Assembly (NCBI GenBank): GCA_017634975.1
Contig: JAGBMJ010000014.1
Coordinates: 1 to 55,672, forward strand
Direction of reading: 5' to 3'
Length of the DNA: 55,672 nt
Origin: Lachnospiraceae bacterium
GTDB taxonomy: Bacteria > Bacillota > Clostridia > Lachnospirales > Lachnospiraceae
In this document: positions 1-55,672 of the stretch, piece after piece
How the letters are laid out: every line of letters begins with the position of its first letter
How positions within the stretch are numbered: position 1 is the first letter of the stretch
Position numbers and translations under genes: made by a program
Notes under the pieces: model-generated
Seen by the model: only the letters and a program-made list of their open reading frames with translations
Databases searched by the model: none
Told to the model about the DNA's origin: nothing

Positions 1-61
1 AACACTCACAATGTATTCTTTAGTAGTAAGCTGGAACTCGCTACTACCGTAGACAGCGCAT

Positions 62-309
62 TTGACGAATGGAGTAAGCCCAATGAGCAGCTTCGCACTT
101 TATGCAGTTTTAAGTAAAAATATTAATGTCGTTTACTATATTTTACTTATTCCGGCAAGTTTCTGGGGAGTGCGGCAGCAGAGGCTTCCAAGAATATCTT
201 TCTGCGATTTGAGCAGTATAGTTATTATCTGGATGAGGCAAAACGGCTGGAGATGGCAAAGATCCTTACGGATAACAAGATCCGGAATCAGATGGCTACA
301 GAGATCTGA
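62..309 (+). pseudogene. cas1: cas1 remnant, frameshifted and C-terminally truncated
   Basis: Two reading frames together spell a stretch of the Cas1 N-terminal domain. One frame (from about 83) gives SSFALYAVLSKNINVVY. After about position 137 the match moves to the frame ending at TGA 307-309, which reads YFTYSGKFLG, then SKNIFLRFEQYSYYLDEAKR and AKILTDNKIRNQ. This order (SS.AL..L, I.VV, SGKFLG, LR..QY, K..AK, KI.NQ) is typical of Cas1 residues of roughly 40-95. The C-terminal catalytic domain with its metal-binding Glu/His residues is absent. A separate frame open from the window edge to a stop at 115-117 was not recognised. The remnant ends in TGATG, overlapping the start of the primase gene. 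A sequencing error could explain the frameshift but not the missing C-terminal domain. Confidence 0.7.
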
Positions 310-2021
310 TGCAGTATCTTTCCTCGGTCTGGCGGGCGGAGAACGAGGATGTATTGGAACTGCTGGAATATGAACAGTACTATCAGATATGGAAAAGAGA
401 GCAGGATGATAATCGTCCTACCCAGCGGGTGAAGGAACTGTCGGAAATATATCGCAGATATGTGATCCTCGAGACAGTTGATGATTCCATAGAATTGATG
501 CAGGAATATTCGGATCTGCGGGAATATGAAAAAGCGGAGTACTGGCAGCAGATCAGTGACCGGCAGAAAAAGGAACAGAAGAAGGGAGAAGGCTATATCC
601 AATCGTTGCAGTTTTCGGGAGAAATCTTACCAATCTATGATCGCACTACAGCCAGACGAATGCTTCCTGTATTTACCGGAAGGGAAGATATGTACAGTAC
701 GGAAGGGATGGGAGTGGATCGGAACCGCGGGATCGAGGCGGTGACGAGACCTTTGACGGAGGATGTGCTGAAGGAACATCTGCAAGGGAAAAAGACGATC
801 GGGACATATCTGCAGAGACCAAACGGAACGGTTCGTTGCATGGTATTTGATGTGGATATATCCAAAAAGGTCCTTTTGCAATATGACCGCGGAACGGATG
901 TATTTAAAAAGTATCTGGAAAAAGCACTTCGAAGGGCTATGGAAATCGTAAAGGTGTTGCGTGATGCAGGGATCGTCGGTTATGTGGAATACTCCGGCTG
1001 CAGGGGATACCATGTATGGATCTTCTTTACGGAATGGGTACCGGCGAGGTATCAGGTACTTCTTATGGAGACCGTAACAGGACAGTTGGCTAAAGAGGAT
1101 GATGATATTGCGATTGAGTGCTTTCCGGGAAAAATGAAGCAAAAGCCGGGAAAGCCGGGGCAGCCATTGAAAATTCCATACGGTATACATGGCAGAACAG
1201 GGGAGAGATCTTATTTTATAGAAGAGAACGGAGATCCGGTCACAGATGTGAATCACTTTGTGGATGGACTGTCCAAGACATCTCTGGAAGTGCTCAAAAG
1301 GGTGATCGCAGCTTCTTTCGGAAAGAAGGCGGTTCAGGACAGTACGGAAGTGGATACGGATCTTGAGGCATTCGGTGATATATCGGTGAGCATACAGGAA
1401 GTGCTTGAGAAATGTAATCTAATACGCTATCTGTGCCAGAAGGCTGTCAAAACAGCATATCTGACGCATTTTGAACGGCAATCGCTTCTGTATGTTTTTG
1501 GACATATGGGGGAAGAGGGGCAGAAATTTATTCACAAAGTGATGTCGTTCACACTGAATTATCAATATCAGATCACAGAGAAATTTATCCGAAAGATACC
1601 GGAAAAGCCGATCAGCTGCCCGAAACTGCGTGACCAGTATAAAAATCTGACAGCGGAGATCGGATGCAACTGTGATTTCAGACACAGTAAAAACTGCTAT
1701 CCGTCTCCGGTACTAAATGCGGTATCTATGTCGAAAGACCTGCAGCCGGATATCACATTGCCTACCAGCCGGACTCTGACAAAAGAAAAAGAGCAGAGTG
1801 TGGTAGACGAGATCAATATCCATAAAAAGGCGCAGCAGTTAGCCGGAAGAATACTGGAACTCAAGAAACAGAAGAGGGGACTGGATCGGAATATCGAGAA
1901 ACTGGAGGGTGAACTGAATGAAATCTTCCAGGCAGAAAAAATCGACTGTCTCGAGATTGAAATGGGACTGCTGGTGCGCCGACAGACAGAAACCGGAATA
2001 GAATGGGTGATCGAGATCTAA
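309..2021 (+). CDS. CRISPR-associated archaeo-eukaryotic primase-polymerase (CAPP-like)
   Basis: Predicted nucleic-acid polymerase of the archaeo-eukaryotic primase superfamily, 570 aa. Residues 1-110 are charged and helical. A segment around residue 120 (VFTGREDMYS, then LTEDVLKEHLQGKKTIG) is the conserved lead-in of TOTE/CRISPR-linked primases. Catalytic motifs are visible: VFDVD with D181 and D183 (metal binding), SGCRGYHVW with H235, and IPYGIHGR with H294. Four cysteines near the C-terminus (C437, C453, C455, C463) could bind zinc or an iron-sulphur cluster, and a coiled coil follows. The start overlaps the stop of the cas1 remnant (TGATG), and an array lies 316 bp downstream. Published CRISPR-associated primase-polymerases are linked to Cas1 and to spacer acquisition, which fits this position. 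Here the partner cas1 is broken and no cas2 is seen, so activity in adaptation is uncertain. Confidence 0.8.
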   Translation: MQYLSSVWRAENEDVLELLEYEQYYQIWKREQDDNRPTQRVKELSEIYRRYVILETVDDSIELMQEYSDLREYEKAEYWQQISDRQKKEQKKGEGYIQSLQFSGEILPIYDRTTARRMLPVFTGREDMYSTEGMGVDRNRGIEAVTRPLTEDVLKEHLQGKKTIGTYLQRPNGTVRCMVFDVDISKKVLLQYDRGTDVFKKYLEKALRRAMEIVKVLRDAGIVGYVEYSGCRGYHVWIFFTEWVPARYQVLLMETVTGQLAKEDDDIAIECFPGKMKQKPGKPGQPLKIPYGIHGRTGERSYFIEENGDPVTDVNHFVDGLSKTSLEVLKRVIAASFGKKAVQDSTEVDTDLEAFGDISVSIQEVLEKCNLIRYLCQKAVKTAYLTHFERQSLLYVFGHMGEEGQKFIHKVMSFTLNYQYQITEKFIRKIPEKPISCPKLRDQYKNLTAEIGCNCDFRHSKNCYPSPVLNAVSMSKDLQPDITLPTSRTLTKEKEQSVVDEINIHKKAQQLAGRILELKKQKRGLDRNIEKLEGELNEIFQAEKIDCLEIEMGLLVRRQTETGIEWVIEI

Positions 2022-2336
2022 TAGTCGGAATCCGGCAATCCGAAGTTGTTTTTCTTTATTCGGAATGATATGATATAAGTATTGGAAGTATAAGAAATGA
2101 TATAAGGTTTTCGATGAAGAGATAACCTGCGGATACGCGGGAATGCACATTGAAAACTGAATAATGTAATTATTGAATATTGTAACAATTTCGTAACATT
2201 TGAGGTGGAGATGGTGCGGAATTGTGAAAAAAGTGTGAACTGGCCTCGAAAAAGAGGATTTTTTGAATTGTATGCACAAATACGTGCAAAATTGACGCTT
2301 GAAACCCACTACAGTAGGGCTTTCCAGAGCCCTACT
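2022..2336 (+). promoter_or_regulatory. CRISPR leader region
   Basis: A 315-bp, AT-rich non-coding stretch between the primase gene and the first repeat. It lies on the side away from the degenerate last repeat, so it is the expected leader. It holds a small terminator-like hairpin (2244-2264) and a perfect inverted repeat touching the first repeat (2309-2340). I see no convincing full -35/-10 pair, although TTGAAT/TAACAT-like boxes occur near 2180-2200. Confidence 0.6.
2244..2264 (+). terminator. short terminator-like hairpin in the leader
   Basis: CCTC (2244-2247) pairs with GAGG (2254-2257) across an A-rich loop and is followed by a run of six T (2259-2264). It could end transcription from the primase gene before the array. 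The stem is short, so it may be weak. Confidence 0.35.
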
Positions 2337-2340
2337 GTAG
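2309..2340. repeat. perfect inverted repeat at the leader-repeat junction
   Basis: Arms CTACAGTAGGGCT (2309-2321) and AGCCCTACTGTAG (2328-2340) are exact reverse complements of 13 bp around the loop TTCCAG. The last four bases of the right arm (GTAG, 2337-2340) are the first four bases of the first CRISPR repeat. The site is therefore placed where Cas1-type integrases cut. It may be a recognition hairpin, an operator or a transcription feature. Confidence 0.85.
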
Positions 2341-3645
2341 AAAAGAGATACCGCCCGATTAGGGCATTGACACATTGTTTCCAAAAATCCATTTGATTAT
2401 GTCGTTATAGTAGGTAGAAAAGAGATACCGCCCGATTAGGGCATTGACACACGATTATCTTTCGTATTAATCAGATTGTAAATATTGTATCGTAGAAAAG
2501 AGATACCGCCCGATTAGGGCATTGACACAAACCTACGAAGAACTCAAGCATTGTACAGCAATCTCCGTAGAAAAGAGATACCGCCCGATTAGGGCATTGA
2601 CACTCATGATATTTTGAGGAAGTTGATTCATTTCCTATTGTAGAAAAGAGATACCGTCCGATTAGGGCATTGACACGGATCATAATGCATAATCTTTTGT
2701 GGGTATTCTTGTAAGTAGAAAAGAGATACCGCCCGATCAGGGCATTGACACCACCTTTACCCCATTTTTATCGGGGCCCTTTCTGTAATAGTAGAAAAGA
2801 GATACCGCCCGATTAGGGCATTGACACACTTTCGGCTGCCTCTGTTGCTTCGACGTATTGTGTAAAAAAGAGATACCGCCCGATTAGGGCATTGACACCC
2901 GACATCTTTCCTTCGTCTTTTCGTTTCTTAAGATGTAGAAAAGAGATACCGCCCGATTAGGGCATTGACACATAATTACTGTTTCTTTTACTTCCGGCTT
3001 ATTTACAGTAGAAAAGAGATACCGCCCGATTAGGGCATTGACACTTATCGTCGAACCATTTTGTGGTTCCAAAATATCTTTGTAGAAAAGAGATACCGCC
3101 CGATTAGGGCATTGACACACTGCTTTAACTACGTAACCATTTACATACTGCTTACCGTAGAAAAGAGATACCGCCCGATTAGGGCATTGACACTTACCAT
3201 TAGCGTAGGCTTTCGCTGTGGGGATGCTTCAGGTAGAAAAGAGATACCGCCCGATTAGGGCATTGACACGCTTCGTAATTAGCCTTTTCATTCTCTGCTT
3301 TGGTTTTCGTAGAAAAGAGATACCGCCCGATTAGGGCATTGACACTAATAAGGTTCATCATATGAACCTCCTTTCTCCCTAACGTAGAAAAGAGATACCG
3401 CCCGATTAGGGCATTGACACAGAGGATTAGGTGTTTTTACTCCTTTCTGAGATATGTAGAAAAGAGATACCGCCCGATCAGGGCATTGACACCACCTTTA
3501 CCCCTTTTTTATCGGGGCCCTTTCTGTAATATAGTAGAAAAGAGATACCGCCCGATTAGGGCATTGACACCTCTAGAGATGACATCACTGCCCTTGTTGT
3601 TTGCACCAGTAGAAAAGAGAAACCGCCCGATCAGGGCATTGACAC
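2337..3645 (+). CRISPR. CRISPR array, 18 repeats of 37 nt and 17 spacers
   Basis: The repeat begins GTAGAAAAGAGATACC, contains the stem GCCC-GATTA-GGGC and ends GGGCATTGACAC. Repeats start at 2337, 2414, 2492, 2567, 2640, 2715, 2791, 2862, 2935, 3008, 3082, 3157, 3233, 3309, 3384, 3456, 3534 and 3609. Spacers are 34-41 nt. Variants: repeat 5 has one C to T change in the stem (kept as a G-U pair); repeats 6, 16 and 18 have GATCAG in place of GATTAG; repeat 8 begins GTAAAAAAG; repeat 18 has a second change. The degenerate last repeat places the leader at the left, giving plus-strand transcription and an ATTGACAC 5' tag, close to the ATTGAAAC tag common in type III (and some type I) systems. The variable spacer length also fits type III. 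The effector type cannot be proven because no effector genes are in the window. Confidence 0.97.
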
Positions 3646-3678
3646 CTTCGATACTATAAAGGAAAGAATGTGTCATAA

Positions 3679-3801
3679 GGGAGAAAAGGGATCGTGATGT
3701 GGCTGCTGAGCCAGGGGAAGAATGTGGAGGTGCTAAGGCCGCAGAGTTTGAGGGAGGAGATGAAAGTGATACTTACCGAGATGCTGGGGTATTATGAGTG
3801 A
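3679..3801 (+). pseudogene. WYL-domain regulator remnant (C-terminal end only)
   Basis: An open frame after a stop at 3676-3678 reads VMWLLSQGKNVEVLRP followed by SLREEM and EMLGYYE, ending TGA 3799-3801. This is the pattern of the last 40 residues of WYL-domain transcription regulators (veVleP..Lre...ML..Y), which often accompany CRISPR-Cas loci. The rest of the gene is missing, and the array abuts it only 33 bp upstream, so the array or a deletion appears to have removed the upstream part. Confidence 0.6.
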
Positions 3802-3820
3802 TATAGATTATCGATAGCTG

Positions 3821-3873
3821 CCCCTCATTCGTCAGCTTCGCTGACACCTTCCCCCCAGAGGGGGGAAGGCAAG
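3821..3873. repeat. REP-like palindromic interspersed element, copy 1
   Basis: CCCCTCATTCGTCAGC-TTC-GCTGAC is followed by a second hairpin, CCTTCCCCCC-AGA-GGGGGGAAGG. The same two-hairpin layout (CCTCAT.[C/A]GTCAGC..., then CTTCCCC...GGGGAAG) recurs at 5944-5993, and a shortened inverted copy lies at 31084-31115. I recall similar sequences as abundant intergenic repeats in Clostridia. Confidence 0.65.
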
Positions 3874-3880
3874 AATATGC

Positions 3881-3908
3881 AAAAAGCGCCGCAACCGCGG
3901 CGCTTTTT
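3881..3908. terminator. intrinsic terminator of the GGDEF gene (bidirectional)
   Basis: AAAAAGCGCCGC (3881-3892) and GCGGCGCTTTTT (3897-3908) are exact reverse complements around AACC. The hairpin abuts the stop codon of the minus-strand regulator gene and has a T-run in both directions. Confidence 0.85.
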
Positions 3909-5821
3909 CAATATCTTGATTTTCCATCATTTGCGTGGACTTCCTGTTTGATCTTGTACATCAGGTTGTCGGCTTCTTTGACGTATTCCTGCAGGTTCGA
4001 AGGGGTTTCGGGATCGGTGATCACGTAACCGCAGCTGGCGGAGATCTCGTAAGGCTGGGTGCCGTTGTGGTTCTTGATCTCCAGGTAGGAGAGGATGCTG
4101 TGGCGCACCTGTACCGCGGCTTCCTCGTTGCAGTTGGTCGCGATCAGCAGGAACTCATCACCGCCGAAACGTACGGCGATCCAGTCATCTTTTAATACGC
4201 TGCGGATCGAATCGGCTACGGTCTTGATGGCATTATCGCCATGCAGATGGCCGTACCGGTCGTTGATCCGTTTCATGTAGTTGATATCCACGAACATGAC
4301 CATCATATGTGTCTTATCGATCAGGCTTTGCTCGTACAGAGCGGCAGCCTTTTCTTCATAAGCCAGACGGTTGTACAGTCCGGTCATCGGATCGCGGTTG
4401 TAGATACGTGTAAGGTCCTTGTTGAGACCGTCCAGGCGCAGATTGATCCGCAGGAACTTCAGGGATTGCTGGAGCTTTTCCAGATAGGGACCGCACATGT
4501 TCTGCCGGATGATGGTAGCATCGCCGGAGAATACCATATAGCCGTAGTTGTATTGGAGGTAATGCAACGGCGCAATATAGAAGATGCGCTGTTCATCGTC
4601 CCGTTTCTGATAGGAAGGGATGATCTCGTGGCGGTTTGTGTGGCCTTCGGGATACATCTTTCCGTCATGATAGGAGACAACCGCTTCCATCTGATCCTTA
4701 TATCCGTTTACGAGGATCTCCTCTTCTTTTGCGACGACATCCTCGAAATATTCGGGATTGATCACTAGATAAAACTCCCTGCCTTCAAAGATATTCGTTT
4801 TGCTGTAGTGATCCCGGATCTCCTTCTTCAGGGAAGCATAATCCGTAGTCTCGGAAATGCGGTGCCGCAGAATGCTTTCGAACATATCGATCGCGTTTGT
4901 CTCCAGATAATGCTGATAGGTAAATTTGCAATACTGATTCCGGATCCTGACATATTCCGGCTGGTCGGTGCAGCCGCAGCTCTCTGCGCGGGAAAACAGC
5001 GACGGGACCACCGGAGATTCCGGAACGGATCTGCCGTCAAGGAGGGAGTAGATCAGCTCACAGCATTGTCTGCCGATCTCCTCAAAATTCGGATTGACTG
5101 TGGTAAGGGCGGGATAATAATGGGTGCCGAAGCTGAAACGGTCGAAGCCGGTGATGATCAGATCATCCGGTACATTATATCCAAGACGGGTAAATTCGGT
5201 AACGGCGCCCAGAGCCATCACATCGTTTGCGCATACCAGAGCATCCGGAAGTGTTTTGGTTTCTACCAGACGGTCGATCAGCATTCTCGGTGCAGTATTT
5301 CCCCAGTCACCGTATACGATATCTTCCTCTTTCAGCTCCAGGCCATGCGCGGCAAGGACGGACTTTGTTACCTCCAGTCGTTCGTTGGAGTCGCCGTGAT
5401 CGGCAGGTCCGCCCAGAAAGATAAGACGTTTGACATGATGATACTCTACCAGATGGGTGACCAGTGCCCGCATACCGTCGTCATTGGAGAAACGTACGCA
5501 GGGGATATCGTCAACGGGCATACCTACGCTGACGACAGGAACGCCTTTTTCTTTTGCTCTGCGGCAAAGCTTTATCGCAGTATCCGGAGAGTTCAGATGG
5601 TTGGAAAAGATGATGATACCGTCATAGTCTTCAATATGTCCCAGATTGTAGATGTTGAGTTCGCCCTGGTTGTGGGCGGGATTTTCGCCATAAGAGGCAA
5701 AGCTCATAAAGATGAAGATATCGGAGTCTTTGGCACGGGGATGGCTTTGGATGCCATCGAGTGCCTGCCGGAGTTGTTCGATGTTGTAGCCATTGGCGTA
5801 AATAGCAAGTTTTCTCTTCAT
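3908..5821 (-). CDS. LacI-type sugar-sensor domain fused to GGDEF diguanylate cyclase
   Basis: A 637-aa protein. Residues 1-280 resemble the periplasmic-binding fold of LacI-family regulators (MKRKLAIYANGYN start, IIIFSNHLNSPD, GVPVVSVGMPVDD, ALVCANDVMALGAV, PDDLIITGFDRFSFG, YPALTTVNPNFEEIG), but there is no helix-turn-helix in front of it. Residues 280-470 are an undefined linker or sensor region, and 475-637 form a GGDEF domain with the intact motif RFGGDEF at 551-557. It probably converts binding of a small sugar-like ligand into cyclic-di-GMP synthesis in the cytoplasm, as there is no signal peptide or membrane segment. An AGGAGG site sits just before the ATG at 5821. It stands alone between terminators. 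The ligand is unknown. Confidence 0.85.
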   Translation of the reverse strand: MKRKLAIYANGYNIEQLRQALDGIQSHPRAKDSDIFIFMSFASYGENPAHNQGELNIYNLGHIEDYDGIIIFSNHLNSPDTAIKLCRRAKEKGVPVVSVGMPVDDIPCVRFSNDDGMRALVTHLVEYHHVKRLIFLGGPADHGDSNERLEVTKSVLAAHGLELKEEDIVYGDWGNTAPRMLIDRLVETKTLPDALVCANDVMALGAVTEFTRLGYNVPDDLIITGFDRFSFGTHYYPALTTVNPNFEEIGRQCCELIYSLLDGRSVPESPVVPSLFSRAESCGCTDQPEYVRIRNQYCKFTYQHYLETNAIDMFESILRHRISETTDYASLKKEIRDHYSKTNIFEGREFYLVINPEYFEDVVAKEEEILVNGYKDQMEAVVSYHDGKMYPEGHTNRHEIIPSYQKRDDEQRIFYIAPLHYLQYNYGYMVFSGDATIIRQNMCGPYLEKLQQSLKFLRINLRLDGLNKDLTRIYNRDPMTGLYNRLAYEEKAAALYEQSLIDKTHMMVMFVDINYMKRINDRYGHLHGDNAIKTVADSIRSVLKDDWIAVRFGGDEFLLIATNCNEEAAVQVRHSILSYLEIKNHNGTQPYEISASCGYVITDPETPSNLQEYVKEADNLMYKIKQEVHANDGKSRY

Positions 5822-5887
5822 GATCCAACCTCCTGTGCTATTTCGTGACTATTTCTATTATACTTTTTTTCGGGGGTTATCGCAAGA

Positions 5888-5915
5888 AAAAACCACAGCG
5901 GGTGCTGTGGTTTTT
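5888..5915. terminator. intrinsic terminator downstream of the RND efflux operon
   Basis: AAAAACCACAGC (5888-5899) and GCTGTGGTTTTT (5904-5915) pair perfectly around GGGT. It lies between the minus-strand RND gene and the next minus-strand gene and should stop read-through between them. Confidence 0.85.
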
Positions 5916-5943
5916 AGATGAAAGGTATCATCCGTCGGAGAGA

Positions 5944-5993
5944 CACCTCATCAGTCAGCTGCGCTGACAGCTTCCCCTCAAGGGGAAGCCAAG
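5944..5993. repeat. REP-like palindromic interspersed element, copy 2
   Basis: CACCTCATCAGTCAGC-TGC-GCTGAC is followed by CTTCCCC-TCA-AGGGGAAG. It has the same two-hairpin layout as copy 1 at 3821-3873 with different bases in the loops. It lies in the 200-bp gap between the RND gene and the GGDEF regulator. Confidence 0.65.
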
Positions 5994-6021
5994 AGAGGAG
6001 GCGGTTACGTGGTTTTTTGGT

Positions 6022-9000
6022 TTATTCTTCCTCTACTCTCTTCTTCTTGCGGAAGACCTCAAACAGCAGATAGAAGGTCGGGATCAACAGCAGTGTCAGT
6101 ACCGTGGAAGCCAGCAGACCGCCTACGATGACGACGGCCATGGCCTGCATGGTGTCGGCGTTCTTCGCAAGTTTGAAGGCTACCGGGAGCATGGAGAGCT
6201 CTGTGGTCAGTGTCGTGATCAGGATCGGGCGCAGACGGTCACGGCCGGAGTGGATCAGGGCTTCCTTGATCTCTTCGCCCTTCTCACGGAACTGGTTGGC
6301 CGTGTCGATAAAGATGATACCATTATTTACCACGATACCGGATAGCATCAGTACACCGAGGAGTGCGGTCATAGAGATTTTTACGTCCATCACCAGCAGC
6401 ATAAAGACGGAGCCGATCGCTGCAAACGGGATACAGAGCATGATCAGGATCGAATGCGCTGCCGATTCAAACTGGATCGCCATAACCATAAATACCAGAT
6501 ACAGGGCAATGATGATGGCATTGGTAATCGCATCGAACTCTTCCTCCATCATCTGGTCGGTCATACTCGGAACGAAGTTTGCCTTATCATCAAAATCCAT
6601 AGCATCCAGCTGCGGCTGCATCTCTTCCATGATGGCATCTTTTTCTTTGGCGGTCATGATCACGTTGATGGTGGCACTGAAGCGGCCGTCCGTACGGGAT
6701 ACCGTCTGGGTGCCCTGTACCATACGTACCTGAGCCATCTCGGTCAAAGGTACGCTCTGTCCCATAGGATTCATAAAGGTCATGGACTGCACATCTTCCA
6801 GGGTGGAGTAGTAGCCCTTCGGATACTCTACTTTCACTTCAAAGTTTTCGTTGTTGATCGATACATCACCCGCGGAAGTTCCCTTCATATTGGCATAAAC
6901 CATCTGGGAAACCTGCACGGCGGCAAAACCTTTGGCAGCAGCCATTTCCGGATCCACATCCACCAGCACCTTTGCACCGGCATCGTCCATGGTGGAGGTC
7001 ACAGCCAGTACACCGGGTACCGGTTCCAGCAGATCCTTGACCTGGCGGCATGCGGCGCGCAGGCTCTGCAGATCGTCTGCGGCGAGATCCAGTTCCTGCG
7101 AGGAACTGCTGCCCATAGCGGCGGTCATACCGGTGGAGCCGGGGCTTACTGTGATCTCGCAATTGTCGGAAAAGCCCTGTAATTGGGTATTCCAAAGGTC
7201 AACGACCTGTGCCGTGGTCTCGTCGATATCCTTCCGCTTGTAAGCGGTGACTCTTGCCGATGCAGTGTTTTCGGTTATTGTAACGTTCATACTGCCGGAC
7301 AGATTGGAATCCTGCACAAACTGTTCCAGATCCTGTACGACTTTATCCATATTTTCCAGGCTCAGGTTTGGACGGAACGTGACATCGATGTTGATGACGC
7401 CTTCATCCGTTGCCGCCAGCAGCTCTGTCGGCATACCGGAAGCCAGATAAATGGAGAGGCCGAACAGCGCTGCGGCGATGACGACCGTCAGTACCTTAAA
7501 GTTCAGGATCGGACGCAGGAGCTTCGCATAACCGCCGGCGATCCAGTTGATGAACTTTGTCACCGGGTTGTTCAGACGTTCCTTCGGACGGTAGATCGTA
7601 AAGAAGAACGGTACGAAGGTTACAGCCGAGATCAGGGATGCCAGCAGGACGAATACGATGGTCAGACCCATCTGCTTAAAGAGCTGACCGGACAGACCTG
7701 CCAGGAATACCAGCGGCAGGTAAACGACAACGGTAGTGATGGTGGAGCCGACAACGGACCCGATCACGGTTTTGGTGCCGGCCAGTGCGGCATCCCGGAA
7801 TTTCATACCGTCTTCCTGGCGTTTGAAGCACATCTCTATGACAACGACGGCGTTGTCCGTGATCATACCGATGGACAATACCAGACCGTTCAGGGACACC
7901 AGGTTCAGTGAGATCCCGGCGGCATTCATCAGCACCAGTGCCGCCAGCAGTGAGATGGGCATAGTGGAACCGACGATCAGCGAACCTTTCAGGTCACCAA
8001 AGAAGATAAAGATGACCAGCATGGCGATCAGGATACCTTCTACCAGTGTCGTTGCAACGGATTTCAGTGTGGATTCGATCTCGTCGGCGGCATCGTAGAT
8101 GATCTCGATGTTCACATCCGGATGCTCTGTAAGGAAGTCATCCACGATCTGTTTCACCTGATGGGACAGGGTAACGGAAGTCGAAGATGCTTTTCTCTTC
8201 AGGCTCACGGATACGGTCTCGTTTCCGTTATAGCGGGACAGTTCCGTCTTTTCCGAGATACCGTAGGAAACATTTGCAATGTCCTGCAGGTGGATGGTGG
8301 TTCCCCTTGCCGTTGTGATGGGGATCTGCCGGATCTTCTCCAGCGTATTGTATTCTACGGAAGTTTCCATATTCAGAGTCTGATCACCGTAGGAAACGTT
8401 ACCGGCAGGCATGGAATAGTTCAGTGATTTGATCGCGGTCACCAGGGTGGTCGCATTTACGCCGTACTGTGTGGCATATTCCGGAATGATGCGCACGGCG
8501 ATATAGGTCTCATCACCGCCGGTCACGGTCATATCCGCCATGGCAGCAGCTTTGTGCAGCTGGGGATCCAGTTCATCCTGCACGAGTTTTAATACATCCA
8601 CGCCTTCGGATTTGGAAGAGATCGAAAGCGTCATATCGTCCATGGCATCAAAGTCCATTTCGATGATGGTCGGTGTCTTTACGTCATCCGGCAGTTCGTT
8701 CTGCACCAGATCCAGTTTGGCCCGGATGTCTTCTCTGGCCTGGTCCATATCGGCACCATAGTTGAACTGGAACAGTACCATACCGTAGTTTTCATAGGAC
8801 TGGGTAATGGTCTTTTTCATATCTGCGATCGTCGAACAGCTTTCGCGTATCTTATCGATCACGTTTTTATCTACTTCCTCCGGGGAAGCACCGGGATAGG
8901 TTGCGGCTACGACCATCATCGGGATGTTGATGTCCGGCATCAGTTTCATATCCATGCTGCGGACGGAAACAATGCTGAAGAGCACCAGTCCCACCAGGGT

Positions 9001-9051
9001 TACGATCACGGTCACGGGCCGTTTGATCACCGCTTTTGTAAGTTCAAACAT
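6022..9051 (-). CDS. RND-family efflux transporter (SwrC/AcrB-like)
   Basis: A 1009-aa proton-driven exporter of the resistance-nodulation-division superfamily. The N-terminus MFELTKAVIKRPVTVIVTLV followed by LMPDINIPMMVVAATYPGAS and PEEVDKNV is standard for this family. The paired set of about 12 membrane spans separated by two large extracytoplasmic domains is visible, as is the acidic segment SIGMITDNAVVVIEM in the fourth-helix region that carries the proton-relay Asp in relatives. The C-terminus has GIVVNNGIIFID and the usual RPILITTLTT stretch. It lies 12 bp downstream of the adaptor gene in the same operon as a MarR regulator. In single-membrane bacteria such pumps export surfactants or antimicrobials without an outer-membrane channel. 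The substrate cannot be told. Confidence 0.93.
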   Translation of the reverse strand: MFELTKAVIKRPVTVIVTLVGLVLFSIVSVRSMDMKLMPDINIPMMVVAATYPGASPEEVDKNVIDKIRESCSTIADMKKTITQSYENYGMVLFQFNYGADMDQAREDIRAKLDLVQNELPDDVKTPTIIEMDFDAMDDMTLSISSKSEGVDVLKLVQDELDPQLHKAAAMADMTVTGGDETYIAVRIIPEYATQYGVNATTLVTAIKSLNYSMPAGNVSYGDQTLNMETSVEYNTLEKIRQIPITTARGTTIHLQDIANVSYGISEKTELSRYNGNETVSVSLKRKASSTSVTLSHQVKQIVDDFLTEHPDVNIEIIYDAADEIESTLKSVATTLVEGILIAMLVIFIFFGDLKGSLIVGSTMPISLLAALVLMNAAGISLNLVSLNGLVLSIGMITDNAVVVIEMCFKRQEDGMKFRDAALAGTKTVIGSVVGSTITTVVVYLPLVFLAGLSGQLFKQMGLTIVFVLLASLISAVTFVPFFFTIYRPKERLNNPVTKFINWIAGGYAKLLRPILNFKVLTVVIAAALFGLSIYLASGMPTELLAATDEGVINIDVTFRPNLSLENMDKVVQDLEQFVQDSNLSGSMNVTITENTASARVTAYKRKDIDETTAQVVDLWNTQLQGFSDNCEITVSPGSTGMTAAMGSSSSQELDLAADDLQSLRAACRQVKDLLEPVPGVLAVTSTMDDAGAKVLVDVDPEMAAAKGFAAVQVSQMVYANMKGTSAGDVSINNENFEVKVEYPKGYYSTLEDVQSMTFMNPMGQSVPLTEMAQVRMVQGTQTVSRTDGRFSATINVIMTAKEKDAIMEEMQPQLDAMDFDDKANFVPSMTDQMMEEEFDAITNAIIIALYLVFMVMAIQFESAAHSILIMLCIPFAAIGSVFMLLVMDVKISMTALLGVLMLSGIVVNNGIIFIDTANQFREKGEEIKEALIHSGRDRLRPILITTLTTELSMLPVAFKLAKNADTMQAMAVVIVGGLLASTVLTLLLIPTFYLLFEVFRKKKRVEEE

Positions 9052-9063
9052 GTTTATACCTCG

Positions 9064-10638
9064 TTATTTGATCTGTATTTCTGCGCCGTCTTTCATGTTA
9101 GAGTTCCAGCTGATGATCACGGAATCGCCGGCACTCAGGCCATCGGTGACTTCCACACGGTCGGATTCCATCAGGCCGCAGCTGATGTTGCGGCGGCGCG
9201 CTGCATTGCCGTCCTGTACATAAACGTATGCCTGCTCGCCGTCGTAATAGATGCTGTCGGCCGGTACCGCCAGGGCATTTTCGGATCGGCGGGATGCAGT
9301 CAGGATACTGATCGAAGATCCGCTGGGCGGCAGTGCGCTGCCGTCCGAGGCCTGTGCCTCGATCCTGTACAATCCCTGCTGTGCATCGACGATATTGGAG
9401 ACTGACACGATCTTTCCGCTAAAGGATACACCGTCACGTTCCATCAGAGCTTCGTTTCCGACCTGAATCTCGCGCATGGTCTTTTCGGCTACATAGAATA
9501 CGACCTTGCCGGGTTCATCCAGCTGGATCGTATATGCCGGCTGGGACGGAGTGGCCATATTATGCTCGGAGATCCCGATGGCCTGGATCGTACCGGAGAC
9601 CGGACTGTTCACGGTATAATAGGAAAGAGCTGCCTCGGCATTCTGAATGGCTGCCTCTGCCTGGCTGATGCCGGCGCGGCTGGCCTGGATATTGGCACCG
9701 GTCGCCTGCAGCTGGGAATTGGCGGCATCGAGCTGTGCGGCACCTACCTCGAGCTGCTGGTCCACGCCGATGATCTGTGCTTCCGTGGAAGCGGCGATCG
9801 TATTCTTTGTATAATTCTGATAATCCGCCAGCGCCTGTTTTGCGGAGTCCAAGGCTTCCTGTGCGATATCACAGGCATCCTTGGCATTGATCATCTGACG
9901 ATAAGCATTGTCCTTCTGCAATTCCAGGGAATCGACCTGTGTCTTGAAGGAGCTCCGGGTCGGATACTGCATCATCACGGCTGCGGTTGCTTTGTTATCC
10001 CAGTCGTTGTACATTTCCAGGGCTTTGTCCAGCTGCTCCTGGGCGAAGTAGTAACCATCCGTAGCGCTGCCGGCGCCGAGTCTTGCCTGCTGTACCTGTG
10101 TCTCTGCATTATCGACCGCCATCTGCAGCTTCTGCTCGTTGCTGTCCATGGTTCCCATGGTCTCGGCAGCGCTGATCCTGGCCACATCCGCCTGCGCTTC
10201 CTGTGCTACGATACCGGCCTGCTGTGCAGCGATCGCTGCCTCCTGCGCCTGGTAACCGGCCTGTGCGGCGCTGAGTCCTGCCTGTGCACTGCTTAAGCCT
10301 GCCTGTGCCTGCGATAAGGAGATCTGCGCCAGGCTGTCGTCCATGATGAAGAGCAGATCGCCCTCCTGTACGTGATCCCCCACTTCGAAATGCTTCTCCA
10401 GCACTTCCGCGGATACCTTCGGGATCACATATACGGTGCTGTCGGCTTCCACGGTTCCGATAAAACGGGACTGGGTGGAAAGTGTCATGACTTCCGGCGG
10501 TGCGACCGAAACGGTAAGGACGGTCTCGGTTTCCGCAGTTGTTGTTTCGGTTTCTTTTTCTCCGCAGGCAGAGAGCAGGAGACATCCTGCTACGGCAGCC
10601 CCCAGCAGTCTGCGTTGCATATACTTCATCTTTTTCAT
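9064..10638 (-). CDS. RND efflux membrane-fusion (adaptor) lipoprotein
   Basis: A 524-aa HlyD/AcrA-type periplasmic adaptor. The lipoprotein signal is clear: positive start (MKKMKYMQRR), hydrophobic core and lipobox LLLSAC with Cys near residue 25. A threonine/glutamate-rich spacer follows. The first barrel half begins at VSVAPPEVMTLS, and there is a lipoyl half (FEVGDHVQEGDLLFIMD). Next is a long Ala/Gln-rich helical hairpin of about 220 residues with repeats of QAGLSSAQAGLSAAQAG type, then the second lipoyl half (VNSPVSGTIQAIG) and a C-terminal barrel. The hairpin is longer than usual for this family. The start codon overlaps the MarR stop (ATGA), so the two are translationally coupled, and the RND pump follows. 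Confidence 0.92.
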   Translation of the reverse strand: MKKMKYMQRRLLGAAVAGCLLLSACGEKETETTTAETETVLTVSVAPPEVMTLSTQSRFIGTVEADSTVYVIPKVSAEVLEKHFEVGDHVQEGDLLFIMDDSLAQISLSQAQAGLSSAQAGLSAAQAGYQAQEAAIAAQQAGIVAQEAQADVARISAAETMGTMDSNEQKLQMAVDNAETQVQQARLGAGSATDGYYFAQEQLDKALEMYNDWDNKATAAVMMQYPTRSSFKTQVDSLELQKDNAYRQMINAKDACDIAQEALDSAKQALADYQNYTKNTIAASTEAQIIGVDQQLEVGAAQLDAANSQLQATGANIQASRAGISQAEAAIQNAEAALSYYTVNSPVSGTIQAIGISEHNMATPSQPAYTIQLDEPGKVVFYVAEKTMREIQVGNEALMERDGVSFSGKIVSVSNIVDAQQGLYRIEAQASDGSALPPSGSSISILTASRRSENALAVPADSIYYDGEQAYVYVQDGNAARRRNISCGLMESDRVEVTDGLSAGDSVIISWNSNMKDGAEIQIK

Positions 10639-11087
10639 TGCTTTTCCTCCAGCATCTTGTCGATATTTGCGCCGATGCGTCTCACCAGTTTCTCAAACGT
10701 CGCTCTTTCCTCATCGGTAAAGCCGTCGTAGAGCCGGTCACGCATCTGCATTTTCGAAGCGACGATCCGCTCCCACAGTTTTTCTGCCGCCGGTGTCAGA
10801 TGGTAGATCTGGTACCGTTTGTCCTGTTCACTTTCTATGGCATCGATATAGCCATTTTCTTTTAGCTCTGTCATTGCCAGGGAGAGCTGTCCCTTGTTCA
10901 GACTCTGGTTGCGGCTGATCTCACCGATGGATGCTTTCGGATTGTAATGCAGATAGAACAGGATCTCCAGATCGATCTGTTTGAGTCCGTAGTCTCTGCG
11001 AAATTCTTCCGAAAAAGCCTTAAAAAAGCCCCGGAGTTTCCGGTCCCACAGGAGACAGTCATTTCTGCTCTCATTTGAATTTTTCAT
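10635..11087 (-). CDS. MarR-family transcriptional regulator
   Basis: A protein of about 150 aa with a winged helix-turn-helix: ASIGEISRNQSLNKGQLSLA (helices) and the wing region YIDAIESEQDKRYQIYHLT, with flanking dimerisation helices. It is the first gene of the marR-adaptor-RND operon and very probably represses it until a toxic ligand binds. I place the start at ATG 11087, preceded by GGTGAG, rather than at the GTG two codons upstream. Its stop overlaps the start of the adaptor gene (ATGA). Confidence 0.9.
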   Translation of the reverse strand: MKNSNESRNDCLLWDRKLRGFFKAFSEEFRRDYGLKQIDLEILFYLHYNPKASIGEISRNQSLNKGQLSLAMTELKENGYIDAIESEQDKRYQIYHLTPAAEKLWERIVASKMQMRDRLYDGFTDEERATFEKLVRRIGANIDKMLEEKQ

Positions 11088-11146
11088 ACACACTCACCAT
11101 TTCTGTTCGTTTAGTATTAAATGTTTATCATAAAACAGATTATAAA

Positions 11147-11175
11147 AAAATAGCACGGAAGTGTGAGCATGTCAA
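11147..11175 (-). promoter_or_regulatory. predicted sigma-A promoter of the marR-efflux operon
   Basis: On the minus strand, TTGACA (11170-11175) and TATTTT (11147-11152) are separated by 17 bp, upstream of the MarR start. AT-rich partial inverted repeats between here and the start (TTTAGTATTAAA around 11110) could be the MarR operator. Confidence 0.55.
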
Positions 11176-11264
11176 TAAAAGACATTGTTTTTTCACAAAA
11201 AACCATATCACCAGGAATCATCTGCGCTGTAAATACGCGATCCGACGGAGAACGGTAACCGTAC

Positions 11265-11293
11265 TTGACCAATGAAAAAAAACAACTTATCAT
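11265..11293 (+). promoter_or_regulatory. predicted sigma-A promoter of the two-component genes
   Basis: TTGACC (11265-11270) and TATCAT (11288-11293) are spaced by 17 bp, about 40 bp before the response-regulator start. It is divergent from the marR promoter, from which it is separated by 89 bp. Confidence 0.6.
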
Positions 11294-11336
11294 AAAGGTG
11301 TTGTAAAGGGTTACATTACTTTGGGGTATGGTGGTT

Positions 11337-12068
11337 ATGCTGCGTGTTTTTCTGGCGGAGGATGAGTTTGTCATCCGCGAAGGCATAAAGAAGAATATCG
11401 ACTGGGAAGCACATCAATGTGAACTCTGCGGAGAGGCCGGTGACGGAGAGACGGCGCTTGAAAAAGTGCGGGAGCTGAAACCGGATCTGATCATCAGTGA
11501 TATCCGTATGCCATTTATGGATGGTCTGACCTTTTGCAGCAAGGCAAAGGAGATGTTTCCGGAGGTGCAGATCATACTGCTCACCGGTTATGAGGAATTT
11601 GAATATGCCCGCACGGCGATCGAGATCGGTGTGGCAAAATATCTGACAAAGCCGATCAGCCGCGAGGAACTCTCGGCGGTACTGGATGAGATGGTGGCAA
11701 AGCAGCCGGGAGGGGCGATGCATGAGAGTGCGGAGGAATACCGGGAAGTGATCTACCGGGTATTCTCGTATGTGGAGCAGCATTACCCGGAGGAAGACTT
11801 AAGCCTGACCAAAGTGGCGGAACATATCGGCCTGAGCCCGAATCACTTAAGTACCGTATTTAAGGAAGAGACGGGGCAGTCCTTTACAAAGTATCTGACG
11901 GATCACAGGATCAGAGTAGCTATGAACCTGTTAGACACCAGCAAGAAGCGCAGCAGCGAGATCGCAGAGCTGGTGGGCTATCCGGACCCGCATTATTTTT
12001 CTTCGGTCTTTAAGAAACAGACCGGCCTGACACCGTCCCAGTACCGGGACAGGAAGGATGAGGCATGA
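11337..12068 (+). CDS. YesN/AraC-type response regulator
   Basis: A cytoplasmic response regulator of about 243 aa. The receiver domain (1-118) has the acidic pocket (LAEDE), the phospho-acceptor D55 in LIISDIRMP and the lysine of the YLTKPI motif. The output is a tandem AraC helix-turn-helix (about 140-240: LSLTKVAEHIGLSPNHLSTV, then ELVGYPDPHYFSSVFKKQTG). An upstream ATG at 11328 is in frame, but GGGG at 11323-11326 is spaced correctly for 11337 and LRVFLAEDE is the usual N-terminus. It overlaps the kinase gene by ATGA. It probably activates the sugar-import genes directly downstream. Confidence 0.92.
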   Translation: MLRVFLAEDEFVIREGIKKNIDWEAHQCELCGEAGDGETALEKVRELKPDLIISDIRMPFMDGLTFCSKAKEMFPEVQIILLTGYEEFEYARTAIEIGVAKYLTKPISREELSAVLDEMVAKQPGGAMHESAEEYREVIYRVFSYVEQHYPEEDLSLTKVAEHIGLSPNHLSTVFKEETGQSFTKYLTDHRIRVAMNLLDTSKKRSSEIAELVGYPDPHYFSSVFKKQTGLTPSQYRDRKDEA

Positions 12069-13387
12069 AGACCGGTCTGTCGGGCAGGATCCGCCTGTCC
12101 TATCTTTTGCTGATCCTTCCGTACATCATCACACTGGTCTATTTTCTTGTACACAATCACAATGTCAACCTGCGTTATGAGACTATGCTCGGCAGCATCG
12201 AAGCGGCCGGCAGTTTTAATACGGATTTTAAAAAAGATTTTGATCTGGAGACCTATCTGCTGATCGCCGGCAATGTTAAGCCGGAGGATACCATCCTGCC
12301 GCAGCTTCTGACCGAGGCGCAGAGCGTGATCGACCGTCTGGTGGAACTGACGGAGGACCACGACAATGCAAAACGCTTAAGAGACTGTGCAAAATATCTG
12401 AACAATCTGAAGATCTATATCGAGCGCATCGAAGAGAATCTGAACTATGAGGACAAATACGACAGCAACATCATGATCTGGGAAAACGATGTGCAGATCA
12501 TCACCAGTCTGATCGAAAATACCGTAAATACCTACATATATGAGGAAAACCGGCTTCTGATGGCGGAACAGGAAGAAAACAAGCGGGCGAACGATCTGTT
12601 TCTGAAGATCTCGGTCGTACTGGTCATTGTTGTGGTCGTGATGGCGATCGTGGTATCCTGGGTCGCTCCGGTGGCGATCGCGCGTCCCATCGAAGAGCAG
12701 GTACGCGCGGAGCAGGAACGGCTGCGGAGGGCGGAGTTTGAGCTTCTGCAGGCGCAGATCAATCCGCATTTCCTCTACAATACTCTGGATGCCATCGTAT
12801 GGTCGGCAGAATCGAAGGATGAGGAGCAGGTCATCCGCATGACACGCTCGCTTTCCGACTTTTTCCGTGCATCCTTAAGCAAAGGCCGTGATGAGATCAG
12901 CCTGCGCGATGAACTGGTGCATGTGCGTTCCTATCTGGAGATCCAGCAGATCCGTTATCAGGATATCCTGACCTATGCGATCGATATCGACGAGAGATAT
13001 ATGGACTGCCGCATCCCCAAGATCACCCTGCAGCCGCTGGTGGAAAATGCACTCTATCACGGGATCAAGAACAAACGGGGCGGCGGCAGTATCCGTCTGT
13101 ACGCACAGGACGATGCCGGGGAGGAAAACGGCTTTGTAATCTGTGTGGAAGACAACGGCGCCGGAATGGATGAAAAACGTCTGGCGGAAGTTCGTGATGG
13201 CCTGATCAAAAAAGCACCTGCAGAGACCGAGATCTACGGTCTGTTCAATGTGAATGAACGTATAAAACTGGATTTTGGCACGGAATACGGAATCTCTGTA
13301 CAAAGTGAACAAAATCAAGGGACGAAAATTTACGTGCATTTGCCGTTTTGCTGTAAAAAAACGGATGAAATTGGTGAAAATCAATAA
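12065..13387 (+). CDS. YesM/LytS-type sensor histidine kinase
   Basis: A 440-aa membrane kinase. TM1 lies at about 13-31 (LLLILPYIITLVYFLVH), followed by an extracytoplasmic sensor of about 145 residues, TM2 at about 180-203, then a short linker. The His_kinase motif INPHFLYNTLDAI carries the phosphorylatable H235. The ATP-binding domain has LQPLVENALYHGI (N box) and VEDNGAGMDE (G box). The gene is coupled to the response regulator in front and is followed by a sugar-binding lipoprotein. In this family, binding-protein/ligand complexes often contact the sensor domain, so either of the two YtfQ-like proteins nearby could be the signal input (inference). Confidence 0.92.
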   Translation: MKTGLSGRIRLSYLLLILPYIITLVYFLVHNHNVNLRYETMLGSIEAAGSFNTDFKKDFDLETYLLIAGNVKPEDTILPQLLTEAQSVIDRLVELTEDHDNAKRLRDCAKYLNNLKIYIERIEENLNYEDKYDSNIMIWENDVQIITSLIENTVNTYIYEENRLLMAEQEENKRANDLFLKISVVLVIVVVVMAIVVSWVAPVAIARPIEEQVRAEQERLRRAEFELLQAQINPHFLYNTLDAIVWSAESKDEEQVIRMTRSLSDFFRASLSKGRDEISLRDELVHVRSYLEIQQIRYQDILTYAIDIDERYMDCRIPKITLQPLVENALYHGIKNKRGGGSIRLYAQDDAGEENGFVICVEDNGAGMDEKRLAEVRDGLIKKAPAETEIYGLFNVNERIKLDFGTEYGISVQSEQNQGTKIYVHLPFCCKKTDEIGENQ

Positions 13388-13477
13388 AAGCTCTGTGCAA
13401 ATCGTAAAAATTTCAACTTTTTCAATAGAATTTCCTATGTAATTTTACCCTCCGAAAAATTATTATGATTTTACCAA

Positions 13478-13619
13478 GGGAGGTGCGATTGTAACGAAGT
13501 TACAATTTTGCATCGCACCGACCGAACGGACAGGATGCCGAAGGAATCCTGTCAATACACAGGGAGGTGCGATTATGACAAAGTCGTGCCACGCATACCA
13601 AAAGGAGGAAACAAAATGA
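13478..13619 (+). repeat. structured Shine-Dalgarno-carrying repeat, locus A (one full and one partial copy)
   Basis: Unit A1 starts at GGGAGGTGC 13478 and unit A2 at 13562 (84-bp period). In A1, GGTGCG (13482-13487) can pair with CGCACC (13514-13519). Inside this, ATTGTAAC-GAA-GTTACAAT (13488-13506) forms a hairpin, and GACAGGAT (13529-13536) pairs with ATCCTGTC (13546-13553). The units at 41017-41207 have the same layout with compensating base changes. A2 keeps the first hairpin (ATGAC-AAA-GTCGT) but then runs into a normal AAAGGAGG site for the binding-protein gene. Confidence 0.75.
13575..13619 (+). CDS. 14-residue leader peptide of repeat locus A
   Basis: The ATG at 13575 follows GGGAGGTGC with good spacing and reads MTKSCHAYQKEETK before TGA 13617-13619. 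The first residues MTKS match the small frames of repeat locus B. The stop overlaps the start of the sugar-binding lipoprotein (ATGA), so its translation could be coupled to it. The preceding copy A1 is in frame but has GTA where an ATG would be. Whether the peptide matters, or only its translation, cannot be told. Confidence 0.4.
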   Translation: MTKSCHAYQKEETK

Positions 13620-14674
13620 AAAGAAGAGCAGTTGCATTATTGAGCGCAGCAATGATGACAATCTCGATGGCGGCTTGCGGTGGAAACACCAACCCGGCAC
13701 CGACAACTACCAGCAGTTCAAGTTCCGGCAGTTCTACTGCAGCAAGCAGCACCGGTACCGAAACTTCTGCACCGGCAGCATCCGCTGACGGCGGACTGAT
13801 CAAGGTCGGTATCATCAACAACGATCCGAACGAGTCCGGTTATCGTACCGCAAACGACAGAGACCTGCAGAATATGTTCAAGGCAGAAAACGGCTACGAA
13901 GCAAAGTTTGCATACAGCTTAAAGAATGATGAGCAGATTCAGGCAGCGCAGGGCTTCATCACCGATGAAGTGGATTACCTGCTTCTGTCCGCAGCAGATA
14001 CCGCAGGCTGGGACGGTGTTCTGAAGGATGCACAGGCAGCCGGCGTAAAGGTCATCCTGTTTGACCGTACCATCGATGCCGATCCGTCTCTGTACGAAGC
14101 TTCCATCGTATCCGATATGAACGCAGAAGGTTCTAAGGCAGTAGACTGGCTGGCAAGCCAGAACCTGGAGGAATACAACGTGATCCACATCCAGGGTGTG
14201 ATGGGGTCCGCAGCACAGCAGGGCCGCAGCGGTGCACTGCAGGCAAAGGCAGATGCAGAAGGCAACTGGAACATCGTACAACAGCAGACCGCAGAGTGGA
14301 ATGCGGAGAAGGCACAGCAGATCGTGCAGTCCGTGATCGATGCAAAGACTCCGTTCAATGTAATCTATGCAGAGAACGACGATATGGCAAAGGGCGCAGT
14401 TGCAGCTCTGGATGCAGCAGGTATCTCTCACGGCGTGGGTAAGGATGTCATCGTAATGGGCTTTGACTGCAACAAGTGGGCTCTGGAAGAGCTGCTGAAG
14501 CAGAACTGGAACTATGACGGACAGTGCAACCCGTTCCAGGCAAGCTACATTGATAACATCATCAAGACGCTGGAGAGCGGCGGTTCCCTCAGCGAGAAGA
14601 CCATCATCATGGATGAGAAGGGCTTTGATGCAACCACGATCACCCAGCAGGATGTAGATGATTACGGAATTTAA
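13616..14674 (+). CDS. YtfQ-like sugar-binding lipoprotein 1
   Basis: Extracytoplasmic ligand-binding protein of the ribose/galactose (PBP type 1) family, 352 aa from the ATG at 13616, which follows AAAGGAGG. The lipoprotein signal has lipobox SMAAC, and a serine/threonine-rich tether (about 22-60) precedes the binding domain. Visible motifs are IKVGIINNDPNESGYRT, AQGFITDEVDYLLLSAADTA, GWDGVLKDAQAAGVKVILFD and NVIYAENDDMAKGAVAALDA. The order kinase-binding protein-ATPase-permease-permease matches ytfQRT-yjfF (furanose sugar uptake), and the protein resembles YtfQ in its QGVMGSAAQQGRS segment. It is the first transporter gene and is separated from the ATPase by a 185-bp gap with a hairpin, which fits higher expression of the binding protein. 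The sugar is unproven. Confidence 0.9.
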   Translation: MKRRAVALLSAAMMTISMAACGGNTNPAPTTTSSSSSGSSTAASSTGTETSAPAASADGGLIKVGIINNDPNESGYRTANDRDLQNMFKAENGYEAKFAYSLKNDEQIQAAQGFITDEVDYLLLSAADTAGWDGVLKDAQAAGVKVILFDRTIDADPSLYEASIVSDMNAEGSKAVDWLASQNLEEYNVIHIQGVMGSAAQQGRSGALQAKADAEGNWNIVQQQTAEWNAEKAQQIVQSVIDAKTPFNVIYAENDDMAKGAVAALDAAGISHGVGKDVIVMGFDCNKWALEELLKQNWNYDGQCNPFQASYIDNIIKTLESGGSLSEKTIIMDEKGFDATTITQQDVDDYGI

Positions 14675-14766
14675 TATTTCAAATTAAGGAGGATTCTTAA
14701 TCATGTGGAGACAGCGATGATCCGGTAACGGGAGATCCGATACGAAGCAGAGTAAGAATCAGCTAT

Positions 14767-14800
14767 GCGGCGCGGTTTTGCGAAAAGCCGTGCTGCTTTT
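14767..14800 (+). terminator. hairpin between binding-protein and ATPase genes (partial terminator or mRNA stabiliser)
   Basis: GCGGCGCGGTTTT (14767-14779) pairs with AAAAGCCGTGCTGC (14783-14796) with one bulged G and two G-T pairs, followed by TTTT. In binding-protein transport operons such a hairpin often reduces read-through or protects the upstream mRNA. Upstream, an AAGGAGG at about 14691 precedes a five-codon frame, probably vestigial. Confidence 0.5.
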
Positions 14801-14859
14801 ACAAAAAAAGTTGTTTTGTGCAGGTTTTAAGCAGAAGGTCTGAAAAGGGGGTTTTCTAA

Positions 14860-16371
14860 ATGGAAGAAAACAGAATCCTTGAAATGAGAGGTATCGAAAA
14901 AAGCTTTCCCGGTGTACGTGCACTGCGGGGGGTTGATTTTTCCCTCAACAAAGGAGAGATCCATGCGCTGATGGGAGAGAACGGCGCAGGAAAATCTACA
15001 CTGATCAAAGTATTGACAGGTGTTTATTCCAAAGACAGCGGAACGATCAGCATGCCGGGAGCGGAGGATATCCAGATCCATTCGCCGCAGGATGCGCAGA
15101 ATGCCGGCATCAGTACCGTGTATCAGGAGATCACACTCTGTCCGAATCTGACGGTCGCGGAAAATATGTATATCGGCCGCGGTAAGGGCAGGATCACTAA
15201 CTGGAAAAAAATGAACGAGGATGCAAATAAGATCCTGCGTTCTCTCGATATACCGGCAACGGCAACACAGCAGCTGGCCAGCTGTTCCATTGCGGTTCAG
15301 CAGATGGTGGCGATCGCCAGAGCCGTAGACATGGATTGCAAGGTCCTCATCTTAGACGAGCCGACTTCTTCCCTGGACGAGCAGGAAGTAGAGAAGCTCT
15401 TCGGACTGATGCGTGACCTGAAGGGACGTGGCGTAGGCATCATCTTTGTAACACACTTTTTGGATCAGGTGTATGCCGTATGCGACCGTATCACGGTTTT
15501 GCGTGACGGCACCCTGGTGGGGGAATATGCGATCGCCGATCTGCCCCGTGTGGAACTGGTGGCAAAGATGCTGGGTAAGGAGATGGATGATCTGGCGGAC
15601 ATCAAAGGCGAGAGCGCAGGATATCAGGGCGATATTGTGGATGATGTGGTATACGAAGCGGAAGGCTTGCAGAGCGATGCGGGGATCAAGCCCTTCAACT
15701 TCCATATCAAAAAAGGTGAGGTCAATGGTTTTACCGGACTGCTGGGTTCGGGACGAAGCGAATGCGTACGTGCTATCTTTGGTGCGGATCGGGTACTGGG
15801 TGGCAAAGTGAAGATGCACGGCAGGGACGTAAAGATCGAAAAACCGCTGGATGCCATGAAGAACGGTATCGCATATCTTCCGGAAGACCGTAAGATCGAC
15901 GGTATCGTCGGGGATCTGTCGGTGCGGGATAATATCATCCTGGCCCTGCAGGTACTGACCGGGTTCTTCAAACCGTTCTCCAAAGCCAAAGCGCAGGCAT
16001 TTGCGGAAGAATATATCAAGAAGCTCAATATCAAGACGGCATCGGCAGATACGCCGATCAAGTCACTTTCCGGCGGCAACCAGCAGAAGGTGATCCTGGC
16101 CAGGTGGCTGCTCATGCATCCGGAATATCTGATCCTGGATGAGCCGACACGAGGCATTGATGTAGGTACCAAGGTGGATATCCAGAAACTGGTGCTGGAA
16201 CTCGCGGGCGAAGGTATGAGCGTGACCTTTATCTCCTCCGAAACGGAAGAGATGCTGCGTACCTGTTCGAGACTGATCGTTATGCGTGACCGTAAGACGG
16301 TCGGGGAACTGTCCGGAGAGGACCTGAGCCAAAATAAGATCATGGAAACCATTGCAGGAGGTGAGGGCTGA
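14860..16371 (+). CDS. YtfR/RbsA/MglA-like sugar ABC transporter ATPase
   Basis: A 503-aa cytoplasmic ATPase with two nucleotide-binding domains in one chain, as in the monosaccharide CUT2 family. The first half has Walker A GENGAGKSTLIK (K45), the signature-like SIAVQQMVAIARA, Walker B VLILDEPTSSLD and the switch histidine FVTHFLDQV. The second half has the degenerate Walker A GLLGSGRSECVRA typical of RbsA/MglA, the signature LSGGNQQKVILARW and Walker B LILDEPTRGID. It energises uptake through the two permeases that follow with spacings of 2 and 0 bp. Confidence 0.95.
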   Translation: MEENRILEMRGIEKSFPGVRALRGVDFSLNKGEIHALMGENGAGKSTLIKVLTGVYSKDSGTISMPGAEDIQIHSPQDAQNAGISTVYQEITLCPNLTVAENMYIGRGKGRITNWKKMNEDANKILRSLDIPATATQQLASCSIAVQQMVAIARAVDMDCKVLILDEPTSSLDEQEVEKLFGLMRDLKGRGVGIIFVTHFLDQVYAVCDRITVLRDGTLVGEYAIADLPRVELVAKMLGKEMDDLADIKGESAGYQGDIVDDVVYEAEGLQSDAGIKPFNFHIKKGEVNGFTGLLGSGRSECVRAIFGADRVLGGKVKMHGRDVKIEKPLDAMKNGIAYLPEDRKIDGIVGDLSVRDNIILALQVLTGFFKPFSKAKAQAFAEEYIKKLNIKTASADTPIKSLSGGNQQKVILARWLLMHPEYLILDEPTRGIDVGTKVDIQKLVLELAGEGMSVTFISSETEEMLRTCSRLIVMRDRKTVGELSGEDLSQNKIMETIAGGEG

Positions 16372-16373
16372 TC

Positions 16374-17456
16374 ATGAAGTTTGATCTGAAAAAACTGTTA
16401 TCCAACCAGCTGCTGATCCCGTTTGCGGCGATCATCATACTTTGTCTGGTCAACCTGGGATATGATATTGTGAAAGACGCATCGTTTTTCAGCATTGAGG
16501 TGACGACAAACAACAGTGGTAATACCGTATTTTCCGGACCGCTCATCACTATTCTGGATTACGGCTCCGAGCTGGCGATCCTGGCGATCGGTATGACGCT
16601 GGTAACAGCGGCATCCGGGGGACAGGATATCTCCGTGGGTGCGACGATCGCGATCGCAGGTTCTGCCATGCTGCGGGTACTCTGCGGCAACAATACCAGA
16701 CCGGAAACCCTGGCGGCTCCGATCATTGTGGGCTTTCTGGCAGCCTGCATCGTCGGCATACTCTGTGGCGCCTTCAACGGTATGCTGGTAGCGGTTTTCC
16801 GTATCCAGCCGATGATCGCCACACTGATCCTCTTTACGGCAGGCCGTTCCATTGCTGCCTGGATCAACAACAACGAGCTGCCCATCGTTCCGGATCCGAA
16901 ATTCGCCTACTTCGGCAGTTTCATTCCCGGCGTACCCATTCCGACGACCGTATTCATTGCCGTTGCCTGCATCATCCTTGCGGCGCTGGCACTGAAGTTT
17001 ACCAACCTGGGCCTGTACACACAGGCGGTCGGTATCAATGAGAGTTCTTCGAGACTGAACGGTATCAATCCGACGGCGATCAAGTTCATCAGCTTTATGA
17101 TCCTGGGGCTTTGCGTTGCGGTAGCGGCCCTGATCAAGGTCAGCCGTCTGTCAACCATCAACTATTCCGTTATCGCAAAAGATATCGAAATGGATGCCAT
17201 TCTGGCGGTAGCCCTCGGCGGTAATGCGCTTTCCGGCGGTAAGTTTAATATGTGGGCTTCCATTATGGGCGCTTATATCATCCAGTTTCTGACCACTACG
17301 CTGTACCGTTTCAATGTGGACAGTGCGGCACTTCCGGCATACAAAGCAGTCGTCGTGATCATCCTGGTGGTATTCTCTTCTCCGGTCGTACGGCAGAAGA
17401 TGCAGCAGTTCAGCAATAAGAGAGCTGCGGCTGCGGCCAAAAAGGAGGTGGCATAA
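16374..17456 (+). CDS. YtfT-like sugar ABC transporter permease
   Basis: A 360-aa integral membrane protein of the BPD_transp_2 (RbsC-like) family. About eight to ten hydrophobic segments are visible. Family motifs include LAIGMTLVTAASGGQDISVG, CGAFNGMLVAVFRIQPMIAT and ILAVALGGNALSGGKFN. It starts 2 bp after the ATPase stop and abuts the next permease (TAA then ATG), so the three are one translational unit. It forms a heterodimeric pore with the YjfF-like protein. Confidence 0.93.
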   Translation: MKFDLKKLLSNQLLIPFAAIIILCLVNLGYDIVKDASFFSIEVTTNNSGNTVFSGPLITILDYGSELAILAIGMTLVTAASGGQDISVGATIAIAGSAMLRVLCGNNTRPETLAAPIIVGFLAACIVGILCGAFNGMLVAVFRIQPMIATLILFTAGRSIAAWINNNELPIVPDPKFAYFGSFIPGVPIPTTVFIAVACIILAALALKFTNLGLYTQAVGINESSSRLNGINPTAIKFISFMILGLCVAVAALIKVSRLSTINYSVIAKDIEMDAILAVALGGNALSGGKFNMWASIMGAYIIQFLTTTLYRFNVDSAALPAYKAVVVIILVVFSSPVVRQKMQQFSNKRAAAAAKKEVA

Positions 17457-18494
17457 ATGAGCACGGAACAGAAAAAAGAGAGCATCTTTACGAAGATTAG
17501 CGATACCAACATCCTGCTGACGATCACCATTACAGTATTTTTGCTGATGTATATCGGGGCGATCTTCTTTCAGGGCGGTGCATTTACCAAACCGCAGATG
17601 TTCTTTAATATCCTGAATGCAAATGCGGCGCTGATCATTACCAGTGTCGGTATGAGTATCGTTATGATCTGCGGCGGTATCGATATTTCCGTCGGCGGTG
17701 TGGTAGCTCTGGTGTCGATGTGCTGTGCAGTGCATCTGGACAAGCATGGCGGCAGCGTGTTCACATCCGTTCTGATCGCACTGGGGATCGGTCTTGCCTT
17801 CGGTATCGTACAGGGGTATCTGGTCGCATATCTGGATATCCAGCCGTTCATCGTTTCCCTGGCCGGTATGTTCTTTGCCAGAGGTATGACGACGATCGTG
17901 AATACGGCACCGTTCAACGTGGAACATGAGAAGTTCAAGGCGCTGATGGAGACCAGGATCATCGTTCCCGGAATGGGATCTACGACAAGAAAGGGCGTCT
18001 ATGTGGACGCGACTGTGGAACCGGGCGTGATCGTTGCGATCCTTCTTGTCATCCTGCTCTTTGTTGTGTTAAGATGGACAAAGACAGGCCGCAGTTTTTA
18101 TGCGGTAGGCGGTAACCGGCAGAGTGCCCTGATGCTGGGCATCAACGTAAAACGGACCCGCTTTATCTCACACCTGATCTGTTCGACGCTGGCAGGGATC
18201 GCAGGTTATGTATATTTCCTGCATGTAGGCAGCGGTTCCGCATCCCACGCCATGGGTATGGAAATGAATGCGATTGCGTCTTCCATCATCGGCGGTACGA
18301 TGCTTTCCGGCGGTGTCGGCAATATCATCGGTACGCTCTTTGGTGTGCTCTCCCTGAGCACGATCCAGAATATCGTATCCAACGCCGGTCTGGGACAGGC
18401 CTGGTGGACCGGGATCACGATCGCATCGATGCTGTGTATTTTCCTGGTGATCCAGAGTGTGGTGATGGCACAAAAGAAGCGGGCATTAAAATGA
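17457..18494 (+). CDS. YjfF-like sugar ABC transporter permease
   Basis: A 345-aa membrane protein, the second permease of the same CUT2 importer. It has the pattern ITSVGMSIVMICGGIDISVG, GIVQGYLVAYLDIQPFIVSL, FYAVGGNRQSALMLGINVKR and SSIIGGTMLSGGVGNIIGTL. Two different permeases with one double ATPase is the YtfQRT-YjfF arrangement rather than the homodimeric ribose type. The stop codon lies 4 bp before the start of the second binding protein. Confidence 0.93.
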   Translation: MSTEQKKESIFTKISDTNILLTITITVFLLMYIGAIFFQGGAFTKPQMFFNILNANAALIITSVGMSIVMICGGIDISVGGVVALVSMCCAVHLDKHGGSVFTSVLIALGIGLAFGIVQGYLVAYLDIQPFIVSLAGMFFARGMTTIVNTAPFNVEHEKFKALMETRIIVPGMGSTTRKGVYVDATVEPGVIVAILLVILLFVVLRWTKTGRSFYAVGGNRQSALMLGINVKRTRFISHLICSTLAGIAGYVYFLHVGSGSASHAMGMEMNAIASSIIGGTMLSGGVGNIIGTLFGVLSLSTIQNIVSNAGLGQAWWTGITIASMLCIFLVIQSVVMAQKKRALK

Positions 18495-18498
18495 GGAA

Positions 18499-19554
18499 AT
18501 GAAAGTTTTTCGTAAACTGATCAGCAGCATAATGATCCTTTCTCTCCCGGTGTTTTCCGGAGGCTGTGCTGACCGCACAGACTCCGGGACACCGGTTGTT
18601 TTTGAGGAAGAAACCGAGTCGGAAAAAGAACAGATCACGATCGGTTTTTCCCAGCTCGGGGCAGAATCGGACTGGCGCAGTGCCAATACGGATTCGATGC
18701 TTTCGAGTTTTACGGACGAATACGGGTATTCCCTGATCTATGAGAACGGACAGCAGAAGCAGTCCTATCAGATCACGGAACTGCGCAGTTTCATCCAGCA
18801 GGAAGTAGATTATATCCTGCTGGCGCCCGTGACGGAAAGCGGATGGGACGGAGTGCTGGAAGAAGCCGCGGAAGCGGAGATCCCGGTGATCCTGGTGGAC
18901 CGTCGTGTGGATGCCGACAAGAGTTTGTATAGCTGCTGGCTGGGATCGGATTTTGAACTGGAGAGCCGCAAACTCTGTGAATGGGTGGATGCCTATACCC
19001 GGGCAAGGGGAATGGAGCCGTCGGATCTGAACATCATCCATATTCAGGGAACCATGGGCTCGACGGCACAGATGGGACGCAGCAGGGGGCTTGCCAATGC
19101 GGTGCGGGAAAAAGGCTGGAATATCCTGGGGCAGATGAGCGGTGATTTTACCGAGACCAAAGGCCGGGAAGTGATGACGGCCTACCTGAAGCGGTTTGAC
19201 AATATCAACGTAGTGTATTGCGAAAATGATAATGAAGCGATCGGTGCCATTCAGGCGATCGAATCGGCCGGGCGGACGGCCGGACCGGATATCGATAAGG
19301 GAGACATCCTGGTCGTATCTTTTGACGGTGTGACAGAGGATATCCTCTCGGTGGCGGCGTCCGGAAAGATCGCTGCAATCGCGGAGTGCAACCCGCAGCA
19401 TGGCCCGAAGGTGCGTGCTCTTATCGAGGCGCTGGAAGCCGGAGAAAGCGTGGAGAAATTCAACTATGTGGATGAGAGGATCTTCAGTGCCCTTCCGGAA
19501 GTTACCGAAGTGACCGTGGACGGGGTGGTCTATCCAATCGAGAGGATAGAGTAA
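18499..19554 (+). CDS. YtfQ-like sugar-binding lipoprotein 2
   Basis: A 351-aa extracytoplasmic sugar-binding protein with signal peptide and lipobox VFSGGC. It is closer to Escherichia coli YtfQ as I remember it than the first one: ITIGFSQLGAESDWRSANT, NGQQKQSYQITELRSFIQQ, SGWDGVLEEA, IPVILVDRRVDADKSLY, IIHIQGTMGSTAQ and SGDFTETKGREVM. It is shorter in its tether than binding protein 1, and both share the GWDGVL region. Two binding proteins for one permease pair suggest either two ligands or that one of them feeds the YesM-type sensor (inference). The ribosome binding site (GAGG, 18493-18496) is unusually close to the ATG, consistent with coupling to the permease gene. It converges on the AraC gene with a 2-bp gap. 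Confidence 0.9.
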   Translation: MKVFRKLISSIMILSLPVFSGGCADRTDSGTPVVFEEETESEKEQITIGFSQLGAESDWRSANTDSMLSSFTDEYGYSLIYENGQQKQSYQITELRSFIQQEVDYILLAPVTESGWDGVLEEAAEAEIPVILVDRRVDADKSLYSCWLGSDFELESRKLCEWVDAYTRARGMEPSDLNIIHIQGTMGSTAQMGRSRGLANAVREKGWNILGQMSGDFTETKGREVMTAYLKRFDNINVVYCENDNEAIGAIQAIESAGRTAGPDIDKGDILVVSFDGVTEDILSVAASGKIAAIAECNPQHGPKVRALIEALEAGESVEKFNYVDERIFSALPEVTEVTVDGVVYPIERIE

Positions 19555-19556
19555 GA

Positions 19557-20516
19557 TCACACCTGCGGCTTCTCCGATAATAACCGATACCGGTATTCGC
19601 TCGGCGAACAGCCCTTTTCCTGCCGGAAGATCCGGTTGAAGGAAGAGATGCTGGAGAACCCGGACGAGATCGCCACATCCGTTATGGAGATGTCCGGACG
19701 GAGCAGCAGGATCTCTGCTTCCCGGATACGCCGGAAGTGCAGGTAGTCGATGAAACTGTAATTGGTATATTTCTTGAACAGTCTCGAAAAATGGAACTTG
19801 GAAAAACCGGTTCTCGAAGCCATTTCGTCCAGTGTCAGTCCCTCGCTGAAATGATCGTCAATATAACTCAATGCCTCGCTGAAAAGTTCCATATAATCCC
19901 GGAAACGGGTATGGCTGTTTCTGGAAACAGCGGGTGCTTCGCGGTTGCAGTTTTTGCCGATGCAGACCAGAAGCTGCAAAAGGAGCGAGGAGATGGTCAG
20001 GTCGGAGAGTTCTTTTTCATTGAAATATTCATCCCGGATCTGTTCCAGGATGTTGCTGACCGTATCGTAGGTACCGCCTTCATCCCGCTGGGAAAGCAAA
20101 AGCGGCTGTGAGAAGACGGACATCACCTGTGAAAATCCCTGCAGTTTGGTAAAGGAACTGATATTAAGAAGATAGATGTAACGTTTGCCGTTCGCGGGCG
20201 CAACAAGCTCATGCCGGAGCCGGGGGGGGATCAGGAAGATCTGTCCGGGCAGGATCTCCTGCCGGATATCGCCGCAGATGGCAACATAACTGTTTTCCAC
20301 CGGCTGTATGATCTCCATGGCCGAGTGCCAGTGCGGTGCAAAACAGGAATCCTGGATATTCAGCCAGATGCGGTTGAGGCTGATGTTCTGATAGTCCACC
20401 AGCTCATGCTCATGGTTGATCAGCCGTTTTCTGCCGAAATCGGAATTGACCGCATAATTTTGTTCGATGGAAATGCCTGTCTGTACGGGAGGGTTTTCGT
20501 CCTGTCTGCTTATCAT
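19557..20516 (-). CDS. AraC-family regulator with cupin sensor
   Basis: About 319 aa. The N-terminal half is a cupin sugar-sensing domain (FAPHWHSAMEIIQPVENSYV, then LPGQIFLIPPRLRHEL). The C-terminal 100 residues are the AraC double helix-turn-helix (GLTLDEMASRTGFSKFHFSR, then ITDVAISSGFSSISSFNRIF and GCSPSEYR). I choose ATG 20516, which has AAAGGCGG in front, rather than the upstream ATG at 20549. It is divergent from the large uptake operon starting at 20862 and is its most likely regulator. It is convergent with the YtfQ-like gene and leaves no room there for a terminator. Confidence 0.9.
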   Translation of the reverse strand: MISRQDENPPVQTGISIEQNYAVNSDFGRKRLINHEHELVDYQNISLNRIWLNIQDSCFAPHWHSAMEIIQPVENSYVAICGDIRQEILPGQIFLIPPRLRHELVAPANGKRYIYLLNISSFTKLQGFSQVMSVFSQPLLLSQRDEGGTYDTVSNILEQIRDEYFNEKELSDLTISSLLLQLLVCIGKNCNREAPAVSRNSHTRFRDYMELFSEALSYIDDHFSEGLTLDEMASRTGFSKFHFSRLFKKYTNYSFIDYLHFRRIREAEILLLRPDISITDVAISSGFSSISSFNRIFRQEKGCSPSEYRYRLLSEKPQV

Positions 20517-20861
20517 TTCGGTACCGCCTTTTGTGCAATATTTGCACATATATATATGTTCCTATCTGATATTATAGCATATTCTATTTTAATTATGTCA
20601 AATAACATCTGTAAAAATTATAAATAGTGCACAAAAAATACTCTGAAAAATCTCCAAAAATCACACAAATACATAAAAGAGCAATATATGAGCAGTGCAA
20701 AGCAATATTTGGGAAGTATTGAAGTGGTAGGCAAATTATAATTTCTTTGTGTCTATTCTGTAAACGGGATAATTGCGTTCATTTATGCATTATAGCATAC
20801 ATTGTGATACAGAAAAACATACCGGTTGAAAACCCGGATTTCCTGATATTAGGAGGAAGAG
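20517..20861. promoter_or_regulatory. divergent regulatory region between AraC gene and uptake operon
   Basis: 345 bp of AT-rich DNA without a credible gene. It contains the AraC-gene promoter (20571-20601), a TATAAT at about 20737 that could serve the plus-strand operon but lacks a good -35, and repeated TTTGCACA/GTGCA/GCAATATT words (20530-20545, 20620-20632, 20692-20712) that could be AraC-type half-sites. An AGGAGG site precedes the ATG at 20862. Confidence 0.45.
20571..20601 (-). promoter_or_regulatory. predicted promoter of the AraC gene
   Basis: Reading the minus strand, TTGACA (20596-20601) is followed after 19 bp by TGC-TATAAT (TATAAT at 20571-20576), an extended -10 that can compensate for the long spacer. 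Confidence 0.5.
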
Positions 20862-23828
20862 ATGGCAAGGAGACGGAATCAGAAAACAGTAATCGTGATA
20901 GTGGCAATCCTGGCGATCGTTGCATTGGTTGTGATCCTGGGAAACCGAAAAGCATTGGATTTTCACGACAAGTATGCCGGAGCGGATCTGAGCAGGGAAG
21001 TGACGGGCGCAGAACGCAGCGGTACTTATGCGAAGTATCTGGAAAGTCATGCGGGTGCGGCTACTCCGTCTTCGGATGCGGAAGTGGATATCTTTGATAT
21101 CAGCGACCACAGCGGCGATGTGGAGATCCGGAGTGATTACTACGGGGAAGCGCAGGCGGTTTATACCGAGACGGGTTCCGAGGTTACCTGGAATGTGGAT
21201 GTTCCGGAAGCAGGTTTTTATAATCTGTATATGGAGTTTGTTGCGGATGAATCCAGAGGTGTTGCGGCAGAACGTTCCGTAAAGATCAACGGAGAGCTTC
21301 CGTTTGATGATGCTGCCAATATCGAGTTTACCAGGATCTGGGAGGATGGCGGAGAAGTCCGTGTAGATAATCAGGGTAACGAGATCCGTCCGATCCAGGT
21401 GGAAGTATTTGAATGGCAGGATGCATATTTTGAAGACGATATGGGATATGTCGATGATCCGTACCTGTTCTATTTTGAAAAAGGCCGGAACACAATTACG
21501 ATCGGTGCGGAGAATGAACCGCTCGGTATCCGCAGGATGGAGGTACGCGGGGTGCGTACACTTCCTACCTACGAGCAGTATGCGGCTTCCCAGACCGGTG
21601 CGGTCTCGGACGAGGCAAACGGCTTTGATCTGATCGTAGAGGGTGAGACTTCTACAAAACGTTCCGAATCTTCTCTTTACGCAAAATATGACCGGTCTTC
21701 ACCGACCACCAGCCCGAGCAGTGTTACCACGACGAAACTGAATTATGTCGGCGGTGATGCATGGCGTGCAAACGGTATGTGGGTTGAATGGGAATTCGAA
21801 GTGCCTGCAGACGGTTATTATAATTTTATGATCAAGGCGCGTCAGAATTATGCGCGAGGCAAAGTTTCTTCCAGATCTGTCCTGATCGACGGGCAAGTAC
21901 CGTTTGAAGAACTTCGCGAGATCTCCTTTAACTATGATAACGACTGGGAATGCAAGAATCTGGCGGATGCCAACGATGTTCCTTATAATATTTATCTGAC
22001 CAAAGGCAAACATACACTGCGTCTGGAAGCAACCCTCGGTTCTCAGGGTGAGATCCTTTCCGAGCTGGAGAGCTCCACGTTCCGTCTGAACCAGATCTAC
22101 AGAAAGATCCTGGTATATACCGGCGCCAGCCCGGATCAGTATCGTGATTACAAGATCGATACGACCTATCCGGAGATCATTGAGGCGATGGATATCGAAT
22201 CCAAGCGTCTGTACAAACTGGTAGACGAGATGGTGGCTTACAGCGGCCAGAAGGCAGACGGTATTGCTTCTGCACAGACGATCGCGCAGCAGCTGGAGCG
22301 ATTTGTAAAGAAACCGCAGAAGATCACGCTGGAGTTCATCACATTCAAGGATAACATCACAGCGCTCGGTACTGCGATCCTGCAGCTGTCCGAAACCAAA
22401 CTGGATGTAGACTATATTGAAGTGACCGGAACCGGTGTGACACCGAAGGAAGTAAAGGCAAGTTTCTTTGCTTCCGCATGGCACGAGATCAAGTCCTTCG
22501 GTGCATCCTTCGTTGTGGACTACAATTCCGTAGGTGATGTGTATTCCGGCGGTGATGCAAAAGATGCGATCACGGTATGGGTAATGACCGGTCGTGACCA
22601 GGGTACCATCTTAAAGTCGATGATCGATGATGATTTTACTCCGCAGACAGGGGTGAAGGTCAACGTGGAGATCGTAGATCCCAGTGCACTCCTTACTGCA
22701 GTATTGGCAGGCAGAGGACCGGATGTGGCGTTGTCTGTCGGTGCGGATCAGCCGGTCAACTATGCACTGCGTAACGCAGCGGAAGATATCACACAGTTTG
22801 CGGATTACAAAGAGGTGCTTTCCCATTACTCCGCTAGTTCGTATGAACAGTACAGCCTGGACGGACATATCTACGGCGTACCGGAGCAGCAGACATTTAA
22901 CGTAATGTTCTATCGTAAAGACATTATGGAAGAGCTGGATCTGGAGATCCCGCAGACCTGGCAGGAGCTGATCGAACTGCTTCCGACCATTCAGGGTAAC
23001 AACCTGTCGATCGGTATTCCGAGCGCGGGCGGCAGCTCTACGAATGCAGCAGCAACCACAGCGGTTGCGTCCACGGCACCGGATCTGTCCCTGTACTTCA
23101 CTCTGCTGTATCAGTACGGCGGTGATATGTACAATGTACCGGGAACCAAGACTGCGGTAGATACGGAAGCAGGTATCCGTGCATTTGATGATTATGTGAG
23201 ATACTTTAACGATTACGGTATTCCGGTCTTCTTCGACTTTGTCAGCCGGTTCCGTTCGGGCGAAATGCCCATCGGTATCATGCCGTATTCGACCTACAAT
23301 ACATTGATGGTTTCGGCACCTGAGATCCGCGGTCTGTGGGATTTCACGCTGATCCCCGGAACCGAGAAGATCGATGAAAACGGCAAGCTGTATATCGACC
23401 GCAGCGACTTCATCACCGGTAATGCGACGATGATGCTCAAGCAGGAGGATGAACAGATCAAGCAGAACTCCTGGGAGTTTATGAAGTGGTGGGCAAATGC
23501 AGACACGCAGGTACGCTTCGGACGTGAGATCGAAGCGCTGCTGGGTGCATCGGCAAGATACAATACCGCAAACAGAGATGCTTTTTCCAGACTGTCCTGG
23601 AGCGCAAGCGATATCGAAGTGCTGGCGGCGCAGTGGGATCAGACGGTCGGTATCCGCGAAGTGCCCGGCGGTTACTACACCGGACGTCATCTGGCCAACG
23701 CGGTTCGTAAATGTATCAACGATAAAGACGATACGAGAGAGACGATCATCGACTACTCGATCAAGATCGATGAAGAGATCACAAAGAAACGAAGAGAGTT
23801 TGGCATGCCGATCTATCAGGCAGAATAA
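20862..23828 (+). CDS. membrane-anchored solute-binding protein with N-terminal carbohydrate-binding-like domains
   Basis: A 988-aa protein anchored by one N-terminal helix (VIVIVAILAIVALVVILG) with no lipobox. Two similar beta-sandwich modules follow at about 80-230 and 255-420. Both have V.W...VP.AGFYNL/VEWEFEVPADGYYNF, SV.I[N/D]G..PF and KG.[N/H]T..., as in CBM6/CBM35-type domains. After a helical linker, the last 440 residues are a family 1 extracellular sugar-binding domain (ITVWVMTGRDQG, RGPDVALSVGADQP, GHIYGVPEQQTFNVMFYRKD, PQTWQELIELLPTI, WEFMKWWANADTQVRFGREI). It leads the operon with two MalFG-like permeases behind it. It probably captures a polysaccharide or oligosaccharide at the cell surface. 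The substrate is unknown. Confidence 0.85.
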   Translation: MARRRNQKTVIVIVAILAIVALVVILGNRKALDFHDKYAGADLSREVTGAERSGTYAKYLESHAGAATPSSDAEVDIFDISDHSGDVEIRSDYYGEAQAVYTETGSEVTWNVDVPEAGFYNLYMEFVADESRGVAAERSVKINGELPFDDAANIEFTRIWEDGGEVRVDNQGNEIRPIQVEVFEWQDAYFEDDMGYVDDPYLFYFEKGRNTITIGAENEPLGIRRMEVRGVRTLPTYEQYAASQTGAVSDEANGFDLIVEGETSTKRSESSLYAKYDRSSPTTSPSSVTTTKLNYVGGDAWRANGMWVEWEFEVPADGYYNFMIKARQNYARGKVSSRSVLIDGQVPFEELREISFNYDNDWECKNLADANDVPYNIYLTKGKHTLRLEATLGSQGEILSELESSTFRLNQIYRKILVYTGASPDQYRDYKIDTTYPEIIEAMDIESKRLYKLVDEMVAYSGQKADGIASAQTIAQQLERFVKKPQKITLEFITFKDNITALGTAILQLSETKLDVDYIEVTGTGVTPKEVKASFFASAWHEIKSFGASFVVDYNSVGDVYSGGDAKDAITVWVMTGRDQGTILKSMIDDDFTPQTGVKVNVEIVDPSALLTAVLAGRGPDVALSVGADQPVNYALRNAAEDITQFADYKEVLSHYSASSYEQYSLDGHIYGVPEQQTFNVMFYRKDIMEELDLEIPQTWQELIELLPTIQGNNLSIGIPSAGGSSTNAAATTAVASTAPDLSLYFTLLYQYGGDMYNVPGTKTAVDTEAGIRAFDDYVRYFNDYGIPVFFDFVSRFRSGEMPIGIMPYSTYNTLMVSAPEIRGLWDFTLIPGTEKIDENGKLYIDRSDFITGNATMMLKQEDEQIKQNSWEFMKWWANADTQVRFGREIEALLGASARYNTANRDAFSRLSWSASDIEVLAAQWDQTVGIREVPGGYYTGRHLANAVRKCINDKDDTRETIIDYSIKIDEEITKKRREFGMPIYQAE

Positions 23829-23840
23829 GAAGGTGGTAAA

Positions 23841-24830
23841 ATGGCAAAACAACAGGGAATCAATTTAAAACAAGCGACTCCGGCAGGGCAGAAGGAAACC
23901 TATCTGCAGAAATACATCCTGCTTCGGAAGCACAATGTAAAAGTGGCGGTGAGAAAGGCTAAGATGAACAAGAGCTGCTATCTCTTTCTTGCTCCGTTTG
24001 CGATCATTTTTACACTGTTCTATATTTTTCCGGTAGTTGCGTCGATCTTCTTCAGCTTCACGTACTACAACATTCTGGAGCCGCCGCGTTTTATCGGGTT
24101 GAATAACTACATCAGCCTTCTGCTGGAAGATGAGATCTTCCTGATCGGTATCAAGAATACCCTGATCATTGCGCTGGTGACCGGACCGCTCGGCTACATC
24201 ATGTCATTCATCTTTGCCTGGCTGATCAACGAACTGCCCAGGTGGGTGCGAAGCATAGCGATCGTCGTATTCTATGCACCGTCCATCGCCGGTAACTGTT
24301 TCGTGATCTTCTCCGTATTCTTCCGTGGCGATGCGTACGGATATGTAAATGCCTTTCTTATGAATACCGGTATTATCGACAACCCGATCCTTTGGCTGAC
24401 CAATCCGAAGTATATGCTTCCGATCTGTATGCTGGTCATTCTCTGGATGAGTCTTGGTGCCGGATTCCTTTCCTTTGTGGCAGGTCTTCAGGGTGTGGAT
24501 CCCGCACTGTTCGAAGCCGGCTGCATCGACGGTATCCGTAACCGCTGGCAGGAACTGTGGTTCATCACTCTTCCGAGCATGAAGCCGATGCTGATGTTCG
24601 GTGCCGTTATGACGATCACCACTTCCTTCGGTGTGTGCGATGTCACCATGGCACTTTGCGGTTATCCTTCTACGGATTATGCGGCACGTACCATTGTAAC
24701 CCATCTGTTTGACTACGGTTTCTCCAGATTTGAAATGGGTTATGCGTGTGCGATCGCAACGATTTTGTTCCTGATGATGATCCTTTGTAATAAAGCAATC
24801 CAGAGTTTATTAAGAAGAGTAGGAACCTGA
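23841..24830 (+). CDS. MalF-like sugar ABC transporter permease (first pair)
   Basis: A 329-aa membrane protein of the binding-protein-dependent transport family. A 50-residue basic cytoplasmic tail precedes the first helix (SCYLFLAPFAIIFTLFYIFP), and about six spans follow. The EAA loop that contacts the ATPase reads EAGCIDGIRNRWQELWFITL. It begins 12 bp after the binding-protein stop and ends 2 bp before the next permease. No ATPase gene is in the operon, so a shared MsmK/UgpC-type ATPase encoded elsewhere is expected. Confidence 0.92.
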   Translation: MAKQQGINLKQATPAGQKETYLQKYILLRKHNVKVAVRKAKMNKSCYLFLAPFAIIFTLFYIFPVVASIFFSFTYYNILEPPRFIGLNNYISLLLEDEIFLIGIKNTLIIALVTGPLGYIMSFIFAWLINELPRWVRSIAIVVFYAPSIAGNCFVIFSVFFRGDAYGYVNAFLMNTGIIDNPILWLTNPKYMLPICMLVILWMSLGAGFLSFVAGLQGVDPALFEAGCIDGIRNRWQELWFITLPSMKPMLMFGAVMTITTSFGVCDVTMALCGYPSTDYAARTIVTHLFDYGFSRFEMGYACAIATILFLMMILCNKAIQSLLRRVGT

Positions 24831-24832
24831 GA

Positions 24833-25741
24833 ATGATGAAAAAGAACAAAAAAGTAAAAGCAGTTGAAGAAAAGCCTTACGTAAAACCATTGATCCGGAG
24901 GAGAAAGCCGAACCGCTCCATCGGCGGTGATGTTGCGCTCTACATCTTCCTGATGCTGGTAGCGGTGGTCATGGTATTCCCGATCGTGTATGCGGTCAGC
25001 AGCGCACTGAAGCCGCTGGATGAATTGTTTATGTTCCCTCCGCGCATCTTTCCGAGGCGTCCGACATTGAACAACTTCTCGGATCTGTTCGTTACTATGG
25101 GAAAATCCTGGGTAACCTTCTCGAGATACCTGTTCAATACGGTATTTATCACTGCAGTCGGAACCATCGGACATCTGCTCATTGCTTCCATGGCGGCATT
25201 CGTACTTGCAAAGTATGATTTCCCGGGAGGGCAGACCTTCTTCAAGCTGGTTACCGTGGCAATGATGTTCAGTTACTATGTTACCGGTATCCCCAACTTT
25301 ATCATCCTGAACAAGCTGGGCTGGGTAGATAAACCCTGGGCGATCATTATTCCGTCTTTTGCGGCTCCGATGGGTCTGTTCCTGATGAAACAGTTTATGG
25401 AAGGTCTGCCGACGGCATTGATCGAAGCGGCAAAGATCGACGGTGCCAATGAATGGACGGTATTTTCCACCATCGTTATGCCAAACGTTAAGCCGGCGTG
25501 GATGACGATGATCATCTTCCAGGTGCAGGCACTCTGGAACAACAAGGCACAGACGATCATCTATTCGGAGGAGAAGAAACCGCTGGTGTTTGCACTGCAG
25601 CAGATCCAGGCCGGTGGTATCGCCAGAACCGGTCAGGGCGCGGCAGTACTGGTAGTCGTAATGATCGTTCCGATCCTGATCTTCGTATTTTCGGAGAGTC
25701 AGATCCTCGAGACGATGGCAAGTTCCGGTATCAAGGAATAA
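24833..25741 (+). CDS. MalG-like sugar ABC transporter permease (first pair)
   Basis: A 302-aa membrane protein, partner of the preceding permease. The N-terminal span YIFLMLVAVVMVFPIVYAVS and the PP.[I/P]FP.RPTL.NF motif mark the MalG type. The EAA loop is EAAKIDGANEWTVFSTIVMP. About six spans and the usual ILETMASSGIKE end (S.GIK) are present. An ATG three bases downstream of the annotated one is equally possible. Confidence 0.92.
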   Translation: MMKKNKKVKAVEEKPYVKPLIRRRKPNRSIGGDVALYIFLMLVAVVMVFPIVYAVSSALKPLDELFMFPPRIFPRRPTLNNFSDLFVTMGKSWVTFSRYLFNTVFITAVGTIGHLLIASMAAFVLAKYDFPGGQTFFKLVTVAMMFSYYVTGIPNFIILNKLGWVDKPWAIIIPSFAAPMGLFLMKQFMEGLPTALIEAAKIDGANEWTVFSTIVMPNVKPAWMTMIIFQVQALWNNKAQTIIYSEEKKPLVFALQQIQAGGIARTGQGAAVLVVVMIVPILIFVFSESQILETMASSGIKE

Positions 25742-25787
25742 GGATGTTCAGCTACAATAATATTTTATCAGATGCAAGAGGAACGAT

Positions 25788-27347
25788 ATGAAGAATAAAA
25801 TCGCAAAGATCGTTACAACATTAGCAGTGGTGATAGGGGTTGGTTTTTCCGGGCTGGCTACGGTAGAAGCCGGTGAGGATAATTATACTTACACTTACGA
25901 TTACTGGGGAGACGTTCAGGAAAGCCCGGATGTGTATTCGGTTGCAAGAGTGTTTACCTATAAGGATCTTGGTATGGACTCGAATATCACCAATGCGGAA
26001 TCTCTGTTTGTGTATAAGGATCGCGTCTATGTATGTGATACCGGAAATAACCGTATCGTTGTCTTACGGCGCAGCGGTACCGACGATCTGGTATACGAGG
26101 ATGAGATCACCGCGATCAGGGGAACGGATGTCACTGCGCTGAGCGAACCATCGGATATTGCGATTTTGGAAACGCTGGAAGCGGATGAGCAGGGAAATGC
26201 GATCACCAAAGAGTATATGTTTATCTGTGACCGCGGAAACTCACGTATCGTCAAAGTGGATATGGATCTGAACTACATCCTGCAGTTCGACAAACCGGTC
26301 GACACGGCGATCACGGAAGACAGTGCGTTCAAGCCGGATAAGATCGTAGTTGATACGGCGGGACGTGTATACTGCTCCGCAAGCGGTATCAACAAAGGTC
26401 TTGTAAAATATGAGACAGACGGAGCGTTTTCCGGGTTTGTCGGAGCGACCCGTGTAGCTTATAACTTTACGGACTATATCTGGAAGAAGCTGGCATCGCA
26501 GGAACAGCGGGCCAAAATGGAATCCTTTGTTCCTACGGAATATGACAATGTGTATATGGATCGGGAGGGATTTATCTACGCATGTGCCGGCGGTATGGAC
26601 GAGGAAGATCTGAGAAGCGGGACCGTGGATGCCGTACGTAAGTTGAATATGCTGGGTACCGATATCCTGGTACGTAACGGGGCTTATTACGATGGCGAAT
26701 TCCCGGTATACGGTGACTTGTACTGGGGCGGCGGCGGCGGTGTCACAGGTCCGTCTTACTTTAAGGATGTGACGGTTCTGGATAATGATATCTATGTATG
26801 TCTGGATCAGAACCGCGGCAGACTGTTCGGTTATGATGATCAGGGCAGAATGGTATATGCGTTTGGCGGTACCGGTAATATGGAAGGTTATTTCCGTAAG
26901 CCGGTTTCCATCGAGCATATGGATAACGATCTGCTGGTGCTCGATCAGCTGGACTGCTCCATCACCATGTTTATCCCGACCGAGTACGGCAGTCTCATTT
27001 ATCAGGCAATGGATCAGTTTGATCACGGCGACTATGACGAAGCGCAGGCCAGCTGGGAACAGGTCAAGATGCTGAACGGTAACTATTCGCTGGCTTACAT
27101 CGGCATCGGACGTTCGCTTCTGCGGAAAGAAGAATATAAGGAAGCAATGCCTTATTTTGAGGCAAAATACGATGATGAGAATTATTCACGAGCTTTCCAG
27201 CAGTACAGAAAGCTGTGGATCCGGGAACATATCATTACCATTATTGTGATCATTCTTGCATTATTCCTGGTTCCTATGGCGATCGCCCGGGTATACCAGA
27301 TCAAAGAAGAGATCGATAATGCAGACATCTTTAAGCTAAGAAGATAG
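25788..27347 (+). CDS. NHL beta-propeller and TPR-like protein with C-terminal membrane anchor
   Basis: A 519-aa exported protein. The signal peptide is at 1-29 (ending TVEAGED). NHL-type repeats follow: NAESLFVYKDRVYVCDTGNN, YMFICDRGNSRIVKVD, KPDKIVVDTAGRVYCSASGI and IYVCLDQNRGRLFGYDDQGR. Residues about 400-475 look like two tetratricopeptide repeats (GDYDEAQASWEQV, then YKEAMPYFEAKY). A single helix (IITIIVIILALFLVPMAI) near the end leaves the propeller outside. It sits between a permease gene and a Yip1-family gene in the same operon. Its role is not known. A scaffold or sugar-polymer handling function is a guess from context. Confidence 0.8.
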   Translation: MKNKIAKIVTTLAVVIGVGFSGLATVEAGEDNYTYTYDYWGDVQESPDVYSVARVFTYKDLGMDSNITNAESLFVYKDRVYVCDTGNNRIVVLRRSGTDDLVYEDEITAIRGTDVTALSEPSDIAILETLEADEQGNAITKEYMFICDRGNSRIVKVDMDLNYILQFDKPVDTAITEDSAFKPDKIVVDTAGRVYCSASGINKGLVKYETDGAFSGFVGATRVAYNFTDYIWKKLASQEQRAKMESFVPTEYDNVYMDREGFIYACAGGMDEEDLRSGTVDAVRKLNMLGTDILVRNGAYYDGEFPVYGDLYWGGGGGVTGPSYFKDVTVLDNDIYVCLDQNRGRLFGYDDQGRMVYAFGGTGNMEGYFRKPVSIEHMDNDLLVLDQLDCSITMFIPTEYGSLIYQAMDQFDHGDYDEAQASWEQVKMLNGNYSLAYIGIGRSLLRKEEYKEAMPYFEAKYDDENYSRAFQQYRKLWIREHIITIIVIILALFLVPMAIARVYQIKEEIDNADIFKLRR

Positions 27348-27354
27348 TTTGTAA

Positions 27355-27494
27355 CAATTCAGAATGACGCGAGGGTGAGCTTGCGAATCCCGAGTTATAC
27401 GGCAATTTGTCCATCGACGGAGTCGATTTTGCATGGACAAATTGCGTATCAATCAGAAACGCAAAGCGATTCTGAATTGATACGGTAATTTTTT
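27355..27494 (+). promoter_or_regulatory. structured intergenic element with mutually exclusive hairpins
   Basis: Arm P (CAATTCAGAAT, 27355-27365) is the exact complement of ATTCTGAATTG (27469-27479). Arm Q (GTATCAAT.AGAA, 27446-27458) can also pair with the overlapping segment TTCTG.ATTGATAC (27470-27483). Between them is a separate hairpin, CAATTTGTCCAT (27403-27414) with ATGGACAAATTG (27433-27444), enclosing CGAC-GGA-GTCG. Six T follow at 27489-27494, so the Q pairing resembles a terminator and the P pairing an antiterminator. It lies directly before the ribosome binding site of the Yip1 gene. Confidence 0.45.
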
Positions 27495-27514
27495 AGAAGG
27501 TAGAGGAGCAGGGT

Positions 27515-28204
27515 ATGGCCAGAGCCTATCAAAAAGAGGAAAGTAAAGAAGTAAAAAGAGAGAGAAGAGCACAGAATTTTGCACGCTACCTAGCCTCTCT
27601 GAAATTTGGATTCTATTGCATGACGCATCCGATCGACGGTTTCTGGAAGCTGACGCATGAAAAGAGAGGATCGGTCGGGGCGGCTACAACAATCCTGTTT
27701 TTCACGATCCTCGTCAGGATCCTGAAGCTGCGCTATACAAGTTTTATGTTCCTGCAGGTCTACTGGGAAGATATAAACATATTCCTGTATATCGCAAGTA
27801 TCCTTTTCCCGCTGGCATTGTGGGTGGTCGGTAACTGGGCGCTCACCACATTGTTTGACGGTAAAGGACGACTGAAGGATGTTTATATGGGAACTTGTTA
27901 CGGTATGCTTCCTTATCCGGTGATCCAGTTTCCGTTGATGGTCGCCAGCAATTTTGTGACGATCGAAGAAGGTCAGTTTTATCAGGTACTCAGTGTGTTA
28001 TCACTGATCCTGTGTCTGTTATTGATCGTGAATGGTCTTGCACAGGTGCATGCATTCTCACCGGGCAAGAACCTGCTGTTTACGGTAGCCTCTCTGTTCG
28101 CGATGCTGGTTATGGTCTTCATCCTGATGATCTTCTTCAGTATGATCTCCCAGGGTGTAGCATATTTCATCTCGATCGGCAGAGAGCTGATGTTCAGAAT
28201 CTAA
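27515..28204 (+). CDS. Yip1-family integral membrane protein
   Basis: A 229-aa membrane protein with a basic N-terminus, a short segment FYCMTHPIDGFWKLTHEKRG typical of bacterial Yip1-domain proteins, and five or six hydrophobic spans (TILFFTILVRIL, IFLYIASILFPLALWVVGNW, VLSLILCLLLIVNGLAQ, LLFTVASLFAMLVMVFILMI). The segment TLFDGKGRLKDVYMGTCYGM matches the family. Its function is unknown. It is found between NHL and DUF5696 genes in sugar-uptake operons of Firmicutes, as here. Confidence 0.8.
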   Translation: MARAYQKEESKEVKRERRAQNFARYLASLKFGFYCMTHPIDGFWKLTHEKRGSVGAATTILFFTILVRILKLRYTSFMFLQVYWEDINIFLYIASILFPLALWVVGNWALTTLFDGKGRLKDVYMGTCYGMLPYPVIQFPLMVASNFVTIEEGQFYQVLSVLSLILCLLLIVNGLAQVHAFSPGKNLLFTVASLFAMLVMVFILMIFFSMISQGVAYFISIGRELMFRI

Positions 28205-28246
28205 ATTCAGAAAAGTCGGGTTTATCTCGGAAACAGGAGTTACTTT

Positions 28247-31066
28247 ATGGCTAAAGAGATCAAAGAAAAAGAGATCAAAGAAGAAAAGAAAACAAAGCCG
28301 CAGGTGAAGCCGGAAGCGGAAAGAGAAGCTGCAAAAGAAGCTGCTGAAAAGGCAAAAAAAGAAGAAGCGGCGAAAGCCGAAGCTCTGAAAAAAGAGGCTG
28401 TGAAAGCAGATGCTCCGAAAAAGGAAGCTTCCGCAAAGTCTGAGAAGGCTCCGAAAGCTCCAAAAGCTCCGAAAAGAAGGAAGAGCATCGAAGCGCAGAC
28501 GGAACGCAAAAAAGCGGTCATAGACTTTTTAAAGAGCCTGATCGTTCCTCTGGTCTTTTGTGCGATCATCGGTGCTTTTGTCTATTTCGTTATGCATTTC
28601 GTCAATCCTGCAGTAGTGACGGAACCGGTGGCACCTTATGGTTTTGACGGACAGGAAGATCCTTTGGTGATGGAGACGGACGAGCTGCTCTTTACGATGG
28701 ATCCGACGACGACGTTTTTTACGGTGACACATAAAGCGACCGGCAAGGTATGGTCCTCCTACATTGAGGATGCGAACACCGACAGCAAAGCTCTGAAGAA
28801 TGAAAAAGGCAAGATGCAGTCCAACGTACTGCTCAGTTACGCAGTGACCACCGGTCTGGAGACAGTATACGACAGCAAGACCTTCAGTGTGGATAACGGT
28901 GTGTACTCTGTAGAGCAGGGAGAAGACGGAAGCATTAAGCTGTTCTATTCCCTGGGTAATATCGAGCGGGAATATCAGATCCCGACTGTCATCCGTGTAT
29001 CCGACATGGATGCACTGAAAGCGCAGCTGGACAACAAGACGGCTGATCTGGTAAGAGACGTATACAAGAAATATGATATCAATAACTTAAAGCCCAGCGA
29101 TAATAAGGAAGAACTGCTGGAGAACTATCCGATCCTGGCAACCGAGCCGATCTATGTACTCCGTGATAACACGAAGGAAAACAGAAAAGTACAGCTGGAG
29201 AATGCCTTTGCGGATATCTACAGCTACGAACAGTATCTGGCAGACAAAGAACTGAATAATTCCAGTAAGACTTCCGAAAATCCGGTATTTAACCTGGAGA
29301 TGGATTTCCGGCTGGAAGGCGGCGATATGGTCGTGGAGATCCCGTTCGATTCCATCGAATACGATCCTTCCACACCGGTGTATAACGTGACTCCGCTTCC
29401 GTATTTCGGAGCAGGCTCGAAGACGGATACCGGTTTCCTCTTCGTTCCCGAAGGCGGCGGTGCGCTGATCAACTACAACAACGGCAAGACCGCACAGAGT
29501 GATTACTATGCAAACGTATACGGCTGGGATATGGATGTCCGCAGAGAATACGTGATCCATAATACCAGAGCATATTTCAATGTATTCGGTCAGTCCTGCG
29601 GCAATGATTCCTACATCTGCATTATGGAAGACGGTTCCTCGTATGCATCCGTAAAGGCTTTTGTCAGCGGCAGGACCAACGATTACAACTATGTGGATGC
29701 AATGTATCAGCTGTGTACCAGAGAGCAGTACGATATCTCCGATCTGGCAAACTCGGATGTATATGCATATCTTCCGCAGCTGCCGGCAGGTGAAAAGATC
29801 GTACAGCGCTATCGTTTCGTAGACAGCAGTGATTATGTGGATATGGCGTATGCTTACCGCGATTATCTTGAGAATAAGTATGGCGATTACATGTCCTTAA
29901 ATTCCGACAAGAACGCTCCGGTTTCCGTAGAGATGCTGGGTGCGGTAGATAAGGTACAGCAGGTTCTGGGCGTACCGGTTTCCAGACCCCTTAAGCTGAC
30001 CAGTTTTAAGGAAGCACAGACGATCATTGAAGATCTGGATGCACAGAATATCGGAACCCTTTCCGTGAAGCTGGTAGGCTGGTGCAACGGCGGTGTACAG
30101 CAGAAGATCCTAAATAATGTCAAGCTTGTCCGTGCCATGGGTTCGGCAAAGGATCTGAACAACTTAAGCAGTATGTCGGAAACTTTGGGTGTGAACCTGT
30201 ATCTGAACGGCATCACCCAGTACGAACATGACAGCGATATCTTTGACGGTTTCAATTCTTACCGCGATGCGGCAAGACTGCTGACCAGGGAACGTGCAGA
30301 GCTTTATAACTACAGCCATGTGACCTACGAGGCAAGAGAAGGCTTCAAGAGTTATTATCTGCTGCATACCACGCTGGCGATGAAGATGGCGGATAATCTG
30401 GTCGCTGCGGCAGGTCAGTATAAGACCGGCGTATCCTTTGAGGATCTCGGCATGGATCTGTCTTCAGACTTCTATCGCAAGGAAACACACAGCAGAGAAA
30501 ATGTGAAGGCTTTGCAGTGCGGTCTGCTTCAGAGTCTGGATGACAAGAAGGTTATGATCAATATGGGGAACGATTACGCGATCCCGTATGTGGATATGGT
30601 GACCAATATGGATCTGAGGGGCAGCGGCTACACCGTACTGGATGCGGAAGTACCGTTCTATCAGATCGCGGTACACGGATATATCGATTATACCGGTGCT
30701 CCGATCAACATCTGCGGAGATGATGTGGAAGAACTGCTCAGCTGTGCGGAATACGGTGCGGGCCTGAACTTCACCCTGATGAGTGAGAATGCATTCGTAC
30801 TGCAGAAGACGCTTTATCCGGAATACTACGGATGTGAATATGCAGCCTGGAGAGACCGGATGATCGAGATCTGCCAGAGGTACAACCGCGAACTCGGACA
30901 TACCTTTGATCAGGAGATGACAGATCACGAGATCCTGAATGATTATGTCCGCTCCACGACCTATGCAGACGGTACCACGGTGTATGTAAATTACAGTTTT
31001 GCAGACGAATATACGGCGGAAGACGGTACGGTTGTTCCGGTAAGGAACTATGTTGTTGTGAAATGA
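28247..31066 (+). CDS. DUF5696-type membrane-anchored extracellular protein
   Basis: A 939-aa protein. The first 85 residues are a cytoplasmic Lys/Glu/Ala-rich tail with repeated KKEA/APKAPK words. One transmembrane helix (IVPLVFCAIIGAFVYFVMHF, about 92-113) follows, and the remaining 820 residues are outside. The ectodomain begins with a beta-rich part (TMDPTTTFFTVTHKATGKVW, then FVPEGGGALINYNNGKT) and continues with an alpha/beta region resembling a glycosidase barrel (LVGWCNGGVQQKIL, NLYLNGITQYEHDSD, TYEAREGFKSYYLLHTTLAM). This fits the DUF5696 family that accompanies such transporters. I cannot identify catalytic residues with confidence, so an uncharacterised glycoside hydrolase-like role is a hypothesis. 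Confidence 0.75.
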   Translation: MAKEIKEKEIKEEKKTKPQVKPEAEREAAKEAAEKAKKEEAAKAEALKKEAVKADAPKKEASAKSEKAPKAPKAPKRRKSIEAQTERKKAVIDFLKSLIVPLVFCAIIGAFVYFVMHFVNPAVVTEPVAPYGFDGQEDPLVMETDELLFTMDPTTTFFTVTHKATGKVWSSYIEDANTDSKALKNEKGKMQSNVLLSYAVTTGLETVYDSKTFSVDNGVYSVEQGEDGSIKLFYSLGNIEREYQIPTVIRVSDMDALKAQLDNKTADLVRDVYKKYDINNLKPSDNKEELLENYPILATEPIYVLRDNTKENRKVQLENAFADIYSYEQYLADKELNNSSKTSENPVFNLEMDFRLEGGDMVVEIPFDSIEYDPSTPVYNVTPLPYFGAGSKTDTGFLFVPEGGGALINYNNGKTAQSDYYANVYGWDMDVRREYVIHNTRAYFNVFGQSCGNDSYICIMEDGSSYASVKAFVSGRTNDYNYVDAMYQLCTREQYDISDLANSDVYAYLPQLPAGEKIVQRYRFVDSSDYVDMAYAYRDYLENKYGDYMSLNSDKNAPVSVEMLGAVDKVQQVLGVPVSRPLKLTSFKEAQTIIEDLDAQNIGTLSVKLVGWCNGGVQQKILNNVKLVRAMGSAKDLNNLSSMSETLGVNLYLNGITQYEHDSDIFDGFNSYRDAARLLTRERAELYNYSHVTYEAREGFKSYYLLHTTLAMKMADNLVAAAGQYKTGVSFEDLGMDLSSDFYRKETHSRENVKALQCGLLQSLDDKKVMINMGNDYAIPYVDMVTNMDLRGSGYTVLDAEVPFYQIAVHGYIDYTGAPINICGDDVEELLSCAEYGAGLNFTLMSENAFVLQKTLYPEYYGCEYAAWRDRMIEICQRYNRELGHTFDQEMTDHEILNDYVRSTTYADGTTVYVNYSFADEYTAEDGTVVPVRNYVVVK

Positions 31067-31083
31067 TCCGCAACCTTACAAGT

Positions 31084-31115
31084 TTGGCTTCTCCCGGGGA
31101 GGCTGACGGATGAGG
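31084..31115. repeat. shortened, inverted copy of the REP-like element
   Basis: TTGGCTTCTCCCGGGGAGG followed by CTGACGGATGAGG reads on the minus strand as CCTCATCCGTCAG, CCTCCCC and GGGAGAAGCCAA. This is the family at 3821 and 5944 with the middle hairpin lost. It lies between the DUF5696 gene and the second permease pair. Confidence 0.5.
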
Positions 31116-31154
31116 AGTTAAGCAGTAATTTTCTTGAAAGGAAAGGCAGAGTTC

Positions 31155-32066
31155 ATGGAAAAGAAAAAGAAGCATAAGCTGGTAGGCTTGGAAAAAAGAA
31201 AGGCGATCGCGGGGTATTGTTTTATCGCTCCGTTTATCATTGGTTTTCTGATCTTTATGATCCGACCGTTTTTCCAGTCGCTGTATATGAGTTTTACCAA
31301 TGTAGAGCTGGGAGCCGGCAAGTTTGATATGATCTGGAGCGGTCTGGAGAACTATTATTTCTCCTTCCGGAAGGATCCGGATTATGTGCAGCTTCTGACA
31401 ACGGAGCTTCTGCGAATGGTGCTGTATTCCTTTGCGATCATCGTATTCAGCTTTTTCGTATCCCTGATCCTGAACCAGAAGTTTCACGGAAGAGCGCTGG
31501 TACGTGCGGTATTCTTCCTTCCGGTGATCCTTTCCTCCGGTGTAATGCTTGGTCTGGAATCCAATAACCAGCTGGTAGCCAGCCTTCAGCAGACGGTAGA
31601 AGAAGCAACGGTGGGTATCAACGTTACCGATGGTCTGAAAACGATCCTGACGACGGCCGGTGTCGGTACCAGAGCCTTTGAATGGGTATTCGAAGTGATC
31701 GACAACATCTATGATGTGGCGCTGGCTTCCGGTATCCAGATCATCATCTTCCTGTCCGGTCTGCAGACGATCCCTAGGAGTATGTATGAAGCAGCAGATA
31801 TCGAGGGCTGTACCGCGTGGGAAAGTCTCTGGAAAGTCACCTTCCCGATGATCAGCTCCCTGTTCCTCGTAAACTGGGTGTATACGGTAGTTGATTTCTG
31901 TATGCGATCGGATAATGAGGTCATTGACAAGATCCAGAAGATCATGATCGAGCAGCAGAATTACGGTGCGGCATCTGCTATGACCTGGATCTATTTCCTG
32001 ATCGTTATCGCCTTTGTGGGTGTTACTTCATTAGCTATTTCGAAAGGGGTATATTACGGTGATTAA
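31155..32066 (+). CDS. MalF-like sugar ABC transporter permease (second pair)
   Basis: A 303-aa membrane protein from ATG 31155, which has AAAGGAAAGG in front (an in-frame TTG at 31134 is less likely). Basic N-terminus, first span AIAGYCFIAPFIIGFLIFMI, then about five more spans. The EAA loop is EAADIEGCTAWESLWKVTFP. It is only distantly similar to the first MalF-like gene, so it is probably not a recent duplicate. It overlaps the next gene by 8 bp. Confidence 0.92.
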   Translation: MEKKKKHKLVGLEKRKAIAGYCFIAPFIIGFLIFMIRPFFQSLYMSFTNVELGAGKFDMIWSGLENYYFSFRKDPDYVQLLTTELLRMVLYSFAIIVFSFFVSLILNQKFHGRALVRAVFFLPVILSSGVMLGLESNNQLVASLQQTVEEATVGINVTDGLKTILTTAGVGTRAFEWVFEVIDNIYDVALASGIQIIIFLSGLQTIPRSMYEAADIEGCTAWESLWKVTFPMISSLFLVNWVYTVVDFCMRSDNEVIDKIQKIMIEQQNYGAASAMTWIYFLIVIAFVGVTSLAISKGVYYGD

Positions 32067-33060
32067 TGTAGATATCAAAAAAGACACATTTTGGGACAGA
32101 AATAAAAAGTCCGGCGGATATCTGTTTCGGAAAAAGGCTACGGAGGTTACGGTCAGCATCTGCAGATTTATCCTGCTGTTCGGTCTGTGCTTTTTGATCC
32201 TGCAGCCGGTACTGAATAAGATCTCCGTCAGCTTTATGACCGAGGAAGATCTGTTCGATCCGATCGTTATTTCAATCCCGGTTCATTTTACGTCGGCGAA
32301 CTATACGCTTGCTGCCGAGATCATGAATTACAAGCAGGGATTTATCAACTCCCTGGTGATCTCCCTGACGACATCGCTGGTGCAGATCGCGATGTGTACA
32401 CTGGTCGGTTACGGCTTTGCGCGGTTCAAGTTTCCGCTGAAGAAACTGTGGTTTGCATTCGTGATGCTGGTGATCGTGATCCCGCCGCAGGTCATTTCCA
32501 ACTCCCTGTTTTTGAGCTTCCGTTTCTTTGATATCCTGGGTATCGTGAAGCTGCTCAACCACGGTGAGGCACTCAACCTGCGTGGTTCCATCATTCCGTA
32601 TTACCTGATGTGTTTCGGATGTATGGGTCTGAAGGATGGTCTGTATATTTATATGATCCGCCAGTTCTTCCGTAATATTCCGGTGGATATGGAAGAAGCG
32701 GCTTATGTAGACGGCTGCGGTATGTTCCGTACGTTTGTAACGATCATGCTTCCGGAAGCAAAACCGATCATTACATCCTGCTTCCTGTTCTCCTTTGTAT
32801 GGCAGTGGACGGACGGTTTTTACTCCAGAATGTTCCTGGGAACCACGACGCTGGTAAGTACGAGCATCTCCCGTATCGTAGACTCCCTTGCGGCCTATAT
32901 GCAGCGTATTCTGGGTGTTACGGTGACAATCTCCCAGGCCTATTCCAACTGTATCCTTTCTACCGGTACACTGATGGTAGTAGGACCGGTCCTGATCCTG
33001 TATCTGTTCGCACAGAGACAGTTTGTGGAGAGTATTTCTTCTTCCGGTATTAAGATGTAA
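32059..33060 (+). CDS. MalG-like sugar ABC transporter permease (second pair)
   Basis: A 333-aa membrane protein starting at GTG 32059 inside the end of the previous gene, with AAAGGGG at 32044-32050 as ribosome binding site. About six spans. The EAA loop is EAAYVDGCGMFRTFVTIMLP and the C-terminus is FVESISSSGIKM, the S.GIK end of this family. It makes the second heterodimeric channel of the cluster with its partner. No ATPase gene accompanies it. Confidence 0.9.
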   Translation: MINVDIKKDTFWDRNKKSGGYLFRKKATEVTVSICRFILLFGLCFLILQPVLNKISVSFMTEEDLFDPIVISIPVHFTSANYTLAAEIMNYKQGFINSLVISLTTSLVQIAMCTLVGYGFARFKFPLKKLWFAFVMLVIVIPPQVISNSLFLSFRFFDILGIVKLLNHGEALNLRGSIIPYYLMCFGCMGLKDGLYIYMIRQFFRNIPVDMEEAAYVDGCGMFRTFVTIMLPEAKPIITSCFLFSFVWQWTDGFYSRMFLGTTTLVSTSISRIVDSLAAYMQRILGVTVTISQAYSNCILSTGTLMVVGPVLILYLFAQRQFVESISSSGIKM

Positions 33061-33085
33061 AAAAGTGTTGTATTTTTATAAAATG

Positions 33086-33094
33086 TGGTATAAT
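33086..33094 (+). promoter_or_regulatory. extended -10 promoter element before binding protein 2
   Basis: TGG-TATAAT (TATAAT at 33089-33094) is an extended -10 site. The -35 is poor (TTGTAT with 15 bp or TGTTGT with 17 bp). It lies in a 144-bp gap that also holds an imperfect hairpin (GGCACGCG...CGTGTGGC, about 33103-33130), so the binding-protein gene can be transcribed on its own at a higher level. Confidence 0.45.
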
Positions 33095-33204
33095 CTTCAT
33101 GTTGGCACGCGTATATGGGAACGTGTGGCAGCAGGGAGGTAAAGCAGGGGCCGGCAGGTCTCTGTAAAAACAATAAATCTTCATAAACAATTAAGGAGGA
33201 ATGT

Positions 33205-34701
33205 ATGAGAAGGAAATTACTGAATTCAAAGGCAATGCCGATCATTATGGCAGCTTCCATGGCGATGAGCCTGGCAGCATGCGGTCCGGCGTCCAATCCG
33301 CCTGCACAGGCTGATCCGACTACGGCTCCGACCGAAGCTCCTACGGAGGCTCCGTCTACCGGTACAGAACCGACGGAAGCTCCTGCAGAGTCTTCCGATC
33401 CGTATCCGGTGATCACGGATGCTGACGGCAATCCGATCGATCTGGGCGGCATCGAGATCACGATCCGTGACTGGTGGACCAATCCGGACGATCTGCTTCC
33501 GGAAAATGCAAAGAACGACTTTGATGAGGAAGTTGCAAACTATCGTGTATGGGCTCAGGAGAAGTACAACTTCAAGATGACCCAGACCGCGATCTCTGAC
33601 TGGGGCAGCACACCGACCGATTTCGTAGATTACGTTACATCCGGTGGTGATGACAACAACTACATCTGGATCGTAAGAGATGATCCGGCGATCGCTCAGG
33701 CTATGGCTACCGGTCTTATGTATGACCTTTCTACACTGGACTGCCTGGACTTCACACAGCCGAAGTTCACCAGCAACCTGCTGCACAAGCAGTACACCTA
33801 CAAGGGTGGCATCTACGCTATGTACACCGGTCTTTCCGAGCCGCGTGACGGTCTGTTCATCAATGAGACACTGTTGAACGACAATAACATTGATCCGGAT
33901 ACCATCTATGATATGCAGGCAGACGGCACTTGGACATGGGATAAGTTCACAGAGATCATGGACAAGATCCAGCAGGATACCGACAACGACGGTACCAATG
34001 ATATCTGGGGCTTCACCGGTAACACCGGTTCCTTCACCGCAGACTGTGTATACAGCAACGGCGGCGAGTTCATCGGTTCCGACTCCAACGGTTATGTTTA
34101 CAAGCTGGAAGATCCTAAGACCGTAGAAGGTCTGGAGTTCTCCGCAAAGGTTCAGACAGATTACTACATGCCGAGACCGGAAGATGCTGAGTGGGATTAC
34201 TACAAGCAGGAGTTCCTGAACGGTACAGTTGCATTCTGCTGCGATGGTTTCTATGCAGGCTGCTCCGGTTCCTACTTTGAGACAACCGATTTCGATATGG
34301 GCTTCGTTATGATGCCGGCTGGTCCGCAGGGCAAGATGGTGAACTGCTGGTCCAACAACCCGGTTGCAATCCCGGGCTGCTATGATGCAGATACCGCTTG
34401 GAAGCTGGCTATGGCTTACAACATCTGGACAGAGGATGTTCCGGGCTACGAAGATTACAACGGCCAGGTATCCCGTGCACGTTCCGGTAACATCAGCGCT
34501 CGTGGCTGTGATGAGACCGTTCCTATGATGTGCGAGATGGAGCATGGCTGCATCGCTTACACCGGTATGGTTCCGGGACTGGAAGCAGGCCCGACCCTGA
34601 TCTGGAACATCGGACCTGGTGCAGATGTATCTGCAGCAATCGATGGTGCGGCTGAATCCTGGAAGACCTACATCAATGATGCAAACAAGGGTGGAAACTA
34701 A
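33205..34701 (+). CDS. extracellular solute-binding lipoprotein of the second importer
   Basis: A 498-aa family 1 sugar-binding lipoprotein. The signal peptide ends in lipobox SLAAC, followed by a Pro/Thr/Glu-rich tether made of repeated TEAPTEAP words (about 30-65). The binding domain has ITIRDWWTNPDD, EKYNFKMTQTAISDW, VTSGGDDNNYIWIVRDDPAI and WTWDKFTEIMDKIQQDTDND, the last resembling acidic calcium-binding loops (DTDNDGTNDIWG). AAGGAGG lies just before the start. It closes the cluster, ends in a strong terminator and probably works with the permeases directly upstream. Codon choice is the most biased of its neighbours, suggesting high expression. Confidence 0.9.
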   Translation: MRRKLLNSKAMPIIMAASMAMSLAACGPASNPPAQADPTTAPTEAPTEAPSTGTEPTEAPAESSDPYPVITDADGNPIDLGGIEITIRDWWTNPDDLLPENAKNDFDEEVANYRVWAQEKYNFKMTQTAISDWGSTPTDFVDYVTSGGDDNNYIWIVRDDPAIAQAMATGLMYDLSTLDCLDFTQPKFTSNLLHKQYTYKGGIYAMYTGLSEPRDGLFINETLLNDNNIDPDTIYDMQADGTWTWDKFTEIMDKIQQDTDNDGTNDIWGFTGNTGSFTADCVYSNGGEFIGSDSNGYVYKLEDPKTVEGLEFSAKVQTDYYMPRPEDAEWDYYKQEFLNGTVAFCCDGFYAGCSGSYFETTDFDMGFVMMPAGPQGKMVNCWSNNPVAIPGCYDADTAWKLAMAYNIWTEDVPGYEDYNGQVSRARSGNISARGCDETVPMMCEMEHGCIAYTGMVPGLEAGPTLIWNIGPGADVSAAIDGAAESWKTYINDANKGGN

Positions 34702-34736
34702 TTCCGAACGGCTGCATAATGTGATTAAATAAGAAA

Positions 34737-34767
34737 GAGGCTGTATCTTACGGTGCAGCCTCTTTTT
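34737..34767 (+). terminator. intrinsic terminator of the sugar-uptake operon
   Basis: GAGGCTG (34737-34743) pairs with CAGCCTC (34756-34762), followed by five T. It is 35 bp after the binding-protein stop codon. Confidence 0.8.
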
Positions 34768-34778
34768 CTCCATAGATA

Positions 34779-34826
34779 GTTGCTTACGCAACCGCGCTCA
34801 GCGCAAGAGTTCCGCAAGCGGAACTC
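34779..34826. repeat. three consecutive short hairpins
   Basis: GTTGC-TTAC-GCAAC (34779-34792), GCGC-TCA-GCGC (34794-34804) and GAGTTCCGC-AA-GCGGAACTC (34807-34826) follow one another in the gap before the U32-like gene. They may be a structured leader or a decayed repeat cluster. Confidence 0.5.
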
Positions 34827-34852
34827 CATCTTGATTAGTTAAAGGAGTAAGC

Positions 34853-35809
34853 ATGGAAAGTAAAGTAAGGTTTCATCTGCCGGGGCTCCGGTACAATTAT
34901 CCGCTGAACATGTTCTGGATCAGTATGCTGGAACAGTATCCGGAATTTTTCCGGGAGGGTGTGGAGATCGGTTCCTGCTTTGGAGAATTTCCGATGTCTT
35001 TGTGGACCGGCGGGAGATTTGTCGGTGGTGACCAGTGCGATGCGGTATATATCAAATCCGTGATCAAGAGTATCAACGAAAAAGGGATCCCCATCCGGTA
35101 TACCTATACCAACCCGGAGATCACCGAGAAGGATCTGGACGATCCTTATTGCAATTTCTGTATGGATTGCGCCAACAACGGGATGAATGAAGTAATGATC
35201 TTTTCGCCGGTTTTGGAGAAATATTTAAGAGAGAAATTTCCGAACTTTGCCTATAACAGCTCGACATGCAAGGAGATCCGTGATCTGGAGAGCCTGAATG
35301 CGGAGCTGGAGAAAGATTATAAATATGTAGTACTCGACTATAACTTAAACTATCGATGGGATATCCTGAAGAAAGTAAAACATCCGGAAAAGCTGGAGCT
35401 TCTGGTAAACACGCTTTGTATTCCGAACTGTCCCAGACGCGGGGAGCATTACAAAAACCAGGCGCGTAACGAGCGTATCGCTCTTGCAAACCGCAAGCTT
35501 CCGCCTGATCAGCGCAAACCGCTGGTACCATGGACATGCGAATACGGCGATAAGAACTGCGTACATACGATACAGAACTACGAAACTTTTATCAAACCGG
35601 ACGATATCTGGAACAAGTATGTGCCTTTGGGCATCAACAATTTCAAGATCGAGGGACGTACGGCAAACCTGTTTTCCCTGATCGATACGTACTGCCTGTT
35701 TATGCTCAAGCCGGAGCGCGCCGGCGAAGCCCGTCTGCAGCTGATCAACAACCTGATCCATGCGGGCATCATTCATATCAGTCGTCCGAAGCCGGGCAAT
35801 TGGCCTTAA
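34853..35809 (+). CDS. U32-peptidase-like protein with four conserved cysteines, paralogue 1
   Basis: A 318-aa, apparently cytoplasmic protein. The pattern TYTNPEITEKD, NNGMNEVMIFSPVLEKYLRE, NTLCIPNCPRRGEHY and FKIEGRTANL resembles the barrel of U32-family proteins, whose members bind iron-sulphur clusters and act in hydroxylation or RNA modification. Cysteines C189 and C193 (C-x3-C) and C229 and C236 could be cluster ligands. It has a paralogue 116 bp downstream that keeps four cysteines in the same order. Function is not recognised. The link to U32 is by motif similarity only and is moderate. It follows its own AAAGGAG site, after the operon terminator. Confidence 0.55.
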   Translation: MESKVRFHLPGLRYNYPLNMFWISMLEQYPEFFREGVEIGSCFGEFPMSLWTGGRFVGGDQCDAVYIKSVIKSINEKGIPIRYTYTNPEITEKDLDDPYCNFCMDCANNGMNEVMIFSPVLEKYLREKFPNFAYNSSTCKEIRDLESLNAELEKDYKYVVLDYNLNYRWDILKKVKHPEKLELLVNTLCIPNCPRRGEHYKNQARNERIALANRKLPPDQRKPLVPWTCEYGDKNCVHTIQNYETFIKPDDIWNKYVPLGINNFKIEGRTANLFSLIDTYCLFMLKPERAGEARLQLINNLIHAGIIHISRPKPGNWP

Positions 35810-35893
35810 TCTTAGGAAGGGGCCCACGAAGTGGGAAGGTTTCCTAAGATATTCGCAAGGGGGGACCCACGAATGTGGGGGGATTCCTTGCGA
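35809..35893 (+). repeat. tandem pair of nested hairpins between the U32-like genes
   Basis: Unit 1: ATCTTAGGAA (35809-35818) pairs with TTCCTAAGAT (35841-35850) around CCCAC-GAA-GTGGG. Unit 2: TCGCAAGG (35853-35860) pairs with CCTTGCGA (35886-35893) around CCCAC-GAAT-GTGGG. Both units have GGGG on one side of the inner hairpin and a GG-containing linker on the other. The outer stems differ in sequence but keep pairing. The first stem begins at the last base of the upstream stop codon. Confidence 0.65.
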
Positions 35894-35925
35894 TGTACCG
35901 GCAACGATACATTGGAGAGAATCGC

Positions 35926-36831
35926 ATGAAAAAGATTTACTGGCATCTGCCCGGTTTTTGTTACTTCAAACAATTGAACTTAACCGTCATCGACCTTATG
36001 AAGACCTACCCGTCTTCCTTTCGTGACGGATACTGTATCGGCAGCGTATATGGTACTTTTCCGGGAGCAATCTGGAACGGCGGACGGACGGTGCTTGGTT
36101 TTACCTCCAGAAACGATATACAGCGTACACTGAAGGAATATAATTCCCGACAGATTCCGCTCCGCTTTACATGGACCAATCCGCTGATCGGGGAAGACCA
36201 GACCAAGGATACCCTCTGCAATCTGATCATGGCAGAAGCGCAGAACGGAATGAATCAGGCGCTGGTAAATTCTCCGGTGCTGGAGAAATATCTGCGGGAA
36301 AAATACCCGGATTTCAAATACGTATCTTCTACGACCAAACGTATCGTGGATAGTGGTGCTTTGCAGGATGAGCTGAAGAAAGATTATTTTATGGTGGTGC
36401 TGGATTATGATCTGAATCACGATGAGGAAGTCTTAAAAAGCCTGGAAGCACAGGCACCCAGGGTGGAGATCCTGGTAGACGAGATCTGCTTTCCGAATTG
36501 CCCCAAGCGTCTGGAGCATTATCGGGATGAGGGAGAAAAACAGCTGCAGTATGAGATCGCACCGCCATTTGACTGCCCGAACCGGCAGCAGAAGAAGAGC
36601 TTTCAGGATTGCATGAAGCGTCCGGCGTTTATTTCGAAGGAAGCGTTGGCGGACTATATCGACCGCGGTTTTGAAAACTTCAAGCTGGTAGGACGGGGAC
36701 TGCCCATAGATATGGTGCTGGAATCCTATCTTTACTATCTGGTAAAGGAAGAGGAGCAGGATTTTATCCGCAGGGAGATCACCAAAAAACTGCAGGAAGC
36801 AGCGCAAAAACGCGCTGCACAGAAAAAATAA
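35926..36831 (+). CDS. U32-peptidase-like protein with four conserved cysteines, paralogue 2
   Basis: About 301 aa from ATG 35926, which has GGAGAG six bases in front. An in-frame ATG upstream at 35875 falls inside the hairpin element and is less likely. It aligns with paralogue 1 along most of its length: WHLPGF/FHLPGL, FTWTNPLIGED, QNGMNQALVNSPVLEKYLRE, VDEICFPNCPKRLEHY and FKLVGRGLP. Cysteines C188, C192, C217 and C229 correspond in order to the four of paralogue 1, with different spacing of the second pair. The C-terminus ends in a basic Ala/Lys-rich helix. Function is unknown, and a complex of the two paralogues, as in other paired U32 proteins, is possible. Confidence 0.55.
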   Translation: MKKIYWHLPGFCYFKQLNLTVIDLMKTYPSSFRDGYCIGSVYGTFPGAIWNGGRTVLGFTSRNDIQRTLKEYNSRQIPLRFTWTNPLIGEDQTKDTLCNLIMAEAQNGMNQALVNSPVLEKYLREKYPDFKYVSSTTKRIVDSGALQDELKKDYFMVVLDYDLNHDEEVLKSLEAQAPRVEILVDEICFPNCPKRLEHYRDEGEKQLQYEIAPPFDCPNRQQKKSFQDCMKRPAFISKEALADYIDRGFENFKLVGRGLPIDMVLESYLYYLVKEEEQDFIRREITKKLQEAAQKRAAQKK

Positions 36832-36833
36832 AA

Positions 36834-36866
36834 CCCCTGTCTTCCTCTGCAGAGGCAAGACAGGGG
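36834..36866. terminator. strong hairpin between convergent genes
   Basis: CCCCTGTCTT (36834-36843) pairs with AAGACAGGGG (36857-36866), enclosing a second perfect stem CCTCTGCAGAGG. It lies 2 bp after the U32-like gene and 20 bp from the end of the convergent DUF624 gene. There is no strong T-run on the plus side, but AAAA lies on its left, giving T-rich RNA for the minus strand. Confidence 0.6.
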
Positions 36867-36886
36867 GGACAAATAAGGGGAAGTTT

Positions 36887-37561
36887 TTATTCCCCGGATT
36901 CACTTTCCTGACTGTCCGTGGACTGCGGATTTTTTGCGAGGATCGCTTCTTCGGCAGCGGCAAAATCTTTATCATAAAACTTTGCCGACAGATAGCCCGG
37001 CGCAGAGAAGCAGAAACACAGGATCAGCGGGAAAAGCAGGATCCCGAGATTTCCGATCAGGAAAAGAGAGAACGGAAAAAGGGTTGCCAGCATGACCAGC
37101 AGTGTCTGCGGAAAATGCCGGAACGAAAACAGAAAAGCTGTTTTAATGGTTTTTGGAATAGGATTGTAAAACTTTGCCTGCAGAGGAAATACCATTGTAC
37201 CCGCAAAGAACAGAAGTGCCAATGCGGCAATGATCCCGCCCAGGATAAAGGTGCTTACTTCGCTGGGATTGAGATACATCAGATAAAGATCGCCTCCGAA
37301 AAAGGCGAGCAACAGAAGAAAGACCAGCCAGATCACGGTAGACTGGCGCATGTTATCTTTAAAGGAATGAAAAAACTGTTTGCTGATCTTATTTTCGTGA
37401 CCGCGCACGATTTTCAGACAACAGTAATGCATGGCGGTAAAGGAAGCGCCGGCCGTGACAATGGGAATACACATCAGTACGGTAAGCAGGTTGAGGACCA
37501 CCAGGTCCGTTACTTTTCCCAATACCCGCATCAGCGGGCTGTCAATATCAAAAATCTTCAA
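36887..37561 (-). CDS. DUF624 (YesL-like) integral membrane protein
   Basis: About 224 aa with five or six membrane spans (VTDLVVLNLLTVLMCIPIVT, STVIWLVFLLLLAFFGGDLY, ILGGIIAALALLFFAGTMVF, TLLVMLATLFPFSLFLIGNL). The pattern ASFTAMHYCCLKIVRG near residue 45 and the overall length fit YesL/DUF624 proteins, which often neighbour pectin- and sugar-uptake genes. I place the start at TTG 37561 because GGGAGG lies eight bases in front and LKIFDIDSPLM is a typical N-terminus. A longer frame upstream has no such site. It is divergent from the GH5 gene across a large palindrome. Function in the family is not known. Confidence 0.8.
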   Translation of the reverse strand: MKIFDIDSPLMRVLGKVTDLVVLNLLTVLMCIPIVTAGASFTAMHYCCLKIVRGHENKISKQFFHSFKDNMRQSTVIWLVFLLLLAFFGGDLYLMYLNPSEVSTFILGGIIAALALLFFAGTMVFPLQAKFYNPIPKTIKTAFLFSFRHFPQTLLVMLATLFPFSLFLIGNLGILLFPLILCFCFSAPGYLSAKFYDKDFAAAEEAILAKNPQSTDSQESESGE

Positions 37562-37603
37562 GGTGAATGCCTCCCTGTATAAACGTAAAATTTGACTCAA
37601 CCT

Positions 37604-37632
37604 ATTATACAGGAAGCGGCGCTTGTTGTACA
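37604..37632 (-). promoter_or_regulatory. predicted promoter of the DUF624 gene
   Basis: On the minus strand, TGTACA (37627-37632) and TATAAT (37604-37609) are separated by 17 bp. The 39-bp palindrome begins 5 bp upstream of the -35 box. Confidence 0.55.
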
Positions 37633-37636
37633 GAAT

Positions 37637-37675
37637 TATACACAATAACGGAAATCATTTCCGTTATTGTGTATA
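37637..37675. repeat. perfect 39-bp palindrome in a divergent promoter region
   Basis: TATACACAATAACGGAAAT (37637-37655) is the exact reverse complement of ATTTCCGTTATTGTGTATA (37657-37675) around a single C. The one-base centre argues for a DNA-level site (dimeric or tetrameric regulator operator) more than an RNA hairpin. It lies between the DUF624 and GH5 genes. Confidence 0.85.
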
Positions 37676-37698
37676 GCAAGTTTAGAAGGGAGAAAACT

Positions 37699-39087
37699 AT
37701 GAAACGAAAAATCGTATCTTTTATGCTGGCGGCAACGGTATGCGGGATGCTGTGTGGCTGCAAGGGGAATGCAGATCCCGGAGTGACTCCGGCACCTGCT
37801 GTAACAGAGGCGGAACAACCGAACCCGGAGACCGGGATCACCGACGGTCCGCCGACCGGAAATGTAACGACGGCAGATCCGACAGAGGAAGCAGCACCTA
37901 CGGAGGAGGCAGTTATGGAAACAACACCGACCCCAACGGAAGAAGATCCTGAGAAAACGAATGTACCGGATGGTATCGTAGAGGTACCGCTGCCGGCGGA
38001 GGTATCCATCCCGGAAAATGATGCTATGGCATTTGTGCGTGATATGAAAGCAGGATGGAACCTGGGCAATACCTTTGATGCGACCAACTGTACATGGCTA
38101 TCCGATCCGATGGAATACGAATCGGCCTGGTGCGGCGCAAAGACAACACAGGCTTTGATCAAAGAGATCCATAATGCCGGCTTTAATACGATCCGTATCC
38201 CGGTGTCATGGCACAATCATGTGGACGGCAATGACAACATCGACAGTAAGTGGATGGATCGCGTGCAGGAAGTGGTTGACTGGGCCTACGGGGAGGGTAT
38301 GTATGTGATCATCAATATCCATCACGATAATGAGGATGGCTTTGAGTATCCTTCCTACGATAAGATGGACCGGTCCCAAAAATATGTGACAAAGATCTGG
38401 GAGCAGATTGCGGATCGATTTGCGGATTATGATGAGCATCTGATCTATGAGACGATGAATGAGCCAAGACAGGTGGGGACGGATCACGAATGGTGGATCA
38501 ATGATAAAAACTCGGCTACGGCGAAAGAATGCTTTGACTGCGTGAACCAGCTGAACCAGGCGATCGTTGATACGATCCGTGCGAACGGTAAAGGCTACAA
38601 CACATCGAGATACATCATGGTGCCGGGTTACTGTGCAAATCCGGAGTTTGCGCTGATCGATGATTTTGTGCTCCCGGAGGATACCAAAGCAACGGAAGAA
38701 AACCGTATCATCGTATCGGTTCATGCCTATACACCATATGCTTTCGCCCTGGATCTGTCCGGTACATCGGAATTTGATATCGCAGCAAGAAAAGGCACCG
38801 GTGATATCAGCAGTTTTATGAAACGGCTGTATGAGAAGTTTGTCGTAAAGGGGATTCCGGTAGTCATCGGCGAGTACGGCGCATTGGAAAAAGGCGGTAA
38901 CGACGATGCAAGAAAACAGTTTGCTGCATATTATGTGGCAACGGCCAGACATTACGGTTTAACGACCGTATGGTGGGACAATAATGCGCATAACGCTTCT
39001 GGTGAATGCTTCCAGCTGATCAATCGTTCGAATCTGTCTTGGACCTATCCGGAGATCCGTGACCAGATCATGTACTATTGTGAGTAA
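37699..39087 (+). CDS. GH5 endoglucanase-type lipoprotein (probably subfamily 4)
   Basis: 462 aa from ATG 37699, which has GAAGGGAG in front. A lipoprotein signal (MKRKIVSFMLAATVCGMLCGC) and a Pro/Thr/Glu-rich tether of about 90 residues precede one GH5 barrel. The motifs are clear: MKAGWNLGNTFDA, AGFNTIRIPVSWHNH, YVIINIHHDNEDG, LIYETMNEPRQ with acid/base E255, IIVSVHAYTPY, and VVIGEYGAL with nucleophile E392. The pattern fits GH5_4, which includes cellulases, xyloglucanases and mixed-linkage glucanases. It would cut long beta-glucans at the cell surface for the importers encoded nearby. No carbohydrate-binding module is attached. Confidence 0.93.
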   Translation: MKRKIVSFMLAATVCGMLCGCKGNADPGVTPAPAVTEAEQPNPETGITDGPPTGNVTTADPTEEAAPTEEAVMETTPTPTEEDPEKTNVPDGIVEVPLPAEVSIPENDAMAFVRDMKAGWNLGNTFDATNCTWLSDPMEYESAWCGAKTTQALIKEIHNAGFNTIRIPVSWHNHVDGNDNIDSKWMDRVQEVVDWAYGEGMYVIINIHHDNEDGFEYPSYDKMDRSQKYVTKIWEQIADRFADYDEHLIYETMNEPRQVGTDHEWWINDKNSATAKECFDCVNQLNQAIVDTIRANGKGYNTSRYIMVPGYCANPEFALIDDFVLPEDTKATEENRIIVSVHAYTPYAFALDLSGTSEFDIAARKGTGDISSFMKRLYEKFVVKGIPVVIGEYGALEKGGNDDARKQFAAYYVATARHYGLTTVWWDNNAHNASGECFQLINRSNLSWTYPEIRDQIMYYCE

Positions 39088-39161
39088 ATAATCACACACC
39101 TTGCTTTCCTACTGAGGGTAAGTCAGGATGTGTCAAAAAATGATAATATTCCATGTCTTAA

Positions 39162-39225
39162 TATAATTATCATCTATGCCCTGCCTGTGATAAATTGAAA
39201 AGTGTTATCCGGCAGGGCTTTTTTT
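39162..39225 (+). terminator. terminator behind GH5, possibly an attenuator for the ABC genes
   Basis: GCCCTGCC (39178-39185) pairs with GGCAGGGC (39211-39218), followed by seven T (39219-39225). A perfect TATAAT lies just before it (39162-39167) with no clear -35. If that promoter is used, the hairpin is in the 5' leader of the ABC operon starting at 39245 and would act as an attenuator. Otherwise it simply ends the GH5 transcript. Confidence 0.7.
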
Positions 39226-39244
39226 CAAACAGTGAGGACTTGAG

Positions 39245-41035
39245 ATGATGAAAAACGAACCGACCAACCGTCCGAAAAACCATATTGCCTGGCTTTGGGA
39301 AAATATGAAAGGCATGCGTGTCTTTTACATTATTGCTATGCTCGGGACCGTCCTTTATAACATCATGCAACTGACGGTACCGTATTTTTCGGGACGCATT
39401 GTGGATATTTTCCTGAGCGGTGAGGATGCGGCAGCCAATATCGCGACCAAACAGGATCTGTTCTATCAGCTGCTGGGAGCGATGGTGGGCTTTACCCTGC
39501 TGCGTACGCTTTTGGTATATCTGGACTGTATGGCTTACGAACATGTTTCCCAGCGCACGCTCTATAAGGTGCGTAATTTTCTCTATGACAAGATCCAGCG
39601 TCAGGATATGACTTTTTACAGTACTTATCGTACCGGTGATCTGATGACTCGTGTGACCGGCGATCTGGATGCCCTGCGCCATATGATCGCCTGGATCGTG
39701 CGCGCGATCATCGAATCGTTTTCACTGTTTACGGCTACCGCAGTATGCTTCTTTGTCATTAACTGGAAGATGGCATTATCCCTGCTGGCTGTAGCACCGC
39801 TGGTATTTATCGCGATCTTCTTTTTCCGCAAACGTGTGGCACCGATGCATGCAAAACTGCGTGAGAAATTTGCCCAGATGAATACCATTGCCCAGGAAAA
39901 CATTGCCGGTAACCGCGTGGTCAAGGCCTTTGTCCGCGAGGAATATGAAGAAGATAAATTCGATAAAGCCAATCAGGAGTATCGCGACACCAATGTGGAG
40001 ACCGCTATGATGTGGGTGCGTACACAGCCGGTGGTCGAGATCTTTGTCGATCTGCTTCCGGTCGTTATGCTGGCAGTAGGCGGTATTTTCCTGATCCGGG
40101 GAGAGATGACGATGGGCGAATATGTGACGATCTCCGGTCTGATCTGGGCGATCGCAAACCCCATGCGTATGATGGGAAATATCATGAACGAGCTGCAGCG
40201 TTTCAAGGCAGCAGGCGATAAAGTAATGGAGATCTACTATTCCGAGCCGAAGATCCGTGATAATCCGGGATGCATTGAGAAAGAAGGGCATTTCGACGGA
40301 AAGATCGAGTTCCGCAATGTATCTTTTCATTATGAAGACAGTGATATGCCGGTACTCAACGATATTTCCTTTACGATCGAGCCGCAGCAGACGGTGGCGA
40401 TCATGGGAGAGACCGGCTGCGGCAAAACCACGCTGATCAACCTGATTCCGCGTTTTCATGAAGTGAGCAGCGGGGAGATCCTGATCGATGGGGTGCCGGT
40501 GCAGGATTATTCGCTGCATAGTCTGCGGAAAAATATCGGTTTGGCAAACCAGGATGTGCTTCTGTATTCCGATACGATCGAAGGCAACATCGCATACGGT
40601 GATGTGCATCTGTCCTTTAAGGAAGTAACGAAGAGTGCAAAGCTTTCGGCAGCAGCATCGTTTATAAACCGTATGCCGGACGGCTATGATACGGTGGTCG
40701 GTGAGCGCGGCGTGGGCCTTTCCGGCGGACAGAAACAGCGTATCTCTCTGGCCAGGGCCCTGGCGGTGAAACCATCGATCCTGATCCTGGACGATACTAC
40801 TTCGGCTGTGGATATGGAAACGGAAAAAGAGATCCAGGATTCCTTAAGGCATTTGGATTTCCCTGCGACCAAGCTGATCATTGCGCAGCGTATCTCTACG
40901 GCAAAGACCGCGGACAGGATCATGATGATGCGGGACGGGCATATCGTAGAAAGCGGTACCCATGAGGAATTGGTCGCTCTGGGCGGCTATTACAAAGAGC
41001 TGGTTGATTTACAGGAGGGAGGTGCTCAAATATGA
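39245..41035 (+). CDS. ABC exporter half-transporter with degenerate catalytic site (heterodimer subunit 1)
   Basis: A 596-aa protein with six transmembrane helices (about 20-310) and a nucleotide-binding domain. Walker A GETGCGKTTLI has K394, the signature is VGLSGGQKQRISLARAL, and Walker B reads LILDDTTSAVD, where D517 replaces the catalytic Glu. That replacement is the hallmark of the non-catalytic site of heterodimeric exporters such as TM287/288, BmrCD and LmrCD. The last residues, LQEGGAQI, are encoded by the start of a repeat unit, and the stop overlaps the start of a small frame (ATGA at 41032). Its partner gene follows after the repeats. Likely substrates are drugs or lipids. None is indicated by sequence. 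Confidence 0.92.
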   Translation: MMKNEPTNRPKNHIAWLWENMKGMRVFYIIAMLGTVLYNIMQLTVPYFSGRIVDIFLSGEDAAANIATKQDLFYQLLGAMVGFTLLRTLLVYLDCMAYEHVSQRTLYKVRNFLYDKIQRQDMTFYSTYRTGDLMTRVTGDLDALRHMIAWIVRAIIESFSLFTATAVCFFVINWKMALSLLAVAPLVFIAIFFFRKRVAPMHAKLREKFAQMNTIAQENIAGNRVVKAFVREEYEEDKFDKANQEYRDTNVETAMMWVRTQPVVEIFVDLLPVVMLAVGGIFLIRGEMTMGEYVTISGLIWAIANPMRMMGNIMNELQRFKAAGDKVMEIYYSEPKIRDNPGCIEKEGHFDGKIEFRNVSFHYEDSDMPVLNDISFTIEPQQTVAIMGETGCGKTTLINLIPRFHEVSSGEILIDGVPVQDYSLHSLRKNIGLANQDVLLYSDTIEGNIAYGDVHLSFKEVTKSAKLSAAASFINRMPDGYDTVVGERGVGLSGGQKQRISLARALAVKPSILILDDTTSAVDMETEKEIQDSLRHLDFPATKLIIAQRISTAKTADRIMMMRDGHIVESGTHEELVALGGYYKELVDLQEGGAQI

Positions 41036-41124
41036 CGAAGTCATATTTTTATATTGCACCGACCGATGGGGCAGGATTGAGAAGCAATCCTGCCAATACG
41101 ACTAAGGGAGGTGCCCAAATATGA
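41032..41124 (+). CDS. 30-residue small protein of repeat unit B1
   Basis: ATG 41032 to TGA 41122-41124. It begins MTKSYFYIAPTDGAG and ends NPANTTKGGAQI. It starts within the stop of the ABC gene (ATGA) and its stop overlaps the start of the next small frame (ATGA). A GGAGGGAGG site is 8 bases upstream. The core IAPT...G.R.NP.NT is also readable in repeat locus A at 13500-13560. It is rich in small residues, with no membrane segment. It may be a real peptide or only a means of passing ribosomes down the message. Confidence 0.45.
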   Translation: MTKSYFYIAPTDGAGLRSNPANTTKGGAQI

Positions 41125-41207
41125 CGAAGTCATATTTTATCATTGCACCGACCGAAAGGGCAGGATTGAGAAACAATCCTGCTAATACGACTAAGGGAGG
41201 GATCTGA
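41121..41207 (+). CDS. 28-residue small protein of repeat unit B2
   Basis: ATG 41121 to TGA 41205-41207. It begins MTKSYFIIAPTERAG and ends NPANTTKGGI. It differs from the B1 peptide at only a few residues. The stop is one base before the ATG of the second ABC gene, and the GGGAGG inside its last codons (41195-41200) is that gene's ribosome binding site. Confidence 0.45.
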   Translation: MTKSYFIIAPTERAGLRNNPANTTKGGI

Positions 41208-41208
41208 G

Positions 41209-42975
41209 ATGGCGCGCAATACATTCAAAGAAGACGAAAATCTCGAAGAACCGTTTAACGTCAAACATCTGCTCAGAGCTTCCGGCTATATCAGGCGGTA
41301 TGCGAAACCGATGCTGATCGCACTGGGACTCAGCGGTCTGGGAGGAGCCTTTGGCTATCTGGCACCGATGATCATTCAGCGTGCGCTGGATGTTGCGATC
41401 CCGGCAGCGGATACGGATCAGCTGTTTATGCTGGTCGGGATACTGGTATTTGTTTATGGTCTGAGCGTGATCTTCAACCGGATCCGCAGCGGTCTGATGG
41501 TAAAGGCCAGCCAGAATATCATTTATGATATCCGTAAGGACATATTTGGACATCTGCAGAAGCTGCCGTTCCAGTATTATGATGACCGTCCGCATGGCAA
41601 GATCCTGATCCGTGTGGTAAACTACGTAAACTCGGTGTCGGATATGCTTTCCAACGGTCTGATCAATATTGTGCTGGAATGCTTCAACCTGTTGTTCATC
41701 ATTATCTTTATGTTTATCGTGGATGTGCAGCTGGCTTTGGTGGTTATGTGCGGTGTGCCGGTACTGGCGGTGTTTATGTTCTGGATCAAGAATAAGCAGC
41801 GCAAAGCGTGGCAGGCGGTATCCAATAAGAGTTCCAATTTAAATGCATACCTGCAGGAGAATATTACGGGGGCGCGTATTACACAGATCTTCGCGAGGGA
41901 AGATGAAAATGCAAAAACCTTTGCAGGTCTGTCGCAGGACTGCCGCAAGACATGGATGACGGCGGTGCGCTATACCAATCTGGTATGGCCGGGAATTGAT
42001 ACGATCTCGGTTTTTGTACGGGCATCAATCTATCTGTTCGGTATCCTCTTGTTCGGAACCGGACAGAAGAGTCTGGGAACCGTGGTTGCGATCTCCAGTT
42101 ATGCTTCGTTTTTCTGGCAGCCGATCATGAACCTTGGAAATATCTTCAACAACTTTATCAACAACGTGGCCTATCTGGAGCGTATCTTTGAGACCATTGA
42201 CGAGCCGGTAGAGATTGCGGATAAAGAGGGCGCCGAAGATATCGGTGAAGTGCTCGGTAAAGTGGAATTTGACCATGTGACCTTCTCCTACGACGGAGAG
42301 GAAGAAGTGCTGAAAGATGTATCCTTTACGGTAGAGCCCGGGCAGAGCATCGCTCTGGTGGGACCGACCGGTGCCGGCAAGAGCACCATTGTAAATCTGC
42401 TGTCCCGTTTCTATGATGTACAGAAGGGATCGATCCGGATCGACGGTAAGGATATCTCCGAAGTGACGCTCGGATCGCTCCGTTCCCATATGGGCATTAT
42501 GATGCAGGATCCTGTGATCTTTTCCGGAACGGTGGAGGACAACATCCGCTACGGTAAGCTCGATGCGTCTTCACCGCAGGTGCGGGAGGCCGGTAAGATC
42601 GTCTGTGCCGATGCGTTCATCCGCCGTATGCCGGAGGGTTACCGTACAGTAGTGAAGGAACATGGTTCTTCGTTAAGTCAGGGACAGAAGCAACTGATCT
42701 GCTTTGCGCGTACGGTGCTTTCGGATCCGTCCATCCTGATCCTCGACGAAGCAACCTCCAGTATCGATGTGCAGACGGAACGCGCCCTGCAGCAGGGACT
42801 GAACAGTATGGTGGAGGGGCGCACCTCCTTTATCATTGCCCATCGCTTAAGTACCATACGCAACTGTGACCGTATCCTCTATATCGATAACGGCGGCATC
42901 GCCGAAAGCGGCACACATGATGAGCTGATGGCAAAGAAGGGATACTATTACAAATTGTATACTGCACAGGGATAA
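41209..42975 (+). CDS. ABC exporter half-transporter with intact catalytic site (heterodimer subunit 2)
   Basis: A 588-aa protein with six transmembrane helices and a nucleotide-binding domain. Walker A is GPTGAGKSTIV (K391), and Walker B ILDEATSSID has the catalytic E514. The signature is SLSQGQKQLICFART, where Q replaces the second G, as often seen in the partner subunit of heterodimeric exporters. The intact Glu here with the Asp in subunit 1 gives the usual one-active-site heterodimer. Translation depends on a GGGAGG contributed by the repeat that separates it from subunit 1. Confidence 0.93.
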   Translation: MARNTFKEDENLEEPFNVKHLLRASGYIRRYAKPMLIALGLSGLGGAFGYLAPMIIQRALDVAIPAADTDQLFMLVGILVFVYGLSVIFNRIRSGLMVKASQNIIYDIRKDIFGHLQKLPFQYYDDRPHGKILIRVVNYVNSVSDMLSNGLINIVLECFNLLFIIIFMFIVDVQLALVVMCGVPVLAVFMFWIKNKQRKAWQAVSNKSSNLNAYLQENITGARITQIFAREDENAKTFAGLSQDCRKTWMTAVRYTNLVWPGIDTISVFVRASIYLFGILLFGTGQKSLGTVVAISSYASFFWQPIMNLGNIFNNFINNVAYLERIFETIDEPVEIADKEGAEDIGEVLGKVEFDHVTFSYDGEEEVLKDVSFTVEPGQSIALVGPTGAGKSTIVNLLSRFYDVQKGSIRIDGKDISEVTLGSLRSHMGIMMQDPVIFSGTVEDNIRYGKLDASSPQVREAGKIVCADAFIRRMPEGYRTVVKEHGSSLSQGQKQLICFARTVLSDPSILILDEATSSIDVQTERALQQGLNSMVEGRTSFIIAHRLSTIRNCDRILYIDNGGIAESGTHDELMAKKGYYYKLYTAQG

Positions 42976-42980
42976 AACAG

Positions 42981-43014
42981 ACCGCACCGGTGAGATTAAT
43001 TCATCCGGTGCGGT
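42981..43014. terminator. hairpin after the ABC exporter operon
   Basis: ACCGCACCGG (42981-42990) pairs with CCGGTGCGGT (43005-43014). It is 5 bp after the stop codon. The following bases are T-rich but without a continuous run, so termination may be incomplete or it may act on the convergent Rpn transcript. Confidence 0.55.
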
Positions 43015-43054
43015 TGCTGGTTATTTCGTTGTTCTTGATTTACAAACAGATAGT

Positions 43055-44293
43055 TTACTGATTAAGTGAAGATTGTTTCAATTTTTGATTTTCTGCTATA
43101 GCATTCTGGTACTTTGCCTGCAGTTCTTTGAATTTTGTCTCCAGATCCTGATTATGAGCCTTCAGATCCTGATTATGAGCCTCGAGATCCTGATTATGAG
43201 CTTCAAGTTCCTGATTATGAGCTTCGAGATCCTGATTATGAGCCTTCAGATTCTGATTATGAGCCTTCAGATCCTGATTATGAGCCTCGAGATCCTGATT
43301 ATGAGCCTCAAGCTGCTGCTTTTGAACCTCCAAGGTCTGTTTTTGGGCTTCCAGTTCTTTCTTCTCCTCTTTCAATACAGAAACCTGGTTTGTCATATCT
43401 TCTACCATATAATTTATGGTATTTTTATCCAAAAATGCAATCATTTCCGAATACATACGGATCACCTCCTCCGGTTTGCGTCGGTATTCTGCGATATCAT
43501 GATAATACTCCCGAAACTGCGGGAACTTATCAATCAATGTCAGGATATCCTGGGCACGCGCGGACGAAAAAAACGTAAGCCAGGCATCCTGAATGTTGCT
43601 GATACCTTCATTTTGCAGTTTTTTTCGGAAAGTGTCAAGAGAGATGTAAGTGATATTCTGCAGGGCTTTCAGATTCACACCGCTGTCATAGGTGATGTTC
43701 CTTCTGTGGATATAGTGATCCCGGACGTTTTTTACGAGAAATTCTCCGGAACTTTTATCCATTAGTATGATGATATAGACCGGAGGCATATCCTCATATT
43801 GAAATCGTTTTCCATGGAGATTTTTCATACGCGTGTACTGCCGCATGATCAAATCTGCTGCATATACCTCGCTTCGCTCTCCGGGAAAATAAAGTCCAAT
43901 TTTCTGCATTTCCAGATTGACGAGTTTATGATCGCCAATCTCTATCAACAGATCTACAATTACCATACTGCTGTCATCGCAGAGTGGCTGACCTTCTCGT
44001 TCAATGATTTCCATGATCTTTACTTTTTCACCTAAAACAGCGCTCAGGAAGCTTTCTAATCGTTCCGGGTGTTCATAAGGAGAGAGTATCTTCTTGAAGA
44101 AATTATCATAAGTGATCAACAGACCGGATTGTCCCATAAAGAAATTAAGCAGGTCTTGGCGTTGTTCTGCTGTGAATTCTTCAAAGATCTTCCATGTCTG
44201 ATCATCCTTCATGATCAGGCGAATGGCATCCTCTTTGCATAATGCTTTGCCAAAGATTTCTGTTAAAGTGTTTTCAGTTATCATTTTTTTCAT
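43055..44293 (-). CDS. Rpn-family PD-(D/E)XK nuclease with heptad-repeat tail
   Basis: About 412 aa from ATG 44293, which has AAAGGAG in front. The central part matches the PD-(D/E)XK nuclease-family transposase/Rpn group: LITYDNFFKKILSPYEHPER, VDLLIEIGDHKLVNLEMQK (putative D...ExQ active site), YAADLIMRQYTRMKNLHG and PPVYIIILMDKSSGEF. Members are recombination-promoting nucleases or defence-related proteins, often in many copies. The C-terminus is a long coiled coil with eight nearly perfect LEAHNQD-type heptads, encoded by a 21-bp tandem repeat. The tail length is probably variable between strains. It stands alone in the minus orientation. Confidence 0.85.
   Translation of the reverse strand: MKKMITENTLTEIFGKALCKEDAIRLIMKDDQTWKIFEEFTAEQRQDLLNFFMGQSGLLITYDNFFKKILSPYEHPERLESFLSAVLGEKVKIMEIIEREGQPLCDDSSMVIVDLLIEIGDHKLVNLEMQKIGLYFPGERSEVYAADLIMRQYTRMKNLHGKRFQYEDMPPVYIIILMDKSSGEFLVKNVRDHYIHRRNITYDSGVNLKALQNITYISLDTFRKKLQNEGISNIQDAWLTFFSSARAQDILTLIDKFPQFREYYHDIAEYRRKPEEVIRMYSEMIAFLDKNTINYMVEDMTNQVSVLKEEKKELEAQKQTLEVQKQQLEAHNQDLEAHNQDLKAHNQNLKAHNQDLEAHNQELEAHNQDLEAHNQDLKAHNQDLETKFKELQAKYQNAIAENQKLKQSSLNQ
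43145..43312 (-). repeat. eight tandem 21-bp units encoding L(E/K)AHNQ(D/E/N) heptads
   Basis: The 21-bp unit reads on the plus strand as ATCCTGATTATGAGCCTC plus three bases and is repeated eight times without gaps. Units differ at the E/K and D/E/N codons only. Each unit keeps the frame and one coiled-coil heptad. Confidence 0.95.
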
Positions 44294-44308
44294 AAGACTC
44301 CTTTCCAT

Positions 44309-44560
44309 CGGCCGGGGCGTAGAAATGCATTAAGAATCGGAAAGGCAATGCAAAAGAAGATAAAGATCACCCCGGGCCGGTTTGTATTGTTTTGTTGGTA
44401 TTGGTGATCAAAACCGGTGGCCACCGATTTCAGCACGGGAGAAATCCCCGAACCACACGCGCTAGATGATAAAAGAAAAATCTGTGATTGTCAATAGGAA
44501 TCAACCACAACTTTTAAACAACTTTATCCACATTTGTCTCCTCGGCTGAGAGGAAAGATT
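44309..44560. other. intergenic region upstream of Rpn and GH95 genes
   Basis: No credible gene in about 250 bp. It contains a perfect 12-bp palindrome CGGTGGCCACCG within AACCGGTGGCCACCGATT (about 44413-44432) and a GC-rich CCCCGGGCCGG stretch (about 44372-44382) that partly mirrors GGCCGGGGCG at 44313-44322. These could form a leader structure for the Rpn gene or be binding sites. Confidence 0.4.
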
Positions 44561-44589
44561 TAGACATAGACAAAGAATTCCTGTATAAT
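44561..44589 (+). promoter_or_regulatory. predicted sigma-A promoter of the GH95 gene
   Basis: TAGACA (44561-44566) and TATAAT (44584-44589) with 17-bp spacing, 25 bp before the start codon; the ribosome binding site CGGAGGA follows. Confidence 0.75.
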
Positions 44590-44614
44590 ACTATGCAGAT
44601 TCGGAGGATATGCC

Positions 44615-46936
44615 ATGCAAAACAATTATGTTCTCAGATATACAAAACCGGCAGAAGATTTTAATGAAGCGTTACCGATCGGAAACGGAAGGATCGGCGG
44701 GATGGTTTACGGACGTCCGGAGCAGGAGTTGATCGGATTAAACGAAGACTCCATCTGGTCCGGCGGATTGCGGCATCGCATCAATCCGAATGCAAAAACA
44801 GCCCTGCCGGAAGTGCGGAAACTCCTGGCCGAAGGAGATATCCCTGCTGCGGAAAAACTGGCATTTGAAACGATGCAGGGGATCAATCTCAACAGCAGGC
44901 ATTATATGCCTCTGGGGGATCTGCGGATGGATTTCCGTAATATAAATAAAGACGGGATTGCCGGTTATGAAAGAACCCTGGATATCGGTAATGCGATTGC
45001 CGGAGCAAAGTATCAGGTCGGTGATGTTGATTTTACCAGGGAGTATTTTGTATCCGCTCCGGATCAGGCGCTTGTTGTGCGTATAATATCCTCAAAACCC
45101 GACGCGATCAGTTTTGATGCCTTTATTGACGGGCGTGATGATTATTATGATGATAACCGGCCATGCGGAAAAAATCGTATTTTATATACCGGCGGATGTG
45201 GTTCTGCAGACGGGATTTTTTTCGCGGCCGTTCTGACCGGACGGACACGGGGCGGAACGGTCCGTACCGTCGGTAATGTACTGCGGGTAGAAGGCGCATA
45301 CGAAGCGGTTCTTGTGCTTACGGTAAGGACAAGTTTTTATGAATACAGTCTATGTGAAAAAGGGGATCGTCTGCGCAATCCGCAGGGTGGTTCGGTGCTT
45401 CCCGGAAGACGGTATGAAAAAAGAGCCATAGAAGATGCGGAACGTTGTCTGAAAAAAAATCCCTCTGAACTTCGTGCCAGACATATCAATGATTACAGAA
45501 CACTGTTTGAACGGGTAGATTTTCATTTAACCGATAATAGTGACGGAGCTTCACAACTTCCGACGGATGAGCGCATCGCCAGACTGCATAACAGTATCGA
45601 GGCATCAGAAGAGCCTTGCGGTGATAATAAACTGATGGAACTGTATTTTCAGTTTGGCCGTTATCTGATGATCAGCGGAAGCCGGCCGGGAACGCAGCCG
45701 CTCAATCTCCAGGGAATCTGGAATAAGGATATGTGGCCTGCCTGGGGCAGTAAATACACAGTGAATATCAATACGGAAATGAATTACTGGCCGGCGGAGA
45801 GCTGTAACCTGGCCGAATGTCATCTGCCGCTATTTGATCTTCTGGAAAGAGTCTGTGAAAACGGACGCATAACAGCAAAAGAAATGTACGGTATCGACAA
45901 GGGCTTTACTGCGCATCATAACGTGGACATCTGGGGCGATACGGCACCGCAGGACAAATGGATCCCGGCAACACTGTGGCCCATGAGCGGCGCATGGCTG
46001 GCGATGCATGTATTTGCGCATTATGAATATACACTGGATGAAGATTTTCTGCGGGAAAAATATCACCTGATCAAAGAGGCAGCCGAGTTCTTTACGGAGT
46101 TTCTGATCGAAGACGGCGAAGGAAGACTGGTAACCTCACCATCGGTTTCGCCGGAAAATACATACCGGACGGAAAAAGGCGTGGAAGGCTGTATGTGCAT
46201 CGGTCCTTCGATGGATTCACAGATCCTCACAATGCTGTTTAAAGATGTGATCAAATGCACGGAGATCATGAAAACGGATGAGGCTTTTGCGGATATCTTA
46301 AAGCAGATGCTGCAGAAACTGCCGCAGCCGGACGTCGGAAAATACGGACAGATCAAGGAATGGGCGGTGGATTATGATGAAGTGGAGATCGGACACCGGC
46401 ACATTTCACAACTGTTTGCACTGCATCCTGCGGACCTGATCACACCGCAGGGAACACCGGAACTGGCACAGGCAGCAAGAGCAACGCTGGATCGAAGACT
46501 ATCCCATGGCGGCGGTCACACCGGCTGGAGCCGTGCGTGGATCGCAAATATGTGGGCCCGGCTCTATGACAGTGAGGAGTTTTACGGAAATATCCTCCAT
46601 CTCCTTGCTAACTCCACCAATCCGAATATGCTGGATAACCATCCGCCGTTCCAGATCGACGGGAATTTCGGCGGTACGGCAGCCATTGCGGAAGCCTTGC
46701 TGCAATGTACCGGCGGTGAGATCATTTTGCTGCCGGCACTTCCGAAACAGTGGCCGGAAGGCAGTATAAAAGGATTGCGCGCAAAAGGCGGCATTACCGT
46801 AAATCTGCGCTGGAGCGAAGGAAAACTTACAGCAGCAGAACTGATCCCCGATCACGATATTAAATGCCGCGTACGGATCGGAGAGGAAATCCGAACAATC
46901 CCGCTGACGGCAGGGGAGAAGTTTATGATTCAATAA
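44615..46936 (+). CDS. GH95 alpha-L-fucosidase/alpha-L-galactosidase
   Basis: A 773-aa inverting glycoside hydrolase of family 95. The N-terminal beta-sandwich starts with ALPIGNGRIGGMVYGRPEQE and LNEDSIWSGG, and the C-terminal part is an alpha/alpha barrel. Residues matching the known active site of this family are present: N384 and N386 in VNINTEMNYWPAE (base-activating pair), E514 in SPSVSPENTY and D682 in FQIDGNFGGT. There is no signal peptide, so it works in the cytoplasm on imported oligosaccharides, removing terminal fucose or galactose-type caps, for example from xyloglucan or host glycans. It has its own promoter. The end overlaps the convergent hydrolase gene by 14 bp. Confidence 0.93.
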   Translation: MQNNYVLRYTKPAEDFNEALPIGNGRIGGMVYGRPEQELIGLNEDSIWSGGLRHRINPNAKTALPEVRKLLAEGDIPAAEKLAFETMQGINLNSRHYMPLGDLRMDFRNINKDGIAGYERTLDIGNAIAGAKYQVGDVDFTREYFVSAPDQALVVRIISSKPDAISFDAFIDGRDDYYDDNRPCGKNRILYTGGCGSADGIFFAAVLTGRTRGGTVRTVGNVLRVEGAYEAVLVLTVRTSFYEYSLCEKGDRLRNPQGGSVLPGRRYEKRAIEDAERCLKKNPSELRARHINDYRTLFERVDFHLTDNSDGASQLPTDERIARLHNSIEASEEPCGDNKLMELYFQFGRYLMISGSRPGTQPLNLQGIWNKDMWPAWGSKYTVNINTEMNYWPAESCNLAECHLPLFDLLERVCENGRITAKEMYGIDKGFTAHHNVDIWGDTAPQDKWIPATLWPMSGAWLAMHVFAHYEYTLDEDFLREKYHLIKEAAEFFTEFLIEDGEGRLVTSPSVSPENTYRTEKGVEGCMCIGPSMDSQILTMLFKDVIKCTEIMKTDEAFADILKQMLQKLPQPDVGKYGQIKEWAVDYDEVEIGHRHISQLFALHPADLITPQGTPELAQAARATLDRRLSHGGGHTGWSRAWIANMWARLYDSEEFYGNILHLLANSTNPNMLDNHPPFQIDGNFGGTAAIAEALLQCTGGEIILLPALPKQWPEGSIKGLRAKGGITVNLRWSEGKLTAAELIPDHDIKCRVRIGEEIRTIPLTAGEKFMIQ

Positions 46937-47861
46937 AATCGAGCAGTTCTTCAAAAACGATCGCGTGCCCGGGCTCGTTTAATATTTCATGCCGCATGTT
47001 TTCGTACAGTTTACCGGAAACATCTGTATAGCCATATTGTTTTAAGTGGTCGATCGCTACGTTGAATGCATCTTCGCTTACAGCGCAGGGATCATCGGCA
47101 CCGGAATAAAAACGGATCGGCAGCGACGGATTTTTCAGCGCATAACCTTTGTCTGTATAGGTGAGCATCGTCAGCAGAACCAGGTTTTCAAATCCGTTCA
47201 GGGTAAAGAGATAATTGCAGAGCGGATCTGCATTGTATTTCTTTACTTCTTCTGCATCGGAATTGACCCAGGAATGCAGAAGACCTTCGCTTTGGAAACG
47301 TTTCTCATAGCCGCCCATGACCAGTTTGGCGATGAATCTGCTTCTCTTGCGTTCGCCGAAGATCGCCTTGAATACCCGGATTACAAACAGCCCGGGTTTT
47401 GCTCCCGGTAATTCGGAAGGGCAGCCGATCACCAGCAGTTTATCAATTTCCGAGTCGTACTTTCTGAGATAACATCTTACTGCCATAGAGCCCATACTGT
47501 GTCCGGCCAGGATCATCGGCAGATCCGGTCTCCCGGTCAATTCTTCTGCGTATTTTTTTATCTCCACCGTGATCTCATGGATATCTTTTACCAATGCTTT
47601 AAAACCGTCTTCGTAAAAGAAGCCCAGATCATCCTGCGCCCGAACGCTCTTTCCATGCCCTCTGTGATCATGGATCACGGTGATATATCCGTGTCCGCTC
47701 AGGTATTCAATGAAAGGGAGATAGCGTTCTTTGTATTCGTTCATTCCATGAACTAATTGAACGATCCCCTTGATATCGGAAACATCATCCGGCTCCATCC
47801 GCAGCACCGACAACGGCAGTCCGTCGAACCCGGAGGTGTGTGTATAACAGGTTTGCTTCAT
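46923..47861 (-). CDS. alpha/beta hydrolase (lysophospholipase/monoacylglycerol lipase type)
   Basis: A 312-aa cytoplasmic serine hydrolase. Motifs: QLVHGMNEYKERYLPFIEYL (oxyanion region), VIHDHRGHGKS, the nucleophile elbow AGHSMGSMAVR, the acid in FYSGADDPCAV and the catalytic His in MRHEILNEP. This set is typical of the serine aminopeptidase S33-like monoacylglycerol lipase group. The substrate is not known; a role in removing acyl groups from lipids is likeliest. It is convergent with GH95. A TGC-TATAAT extended -10 element on the minus strand at about 47902-47910 probably drives it. Confidence 0.9.
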   Translation of the reverse strand: MKQTCYTHTSGFDGLPLSVLRMEPDDVSDIKGIVQLVHGMNEYKERYLPFIEYLSGHGYITVIHDHRGHGKSVRAQDDLGFFYEDGFKALVKDIHEITVEIKKYAEELTGRPDLPMILAGHSMGSMAVRCYLRKYDSEIDKLLVIGCPSELPGAKPGLFVIRVFKAIFGERKRSRFIAKLVMGGYEKRFQSEGLLHSWVNSDAEEVKKYNADPLCNYLFTLNGFENLVLLTMLTYTDKGYALKNPSLPIRFYSGADDPCAVSEDAFNVAIDHLKQYGYTDVSGKLYENMRHEILNEPGHAIVFEELLDFIES

Positions 47862-47972
47862 GATCGTACCCCCTTCTTATTTGTTATAGTTTTACAGGAT
47901 CATTATAGCAGAATATGACGCTGGAATTCTACTCTATTGTCAGTGATACAAAATTCAGGTTTGCTGATATCC

Positions 47973-48001
47973 TTGATTATCGCCACCGCCTTTTGTATAC
48001 T
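47973..48001 (+). promoter_or_regulatory. predicted sigma-A promoter of the dehydrogenase-glycerol kinase genes
   Basis: TTGATT (47973-47978) and TATACT (47996-48001) with 17-bp spacing, about 50 bp before the dehydrogenase start and its GGAGGTG site. Confidence 0.7.
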
Positions 48002-48049
48002 TGAGTTATATGTAACAGAAGGTATTTTATTTCTCGGAGGTGACAGCAT

Positions 48050-50676
<2,627 letters not shown>

Positions 50677-50681
50677 ACTCC

Positions 50682-50710
50682 TTGTGACAGACCTGCATGC
50701 GTGATAAAAT
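50682..50710 (+). promoter_or_regulatory. predicted promoter of the esterase-GH1 gene
   Basis: TTGTGA (50682-50687) and TAAAAT (50705-50710) with 17-bp spacing in the 76-bp gap after glpK; GGAGG precedes the ATG at 50753. Confidence 0.5.
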
Positions 50711-50752
50711 ATAAAAATGCGGGATATTTTCAGGGGTATTGGAGGATGTAAC

Positions 50753-53700
50753 ATGGATTATCATATAGATCCGAAAAAAGCGATCGTAAATTACGGAGAT
50801 CCGAAGCGGATCCGCTCCGTGATGCAGCGGGCGCAGGAAGGAAAGCCGGTGTGTCTGGCTTTTTTGGGGGGATCGATCACGCAGGGATATCATTCCAGTG
50901 TGCATGATAAATGTTATGCAAAACGTGTCCACAGCTGGTGGCAGGAACGTTTCCCACAGTCGGAGACCACCTATATCAATGCCGGGATCGGCGGTACCAC
51001 GTCGCAATACGGCGTGGCCAGGGTGGATACGGATGTGATGGCATACCGGCCGGATGTGGTGTTTGTAGAGTTTTCCGTAAATGATGAGGGAAATGAATTC
51101 TTTCGGGAGACCTATGAGGGACTGATCCGGCATATCTTAAACTATGAACTGTCGGATGAAGAACGCCGTTGGAAACCGGCGGTGCTGATCATCCATACGA
51201 TCAAATATGACGACGGTATCTGCGCAGAGGACTTACATCTGCCAGTCGGAAAACATTACGGACTGCCCTGTGTGAGTATGCGCGCGAGTCTGTATGCGGC
51301 GATGAAGGAAGGGCATTTCGGCAGCAGGGACATTACAAAGGATGACCTGCATCCGAACGATGAAGGTCATGGGCTGATGGCGGATATGATCACCTATTGT
51401 CTGGAAAAGATCGCACAGGAGCCTTATGAGGCGGCTCCGGCCACAGATGTATTACCGGCACCGTTGAGCGCAGACCGGTATGAGCAAACCGTCCGTCTGC
51501 AGCACAGGAACTGCACCGCAGTTCTGAAAGGATTTGAAAAAGATCTGCTGGAGAAACGGTACGACACGGATTGTTTCCGCGGCGGATGGGCAGGATACAA
51601 AGCCGGTGATGAGATCGCATTTACATTTACCGGTACCGAGCTGGCGATCCAGTATCGCAGGACGGTACGGCGGCCGGCACTGATCGCCGAAGTGATCGTA
51701 GACGGAAATGAAAAAGATACCGTGATCCTGGACAGCAACTTTGATCAGGACTGGGGCGATTGCCTGGCGATCACGACGATCATGCGGCATGGCAGTATCG
51801 TGACCGGACAGAGCATGCGTGGCGAGAGTCCGGCAACCTATCAGGCATCCGGAGCGATGCTTGCTAGTCTGCAGGATGAGAACGCAGATGCAAAAGAACA
51901 CCGGGTGCGCATCCGGATATTGGGTACCCCGCAGGATCTGGGGTGGAAGATAAATGAAACACAAAAAAACATTCCCGCGTGGATGGAAACGGAAGAAAAG
52001 GGGGAACGTAAAATGAGCTTTGATCTGGTTTCGGTGATCACGGCAGGAGACAATGAGAAAAAGAGCGGATTTCCGAAGGACTTTGTCTGGGGGGCGGCAT
52101 CCAGTGCTTACCAGGTGGAAGGTACTGATCCGGAGGACGGCCGTGGCAGATGCGTCTGGGATACCTATACGGATGAGAAGCGTACCGCGGATGGTCACGA
52201 TGCGCAGAAATCCTGTGATCATATGCATCACTACAAAGAAGATTTCCGGCTGATGGCGCAGCTGGGCATAAAACATTATCGTTTCTCCGTGAGCTGGTCA
52301 CGTATCATGCCGGAAGGCAGGGGCCGCGTGAATCAGAAAGCGATCGATATGTATCGCGATATGATCATGACGATGAAGGAGAACGGCATCATACCGTACC
52401 TGACCATGTTTCACTGGGAGACCCCGCAGGAACTGGAGTACAAGGGCGGGTGGCTGAATCCCGAGATCGTGGATGATTTTGCGGAATATGCAAAAGTGAT
52501 CGCGGAAAATTTTACGGATATCTGCGACTATTTCATCACCTTAAATGAGCCGGAATGCTTTACCGGTCTGGGGTACAGCAGCGGTGTGCATGCACCCGGC
52601 AAAAAGCTGGCACTCAAGGACACCTTCCGTATCGTACACAATGCGCTGAAAGCCCATGGCCGTGCCGTGATCAATCTGCGCAAATATGCGAAGAAAGAGA
52701 TCAAGATCGGGTATGCGCCGACTTGTACCGTAGCGATCCCATGTACCGAAAGTGCTGCGGATATCGAAGCGGCGCGTAAAGTATATTTCGGTCTGAACGA
52801 TCCGAGCCCGGGTTGGACCTGGAATGTGGCATGGTTTTCGGATCCTGTCTTTTTGGGACATTATCCGGAAGAAGGCCTGAAGAAATATAAGGAATATCTG
52901 CCGGAGATCACGGAAGAAGATATGCAGCTGATCCATCAGCCGCTGGATTATATGGGACATAATATCTACAACGGTTATTTCATCCGCGAAGGTAAGGATG
53001 GTCAGCCGGAATATGTACAGACCGAGGATGGTTTCCCGATCACGGCTTCCAAGTGGCCCATTGTTCCGGACTGCCTGTACTGGGGCGCAAGATTTCTCTG
53101 CGAGCGTTATCACCTGCCGCTGTATATTACCGAGAACGGAGCTTCGTGTGCGGATAACATGGCAAGGGATGGTGGTGTACACGATACCGAACGTATCGAA
53201 TTTCTGGATGCGTATCTGGGGGCGGTACAGCGCGCCGTACAGGAAGGTTACGACCTGCGGGGGTACTTCCTCTGGACTTTCCTGGATAATTTTGAGTGGG
53301 AAAAAGGCTATCAGGAGCGTTTCGGCATCGTCTGGGTGGATTTCAAGACCCAGAAACGTGTGGCGAAAGACAGCGCATTGTGGTACCGCGATGTGATCGA
53401 GAGTAACGGTGCGATCCTTTCCGCAAACAATCCACCGAGAGGCATACTGTTCTTAAATGGTGATATTGTAGATGGCGGCTACTTCGACGGTAAGAGTATA
53501 GAGACTCTTTGCAAAGAGGCACCGCAATTATTCGGCAATCCGACGGCAGCAGATACGGACAGGCTGTTAAAAGCGATAAAAGAATTGCCGGCAGATGCAA
53601 ATGAGATCCGTATCAGCGGCTCCGGAAAACTTCCGAAAGTGACATCACCGTATGTCCTGTTGGAAGTGGCAGAGGGCGACGGTATGATCAACGGATATAC

Positions 53701-53788
53701 CGTAAAGGCAGGTACCCGTATGCTCCTGCCCTGTGGTTTTGAAGAAAGCCGCGTGAACGGTGAGATGAAACTGAAGGCAGCAGAATAA
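50753..53788 (+). CDS. SGNH esterase - GH1 beta-glucosidase fusion with C-terminal cupin-like domain
   Basis: A 1011-aa multidomain enzyme from ATG 50753. Residues 1-230 are an SGNH hydrolase: FLGGSITQG with S41, GIGGTTSQYG, VEFSVND and the D197-x-x-H200 dyad. Residues 235-415 form a beta-sandwich (carbohydrate-binding or jelly-roll type), a layout reminiscent of CE17/CE2 acetyl esterases. GH1 begins at about 438 (FPKDFVWGAASSAYQVEGTD), with acid/base E599 in TLNEPE and nucleophile E794 in YITENGAS, ending at about 885. The last 120 residues end in a cupin-like strand set (LLEVAEGDGMINGYTVKAGT) similar to the tail of phosphomannose isomerases. There is no signal peptide, so it would de-acetylate and cleave imported beta-glucosides or beta-mannosides. 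A sequencing fusion is unlikely because one frame runs through without a stop. Confidence 0.9.
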   Translation: MDYHIDPKKAIVNYGDPKRIRSVMQRAQEGKPVCLAFLGGSITQGYHSSVHDKCYAKRVHSWWQERFPQSETTYINAGIGGTTSQYGVARVDTDVMAYRPDVVFVEFSVNDEGNEFFRETYEGLIRHILNYELSDEERRWKPAVLIIHTIKYDDGICAEDLHLPVGKHYGLPCVSMRASLYAAMKEGHFGSRDITKDDLHPNDEGHGLMADMITYCLEKIAQEPYEAAPATDVLPAPLSADRYEQTVRLQHRNCTAVLKGFEKDLLEKRYDTDCFRGGWAGYKAGDEIAFTFTGTELAIQYRRTVRRPALIAEVIVDGNEKDTVILDSNFDQDWGDCLAITTIMRHGSIVTGQSMRGESPATYQASGAMLASLQDENADAKEHRVRIRILGTPQDLGWKINETQKNIPAWMETEEKGERKMSFDLVSVITAGDNEKKSGFPKDFVWGAASSAYQVEGTDPEDGRGRCVWDTYTDEKRTADGHDAQKSCDHMHHYKEDFRLMAQLGIKHYRFSVSWSRIMPEGRGRVNQKAIDMYRDMIMTMKENGIIPYLTMFHWETPQELEYKGGWLNPEIVDDFAEYAKVIAENFTDICDYFITLNEPECFTGLGYSSGVHAPGKKLALKDTFRIVHNALKAHGRAVINLRKYAKKEIKIGYAPTCTVAIPCTESAADIEAARKVYFGLNDPSPGWTWNVAWFSDPVFLGHYPEEGLKKYKEYLPEITEEDMQLIHQPLDYMGHNIYNGYFIREGKDGQPEYVQTEDGFPITASKWPIVPDCLYWGARFLCERYHLPLYITENGASCADNMARDGGVHDTERIEFLDAYLGAVQRAVQEGYDLRGYFLWTFLDNFEWEKGYQERFGIVWVDFKTQKRVAKDSALWYRDVIESNGAILSANNPPRGILFLNGDIVDGGYFDGKSIETLCKEAPQLFGNPTAADTDRLLKAIKELPADANEIRISGSGKLPKVTSPYVLLEVAEGDGMINGYTVKAGTRMLLPCGFEESRVNGEMKLKAAE

Positions 53789-53819
53789 ATACTTCTCTAA
53801 AAGGGAGATGAATAAAAGA

Positions 53820-53847
53820 GGGCGGTCCCGGTCGGACCGCCCGTTTT
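53820..53847. terminator. intrinsic terminator after the esterase-GH1 gene
   Basis: GGGCGGTCC (53820-53828) pairs with GGACCGCCC (53834-53842), then G and TTTT. It is 32 bp after the stop codon. Confidence 0.8.
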
Positions 53848-53872
53848 CATAATTCCTGGTAGTACACGATGC

Positions 53873-54055
53873 TTAATTCCCTGCAGATGCTTCTCTGAGT
53901 CTTTTTGAATAATCCGAACGTTTTTCTTCCGGTACCCTAAGTGCGGATAAGGCACGCTCTATACTGAAGCCCTCATTATTGATCAGGTTTTGCGCATGCT
54001 CTATAGTATTTTGTGTTTCAACACGCTCGGTGGTTTCCTCTAGAGACAGATCTAA
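53873..54055 (-). pseudogene. Rpn-family nuclease remnant (C-terminal end)
   Basis: The frame ending at 53873 reads SLEETTERVETQN, then NLINNEGFSIERALSALRVP and EEKRSDYSKRL. This is the usual last helix pair of Rpn/PD-(D/E)XK transposase-like proteins (NLM...T.E.AM..L.IPEE.R..Y). Upstream of about 54060 the frame becomes the antisense of the NusG gene and carries no match, so only the C-terminal end remains. No start codon with a ribosome binding site was found. Confidence 0.5.
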
Positions 54056-54059
54056 TAAC

Positions 54060-54278
54060 GTATACTTTTTGAAGTGGTTTCCAAAATAAAAGGTCAAGGC
54101 AATGTAGACAAAGACACACCTGTGAAATTGTATATATTTGTGCATTTTTGCGCTGAAATTTAAGAAGAAAGTATGATAGAATTGTATTCTAAAAAGTATA
54201 CTTTCTTGGAGTGGCTTTTGCGCAGCCAGAAAGTTGTGTTCGCTGTTTGCGAAGCGGCTGTGCAGATCGGAGGGCGCT
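54060..54278 (+). promoter_or_regulatory. promoter and structured leader of the first NusG-like gene
   Basis: TTGCGC and TATGAT (18-bp spacing, about 54147-54176) could be a promoter. Hairpins follow: AGAAAGTAT...ATACTTTCT (54166-54206) with inner TAGAAT-TGT-ATTCTA, and GCGCAGCC (54220-54227) with GGCTGTGC (54256-54263) enclosing TTCGC-TGTTT-GCGAA, just before GGAGGG. Two imperfect direct repeats, GTATACTTTTTGAAGTGG (54060-54077) and GTATACTTTCTTGGAGTGG (54196-54214), bracket the region and coincide with the break in the Rpn remnant. Confidence 0.45.
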
Positions 54279-54818
54279 ATGTGGCATGTGGTACATACAA
54301 TGTCCGGCAGGGAAGAGTCGGCGATGGAGAAGTGCAGGGTCGCTGTGGGAGAAACGGCCAAGAGGTTTATATTGCCTAAGTGCCAGTTCAACAGGCGCTG
54401 GCATGGAGAGTCGAAGCTGATCGAAAATGTGGCATTCCCGGGATACTTCTTTATCGACAGTGACACGCCAAAAGAACTGGAAGAAATGCTCTCGAGAATA
54501 CCAGGCGTGGTCACTCCGGTGCGGATCGGCGGAGGATTCAACCCCATTCGTAAGGAAGAGGAAGATGTACTCCTGCGGATGATGAATGAAAACGATCTGA
54601 TCGAAGCTTCGGTAGGCAACGTGGTAGACGGGAAACTGATCGTTGATGAAGGACCGCTCAAAGGTCTGGAAGGCAGAGTAAGAAAATATGAGAGACACGA
54701 CCGGTGGGCGGATGTGGAGATGCCGCTCTTCGAAGTGTGCAAGTCCATGAAAGTGGGACTGCAGGTCGTGGCAAAGATGACTGCGGAAGAGTACCGGGAA
54801 AAGAAGACCGGTTTTTGA
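54279..54818 (+). CDS. LoaP-type NusG paralogue (processive antiterminator)
   Basis: 179 aa from ATG 54279, which has GGAGGG in front (longer in-frame starts upstream fall in the structured leader). The NGN domain begins MWHVVHTMSGREESAMEKC and includes FPGYFFIDSDTPKELEEML. A LoaP-like KOW domain follows (VDEGPLKGLEGRVRKYERHD, then VGLQVVAKM). Such proteins bind RNA polymerase and a leader RNA hairpin and let it read through terminators in long operons, usually for polysaccharide or secondary-metabolite synthesis. A second paralogue follows 48 bp downstream. Confidence 0.85.
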   Translation: MWHVVHTMSGREESAMEKCRVAVGETAKRFILPKCQFNRRWHGESKLIENVAFPGYFFIDSDTPKELEEMLSRIPGVVTPVRIGGGFNPIRKEEEDVLLRMMNENDLIEASVGNVVDGKLIVDEGPLKGLEGRVRKYERHDRWADVEMPLFEVCKSMKVGLQVVAKMTAEEYREKKTGF

Positions 54819-54866
54819 TTTGGCTGTTTTTGACCGTCTTTATCTGCACATAAGGAAGAAAGAGAT

Positions 54867-55613
54867 ATGTGGTATGTGATCCGGACATTCACCGGGAAAG
54901 AACACGAGATTTGTTTGTGGATCAATACCTGCGTAGAGAAACGTCTGTATCAGAGATGCTTCGTACCGTTGTATGAGGATGTGGCTCGACGGGAAGGTAT
55001 CGGACATATCTTTATCAGGAAGATGTTTGACGGATATGTCTTTGTAGAGACGGAGGATCCCGCCGGAATGGTGGAGGCACTAAAACGGATGCCGATGTAT
55101 ACGGCGTTTCTCTCGGTGATCGAGGAAGAAGAAAGGCTGTTTTTGCCGGTGAAGCCGGAGGAAGAAGCTTTTTTGAATTCCATCCTGACAGATGGAATGA
55201 TGCGGGTAAGTTATGTACGTTTGGATCAACACAGCCGGGTGAAGGAAGCCATCGGCCCGCTGGAGCGGTATATCGATGCGATAGTGAAGGTAGATAAGCA
55301 TCACCGGCGAGCACTGGTAAAGCTTCCGCTCTTTGGAGAGGAACGTACGATCCGGTTTTGTCTGTGGCTGGATACGGATCCGAAACTGGAACTGATCGAA
55401 GCGGAGAAGCAGCGAAGGAAAGAGAACCTGCAGAAAACACTATATAAAGCAGGTGACTATATATTGGACACGACAGGCACCTTTGGAGATCTACCGATGG
55501 AAGTCGGGGAAGTATATCCGGAGAAGAACTGCCTGAAAGTGAAGGCGCCGATGTTTGGCAGTTTCATAGATGTAGAGATATCTATGGACGATGTAGTGCT
55601 TACAAGACCATGA
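54867..55613 (+). CDS. NusG paralogue with two KOW domains
   Basis: A 248-aa protein. The NGN domain is residues 1-120 (MWYVIRTFTGKEHEICLWIN, then FIRKMFDGYVFVETEDPAGM). Residues about 130-175 form a LoaP-type KOW (VKEAIGPLERYIDAIVKVDK, then HRRALVKLPLFGEERTIRF). After a basic linker (EAEKQRRKENLQKTLYKAGD), residues about 193-248 form a second KOW close to the canonical NusG consensus (GDYILDTTGTFGDLPMEVGE, EKNCLKVKAPMFGSFIDVEI). Standard NusG and LoaP have one KOW. It is probably an antiterminator for an operon beyond the window edge, acting with or against the first paralogue. Confidence 0.82.
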   Translation: MWYVIRTFTGKEHEICLWINTCVEKRLYQRCFVPLYEDVARREGIGHIFIRKMFDGYVFVETEDPAGMVEALKRMPMYTAFLSVIEEEERLFLPVKPEEEAFLNSILTDGMMRVSYVRLDQHSRVKEAIGPLERYIDAIVKVDKHHRRALVKLPLFGEERTIRFCLWLDTDPKLELIEAEKQRRKENLQKTLYKAGDYILDTTGTFGDLPMEVGEVYPEKNCLKVKAPMFGSFIDVEISMDDVVLTRP

Positions 55614-55672
55614 TCGATATTCCTGAATTGCGTTGATGCGCGGCAGGTGAGATCTGCGAAATAAGTCATCCC
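55614..55672 (+). other. start of downstream intergenic region (cut by window edge)
   Basis: 59 bp with one small hairpin (GGCAG-GTGAGAT-CTGC, about 55650-55666). In LoaP-controlled operons the RNA target is a small hairpin in the leader, so this is a place to look, but nothing more can be supported from the part visible. Confidence 0.2.

Follow-up and report, generated by a model that had tools for sequence, protein, structure and literature searches.

Tandem GA-cis RNA units between the halves of an ABC exporter, and their probable nature as a mobile repeat placed at Shine-Dalgarno sites

In the 55,672-nt stretch of a Lachnospiraceae genome analysed here (the window), two head-to-tail 89-bp units (41016 to 41193), 91% identical when aligned with each other, sit between the two halves of an ABC exporter (Table 1), and TRF describes the same region (41016 to 41200) as a tandem repeat with a period of 89, 2.1 copies, 92% matches and a score of 319. 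The order of elements at the junction is ABC1 stop-ATGA-30-aa open reading frame (ORF)-ATGA-28-aa ORF-ABC2, with ABC2 starting at 41209, one base past the stop of the second small ORF. The C-terminal codons of ABC1 (...GGAQI*) and its stop fall within repeat unit 1, the TGA being part of an ATGA. The layout proposed by the initial annotation, with its two 89-bp units, its chain of overlapping frames (30 and 28 aa) separated from ABC2 by 1 bp and an ABC1 tail encoded by the repeat, is therefore borne out by the sequence, the ORF calls and their coordinates, and TRF. In relatives that do not carry the repeat, ABC1 ends with GG[IV]-type final codons followed by TGA at the equivalent place, as read from the junctions, and the final codons of the second small ORF (GGA GGG ATC TGA) are the counterpart of that ABC1 end. 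Elsewhere in the window, a 21-bp tandem repeat (9.2 copies, 43139 to 43332) lies within the 3' part of a 417-aa ORF on the minus strand (43055 to 44308) and encodes an AHNQDLE-type repeat, and a CRISPR-like array at 2337 to 3645 has a 37-bp repeat (GTAGAAAAGAGATACCGCCCGATTAGGGCATTGACAC) in 18 copies, separated by spacers of about 34 to 41 bp.

Table 1. Features of the ABC exporter junction and of the third GA-cis site in the window (SD, Shine-Dalgarno sequence).
Feature	Position	Strand	Basis
GA-cis copy upstream of periplasmic-binding-protein gene (third copy)	13475..13563	+	RF02987, 49.2 bits
Further GA-cis unit, truncated, ahead of the downstream gene's own SD	13562..13599	+	By eye; nearest relative has a shorter remnant there
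ABC exporter half 1 (ABC1)	39245..41035	+	ORF call; ABC_membrane + ABC_tran
GA-cis unit 1	41016..41104	+	TRF; Rfam RF02987
GGGAGG, SD-like 5' strand of hairpin 1 in unit 1	41017..41022	+	Sequence; predicted pairing
Small ORF1, 30 aa, predicted; ATGA overlaps with ABC1 stop and with ORF2 start	41032..41124	+	ORF call
GCACC, 3' strand of hairpin 1 in unit 1, followed by GACC	41056..41060	+	Sequence; Rfam alignment
Hairpin 2 of unit 1 (GGCAGGATTG / CAATCCTGCC)	41070..41094	+	Sequence; fold
GA-cis unit 2	41105..41193	+	91% identical to unit 1; Rfam RF02987
GGGAGG of unit 2	41106..41111	+	Sequence; predicted pairing
Small ORF2, 28 aa, predicted	41121..41207	+	ORF call; sequence comparison
GGGAGG, SD of ABC2, immediately 3' of unit 2	41195..41200	+	Sequence; same place in empty sites
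ABC exporter half 2 (ABC2)	41209..42975	+	ORF call; ABC_membrane + ABC_tran

The region from 41010 to 41250 (241 nt) is predicted to fold far better than expected from its composition (z = -6.5 against 200 shuffles, none of which folded as well), and in the minimum-energy fold units 1 and 2 pair with each other, not each alone. Pairing of GGTGC with GCACC and an ATG enclosed in the stem are predicted in the tandem units, with a pairing probability of 1.00 for the ATG and of 0.46 to 0.67 for the GGGAGG of unit 1, the latter varying with the stretch folded. Thus, the suggestion that an SD-like site pairs with GCACC while the ATG lies in a stem holds, as a prediction, for the repeat units; the SD of ABC2 itself has no downstream GCACC partner.

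Different from the initial view that no described family has this design, the repeat is an ordinary member of the GA-cis RNA family (Rfam RF02987), a two-hairpin element of unexplained function, to which both tandem units and a further copy at 13475 to 13563 belong. GA-cis was reportedly described in 2017 among 224 candidate RNAs, with copies in Coprococcus eutactus, and its name implies cis-regulation of the downstream gene. The window was scanned against Rfam 15 and its own genome was scanned separately, the curated cut-off of RF02987 being 34.7 bits. The window scan returned 49.2 bits for the third copy, 36.0 bits for unit 2 (41103 to 41193) and 26.2 bits for unit 1 (41014 to 41098); the own-genome scan returned 36.3 bits for unit 1 (41014 to 41104) and 29.4 bits for unit 2 (41103 to 41179), so that each tandem unit exceeds the cut-off in one of the two scans. 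Both conserved hairpins are present in the window copies according to the Rfam alignments, with hairpin 2 of unit 1 unaligned in the window scan. The third copy is 65% identical to the tandem units in the alignment, has no ATG in hairpin 1 and precedes a gene with a Peripla_BP_4 domain (ATG at 13616, ending at 14674). Of the four units originally counted, three are full GA-cis units and the fourth, at 13562 to 13599, is truncated. What our copies share with the family as catalogued is a sequence and structure match over the cut-off, the two hairpins, a position upstream of genes and multiple copies per genome; what is added here are the tandem arrays, the presence or absence at SDs between relatives and the ORFs made by the repeat. 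GA-cis is also named in a table of PMC11701678.

The conservation of the structure was examined in 66 copies of 80 to 93 nt, less than 90% similar and at most four per genome, including two copies from the window. In this set, 11 of the 12 consensus pairs vary on both sides, and 91.8% of cells are paired, compared to 64.2% after shuffling and at most 54% when the partners are slid. Furthermore, 89% of 131 elements have a fold z-score below -2 (30 shuffles each). The SD-like 5' strand joins the helix via a tandem G-A step, GGGAGG occurring with GACC and AGGAGG-like strands with GACGA; the table of 5' against 3' strands reads 13, 4, 2 and 46 (Fisher p = 1.3e-8) and covers 65 of 93 non-redundant copies, other strands being present in 28. 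In three loci (L278, L285 and L291), the helix forms between GGTCGG or GGCTGG on the 5' side and CCGACC or CCAGCC on the other, so that it is kept without GGAGG; in L291 an SD-like GGAAGG is still present just outside the helix. The loop of hairpin 1 is of the C-GNA-G type in 81 of 98 parsed copies. In the nearest relative (L164 and L294; genome G426), hairpin 2 is extended in two GA-cis copies by nested hairpins that resemble each other; given these inserts, hairpin 2 seems able to host other modules.

GA-cis is patchily distributed within one bacterial family. With the own genome counted throughout, RF02987 matches were found in 34 of 397 genomes of the same family (29 above the cut-off), in 10 of 35 genomes of the genus (8 above the cut-off) and in 3 of 398 genomes drawn from the phylum, all 3 belonging to the same family. 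The highest numbers of matches per genome were 44 (G220), 20 (G083) and 19 (G208). From the matches listed, 147 places were taken, 146 of them with a fetched region (all except G220:C115). Seven of the 24 genus copies outside G000 were added to the counts of ORFs and upstream frames and 17 were left out, as they were weak, lay at contig ends or had the larger-repeat form (G402, G423 and G424). The 22 copies of G083 and G142, mostly in larger dispersed repeats or away from starts, were set apart, a split made post hoc. GA-cis cores within longer dispersed repeats, mostly not before gene starts, were seen in G424 (L275, L281, L284, L287 and L290) and at the G083 and G142 loci, and they represent a second genomic form of the family. 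Contig ends lie within or beside GA-cis copies at L067, L082, L112 and L275, as expected if the repeats break assemblies, and copy numbers may therefore be lower bounds. One copy, L072 (G000:C133), is identical to L069 (G193:C23) in a genome of another genus; since G000 is listed with 7.46% contamination, its contig 133 may be foreign.

In most genomes surveyed, GA-cis often lies just 5' of the SD of the downstream gene, in the coding direction, and many copies are in tight operons. In particular, 67 of 116 elements are followed within 45 nt by an SD and by the start of an open frame of 80 codons or more, compared to 3 of 116 in a strand control, for which the test was repeated from the 5' end of the element on the other strand; 11 copies were dropped because their flanks were short. 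Among the copies of G083 and G142 set apart, the figures are 4 of 19 and 0 of 19, which brings all copies together to 71 of 135 against 3 of 135. For the 124 other copies, a simple gene finder showed a same-strand start no more than 45 nt away in 72 cases, a more distant one in 29 (some of which are inner units of arrays) and a next gene on the opposite strand in 16, with 4 other arrangements and 3 contig ends. In 55 of 64 cases, the first base of the downstream SD falls between -4 and +7 nt relative to the element end. On the other side, a frame of 60 codons or more runs into the element from upstream in 78 of 131 copies; its stop is in the first 5 bases of the element in 28 of these and 17 to 22 nt into it, at or near the hairpin ATGA, in 20. 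A Pfam scan of 25 downstream genes, 23 of them from a list of 36, gave a mixed picture (no family in 4 of the first 20): ribosomal protein L2, a chaperonin, an SRP-type GTPase, two tRNA synthetases, ribulose-phosphate epimerase, ABC and MFS transporters, dihydrodipicolinate synthase and others. A riboswitch of the ligand type was rejected, the downstream genes being too diverse.

Comparison of orthologous sites in close relatives revealed presence and absence of the element at three places. At the ABC junction, the element is absent from L165, L166, L232, L236 and L244 (ABC1 identity of 95, 94, 88, 83 to 84 and 79%), and in these junctions the SD of ABC2 lies inside the last codons of ABC1. 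The junction stretch of 205 nt in the window corresponds to 27 nt in L166 and L236 and to 28 nt in L165 and L232, so that the surplus of the window over L166 and L236 (178 nt) is exactly twice 89 nt. The insert is bordered by GGGAGG on either side, the 5' copy pairing within the element. The nearest relative (L164, 97% identity, apparently G426) carries at the same junction a single 149-nt element with a longer hairpin 2. A second site is filled in G426 and empty in G415 (flanks 95 and 98% identical), G000 and G423; about 7 nt of the empty site are absent from the filled one, which does not correspond to a clean duplication. In another genus, G208 has an array before a gene, where the 3 congeners read, of 4 found, show a short junction without the element. 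At the 13475 site of the window, the element is absent from G415 and represented by a remnant alone in the nearest relative. The consensus ends as read by eye, AGGAGG... and ...GATACCT, are approximate and, as they stand, not inverted repeats. Truncated trailing units were noticed by eye at 13562 to 13599, in L291 and in the G208 array.

These data lead us to consider the tandem GA-cis pair as probably a small structured mobile repeat that landed at an SD and is tolerated as translation signals are kept on both sides. GA-cis would spread by using or requiring an SD as landing site; thanks to an SD on its 5' side and another at its 3' edge, and to stop codons located at its edge or within the hairpin ATGA, the gene before it could terminate and the gene after it could initiate. 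We propose that the element persists because these SDs and stops keep both neighbouring genes translatable. Extra units would derive from slippage or from unequal exchange or recombination, and the 28- to 30-aa ORFs would be a by-product, one that at this junction could incidentally bring ribosomes to the start of ABC2. A mobile repeat compatible with operon function was one of the two options of the initial annotation, and at the sequence level the empty sites, the copies in relatives and the SD and start placement relative to the strand control fit it. Counting against this reading are the 16 of 124 next genes on the other strand, the 29 of 124 starts more than 45 nt away and the roughly 7 nt absent from the filled G426 site.

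The other option was a translational relay, in which ribosomes leaving ABC1 would restart at each ATGA, unfold successive units and so reach ABC2, the small ORFs having been selected for local coupling. At this locus, the period of 89, which equals 2 modulo 3, yields the exact ATGA overlap, and the ATGs are located in predicted stable stems; moreover, the single unit of L164, longer by 60 nt (a multiple of three), retains a frame whose 48-aa ORF also stops at the ABC2 start, one further case favouring a relay here, with about a one-in-three chance of staying in frame. Coupling through unfolding or reinitiation has a general precedent in the mechanisms treated in PMC12548453. However, the ATGA-ORF-ATGA chain occurs in only 1 of the 12 tandem arrays examined, that of the ABC junction, and the hairpin ATG is absent in 3 of the 12. 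An SD-spaced ATG is found in the first 45 nt of 108 of 131 copies (at positions 14 to 19 in 100 of them), or 68 of 93 non-redundant copies, and the hairpin stem would hide it (mean pairing 0.93, n = 99). The ORFs made by the repeat have lengths of 1 to 79 aa, apart from two longer ones (197 and 433 aa); where the next start is known (84 ORFs), the stop lies within the element in 47, no more than 40 nt from that start in 22 and at other places in 15. The frames open to the element end, of 102, are frame 0 in 41, +1 in 16 and +2 in 51, with no preferred frame, and across the GA-cis copies we found neither a conserved open frame nor a conserved overlap of start and stop. As lengths, end points and frame openness all vary, there is no sign of peptide conservation, and a coding role of the small ORFs was set aside as unsupported. 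Besides, the ABC2 SD, with a pairing of 0.62 to 0.85 against 0.27 to 0.95 in four empty sites, is not clearly more hidden than where the element is missing. It follows that a relay is doubtful as an explanation of the repeat, and as its design it is not supported, in view of the arrays without the chain, the variable ORFs and the helices kept without the GGAGG strand (L278, L285, L291) or without the hairpin ATG (the 13475 copy). The further copies in related genomes, whose absence would have refuted the initial annotation, do exist, and their positions are neither random nor devoid of structure; it is the conservation of frame that is lacking. A local role of the repeat in coupling ABC2 to ABC1 is possible.

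A stronger competitor of the mobile repeat, although we regard it as rather improbable, is a cis-regulatory RNA, whose hairpins would act as a sensor of some signal or as a protein-binding site and so adjust how the gene downstream is translated, with a sharper response from tandem units. The strong covariation, the coding orientation and position before starts, and the inclusion of an SD-like strand and an ATG within the helix are what such an RNA would display, and the common ATG fits a constraint at the RNA level; the 68 of 93 non-redundant copies with an SD-spaced ATG suggest a constraint for which a purely selfish element would have no use. Hairpin 1 also contains more GU pairs than AC mismatches (21 vs. 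6, of 1505 pairs), as selection on RNA rather than DNA would produce, but this excess is weak, being reduced to 12 vs. 6 at pairs flanked by standard pairs (p = 0.24) and to 17 vs. 15 when summed over the twelve consensus pairs. Against regulation speak the functional mixture of the downstream genes, many of them housekeeping, the location of the downstream gene's own SD 3' of the element, where it is not the conserved pairing partner, and the patchy and polymorphic presence. Gain and loss of a cis-regulatory RNA by recombination could account for part of the presence and absence pattern, which counts against the mobile repeat. The weaker ATG counts, the copies without a nearby start and the balanced GU and AC count slightly lower our confidence in the mobile repeat.

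As to how a mobile GA-cis would move, REPs carry GTAG at the foot of their hairpin, and the SD-like GGAG at the mismatched hairpin foot of GA-cis resembles it, which brings to mind a REP-like element mobilised in trans by a Y1 (TnpA/RAYT) transposase. Nevertheless, PF01797 (Y1) was not detected at E <= 1e-5 in 11 of 18 draft genomes, including G220 with its 44 copies, G208, G129, G142, G168, G426 and G180 (as drafts, these are not proof of absence), and no GA-cis was found around Y1 genes in 29 loci, about 1.5 kb on each side. On these two grounds, Y1-dependent mobilisation was rejected, and we consider it most improbable. Among viral contigs, 80 loci from the listed matches to a pattern of 16 fixed letters gave 0 matches to the GA-cis model at E <= 0.01; these pattern matches therefore look like chance, and the result says little on phages overall.

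Loops of the C-GNA-G type are unusually stable in DNA. It is possible to hypothesize, albeit at odds of well under even, that GA-cis is a new kind of mobile element that recognises the SD itself, inserting in one orientation 5' of it and leaving an SD on each side, that spreads independently of Y1, perhaps via extra-stable single-strand hairpins and template switching, and that is not primarily a regulatory RNA.

Empty sites together with SD placement suggest that GA-cis, listed as an RNA of unknown function, should be re-read as a mobile element editing operon junctions, among which would be those before the genes for ribosomal protein L2 and a chaperonin. If this is true, GA-cis would be a natural case of an element targeting translation signals, and it would call for caution with catalogues of structured RNAs, as strong covariation could stem from a mobile repeat. 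As far as the open-licence papers searched show, the evidence that GA-cis is mobile and located at SDs is new.

Among known repeats, the BOX, RUP and SPRITE elements of Streptococcus pneumoniae are likewise small, structured, interspersed repeats judged to be parasitic, found in or beside operons and in some cases creating transcribed ORFs; unlike what is seen for GA-cis, no fixed-orientation SD targeting is reported for them in the parts of PMC3049150 consulted. REPs depend on Y1 transposases, different from GA-cis, for which Y1 was not found in several GA-cis-rich drafts. ERIC, NEMIS/Correia and REP/REPIN share with GA-cis their nature of hairpin repeats, and the portions of PMC3116915 and PMC3049150 at hand report that ERIC, Correia and BIME elements in operons affect mRNA; different from ERIC, Correia and REP elements, GA-cis is oriented and often located at an SD. 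A parallel in placement is offered by the TAACTGA repeats of Beggiatoaceae, which, according to PMC4679880, are oriented like GA-cis, lie directly upstream of start codons and precede genes with no common function.

What the first reader, a model, noticed from the sequence alone, without database searches (positions are those of the whole stretch)
41017..41207. Tandem structured repeat carrying ribosome binding sites and two small overlapping genes joins the halves of an ABC exporter
Seen: two 89-bp units create the chain ABC1 stop-ATGA-small frame-ATGA-small frame-1 bp-ABC2 start. The last residues of ABC1 (GGAQI), both small proteins (30 and 28 aa, MTKSYF...IAPT...NPANTTKGG) and the ABC2 ribosome binding site are all made by the repeat. 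In each unit the GGGAGGTGC site can pair with GCACC and the ATG lies inside a 9-bp stem. Inference: a portable translational relay, with subunit 2 made only when ribosomes unfold successive units, or a mobile repeat selected for leaving the operon expressible. I know of no described family with this design.
Basis: partly seen in the sequence, partly recalled or inferred. Interest (0 to 1): 0.85.

Follow-up and report, generated by a model that had tools for sequence, protein, structure and literature searches.

The report
GA-cis repeat inserted at ribosome-binding sites
The tandem repeat between two transporter genes is two copies of a known but unexplained RNA motif (GA-cis) of gut bacteria, which looks like a small insertable repeat that tends to land on ribosome-binding sites between genes and to leave one on each side.

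Summary
In detail: two 89-bp units (41016-41193, 91% identical) join ABC1 to ABC2 through two short frames. They are not an undescribed family: they match Rfam RF02987 (GA-cis), a structured RNA motif. A third copy lies at 13475-13563.

Comparison points to an inserted repeat. 18 of 20 genomes with the ABC2 gene lack it; the three nearest of these read ...GGAGG-ATG there. Five other loci have unoccupied counterparts. Of 91 loci with enough flank, 62 lie in sense just upstream of an SD and start, 3 in antisense; adding 11 rows first left out gives 65 and 3 of 102. In 52 loci, SD word and preceding bases agree between a copy's two flanks more than in swapped pairs (0 of 2000 permutations). One 1.9-Mb genome gave 47 matches. 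Twenty downstream genes tested share no pathway; one copy sits between groES and groEL.

The SD is buried in a covarying helix with tandem G.A pairs. The 28-30 aa peptides are not conserved: 24 of 68 hairpin-AUG frames have at most 6 codons and the rest differ.

Best reading: a small interspersed repeat that favours translation-initiation regions. Mobiliser and effect on expression are unknown; the scorable copies of three related genomes (G011, G019, G023) are not at SDs.

The parts
39245..41035 (+). ABC exporter half 1; last residues LQEGGAQI* are supplied by unit 1 (LQEGGI* in the near relatives without the repeat)
41016..41104 (+). GA-cis unit 1 (89 nt)
   Evidence: RF02987 at 41014-41104, 36.3 bits in the own-genome search, 26.2 bits, cut-off 34.7
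41105..41193 (+). GA-cis unit 2 (89 nt)
   Evidence: RF02987 at 41103-41193, 36.0 bits; 29.4 bits over 41103-41179
41017..41025 (+). unit 1: 5' arm GG-GA-GGTGC of the outer helix, containing the Shine-Dalgarno
41056..41064 (+). unit 1: 3' arm GCACC-GA-CC of the outer helix
41028..41048 (+). unit 1: inner 9-bp hairpin containing the ATG (41032-41034)
41070..41094 (+). unit 1: second hairpin
41106..41114 (+). unit 2: 5' arm of the outer helix with the Shine-Dalgarno
41145..41153 (+). unit 2: 3' arm of the outer helix
41032..41124 (+). small frame 1, 30 codons; this unit's stem is AATATGAC, where the TTATGAC stem of other genus copies gives MTKS*
41121..41207 (+). small frame 2, 28 codons
41195..41200 (+). 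GGGAGG, the Shine-Dalgarno of ABC2 at the 3' border, matching the SD of near sites without the repeat
41209..42975 (+). ABC exporter half 2
13475..13563 (+). third full GA-cis copy, upstream of a sugar-binding-protein gene (Peripla_BP_4)
   Evidence: (49.2 bits)
13561..13597 (+). partial, cut-down unit directly after the third copy (approximate limits, read by eye)

Best explanation
The 41017-41207 feature is two head-to-tail copies of the GA-cis motif (Rfam RF02987). The evidence best fits a non-autonomous small interspersed repeat, found here almost only in one bacterial family (Lachnospiraceae), that enters in sense orientation at the Shine-Dalgarno of a downstream cistron and leaves an SD on each side. 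One unit entered the junction ...CAGGAAGGAGG(G)ATCTGAG-ATG between ABC1 and ABC2, probably in an ancestor shared with G014; in this species it is now doubled, easily by slippage between the flanking GGGAGG words. Shown: family identity; junctions with and without the repeat; sense placement beside SD and start for about two thirds of scored loci; shared SD context on the two flanks; covarying helix through the SD. Inferred: that it moves, that something else mobilises it, the direction (gain rather than loss) at each locus, and that it is tolerated because it brings its own stop, SD and AUG and preserves the next SD. Likely effect on translation (inferred): the helix masks the unit's SD; a ribosome ending ABC1 at the hairpin TGA opens it and can restart at the overlapping AUG, so ABC2 stays coupled. 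The 28-30 aa peptides are by-products of one stem variant.
For: Family: RF02987 above cut-off for unit 2 (36.0 vs 34.7), unit 1 (36.3) and the 13475 copy (49.2). Sites without it: of 20 genomes (of 35 searched) with ABC2 at E <= 1e-150, G000 has two units, G014 one, 18 none in the 260 nt upstream, five of them 82-96% identical orthologues; unoccupied counterparts at L017 in G016, flanks 94% and 98% identical, L005 in G030 and window 13475 in G016 and G030, L023 in four relatives, and L059 in 12 of 12 other homologues, 57-76% identical. Placement: of 91 loci, 62 have an SD plus start of an ORF of 100 aa or more within -5..+60 of the 3' end in sense (44 of the 62 at +9..+23), 3 in antisense; with 11 genus rows first left out, 65 and 3 of 102. 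Within G253 23 of 28 vs 1 of 28. Flanks: same SD word on both sides 35 of 52 against 22.5 expected, 4 nt before it 1.83 vs 1.30 matches, 0 of 2000 permutations each. Structure: 115 of 383 cells changed on both sides and kept paired, covariation score 0.759 vs 0.206 shuffled; GGGAG goes with GACCGA-type 3' arms (12 of 12) and AGGAG/AGGAA with GACGA or near forms (34 of 35). Spread: 31 of 397 family genomes, 47 matches in G253, copies more alike within than between genomes (0.78 vs 0.66). 20 downstream genes without a common pathway; one copy lies between groES (Cpn10) and groEL.
Against: No mobiliser was found. Target duplication is statistical, not a clean fixed-length TSD: in L017 and window 13475 the borders do not reconstruct exactly, and some 3' flanks carry longer pieces of a unit that may be remnants of tandem copies. 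The genus rows I first left out do worse: of 11 with enough flank only 3 show a sense start; the scorable copies of G011 (five, all below the Rfam cut-off), G023, G019 and one of G014 show none, and those of G011, G019 and G023 lie in or beside longer dispersed repeats. 29 of 91 main loci also fail my simple ORF rule. The upstream-stop control was less sharp (70 sense vs 40 antisense of 91). Two of the five covariation measures are not unusual against shuffles (pairs with a double change 169/500, pair types 25/500), and related sequences inflate the others. Strong covariation can also mean a selected RNA function.
Confidence: 0.72

Rival explanations
1. GA-cis is a genuine cis-regulatory RNA (translational switch) selected at each site: the SD-masking helix opens on some signal, and tandem units sharpen the response.
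For: Strong covariation through the SD, sense placement before genes, SD in the helix, tandem arrays in several genomes.
Against: Presence and absence differ between genomes whose flanks or orthologues are 94-98% identical; 20 downstream genes share no pathway and include GroEL, RRF and DnaX; 8 of 101 units have no SD word in the head; the gene's own SD lies outside the helix, after the element.
Confidence: 0.18
2. A translational relay whose two small proteins are functional products and whose successive unfolding gates ABC2.
For: ATGA overlaps and open frames at this junction, also a 48-aa frame in the single unit of G014.
Against: Across 101 units, 68 have an AUG 3-15 nt after an SD word; of these 68 frames 24 have 6 or fewer codons and the rest read the conserved RNA in different frames. 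The 18 other ABC2 junctions lack it. No Pfam match for the peptide.
Confidence: 0.05
3. The copies spread only by duplication and recombination between SD-like words (microhomology), without any dedicated mobiliser.
For: Purine-rich SD word at both ends in many loci, tandem arrays at 86-90 nt period, partial units fused to genes at SD-ATG.
Against: Dispersal to unlinked sites with 47 matches in a 1.9-Mb genome and genome-specific subfamilies suggest repeated transposition-like copying.
Confidence: 0.15

Closest known systems
GA-cis RNA motif, Rfam RF02987
   Same: Same sequence and structure model; both units and the 13475 copy match it.
   Different: I recall (from no call) that it was published in 2017 as a candidate cis-regulatory RNA; that paper is not held, and the only held paper found to name it lists it in a table of Rfam 15 (one passage). 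Insertion at SDs and sites without it were not described in anything I could see.
Pneumococcal BOX, RUP and SPRITE repeats
   Same: Small structured dispersed repeats, some in operons, some making expressed frames (passages of PMC3049150).
   Different: There, repeats are over-represented between convergent genes and their frames lack good SDs; most scored GA-cis loci sit in sense on SDs between cistrons.
Rickettsia palindromic elements (RPE)
   Same: Structured repeats that enter genes without destroying them (one passage of PMC3733652).
   Different: RPEs lie in-frame inside ORFs; GA-cis lies at ORF borders on the SD.
TAACTGA heptamer arrays of Beggiatoaceae
   Same: Tandem repeats in forward orientation just upstream of start codons of unrelated genes (abstract and passages of PMC4679880).
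   Different: Heptamers that seem to replace the SD; GA-cis is an ~88-nt two-hairpin unit that carries an SD and leaves the next one.
MITEs and REP/REPIN elements (general features recalled; MITE features also in passages)
   Same: Short, structured, dispersed, genome-specific subfamilies.
   Different: No fixed-length TSD and no transposase link found; terminal inverted repeats were not tested.

Membership tests
GA-cis (RF02987) | Covariance-model score at or above 34.7 bits | tested here: met
   Unit 2 36.0, unit 1 36.3, 13475 copy 49.2. Scores vary with the stretch searched: unit 1 26.2, unit 2 29.4, and neither unit is listed.
GA-cis (RF02987) | Two-hairpin structure with the SD arm paired to the 3' arm | tested here: met
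MITE | Target-site duplication of fixed length | tested here: inconclusive
   Own-locus flanks agree more than swapped ones but lengths vary and two loci do not reconstruct cleanly
MITE | Terminal inverted repeats shared with a resident transposon | not tested
   No search for a full-length partner beyond the left-half model R1
MITE | Presence/absence at orthologous sites | tested here: met
Riboswitch | Association with one pathway or regulon | tested here: not met
   20 of the 63 downstream proteins, chosen by me; 19 have Pfam matches, no common pathway
Riboswitch | Ligand binding | not testable with these tools
   needs in-line probing
Small protein genes | Conserved reading frame and peptide | tested here: not met

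The most novel reading that the evidence does not exclude
GA-cis is a mobile genetic element whose target is the ribosome-binding site itself: it recognises a Shine-Dalgarno region, inserts in sense, duplicates the SD and hides its own copy in a tandem-G.A helix, so that it can split operons at dozens of cistron junctions (a groES-groEL junction among them) without silencing either gene. Its strong sense bias at translation starts even allows insertion at the RNA level (into mRNA, then copied back), which nothing here excludes.
Probability: 0.48. Interest if true: 0.78.

Novelty: new variant of a known kind. Interest (0 to 1): 0.57.

Why it matters
A repeat that lands on ribosome-binding sites and regenerates them would be an unusual way for a selfish element to live inside operons. 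It would explain why a motif filed as cis-regulatory shows no regulon, warn that such RNA motifs can be insertion elements, and offer natural gene pairs with and without the unit for measuring reinitiation and coupling.

Tried and rejected
Small proteins as the point: rejected, frames not conserved. A regulon: not seen in the 20 downstream proteins tested. Phage or plasmid carriage: three exact-pattern scans of viral contigs found 0, and a distant blastn of one unit with flanks (146 bases of L054) against plasmid and phage records found none; exact patterns are narrow, so this is weak. A locus of G213 with two copies had no homologous DNA in 25 relatives, so it gave no comparison. Model R1 (left half) over 16 genomes listed many copies; I did not look systematically for a longer element with a transposase and inspected only stretches around copies. 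One search mixed both strands because the outer arms are palindromic; one search repeats it with the sense units only. Paper searches for repeats that target SDs found no such description, only the pneumococcal and TAACTGA papers as relatives; these and the REP paper were seen in passages only.

Samples; 88 of the 135 rows, chosen by me (weak rows and some tandem neighbours left out). To these I added 13 genus units (101 units), leaving out 17 of the 29 rows: G011 and G023 copies, G019, contig-end copies, an orthologous duplicate and a likely contaminant. Two of those rows plus the duplicate had been (103 entries; sense start with SD within 250 nt in 86, antisense in 13); the 101 units collapse to 99 loci, 8 dropped for short flanks, 52 of 91 usable for the SD-word test; 99 of 101, of which 85 not tandem; 55 of the 90 left halves, chosen by me for spread, some ends moved by a few bases; one search dropped 4 without the motif, duplicates and more than 6 per genome; 42 sense units recognised by a subfamily word, 11 dropped at edges, 3 followed by another unit, 28 scored. 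Searches scored only 10 candidates per genome with stricter filters, so their counts are lower bounds; one search scored 150 candidates per genome at E <= 0.05 and its list is cut.

Full report
What is there. The window holds two 89-nt direct repeats at 41016-41104 and 41105-41193, 91% identical, exactly at the junction of two ABC exporter halves (39245-41035 and 41209-42975). ABC1 ends in ATGA with small frame 1 (41032-41124, 30 codons), which ends in ATGA with small frame 2 (41121-41207, 28 codons), one base before the ABC2 ATG. Each unit folds into an outer helix that contains GGGAGG, an inner 9-bp hairpin that contains the AUG, and a second hairpin; in a 301-nt fold the two units pair with each other instead. 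A full unit with the same core lies at 13475-13563, followed by a cut-down one.

What it is. These units are GA-cis, Rfam RF02987. Scores are 36.0 bits for unit 2, 36.3 for unit 1 in the own-genome search and 49.2 for the 13475 copy, against a cut-off of 34.7; depending on the stretch searched, one or the other unit falls below it. The family has matches in 10 of 35 genomes of the genus (8 over the cut-off), 31 of 397 of the family (29 over it) and 5 of 391 of the class, four of those five in the same family and the fifth below the cut-off; the last two are lower bounds because only 10 candidates per genome were scored. I take the family to be Lachnospiraceae because contig C47 of G241 is held under the title 'Lachnospiraceae bacterium isolate STD2_95' (same length, 100% identical match).

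Sites without it. Of 35 genus genomes, 20 have ABC2 at E <= 1e-150. G000 has two units, G014 has one (with an extra hairpin inside), and 18 show none in the 260 nt upstream. The three nearest of these (G016, G030, G019) read CAGGAAGGAGG(A/T/G)ATCTGA..-ATG with ABC1 ending LQEGGI; farther ones have other junctions. The repeat therefore sits in the SD of ABC2, changed the tail of ABC1 to LQEGGAQI and has GGGAGG on both sides. Five further loci have unoccupied counterparts: L017 in G016; L005 in G030, where GCATAGGAGGAAAAG is split with ATAGG(G)AGG on both sides; L023, flanked by TTTATGAG(A/G)AAGGC, absent in four relatives; window 13475 in G016 and G030, with a deleted remnant in G014; and L059, absent within 150 nt upstream of all 12 other homologues, which are 57-76% identical. 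L017 and window 13475 do not reconstruct to a clean duplication. A sixth attempt (G213) found no homologous DNA.

Where copies sit. Of 91 loci with at least 400 nt on both sides, 62 have an SD and the start of an ORF of at least 100 aa within -5..+60 of the element's 3' end on the sense strand, 44 of them at +9..+23; the antisense control gives 3. An upstream ORF ends within -150..+40 of the 5' end in 70 (antisense 40), with piles at +3..+5 and +19..+22, where the stop lies inside the element. I had left 17 genus rows out of this set; of the 11 of them with enough flank 3 have a sense start and none an antisense one. The eight misses are the five G011 rows, one G023, one G019 and one G014 row; those of G011, G019 and G023 look like parts of longer dispersed repeats. 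All together: 65 sense, 3 antisense of 102. In the single genome G253, 23 of 28 scored array ends have a start in sense (ORF of 80 aa or more) and 1 in antisense; that genome gave 47 matches to the left-half model in 1.9 Mb at E <= 0.05, and several of its contigs end at copies. The same SD word stands on both sides in 35 of 52 loci against 22.5 when partners are swapped, and the four bases before it agree more than in swapped pairs (1.83 vs 1.30; 0 of 2000 permutations for both). Remnants of tandem units may add to this signal.

Structure. On 55 left halves chosen for spread, the outer helix has compensatory changes at 7 of 7 pairs, 90.9% of 383 cells paired, and a covariation score of 0.759 against 0.206 for shuffles and at most 0.140 for slid versions; the count of pairs with a double change is itself not unusual (169 of 500 shuffles reach it). 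The helix runs on through the SD: 40 of 55 have tandem A.G/G.A between the two G-C stretches, 7 have Watson-Crick or G-U pairs there instead, 8 something else; GGGAG goes with GACCGA-type 3' arms in 12 of 12 rows and AGGAG/AGGAA with GACGA or near forms in 34 of 35; eight rows have another 5' word. Of the 8 of 101 units without an SD word in the head, several keep the helix by paired changes, for example AGCTTGAT with ATCAAGCT and GGTCGGTGCGAT with ATCGCACCGACC (read directly).

Small frames. Of 101 units, 93 have GGAGG, GGAAG or GGAG in the first 13 nt, and 68 of these have an ATG 3-15 nt on. The 68 frames run from 2 to 433 codons: 24 have at most 6 codons, MTKS* being commonest (10). The longer ones read the shared RNA in different frames. 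At 41032-41207 the stem is AATATGAC, which avoids the stop that TTATGAC brings. The single unit of G014 has a 48-codon frame. Three related units cannot show selection on protein.

How it most likely works. Shown: a structured repeat is present at SDs in some genomes and absent in relatives, mostly in sense, with SD context on both sides, as genome-specific subfamilies (within-genome identity 0.78, between 0.66 on a sample of pairs). Of 63 downstream proteins I tested 20: GroEL, ribosome recycling factor, DnaX, a dihydrodipicolinate-synthase-family protein, a GH43 enzyme, FliS, two ABC proteins, two FAD oxidoreductases and others. One copy lies between groES and groEL and supplies the groES stop. 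Inferred: it is a non-autonomous mobile repeat; it is tolerated because it ends the upstream gene, carries its own SD and AUG, and leaves the downstream SD in place; tandem copies arise by slippage between the flanking purine words. A ribosome finishing ABC1 inside unit 1 would open the helix and could restart at the overlapping AUG twice before ABC2. Whether ABC2 output falls, stays or becomes regulated cannot be told from sequence.

Known and new. The motif is known; the only held paper found to name it lists it in a table, and the discovery paper, which I recall from 2017, is not held, so I cannot say what it reported. Searches for repeats that target SDs found no such description in the held library, which lacks most subscription papers. 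BOX repeats, RPEs and TAACTGA arrays are the nearest kinds of which I saw passages.

Noticed in passing
G000:C133 (L001) and G226:C23 (L065): This GA-cis copy and its near flanks are almost identical in a genome of another genus; with 7.46% contamination reported for G000, contig C133 is probably foreign to the bin.
   Followed up: partly
L035 (G014 ABC junction) and L029: Longer GA-cis variants with extra hairpins inside the second hairpin; at the ABC junction the frame stays open (48 codons).
   Followed up: partly
G253 loci L236, L241, L246, L256: Genes whose start region is a partial unit (AGGAGGAAGGCTTATG then the gene), as if the repeat had donated the translation start.
   Followed up: partly
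L084 (G201): A GA-cis copy between groES (Cpn10) and groEL (Cpn60), with the groES stop inside the element.
   Followed up: yes
G023, G019 and G011 loci (L010, L016, L009, L015): GA-cis-like hairpins in or beside longer dispersed repeats, not at SDs in the scorable copies; four G023 contigs begin at copies.
   Followed up: partly
window 2414-3571: Array with a repeat GTAGAAAAGAGATACCGCCCGATTAGGGCATTGACAC at about 75-nt period; looks like a CRISPR array.
   Followed up: no
window 43055-44308, minus strand: PD-(D/E)XK nuclease family transposase (PDDEXK_2) whose C-terminal part has a 21-bp tandem repeat coding AHNQDLE.
   Followed up: partly
window 37567-39087 and 44615-46936: GH5 cellulase-family and GH95-family genes lie on either side of the ABC pair.
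   Followed up: no
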